Assembly: GCA_005789685.1 (NCBI GenBank)
Contig: SXXD01000099.1
Location: 1 to 10,611 of the forward strand
DNA from: Burkholderiales bacterium
GTDB taxonomy: Bacteria; Pseudomonadota; Gammaproteobacteria; Burkholderiales; Burkholderiaceae_C
Direction of reading: 5' to 3'
DNA: 10,611 bases
Part shown: one piece after another, positions 1 to 10,611 of the stretch
Layout of the letters: the number at the start of each line of letters is the position of its first letter
Position numbering within the stretch: the stretch's first letter is position 1
Notes under the pieces: model-generated
The model's input: only the letters and a program-made list of their open reading frames with translations
Database searches by the model: none
What the model was told of the DNA's origin: nothing
Program-made: the position numbers and the translations under genes

Positions 1-192
1 ACCTGGCGCAGCACCACCAGCAGGTGCCCCAGCAGAAGCGGGGGCAGGCTGAGCAGCGCTGTTAAGGGCGCTGACAGCAGCAGCAAGCTCTGGCTTTGGC
101 GCTGCAGGTTTATTTTGAAACCACCAAGCGGCACCAGCTGCAAGGACCAGACCAATGAGCGCAAGCGGGAGATAAGGTTTTTTCAAAGACAT
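1..192 (-). CDS. N-terminal part of an Ala/Pro-rich membrane-anchored protein, probably an RND efflux periplasmic adaptor (partial)
   Basis: An open frame starts at an ATG (192..190) and stays open for 64 codons to the window edge, so the C-terminal bulk is missing. Residues 1-6 are MSLKKP, giving a positive N-terminus. Residues 7-25 form one hydrophobic segment ending in AAWWF, which would act as an uncleaved anchor or signal. After that comes an Ala/Pro/Gly-rich linker with no fold. This layout (short basic start, single TM, AP/G-rich linker before the first beta strand) is typical of the MdtA/AcrA-type periplasmic adaptors of Burkholderiales, but no adaptor domain lies inside the window, so the function is inference. 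It lies 61 nt downstream of rnhA on the same strand. It could also be another single-pass secreted protein. Confidence 0.6.
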   Translation of the reverse strand, partial: MSLKKPYLPLALIGLVLAAGAAWWFQNKPAAPKPELAAAVSALNSAAQPAPASAGAPAGGAAPG

Positions 193-253
193 CAAAGATT
201 CCGAAAAGTATCCAAAACAGCTTGGAAATGTAACAGCTGTTGGGTTTCTCTGA
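193..253 (-). promoter_or_regulatory. Short gap between rnhA and the partial gene, with palindromes
   Basis: This gap contains a perfect palindrome AACAGCTGTT (232-241) and an inverted repeat TCCAA-N6-TTGGA (211-226); AACAGCT occurs twice, 16 bp apart. If the downstream gene is an efflux adaptor, these could be the operator of a local repressor. No regulator gene is in view, and promoter boxes on the minus strand are weak. Confidence 0.25.
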
Positions 254-703
254 CTAGCTCCTGCCCAGGGCTTTGTCGACACCTAAGTTGGCCAGGGCAT
301 CTGCCCTTTCATTGCCAGGGTCACCGGCGTGCCCCTTGACCCATCGCCAATCAATTTGATGCCCTGAATTTGCAACCAAAAAGTCTAATTTTTGCCATAA
401 ATCGGCATTTTTAACGGGTTGCTTGGCGGCGGTTCGCCACCCCCTCGCTTTCCAGCCGTGAATCCACTCGGTAATGCCCTTTCGAACATACTCACTGTCC
501 AAAAACAGTGTGACTTTGCAGGGACGCTTTAAAGCGATCAAGGCCTCGATCACCGCCGTCAGCTCCATTCGGTTGTTGGTGGTGTCTAGCTCACCCCCAA
601 ATATTTCTCGAACATGCTCGGCGGACCGCATCAACGCACCCCAGCCCCCCGGCCCCGGATTGCCCTTGCAAGCGCCATCCGTATGAATTTCAACGTGGTT
701 CAC
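254..703 (-). CDS. rnhA: Ribonuclease HI
   Basis: RNase HI cleaves the RNA strand of RNA:DNA hybrids in the cytoplasm (R-loops, Okazaki primer remnants) with two metal ions. The 149-residue protein has the full set of active-site residues: D9 in [16 protein letters not shown]47 in NNRMELTA, D69 in LDSEYV, H125 in KGHAG and D135 in NERADALA. These match E. coli D10, E48, D70, H124 and D134. The length is normal for the bacterial type 1 enzyme, and there is no extra hybrid-binding domain. The start is a GTG at 703, chosen because HVEIHTDGA follows at the usual distance; the ATG two bases upstream is out of frame. The start lies inside the end of the yafS-like gene (14-nt overlap), so its translation is probably coupled to that gene. 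Confidence 0.97.
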
Positions 704-1490
704 ATTCGCTCTTTCTTTGGGTGCCAGCGTCGCTTTGAGTTTGGTTTTGTCGCCGCGCCAGCGTCACGGCAGCTTTGGTTTGAAGCCTGCGTTGCTTCCA
801 AGTCGCGCCCAAAATACGCCCGCCTGGGACCTTTTTCACAGCCACAATGACGTAGGCCCCGCCCAAAATAGGCCACCAGTTGGCGCCCAATTTGTCCATA
901 AAAGCCCAACGGTCGAACCATTTCGGCTTGTCCACCGCAGGCCGCCAACATCCAAATTGACTTACTTTGACCTCAAAGCCCAGCAGTCGAAGCCAGTCCC
1001 TGAGTCGCCAATAACCAATCAATTCATCGCAAGCAGGTGAGCTAAGACCGTCAAAACCCCAGCGCCGATACCATTGAGCGCGCTTGTGGCGCCAACCCCA
1101 GAGGCTGGTCGGGTTGAGGCCGGTGATCAGCAAATGGCCCTCAGGCACCAAGACCCGCTCTGCCTCCCGCAAACTGGCATGCGCATCCAAACTTAACTCC
1201 AAGCTGTGCGGCATGACCAACAAATCCAAACTGTCGGCTTGAAATGGCAGCGCGATGCTGTGGGCGGCAAACTGAAAATCTTGTCCCTCGGGCAATGCAT
1301 TGGTTTCTGACAGGGCCAGCCACTGATGGGGCATGCGATTGGCTCGCAAGCCCTCTAGCTCGGGCATGCCCAATTGAAGTGCGTGGTAGCCAAAGATATC
1401 TGCCACCAAAGCGTCCATCCGAGATTGCTCCCAGCTCAACAAAAAAGACCCTGCTGGCGTGGCCAACCATTGACGCCAATCTTGCGCCAT
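690..1490 (-). CDS. yafS: YafS-like SAM-methyltransferase-fold protein
   Basis: This protein has about 266 residues and is related to E. coli YafS, a class I methyltransferase-like protein of unknown substrate. Visible family marks (numbered from the ATG at 1490) are an N-terminal WEQ...[11 protein letters not shown] block (20-41), LPF at 81-83, DLLVMPH at 89-95, the Methyltransf_11-type [12 protein letters not shown] at 107-118, GLNPTSLWG from 124, and [13 protein letters not shown] further on. E. coli YafS carries the parallel HRLLREADRVL and SGFNPIS. A glycine-rich motif I (GxGxG) is not evident, so SAM binding and catalysis are unproven. The C-terminal 35 residues are basic and polar. Start: an ATG at 1520 also lies in frame, but it overlaps the gloB start codon and lies upstream of a minus-strand -10-like TATTAT, so I prefer 1490. 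The gloB neighbour is divergent, and rnhA follows with an overlap. Confidence 0.85.
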
Positions 1491-1494
1491 CGAG

Positions 1495-1514
1495 GTGGTT
1501 TCTATAATAGGAGG
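1495..1514. promoter_or_regulatory. Compact divergent promoter/RBS region between yafS-like gene and gloB
   Basis: A perfect -10 hexamer TATAAT occupies 1503-1508 on the plus strand, directly followed by a strong Shine-Dalgarno AGGAGG (1509-1514) and, after 4 nt, the gloB ATG at 1519. On the minus strand the same bases read TATTAT (1509..1504), a -10-like box for the yafS-like gene. No good -35 is seen on the plus side (best is TTGCGC at 1482-1487 with a 15-nt spacer). If the plus -10 were used, the start point would be around 1515 and the SD would not be in that mRNA. The gloB promoter may therefore lie farther upstream. The AGGAGG is the surer part. Confidence 0.4.
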
Positions 1515-1518
1515 ATTC

Positions 1519-2292
1519 ATGAACCTAATACCGCTGCCCGCATTCTCCGATAATTACATTTGGCTGTTGCAACACCAAGGCCTTGCATTGGTTGTTGACC
1601 CAGGTGATTCAACGCCCGTTGACAAGTGGTTGGCTGCCAACAACCACAAGCTGGATTGCATTTTAGTCACGCATCACCATGGTGATCATACGGGGGGCGT
1701 GGCAAAGCTTGAGCAACATTGGGGCGCCAAGGTTTATGGGCCAGCTCACGAAAAATTGCCCTTCGAATTCCAAGCCTTAGCGCAGGGAAACCAATTCAGC
1801 TGGCTTGGTTTGAATTTTCAAACATTGGATGTGCCGGGGCATACCGCGGGGCACATCGCTTATTTCGCAGAGCCCGAAGGCCAAGAACCTCTGCTTTTTT
1901 GTGGTGACACGCTTTTCTCTGGTGGCTGTGGTCGCTTGTTTGAGGGCACTGCAGAACAGATGCTTCAGTCTTTGGATCGGTTGGCCGCACTGCCTGGCGC
2001 TTCGCGCGTTTGTTGCGCGCACGAGTACACACTGAACAATTTGAAATTTGCCAGCGCCGTAGAGCCGCAGAATTTAAATCTGCAAACCTATGTCAAACAT
2101 TGCAAAGACCTTAGGGCTCAGAACTTACCCACCTTGCCCGCCAATCTGGCGAACGAATTGCAAATCAATCCTTTTTTGAGAACCCGTTCGCCAACAGTGA
2201 TCGGCGCGGTCAAAACTTTTGCACCGCAGGTTAAAGACAATGAAGCAGATATTTTTGCCCAACTGCGACTCTGGAAAAACGACTACAAATGA
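1519..2292 (+). CDS. gloB: Hydroxyacylglutathione hydrolase (glyoxalase II)
   Basis: Glyoxalase II hydrolyses S-D-lactoylglutathione to D-lactate and glutathione, the second step of methylglyoxal detoxification in the cytosol. The 257-residue metallo-beta-lactamase-fold protein shows the binuclear metal site: H52-H-H54-G-D56-H57 in THHHGDHTGG, H108 in VPGHTAGH, D130 in CGDTLFSGGCGR and H168 in CAHEYT. The C-terminal glyoxalase II domain ends in the typical KDNEADIFAQLRLWKN. The start is the ATG at 1519, since it gives the family N-terminus (MNLIPLPAFSDNYIW) and has AGGAGG 4 nt upstream; an upstream in-frame ATG at 1495 would add eight residues that include the RBS. The stop overlaps the mltD start (ATGA), so the two form one transcription and translation unit. 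Confidence 0.97.
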   Translation: MNLIPLPAFSDNYIWLLQHQGLALVVDPGDSTPVDKWLAANNHKLDCILVTHHHGDHTGGVAKLEQHWGAKVYGPAHEKLPFEFQALAQGNQFSWLGLNFQTLDVPGHTAGHIAYFAEPEGQEPLLFCGDTLFSGGCGRLFEGTAEQMLQSLDRLAALPGASRVCCAHEYTLNNLKFASAVEPQNLNLQTYVKHCKDLRAQNLPTLPANLANELQINPFLRTRSPTVIGAVKTFAPQVKDNEADIFAQLRLWKNDYK

Positions 2293-3908
2293 ACCAAACC
2301 ACCAAGGGCATCAGCCTGAAGATCAAGCTAGGACTTTGTCTTGCTCTGTTTTTGACAGGCTGCGCCAATGTTCATAAACAAGCTGAAACAAAGCCTGTGG
2401 ACATCAGCACGACAGCTGAAAATGCTTCTACGCCTGCGACTGCAACAGTCACAGCAATACCACCTACGTCTACGACGCCTCCTCAAGTGCTTGCGCCTCT
2501 TAAAGCGCCTATCGTCAAAGCCAAAATCGACGATGTCACTGAACCCCCTGCTGACATTTGGGTGCGCATTCGCCAAGGCTTTGCCATGCCCGATCTTGAA
2601 AATGATCTGGTGAAAGACCGCGAAGTTTGGTACGCATCGCGTCCCGACTACATGGTCAGAATGACAGAGCGTTCAAGAAGATATTTGTTTCACATTGTTG
2701 AAGAACTTGAACGCAGAAACATGCCCACAGAGTTGGCCTTATTGCCCTTCATCGAGTCAGCCTTTAACCCTGAAGCGGTCTCTTCGGCCAAAGCAGCAGG
2801 CATGTGGCAATTTATGCCCGCAACTGGTAAATACTTCGATTTGAAACAAAACGTTTTCAGAGATGAAAGACGCGACGTGGTTGAGTCGACCCGCGCTGCC
2901 CTTGACTATTTACAAAAACTTCATGGCATGTTTGGCGATTGGCACTTGGCTTTGGCAGCCTACAACTGGGGGGAAGGCAGTGTGGGTCGCGCATTGGCCA
3001 AAAACAAAGCAGCCGGTTTAGGACTGAGCTATTCCGAATTGAGAATGCCCAACGAAACACGCTATTACGTGCCCAAGCTACAGGCCGTAAAAAACATCAT
3101 TGCGCAGCCCCAAAATTTCAACGTACGGTTGCCACTCATTCAGAATCACCCGTATTTCAAATCTGTCAGCATCACTCGTGACATCGATGTCAAATTGGCG
3201 GCCAATTTTTCAGGGGTCAGCATGGAAGATTTCAAAGCTTTAAATCCTTCCATGAGCCGACCTGTTATTTTGGCTGCAGGCACACCTGAAATTTTGCTGC
3301 CTTGGGACAACGCTGACCGGTTCCTGCGCCGACTCGAAGAGCACGCACAAAAACAATTGGCCAGTTGGACAGCTTGGTCTGTGCCCAAGACCATGAAGGT
3401 TTCGGAAGCCAGCAAACTGGTCAAAATGACAGAAGCCGAACTTCGCTCTGTGAACCAAATTCCAAGCGGGATGCAAGTCAAACAAGGCTCCACCTTATTG
3501 GTTGTAAGACAAGGCGCTCTCGACGCTGACGTGACTGAGCATCTGGCCGACAATGCCCAAATTTCTTTTGCGCCCGAAATTGTTTTGCGCCGAATGATGG
3601 TCAAAGTTCAAAAAGGCGACACCTTGGCCACATTGGCAAGCCGACATGACGTCACGCCCTCGAACATTGCCGCTTGGAATAAATTGAAGATGCCTGTGGC
3701 ACTCAAACCGGGGCAATCGATTGCCATTTTGGTACCGACCACGGCCAGTTCCCGCGGCAGTAAAAATACAAGCAAGAAGTCGAGCGTCAACAAAGGTCTG
3801 AAAGCTTCAACGGGTGCTCCCAAGGCGAAGCAAGCCAAAGTTCAATCAAAGCCGTCTGTCCCAAAAACTGCCAAGCCAAACTCCCCCAACTCTTCAGTCA
3901 GGAATTGA
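2289..3908 (+). CDS. mltD: Membrane-bound lytic murein transglycosylase D (MltD), lipoprotein with LysM
   Basis: This enzyme cleaves the beta-1,4 MurNAc-GlcNAc bond of peptidoglycan to give 1,6-anhydro-MurNAc ends, acting from the periplasm. The 539-residue protein has a type II signal with lipobox LTGC (lipidated C25), then a Thr/Pro-rich tether (about 35-75). The family 1 SLT domain spans roughly 130-275. It contains the catalytic E156 in LLPFIESAFNP, then AAGMWQFMPATG and the AAYNWGEGSV block. Residues about 290-405 hold degenerate LysM-like segments, and a clear LysM (VQKGDTLATLASRH...LKPGQSIAILVP) covers 438-483. The last 55 or so residues are Lys/Ser/Pro-rich with no acidic residue, a likely disordered wall- or polyanion-binding tail. 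Start: ATG in the ATGA overlap with gloB, as in the gloB/mltD neighbourhood of E. coli. The stop overlaps the convergent next gene by 11 nt. Confidence 0.95.
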   Translation: MNQTTKGISLKIKLGLCLALFLTGCANVHKQAETKPVDISTTAENASTPATATVTAIPPTSTTPPQVLAPLKAPIVKAKIDDVTEPPADIWVRIRQGFAMPDLENDLVKDREVWYASRPDYMVRMTERSRRYLFHIVEELERRNMPTELALLPFIESAFNPEAVSSAKAAGMWQFMPATGKYFDLKQNVFRDERRDVVESTRAALDYLQKLHGMFGDWHLALAAYNWGEGSVGRALAKNKAAGLGLSYSELRMPNETRYYVPKLQAVKNIIAQPQNFNVRLPLIQNHPYFKSVSITRDIDVKLAANFSGVSMEDFKALNPSMSRPVILAAGTPEILLPWDNADRFLRRLEEHAQKQLASWTAWSVPKTMKVSEASKLVKMTEAELRSVNQIPSGMQVKQGSTLLVVRQGALDADVTEHLADNAQISFAPEIVLRRMMVKVQKGDTLATLASRHDVTPSNIAAWNKLKMPVALKPGQSIAILVPTTASSRGSKNTSKKSSVNKGLKASTGAPKAKQAKVQSKPSVPKTAKPNSPNSSVRN

Positions 3909-4935
3909 CTTTACGTTGTGCAATGAGCGCAAATTCATTGGTATAGGTTCTAGCCAAGGTGGTCCAATTGGCCCGATCGGTGCTGACGCGACTGGCTCTG
4001 GCACGCCAAGCCGTTTGCGAGGACTCAGTCGAAAACATGCCATCCAAACTGTAGCTGTTGCGCACATTTTCCAAAGCACCTAAGTACATTGCACGGTCCC
4101 CCATCCAATTGTGAGAGGGCACCATTTTGAGAATATCGGAAGGCCCTGCGGTTTTAAGCCACTGCAATGCTCTGACCACGCCTCGGGTCAAGGTCAGGGC
4201 CACATCAGCGCGTTTTTGCAAAAACTCACCCTTGCCAAACAAACAAGCAGAAAGCATGGGGCCGCCAAACATGCGCTGCGTACTCATCAGCGATCGCGTC
4301 TCAGCCAAGAGACGCAATTCATTTTTTTGTTCCAGGTAGTGCATAACAGGATCGGTGTGACACAAAGCGTCAACCGAGCCCGTTTTAACCGCTTCCAACA
4401 ACTGCCCTGTGGCAGAACCTAATTCAATGAACTGAACGTTCTCGGCTGCAAGCTTGGCTTTCAATCGCCACTGCTGCGCTACCCAATGCGTGCCAGAACC
4501 TAAAGATGAAATACCCATCTTGACTGATTTGAGGTCGTCCAATGATTTCATAGCAAGTGCTTTTCGTGTGGCCAAGCCCACACTGATTTGGGGCGCTCTG
4601 CCCTGCAACACAAAGGCACGGTAATTTAAGCCACGTGCTTGTAAATCGAGGGTGTGCTCGAAAGCGCCTGACACCACATCTGCTTGCCCATTCAAAGCCA
4701 GTTGAACCGCTTGAAGGCCCGATTCACATTCAAGCCAATCAATCTGCAGACCCTCGTTTTTGAACGCGCCCAATTGCTCAGCCAAAACCAAAGGCAAATG
4801 GAACAGGCTGGTTTTTGCGGCCAGTGCAATGCTGACTTTTTGAGGAGAGACAGCAGCCAAAGCGAAGTCAGGCGCCAGCACAACACTGGCCATGGCCATT
4901 GCTGAAAATTCACGCCGCCTAAGCTTTTGTAACAC
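3898..4935 (-). CDS. ABC transporter substrate-binding protein, NMT1/SsuA/TauA type (orphan)
   Basis: A 345-residue periplasmic binding protein of the NMT1/THI5-like group used for nitrate, sulfonate, taurine or pyrimidine-precursor uptake; the ligand cannot be read from sequence. The N-terminus has a twin-arginine-like signal (RRREFS, residues 6-11, then a short hydrophobic stretch and a probable cut near ALA-A, residue 27/28). Family marks are LPLVLAEQLGAFKNEGLQIDW (about 47-67, the usual first lobe), GLQAVQLALNGQADVVSGAFEH, SLDDLKSVKMGISSLGSGTH, and VDALCHTDPVMHYLE. The start is GTG at 4935 with AAGGTG (4948..4943) 7 nt upstream; later ATGs would remove the RR pair. No permease or ATPase gene lies next to it, so its partners must be elsewhere. 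It is convergent with mltD and overlaps its end by 11 nt. Confidence 0.88.
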   Translation of the reverse strand: MLQKLRRREFSAMAMASVVLAPDFALAAVSPQKVSIALAAKTSLFHLPLVLAEQLGAFKNEGLQIDWLECESGLQAVQLALNGQADVVSGAFEHTLDLQARGLNYRAFVLQGRAPQISVGLATRKALAMKSLDDLKSVKMGISSLGSGTHWVAQQWRLKAKLAAENVQFIELGSATGQLLEAVKTGSVDALCHTDPVMHYLEQKNELRLLAETRSLMSTQRMFGGPMLSACLFGKGEFLQKRADVALTLTRGVVRALQWLKTAGPSDILKMVPSHNWMGDRAMYLGALENVRNSYSLDGMFSTESSQTAWRARASRVSTDRANWTTLARTYTNEFALIAQRKVNS

Positions 4936-5040
4936 GCCAATTCACCTTAAAGAGTTCCCATCGTTGCTGAGTTCAGCATACAAAGGTATCGGTCTTGGCG
5001 CATCGGGAAACATCCCAAGCGGGTAATTACGTAATGAAGA
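4936..5040 (-). promoter_or_regulatory. Upstream region of the substrate-binding protein gene with small palindromes
   Basis: This is the only leader space for the substrate-binding protein gene. It holds the SD AAGGTG (4948..4943). It also holds an inverted repeat TGCTGA-GT-TCAGCA (4965-4978) starting 17 nt upstream of the SD, and a perfect 10-bp palindrome ATTACGTAAT (5026-5035). On the minus strand TATGCT (4980..4975) could serve as -10, but I see no convincing -35. The repeat at 4965-4978 overlaps that possible -10, so it could be an operator. This is inference from symmetry only. Confidence 0.3.
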
Positions 5041-5058
5041 ACACTGAGAGCTCAGTGT
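5041..5058 (-). terminator. Probable terminator of the dnaX-ybaB-recR operon
   Basis: Inverted repeat ACACTGAG-AG-CTCAGTGT (8-bp arms; a realistic fold has 7 pairs and a 4-nt loop), 17 nt past the recR stop. Read on the minus strand it is followed by TTCTTCATT, a moderately U-rich tail, so it fits a rho-independent terminator for the operon. The tail is not a pure T tract, and a protein-binding site is the alternative. Confidence 0.5.
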
Positions 5059-5075
5059 GCCAAGGCTCAACGCGC

Positions 5076-5672
5076 TTAGCGACGATCGACCAGTGCGTGG
5101 GCGATGGTGCCCAAATCGACATATTCAAGTTCACTTCCAGCAGGTACGCCTCTGGCCAGACGCGTGACGCGCAAGCCTCTCTTCTTTAACATTTCAGCAA
5201 TAACGTGCGCAGTGGCCTCGCCCTCGCCCGTGAAATTGGTGGCCAGAATAACTTCTTGCACCAGCCCGTCATTGCAACGCTCCGACAGTTTGGCAAATCC
5301 AAGGTCGTTCGGTCCAATGCCGTCAAGGGGGCTGAGCTTGCCCATGAGAACAAAGTACAGGCCTTTGAAAGTAGAAGTTCTCTCAATGGCCGCTTGATCT
5401 GCGGGCGTTTCCACCACACACAGCTGAGTTCGATCGCGCTCAGGGTCGGCGCACATGCTGCAAACATCTGCTTCAGTGAGGGTGTGACAGGTGGTGCAAT
5501 GTTTGACGTTGTCACAAGCGTGCTCTAAGGCTTTTGCCAAATGCAGCGCAGCACTGCGCTCGTGCTGCATCAAATGAAATGCCATGCGAGAGGCCGACTT
5601 GGCACCGACTCCTGGCAAAACCCGCAGCGCTTGAATGAGCGCATCTAGTGCATGGGCATTGGGTTTTTGCAT
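5076..5672 (-). CDS. recR: Recombination mediator protein RecR
   Basis: RecR works with RecF and RecO to load RecA on SSB-coated gaps. The 198-residue protein is full length. It has a helix-hairpin-helix ([16 protein letters not shown], 19-34) for DNA binding. A four-cysteine zinc finger follows (C59, C62, C71, C74). A Toprim domain (about 80-175) includes [32 protein letters not shown] and [16 protein letters not shown]. The C-terminal [15 protein letters not shown] is the usual family ending. It starts at ATG 5672, 14 nt after the ybaB stop; its SD is weak, so translation probably depends on ybaB. It is the last gene of the dnaX-ybaB-recR operon, an order conserved across many bacteria. Confidence 0.97.
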
Positions 5673-5686
5673 GGTTTCTGAAAAGA

Positions 5687-6010
5687 TTAGAAAGGCAACT
5701 TCATGCCGGGTGGTAAACCGGCCGTCAACTTGCCCATTTTCTGTTGAGATACTTCCTCTGCCTGCCGGACGGCATCGTTGAAGGCTGCGGCCACCAAGTC
5801 TTCCAACAGGTCCTTGTCGTCTGTCAGCAAAGAGGGATCGATCGTGACACGCTTGACAGCATGTTTACAGGTCATCAAAACTTTGACCATGCCACTGCCA
5901 GACGAACCTTCCACTTCGACAAAAGCCAATTCGTCTTGGGCTTTCTTCAAATTGTCTTGCATGGCTTGAGCTTGCTTCATCAAGCCAGCAAGTTGACCTT
6001 TGTTGAACAT
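5687..6010 (-). CDS. ybaB: YbaB/EbfC family nucleoid-associated protein
   Basis: A small (107-residue) dimeric DNA-binding protein of the YbaB/EbfC family that coats DNA and is nearly always encoded between dnaX and recR. Family marks are the N-terminal helix [28 protein letters not shown] in abbreviated terms (residues 1-28), then [12 protein letters not shown] (33-44), VTIDPSLL, a [16 protein letters not shown] helix and the Gly/Pro-containing end [14 protein letters not shown] at 6010 has a strong SD GGAAGGA a few bases upstream, within the 20-nt gap after dnaX. Its exact cell role is not settled even in E. coli. Confidence 0.96.
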
Positions 6011-6030
6011 GTTTTTTCCTTCCGTGAAAT

Positions 6031-7665
6031 TTAAGAAATAAGCTTGATTGTGCCGGGCACGATTTTGGCGCCAAAATTTTCAACCATGGCTTGCACCATG
6101 GGATCAGAATGAATCAATTCCTCAGCCGCTTTTTGCTTTTCAGCCAATTCAGCGGCATTGCGCTGTGCAGGAGAATCGGTCACTTTGCCAATTTCAACCA
6201 CCAGCTTGACGGCATACCCTGCGCTGTTCAATGCGGCTTGTAAACGCTCGCGCGCAGTGCCTTGATTTAAGGATTCGCTGTCAATTCTCAAATGCCATTG
6301 ATCGGTATCGCGTGCAATCAATTGCGATTGCAAGGCCAACTCACGTACCAAGGCCGTTACAGCTTCAGAAGCGACCAATTGACGAACTGTTTGAGTCCAA
6401 AAATGACCCTCCTCTGTGGCGACCAACACTTTCGGCGATGTTCTTTCAGTCGGTTCACTGGCTTGACGGACGGGTAAATTTTTAACTTGAATTGGCGCTG
6501 TCGCTAAAGTTTTTTTTTGAGCCGCAGGCGCCTGCACCTGTTGAACTTCTTGAGCTTGATGAGCCTTGGGCTTGAAAGCCAGTAGCCTCAGCAAGACCAT
6601 GGTCAGCGCAGCGTATTCATCTGGCGCCAAGCCCAATTCTGTGCGGCCGTGCAAACACAGGCTGTAGAGCAACTGCGTTTCATCGGCGGGCATGGCCTCG
6701 GACAAACGCAACAATTCTTGGTGATCCGGGTCCTCTGATTCAGAGGTGGCGCTGGGGACTGCTTGCAGTACGGCCATGCGCTGCAACACCATGGACATGT
6801 CTTCCAAGGCAGAAGCAGCAGACAGCCCATTCAGTCGCAGGCCTTCAGAAATTGCAACTACCGCGGCACCATCGCTCCGAGCAAGCGCGTCAATAAGGCC
6901 CATGACATGGCTGCGATCGACACTGCCCAACATCAAACGAGTTGTGGCTTCTTGTAATTGACCGCTGCCAAAAGCAATGGCTTGATCGGCCAGGCTCAGT
7001 GCATCGCGCATGGACCCCCTGGCGGCTCGGGCCAACAACTTCAGTGCCATGGGCTCAGCGGGCAAATTCTCTTGCGCCAAGACCTTCGTGAGGTGTTCAA
7101 ACACTGTTTCTGGCGCCATGGGTCGCAAGTTAAATTGCAAGCACCGAGACAAAACAGTGACGGGAACTTTTTGGGGATCGGTGGTGGCCAATACAAACTT
7201 CAAATACTCAGGCGGCTCTTCAAGCGTTTTCAACATGGCATTGAAGGCCGTGTTGGTCAACATGTGAACCTCGTCAATCATGAACACCTTGAAGCGCCCC
7301 TGAACCGGTTTGTAAACCGCCTGTTCAAGCAAGCTTTGAACTTCATCGACACCTCGATTGGAGGCGGCATCAAGCTCCGTGTAATCTACAAATCGACCTG
7401 AATCAATGTCCCGACAGGCCTGGCAAACACCACAAGGCTCAGCAGTAATGCCCCCATGTCCGTCTGTGCCCTGGCAATTGAGTGATTTGGCCAAAATGCG
7501 AGATACCGTTGTCTTGCCCACGCCCCTGGTGCCGGTGAACAAATAGGCATGGTGCAACCTTTGTTGCACAAGGGCATTGGTCAGGGCTTGAACAACGTGC
7601 TCTTGCCCCACCATTTCAGTGAAGTTTCGAGGGCGGTATTTGCGAGCCAGAACGAGATAAGACAT
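6031..7665 (-). CDS. dnaX: DNA polymerase III subunits tau/gamma (clamp loader ATPase)
   Basis: DnaX is the motor of the beta-clamp loader; the full-length tau also links the polymerase core and DnaB helicase. The 544-residue protein starts with the family sequence [14 protein letters not shown]. It has Walker A GTRGVGKT (45-52), a zinc module with C64, C78, C81 and C84, Walker B with D131-E132 in IDEVHML, sensor 1 region LATTDPQK, and the SRC arginine finger (173-175). The AAA+ lid and collar (domains II-III) run to about 370. A low-complexity Gln/Ala/Lys linker (about 371-410) precedes the C-terminal tau domain (about 420-544), which is shorter than E. coli's. A run of nine A in the linker (Q383-K384-K385) is a probable slippage site, listed separately. 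ATG at 7665 has no clear SD. It heads the dnaX-ybaB-recR operon. Confidence 0.97.
6510..6519 (-). promoter_or_regulatory. A9 slippage / -1 frameshift site in dnaX
   Basis: On the coding strand dnaX reads C followed by nine A and then C (codons CAA AAA AAA ACT, residues 383-386). This contains the -1 heptamer A-AAA-AAA in phase. Shifting -1 (or adding one A) adds nine residues and stops at TAA (6484..6482), giving a 394-residue protein. Losing one A stops at TAG (6506..6504) after one residue, giving 386 residues. Both products keep the ATPase and collar domains and drop the tau part. Thermus dnaX uses an A9 run for transcriptional slippage; E. coli uses A-AAA-AAG for ribosomal frameshifting. 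Use here is inferred. Confidence 0.6.
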
Positions 7666-7684
7666 GTGTGGATTCTATCGGTGT

Positions 7685-7699
7685 CTTACAATAGCCCTC
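7685..7699 (+). promoter_or_regulatory. Promoter -10 and discriminator of the 4.5S RNA gene
   Basis: TACAAT (7687-7692) matches the sigma70 -10 at five of six positions. It is followed by a C-rich 7-nt discriminator (AGCCCTC), so transcription would start at about G7700, exactly where the RNA's closing helix begins. The -35 position falls at the dnaX start codon (about 7664-7669) and does not resemble TTGACA, so the -35 contribution looks poor or the promoter depends on the extended context. Confidence 0.5.
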
Positions 7700-7793
7700 G
7701 ACGGGCCTTCCCGCATGGTAAAGCGGCCAACCGAGTCAGGTGGGGAACCAAGCAGCTCTAACTGCAGAGTCAGTGCCGGGGTCAAGGCTCGTC
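7700..7793 (+). ncRNA. ffs: 4.5S signal recognition particle RNA (small bacterial type)
   Basis: The RNA partners Ffh in co-translational targeting of membrane proteins to FtsY and SecYEG. The conserved helix 8 core is present: GTCAGGT (7735-7741), then GG-GGAA-CC with the GGAA tetraloop, then AAGCAGC (7750-7756). In E. coli the tetraloop is closed by CC/GG; here it is GG/CC, so the pairing is kept by a double compensated change. The ends pair too: GACGGGCCTT (7700-7709) with AAGGCTCGTC (7784-7793), 10 pairs with one G-U, then CCCG/CGGG inside. About 94 nt with no Alu domain fits the proteobacterial short form. The 5' end agrees with the -10 box upstream; the 3' end is set by pairing, and a T-rich stretch (7797-7806) lies just beyond. 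It is divergent from dnaX and overlaps the last 12 nt of the flavoprotein gene. Confidence 0.9.
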
Positions 7794-9122
7794 ACCTTTC
7801 ATTTTTGCGTGCAAGCTCTTTGCAGCTTTCACCCCTGTGGCCATGCAGGCCGTGAGCAAGTAACCACCTGTGGGCGCTTCCCAATCCAACATTTCCCCCG
7901 CACAAAATACCCCCGGCAATGCCTTGGTTTGCAGTCCTGCATCGAGGCCCTCCCACGTCACGCCCCCTGCGCTGCTGATGGCTTCATCGATGGGCCTAGG
8001 CTTTGTGAGCACCATGACCAAGCCTTTGATGGCCAAGGCCAGTTGCGCTGGATCTTGCAAAATCTGAGGCAACAACAATTCGTTCAACAGGGCCATCTTG
8101 ACGCCCTCAATGCCAAGTCTTCCTTTGAGGTGTGAAGACAAACTGCGCGAGCCCCGGGGATGTGAAACCTCATGGATGACTTTTTCCAAGGTCCAATCGG
8201 GCAATAAATCCAATTTAAATTCAGCCAGCCCTTGCGCTTGAATGGCCTTGCGTAAATCTGATGACGCGGCATAAATCAAACTGCCTTCCACCCCATAGGT
8301 GCTGGCCACAAATTCTCCCTGGCGCCTGATGACATGCCCTTGGGCATGAACCCACTCCATGGCGACTGACTTGAGAGGCTGACCCGCAAAACGCGCCAAG
8401 AAAAACGGCGTCCAACCCTGCCCCTCTCTACCGGCCACATGAAAACCGCAATTGGAGGGAAGCAGGGGGTTCACGGGCACGCCCACTTCAGTTAACCAAG
8501 GTGTCCAAGCACCGTCAGAGCCTAGGCGGGCCCAACTTCCCCCGCCAAGCGCCAAGACCACAGCTTGGGCATTGACTTTGCGCAACTCAAGCTCAGGCGA
8601 AGAGAGATGCCGCACTTCGAAACTTAATTCAGTGCATTTGCCTTTGACTTTGTCAGCGGGTATTGCTTGCAAACCTGTTAATCGATGGCGCATGTGAAAT
8701 TCAACGGGCTTGCCTGTTAGAGGATGGCGCAAACGATGTAACCACGCTCGCAGCAAGGGGGCTGCTTTCATTTCTTTGGGGAAAATACGTCCTGAGCTTC
8801 CAATGAATGTTTCAACTCCCAAATCCTGAGCCCAATCCCTCAATTGATCCGAGCCCCACTGACTCAGCAGGGGTTTCAGTTGAGCCGCATGGTCGTCATA
8901 GCGATATACAAATTGATTGAACGCCTCTGAGTGCGTGAGGTTCAGCCCCCCTCGCCCTGCCAACAAAAACTTTCGACCCACTGAAGGCATGGCATCAAAC
9001 AGATGCACAGACTGGCCCAAACTCGACAAAACCTGAGCCGCCATCAGGCCGGCAGGCCCGCCCCCAATGACCGCTACGGACAAGTCCAAGGGCTTTGAAG
9101 CGTGAGATGAAGGGACGTCCAT
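7782..9122 (-). CDS. BaiN/HI0933-family FAD-dependent oxidoreductase (TIGR03862-like)
   Basis: A 446-residue two-dinucleotide-fold flavoprotein of the HI0933/YhiN (BaiN) family, predicted cytosolic; the substrate is unknown for this branch. The FAD-binding start is VAVIGGGPAGLMAA (16-29) with D43 at the end of the second strand. The family signature VGRKFLLAGRGGLNLTHSE follows (48-66), then a GGGSWARLGSDG block and the C-terminal FAD-contact CAGEMLDWEAPTGGYLLT, which is typical of the TIGR03862 type. Start: ATG at 9122 is chosen because the longer frame begins with a TTG at 9179 whose bases form a TTGACA -35-like box; neither start has a clear SD. Its TGA (7784..7782) lies inside the 4.5S RNA gene. 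It is on the same strand as, and upstream of, dnaX, so readthrough could feed dnaX. Confidence 0.9.
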   Translation of the reverse strand: MDVPSSHASKPLDLSVAVIGGGPAGLMAAQVLSSLGQSVHLFDAMPSVGRKFLLAGRGGLNLTHSEAFNQFVYRYDDHAAQLKPLLSQWGSDQLRDWAQDLGVETFIGSSGRIFPKEMKAAPLLRAWLHRLRHPLTGKPVEFHMRHRLTGLQAIPADKVKGKCTELSFEVRHLSSPELELRKVNAQAVVLALGGGSWARLGSDGAWTPWLTEVGVPVNPLLPSNCGFHVAGREGQGWTPFFLARFAGQPLKSVAMEWVHAQGHVIRRQGEFVASTYGVEGSLIYAASSDLRKAIQAQGLAEFKLDLLPDWTLEKVIHEVSHPRGSRSLSSHLKGRLGIEGVKMALLNELLLPQILQDPAQLALAIKGLVMVLTKPRPIDEAISSAGGVTWEGLDAGLQTKALPGVFCAGEMLDWEAPTGGYLLTACMATGVKAAKSLHAKMKGDEP

Positions 9123-9239
9123 GCAGTGAAAATGATTTGGATCAAGTAATGAATGAGCAACTTTGCTCGTTTCTGTCAAAATACAGGAAGTTTACAAAGA
9201 CGATTTAGCCCTAATTTCAATCACAACAAGGAACAGGCC
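9123..9239. promoter_or_regulatory. Divergent intergenic region between the flavoprotein gene and trxA
   Basis: It must hold promoters for both genes. On the minus strand TTGACA (9179..9174) is a perfect -35, but the matching -10 (TCATTC at 17 nt) is poor. An inverted repeat GAGCAA-CT-TTGCTC (9155-9168) lies between, over the minus-strand spacer, and could be an operator. On the plus strand TTTACA (9191-9196) is a possible trxA -35 without a convincing -10. The trxA SD is AAGGA (9228-9232), 7 nt from its ATG. Confidence 0.35.
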
Positions 9240-9572
9240 ATGGCCAGCGATTTGATCAAACACACAACCGACGCCACTTTTGAGACTGACGTGCTCAAAG
9301 CCGACAAGCCTGTCATCGTTGATTTTTGGGCTGAGTGGTGCGGTCCTTGCAAGATGATTGCCCCCATTTTGGACGAAGTTGCCACGGGCTATGAAGGCAA
9401 ACTGCAAATTACCAAAATGAATGTTGATGAAAACCGCGACATCCCAGCCAAATTTGGCATTCGGGGCATTCCAACCTTGATGGTTTTCAAAGATGGTCAA
9501 TTGGCCGCCACCAAAGTAGGTGCCATGAGCAAATCTCAGTTAACTGCATTCATTGACCAGCAGTTGGCTTGA
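9240..9572 (+). CDS. trxA: Thioredoxin 1
   Basis: A cytosolic thiol-disulfide reductant for ribonucleotide reductase, methionine sulfoxide reductase and other targets, recycled by thioredoxin reductase. The 110-residue protein has the active site WCGPCK (W33, C34, C37), the buried acid D28 in VDFWAEW, the cis-proline P78 in [11 protein letters not shown] and the usual C-terminal helix [16 protein letters not shown] at 9240 is preceded by AAGGA at 7 nt and gives the normal family start; an in-frame ATG at 9153 would add 29 residues without thioredoxin character. A terminator follows 4 nt after the stop, so it is probably transcribed alone, just upstream of rho, as is usual in Burkholderiales. 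Confidence 0.98.
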
Positions 9573-9576
9573 ATCC

Positions 9577-9599
9577 AAAGCGCCCATCCAAGGCGCTTT
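9577..9599 (+). terminator. Rho-independent terminator of trxA
   Basis: A perfect inverted repeat AAAGCGCC (9577-9584), loop of 7 nt, GGCGCTTT (9592-9599), starting 4 nt after the trxA stop. The descending arm ends in TTT and there is little further T-run, so termination may be partial and some transcript could continue into rho. Confidence 0.75.
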
Positions 9600-9648
9600 A
9601 AGGCCTGTCCCTCATTTTTAAGTCATTCGGGGGGGTTGGCAAGCCCAG

Positions 9649-9678
9649 TTGCGACACTTCAAAAAATCCTGTCATAAT
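9649..9678 (+). promoter_or_regulatory. Probable sigma70 promoter of rho
   Basis: TTGCGA (9649-9654) and CATAAT (9673-9678) are separated by 18 bp, with four and five matches to the consensus boxes. Transcription would start at about 9685 and give a leader of about 185 nt before the rho ATG. Confidence 0.5.
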
Positions 9679-9684
9679 CCGCAA

Positions 9685-9869
9685 CGTTGGGACCCTAAAG
9701 GGTTTCAGCACAGTTTCAAGATAGAAATTGACAAAAGCCTATCGCGTTTTTTCCTCCCATTGACGCATCTTTCCAGCTTTGTTTTCTAGACGTTTGAAAC
9801 TTCGGTCCCCTTCCTCCCCCTGACTTTTTTGACATCAACCCACAAGGGTTGCTTTACGCAGGTAAATCC
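9685..9869 (+). promoter_or_regulatory. Long 5' leader of rho with C-rich, G-poor tract and two small hairpins
   Basis: No gene is seen here. Near its 5' end ACCC-TAAA-GGGT (9692-9703) can form a hairpin, extended by two G-U pairs. A pyrimidine-rich, G-poor stretch (about 9800-9843) includes CCCCTTCCTCCCCC and then TTTTTT. A second hairpin CAACCC-ACAA-GGGTTG (9836-9851) lies 18 nt before the rho ATG (9870), whose SD is a modest CAGGT. In E. coli, rho is autoregulated through termination in its leader; the C-rich tract here looks like a Rho loading (rut) site, but this is inference. Confidence 0.4.
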
Positions 9870-10611
9870 ATGCACTTAAACGAACTCAAGGCACTGCATG
9901 TGTCTGAAGTCCTCAAGCAAGCCGACGAGCTTGAAATTGAAAACACGGGCCGCATGCGCAAACAAGAGTTGATGTTTGCCATCATTAAAAAACGTGCTCG
10001 CGCTGGCGAGCAAGTATTTGCCGACGGTGTTTTAGAAATCTTGCCTGATGGTTTTGGTTTTTTGCGCAGCCCCGACACCAGTTACACCGCCAGCACCGAC
10101 GACATCTACATCAGCCCCAGCCAAGTGCGCAGATTCAATTTGCACACCGGCGACATGATTGAAGGCGAAGTTCGTATTCCCAAAGATGGCGAGCGCTACT
10201 TTGCCCTCACCAAGCTTGACAAGGTCAATGGCGACTTGCCAGAGAATAACAAGCACAAAGTCATGTTTGAGAACTTGACGCCTTTGTTCCCCAACATCCA
10301 GATGCACCTAGAGCGGGACATCAAGGCCGACGAGAACATCACCAGCCGCGTGATCGACATCATTGCCCCAATTGGCAAAGGTCAGCGTGCCCTCATTGTG
10401 GCGCAGCCCAAGTCTGGCAAAACCGTCATGATGCAGCACATTGCGCACGCCATCACCGCCAACAACCCCGATGTTCACCTCATGGTTTTGCTGGTCGACG
10501 AACGCCCTGAAGAGGTCACAGAAATGCAGCGTACTGTGCGCGGCGAAGCGATTGCATCCACCTTTGACGAACCTGCTTCACGTCACGTGCACGTGGCCGA
10601 AATGGTCATCG
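9870..10611 (+). CDS. rho: Transcription termination factor Rho (N-terminal 247 residues, partial)
   Basis: Rho is a hexameric RNA helicase that ends transcription at rut-dependent sites. The frame from ATG 9870 stays open to the window edge. The N-terminal helical domain begins [15 protein letters not shown] and includes [13 protein letters not shown]. The cold-shock-like RNA-binding domain holds [16 protein letters not shown], with the RNP1-like GFGFLRS, and [15 protein letters not shown]. The ATPase domain starts with SPIG-like [13 protein letters not shown] and the P-loop PKSGKT with K184 and T185 at the same numbers as in E. coli, then [16 protein letters not shown] (Walker B region) and [18 protein letters not shown]. 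The first residues align with E. coli Rho without insertion, so there is no extra N-terminal domain of the kind seen in some actinobacteria. The rest of the gene lies outside the window. Confidence 0.97.

Follow-up and report, generated by a model that had tools for sequence, protein, structure and literature searches.

The window analysed here, a stretch of 10,611 nucleotides, comes from a draft Limnohabitans assembly (Comamonadaceae; 1.81 Mb in 299 contigs, 73% complete). On its minus strand it carries a dnaX gene, which was identified from its open reading frame, from TIGR02397 (405.9 bits over the cut-off), from Pfam matches to both the clamp-loader and the tau domains, and from the phmmer similarity of the protein to the solved gamma/tau chains 1jr3 and 8giy. 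The features that concern us are the following.

6031..7665, minus strand: dnaX, DNA polymerase III subunit tau (and putative gamma), 544 amino acids
6538..6954, minus strand: clamp-loader domain III, Pfam DNA_pol3_gamma3, residues 238-376, ending shortly before the A9 run
6524..6535, minus strand: palindrome GCAGGCGCCTGC upstream of the run, judged incidental
6510..6518, minus strand: A9 run, candidate slippage site, CAA AAA AAA ACT, codons 383-386
6504..6506, minus strand: TAG, first stop of the +1 frame, 1 codon past the run (CTT TAG)
6482..6484, minus strand: TAA, first stop of the -1 frame, 9 codons past the run (AAC TTT AGC GAC AGC GCC AAT TCA AGT TAA)
6061..6432, minus strand: tau domain V, Pfam DNA_pol3_tau_5, residues 412-535, polymerase alpha interaction

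A small signal recognition particle RNA gene (RF00169, 56.5 bits) lies at 7700-7796 of the window on the plus strand, divergent from dnaX and 34 nt apart from it, and RF00169 is also found near dnaX at six loci from relatives (L160, L162, L165, L170, L174 and L252).

The A9 run and its two stops

The coding strand at the site reads GCT CAA AAA AAA ACT TTA GCG. The nine As occupy 6518-6510, with the first A at nucleotide 1148 of the coding sequence, the second position of codon 383, and the run therefore starts between the end of domain III (residue 376) and the start of tau domain V (residue 412). The latter lies entirely 3' of the run and is absent from the predicted gamma. The full-length tau has 544 residues (59.4 kDa), while a message with one A added is predicted to give a product of 394 residues (43.0 kDa) and a message with one A lost a product of 386 residues (42.2 kDa). 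The original prediction, made from the sequence of the window, had placed an in-phase A9 at codons 383-386, between the clamp-loader core and the tau domains, with a -1 stop after nine codons and a +1 stop after one, and slip products of 386-394 residues ending past the collar; the sequence, the computed products and the Pfam boundaries all agree with it.

Runs of this length are scarce in the source assembly, where plain A9 occurs on the two strands at five overlapping places, forming four runs including the one in dnaX, whereas Markov estimates based on the window predict some 82-167 occurrences. Long A/T runs seem to be avoided in this genome.

Conservation of the run

We searched 90 Limnohabitans genomes, six of which were unreadable at the linker: three gave no dnaX-level match (G035, G062 and G076), one was interrupted by a contig end (G067), one by a gap (G037), and one has a broken frame (G031), although its locus, L091, still holds one A9. 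In each of the 84 dnaX genes whose linker could be read, the run is exactly A9 and its codon phase is the same; two of these genomes (G009 and G010) are single-contig assemblies. The surroundings are far less constant. Mean pairwise identity is 53% over the 30 nt before the run and 47% over the 30 nt after it (600 sampled Limnohabitans pairs), and among lineages the spacing between the collar motif and A9 varies.

The same site extends well beyond the genus. In total, 313 dnaX loci were collected, 89 of them examined as the family sample from 120 genomes searched; leaving out three loci without an anchor (L091, L093 and L208) and 21 duplicate linkers gave 289, one of which, L086, is interrupted by Ns at the site. 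Non-redundant family dnaX genes with the site number 183, namely 179 with A9 and four with A10, the latter being three genes titled Comamonas and one from a Burkholderiales bacterium beside them. Phase 1 is kept in 183 of 183, and in every one the open frame continues for at least 35 codons past the run, L024 being cut at a scaffold gap. The codon preceding the lysine pair is GAA in 159 genes and CAA in 24, and the following codon always starts with A, so that at least nine contiguous As are kept, whereas the heptamer A_AAA_AAA needs only seven. For comparison, AAA makes up 51% (672/1315) of the other lysine codons in Limnohabitans dnaX and 35% (516/1461) in the others (179 rows).

Two records call for separate mention. 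Locus L104 (CALPYQ020000163.1), titled Singulisphaera sp. GP187, has a Limnohabitans-like dnaX with A9, and its label looks wrong. In Limnohabitans sp. Ww144 (JAHEBO010000006.1), an apparent linker duplication (L024/L169) was rejected as an assembly artefact, since a 100-base N gap separates the copies; an A9 linker stands on both sides of the gap and the reading frame breaks, so annotation would read a broken dnaX.

Outside the family, we looked for the run up to 150 codons from the collar in the best-scoring 28 of 58 genomes from the order and 28 of 112 from the class. A9 was found in two and one of these, respectively, in a different codon phase or with a distant +1 stop, and A8 was found in two of each set; the counts do not include L264, whose A9 lies beyond that distance in the linker. 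The scattered A9 sites in other Burkholderiales and the wider class (L276 in G243, L319 in G331, L267 in G256 and L264 in G214) are possibly further independent gains, and two of the four are A9G sites containing A_AAA_AAG with a near -1 stop.

Conservation of the out-of-frame stops

Both out-of-frame stops fall within 10 codons of the run in 172 of the 183 A9/A10 genes, which are related sequences and not independent counts, and within 16 codons in 180, the remaining three (L111, L150 and L249) being without one of the two. For codon boundaries elsewhere in these linkers (10,980 places), both stops lie within 10 codons in 4.6% of cases, and synonymous resampling of the 18 codons following the run, with each gene's own codon usage, gives an expectation of 18%. 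When the family search is reduced to one row per genus, both stops are present in 41 of 42. The two frames contribute unequally to this excess: a -1 stop within 10 codons is seen in 180/183 genes (98%) against a synonymous expectation of 28%, and a +1 stop in 175/183 against 69%, so the near +1 stop is largely accounted for by the amino acids themselves.

There are 30 different pairs of stop distances among these genes, and thus the stops have been replaced over time yet not lost. A frequent form outside Limnohabitans is A9 followed by a CTCTGA-type sequence, with the +1 stop after one codon and the -1 stop after three to seven. The question that the original prediction had raised, namely whether the run and both stops are kept while the linker drifts, can thus be answered strongly in the affirmative.

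Relatives with A_AAA_AAG

In E. coli, dnaX yields gamma by a ribosomal -1 shift on A_AAA_AAG. Seven family genes without A9 carry this heptamer in the zero frame: four titled Polaromonas, one titled Comamonadaceae bacterium that groups with them, L258, which also groups with them, and L252, which stands elsewhere. All seven have a -1 stop after 1-5 codons, and six of the seven have an SD-like word (GGGAG or AGGAG) 5-24 nt upstream. Their +1 stop comes after 39-62 codons in six cases and after 7 codons in L258. Thus, a near +1 stop (within 10 codons) accompanies 175/183 A9/A10 sites but 1/7 A_AAA_AAG sites (Fisher p 3e-7, relatedness ignored). By the same reading, the E. coli site is preceded by AGGGAG, and its first -1 and +1 stops come after one and 11 codons, respectively; in Neisseria these distances are five and 216 codons. 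In ribosomal-type sites it is thus mainly a single frame that is guarded, while A9 sites have both guarded, as slippage at transcription, which both adds and drops As, would require. RF00382 matched none of the seven A_AAA_AAG relatives (E up to 1), so their ribosomal reading rests on the heptamer, the SD-like word and the stop.

A FastTree tree of the DnaX core (197 rows) joins the named Comamonadaceae in a 130-row clade with support 98. This clade holds 116 A9 rows, four A10, the seven A_AAA_AAG, one A8 (L194) and two rows without the site (L184 and L204); the tree's remaining 39 family rows showed no such site. Within the clade, the only rows with AAG in the lysine pair are the seven with the E. 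coli heptamer. The A8 gene (L194, from G154) has a near stop in the -1 frame only, with the -1 stop after three codons and the +1 stop after 35, and looks intermediate between the two kinds of site.

The Polaromonas clade falls inside the A9 rows both in the FastTree tree and in a more careful tree, where the forks that place it are weak (82/64 and 82/47). A tree in which the A9 rows form a single clade that excludes Polaromonas was not rejected by AU tests, either on the quick tree (p 0.83, the constrained tree being even better) or on the careful tree (p 0.34, with 11 rows left out and two added). Given the weak forks and these tests, either order of the two mechanisms is compatible with the trees. 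The exact stretch GAGTGCCGCCGAGCC precedes A_AAA_AAG in L252 (G118) and in the Polaromonas loci L160 and L162 and is found in no A9/A10 gene, while on the DnaX tree L252 stands away from Polaromonas on a long branch. Transfer could account for this sharing, as could an ancestral element or a long branch put in the wrong place.

Candidate stimulators near the run

None of six SD-like words tested was found 5-24 nt upstream of the A9 in the window. Across the family such words precede 10 of 183 A9/A10 sites, compared with 388 of 5490 control places (7.1%), and so show no excess. Similarly, an RNA-structure stimulator 3' of the run was rejected, as folding there is barely stronger than that of mononucleotide shuffles (mean z of -0.32 for 40 A9/A10 genes sampled from the 183, and of -0.03 for the seven A_AAA_AAG genes). 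The palindrome GCAGGCGCCTGC was likewise rejected as a stimulator, being present upstream of the run in only 4/183 A9/A10 genes, all Limnohabitans; it is where the original prediction had seen it, except that it ends 5 nt before the first A and not 4. From the collar to the end of the window dnaX there is no zero-frame A_AAA_AAG, the site reading A_AAA_AAA_A, and RF00382 has no match at this locus (E up to 1), whereas E. coli matches it with 96.8 bits.

Discussion

We propose, with a probability of about 0.8, that the dnaX linker A9 serves programmed transcriptional slippage, through which both tau and gamma would be produced. RNA polymerase would add or drop As on the T9 template, generating a mixed pool of messages (A8, A10, A11 and so on). 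Messages with nine As, or nine plus or minus a multiple of three, would be translated into full-length tau, while the others would run into one of the two stops just past the run and yield a gamma of 386-394 residues, that is, the clamp-loader part without the C-terminal tau part that contacts polymerase alpha. The ribosome may contribute some -1 shift on the A_AAA_AAA within the run. This proposal draws on the run itself, the strict conservation of its length and phase, the close and enriched stops, its place between two domains, and the ribosomal-type sites of Polaromonas as a contrast. On this basis we infer slippage itself, its taking place during transcription and its efficiency, as well as a gamma that is stable and put to use. 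What favours the transcriptional route is the retention of a stop in each wrong frame and the lack of any excess of SD-like words, while the E. coli-type relatives keep the -1 stop and are mostly without a near +1 stop. In this respect, the comparative data lend support to the original prediction of a gamma form made possibly by transcript slippage.

The main competitor, which we consider rather unlikely, is a ribosomal -1 frameshift in which transcription is faithful, tRNA-Lys slips on A_AAA_AAA and the -1 stop ends gamma. A_AAA_AAA does stand in the zero frame of every phase-1 A9 gene, a -1 stop is near in 180/183, and the A_AAA_AAG sites of the Polaromonas relatives, 6/7 with an SD-like word, indicate that such a route is usable in the family; moreover, a nine-A cassette of a magnesium chelatase gene is reported to give 40% frameshifting in E. 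coli (PMC3711429). A ribosomal shift would, however, not need a near +1 stop, which 175/183 A9/A10 genes nevertheless have, against 1/7 of the A_AAA_AAG relatives, and this stop lies 11 codons away in E. coli and 216 in Neisseria. Nor are SD-like words commoner at A9 than at control places (10/183 and 388/5490), and the two As beyond the heptamer are kept.

It is also conceivable that the peptide E/Q-K-K-T/S is what selection preserves, with no slippage at all and with the AAA codons and the stops incidental. Every A9 gene does have the lysine pair, as do the A_AAA_AAG genes, and the amino acids explain much of the near +1 stops (69% expected). Against this, 120 of the 130 clade rows keep nine or ten As, and AAG enters the pair only in the seven heptamer rows, although it makes up 49-65% of the lysine codons elsewhere in these genes; near -1 stops, at 98% versus 28% under synonymous resampling, point the same way and make this explanation very improbable. 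We give just as little credence to a homopolymer sequencing error, or to a phase-variable repeat whose slippage at replication would switch the dnaX frame. The window does come from a 73% complete draft, and homopolymers are error-prone; but A9 recurs in 84/84 readable Limnohabitans genomes, two of them single-contig, and in all 183 genes the run lies inside an open frame that continues for 35 codons or more.

If the A9 sites act at transcription, Polaromonas would use ribosomal frameshifting in place of transcriptional slippage. We lean towards the view that the family has kept gamma under strong selection while changing the means of making it, most genera using an invariant transcriptional A9 with stops in both frames, and Polaromonas and one further lineage a ribosomal site, mostly with an SD-like stimulator, in the same linker. 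If true, close relatives would here have exchanged, in nature, transcriptional recoding for translational or translational for transcriptional, and gamma production would be typical of a large lineage. The purpose of gamma is still debated, and the strict retention, over most of a family, of a candidate slip site guarded in two frames is comparative evidence that gamma matters in the Comamonadaceae. The family includes cultured genera, in which a synonymous change could remove the run and leave tau untouched. In addition, A9 and A_AAA_AAG, occupying one locus in different relatives, form a naturally matched pair for comparing transcriptional with ribosomal recoding.

According to the literature, most bacteria outside the enterobacteria and Thermus keep no dnaX frameshift signatures and may not make gamma (PMC3290774, 2012), and the role of gamma is unclear, with frameshift-made gamma seemingly limited to enterobacteria (PMC4456610, 2015). 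In the open-licence literature, outside of which most subscription papers fall, we found no paper on dnaX or slippage in Burkholderiales, Betaproteobacteria, Comamonas, Polaromonas, Limnohabitans, Acidovorax or Variovorax. On the mechanism itself, bacterial RNA polymerase is described as slipping in both directions on nine As or Ts, with multiple insertions predominating at the Thermus dnaX run (PMC6260861), and in E. coli A_AAA_AAA is described as shifting far less readily than A_AAA_AAG (PMC5009743).

The closest known system is the dnaX of Thermus, in which slippage on A9 produces gamma and near stops stand in both other frames; about half of what Thermus makes in this way remains full length (Larsen et al. 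2000, as described in PMC5009743 and PMC1088944). Like the T. thermophilus gene, as portrayed there, the window dnaX has a coding-strand A9 past the clamp-loader core, with tau in the zero frame and near stops in both others; unlike it, it belongs to a distant lineage, and its slippage is predicted, whereas that in Thermus has been demonstrated. A second comparison is with the two-ORF dnaX genes of Antonov et al. 2013 (PMC3711429), which also combine a poly-A slip site with two products; there, however, tau needs the change of frame and ten As are commonest, whereas here tau would be the unslipped product. With the E. coli element (RF00382) our site shares the gene, the linker region and the kind of product, but it has no A_AAA_AAG in the linker and no SD-like word, and it has a near stop in both frames; it is the Polaromonas relatives that resemble E. 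coli, with A_AAA_AAG, mostly an SD-like word, and a -1 stop 3-5 codons on. Taken together, the comparisons give good support to the view that this is a known kind of site, of the Thermus type, which here would be spread over most of a family and accompanied by an unexpected mix of two recoding mechanisms.
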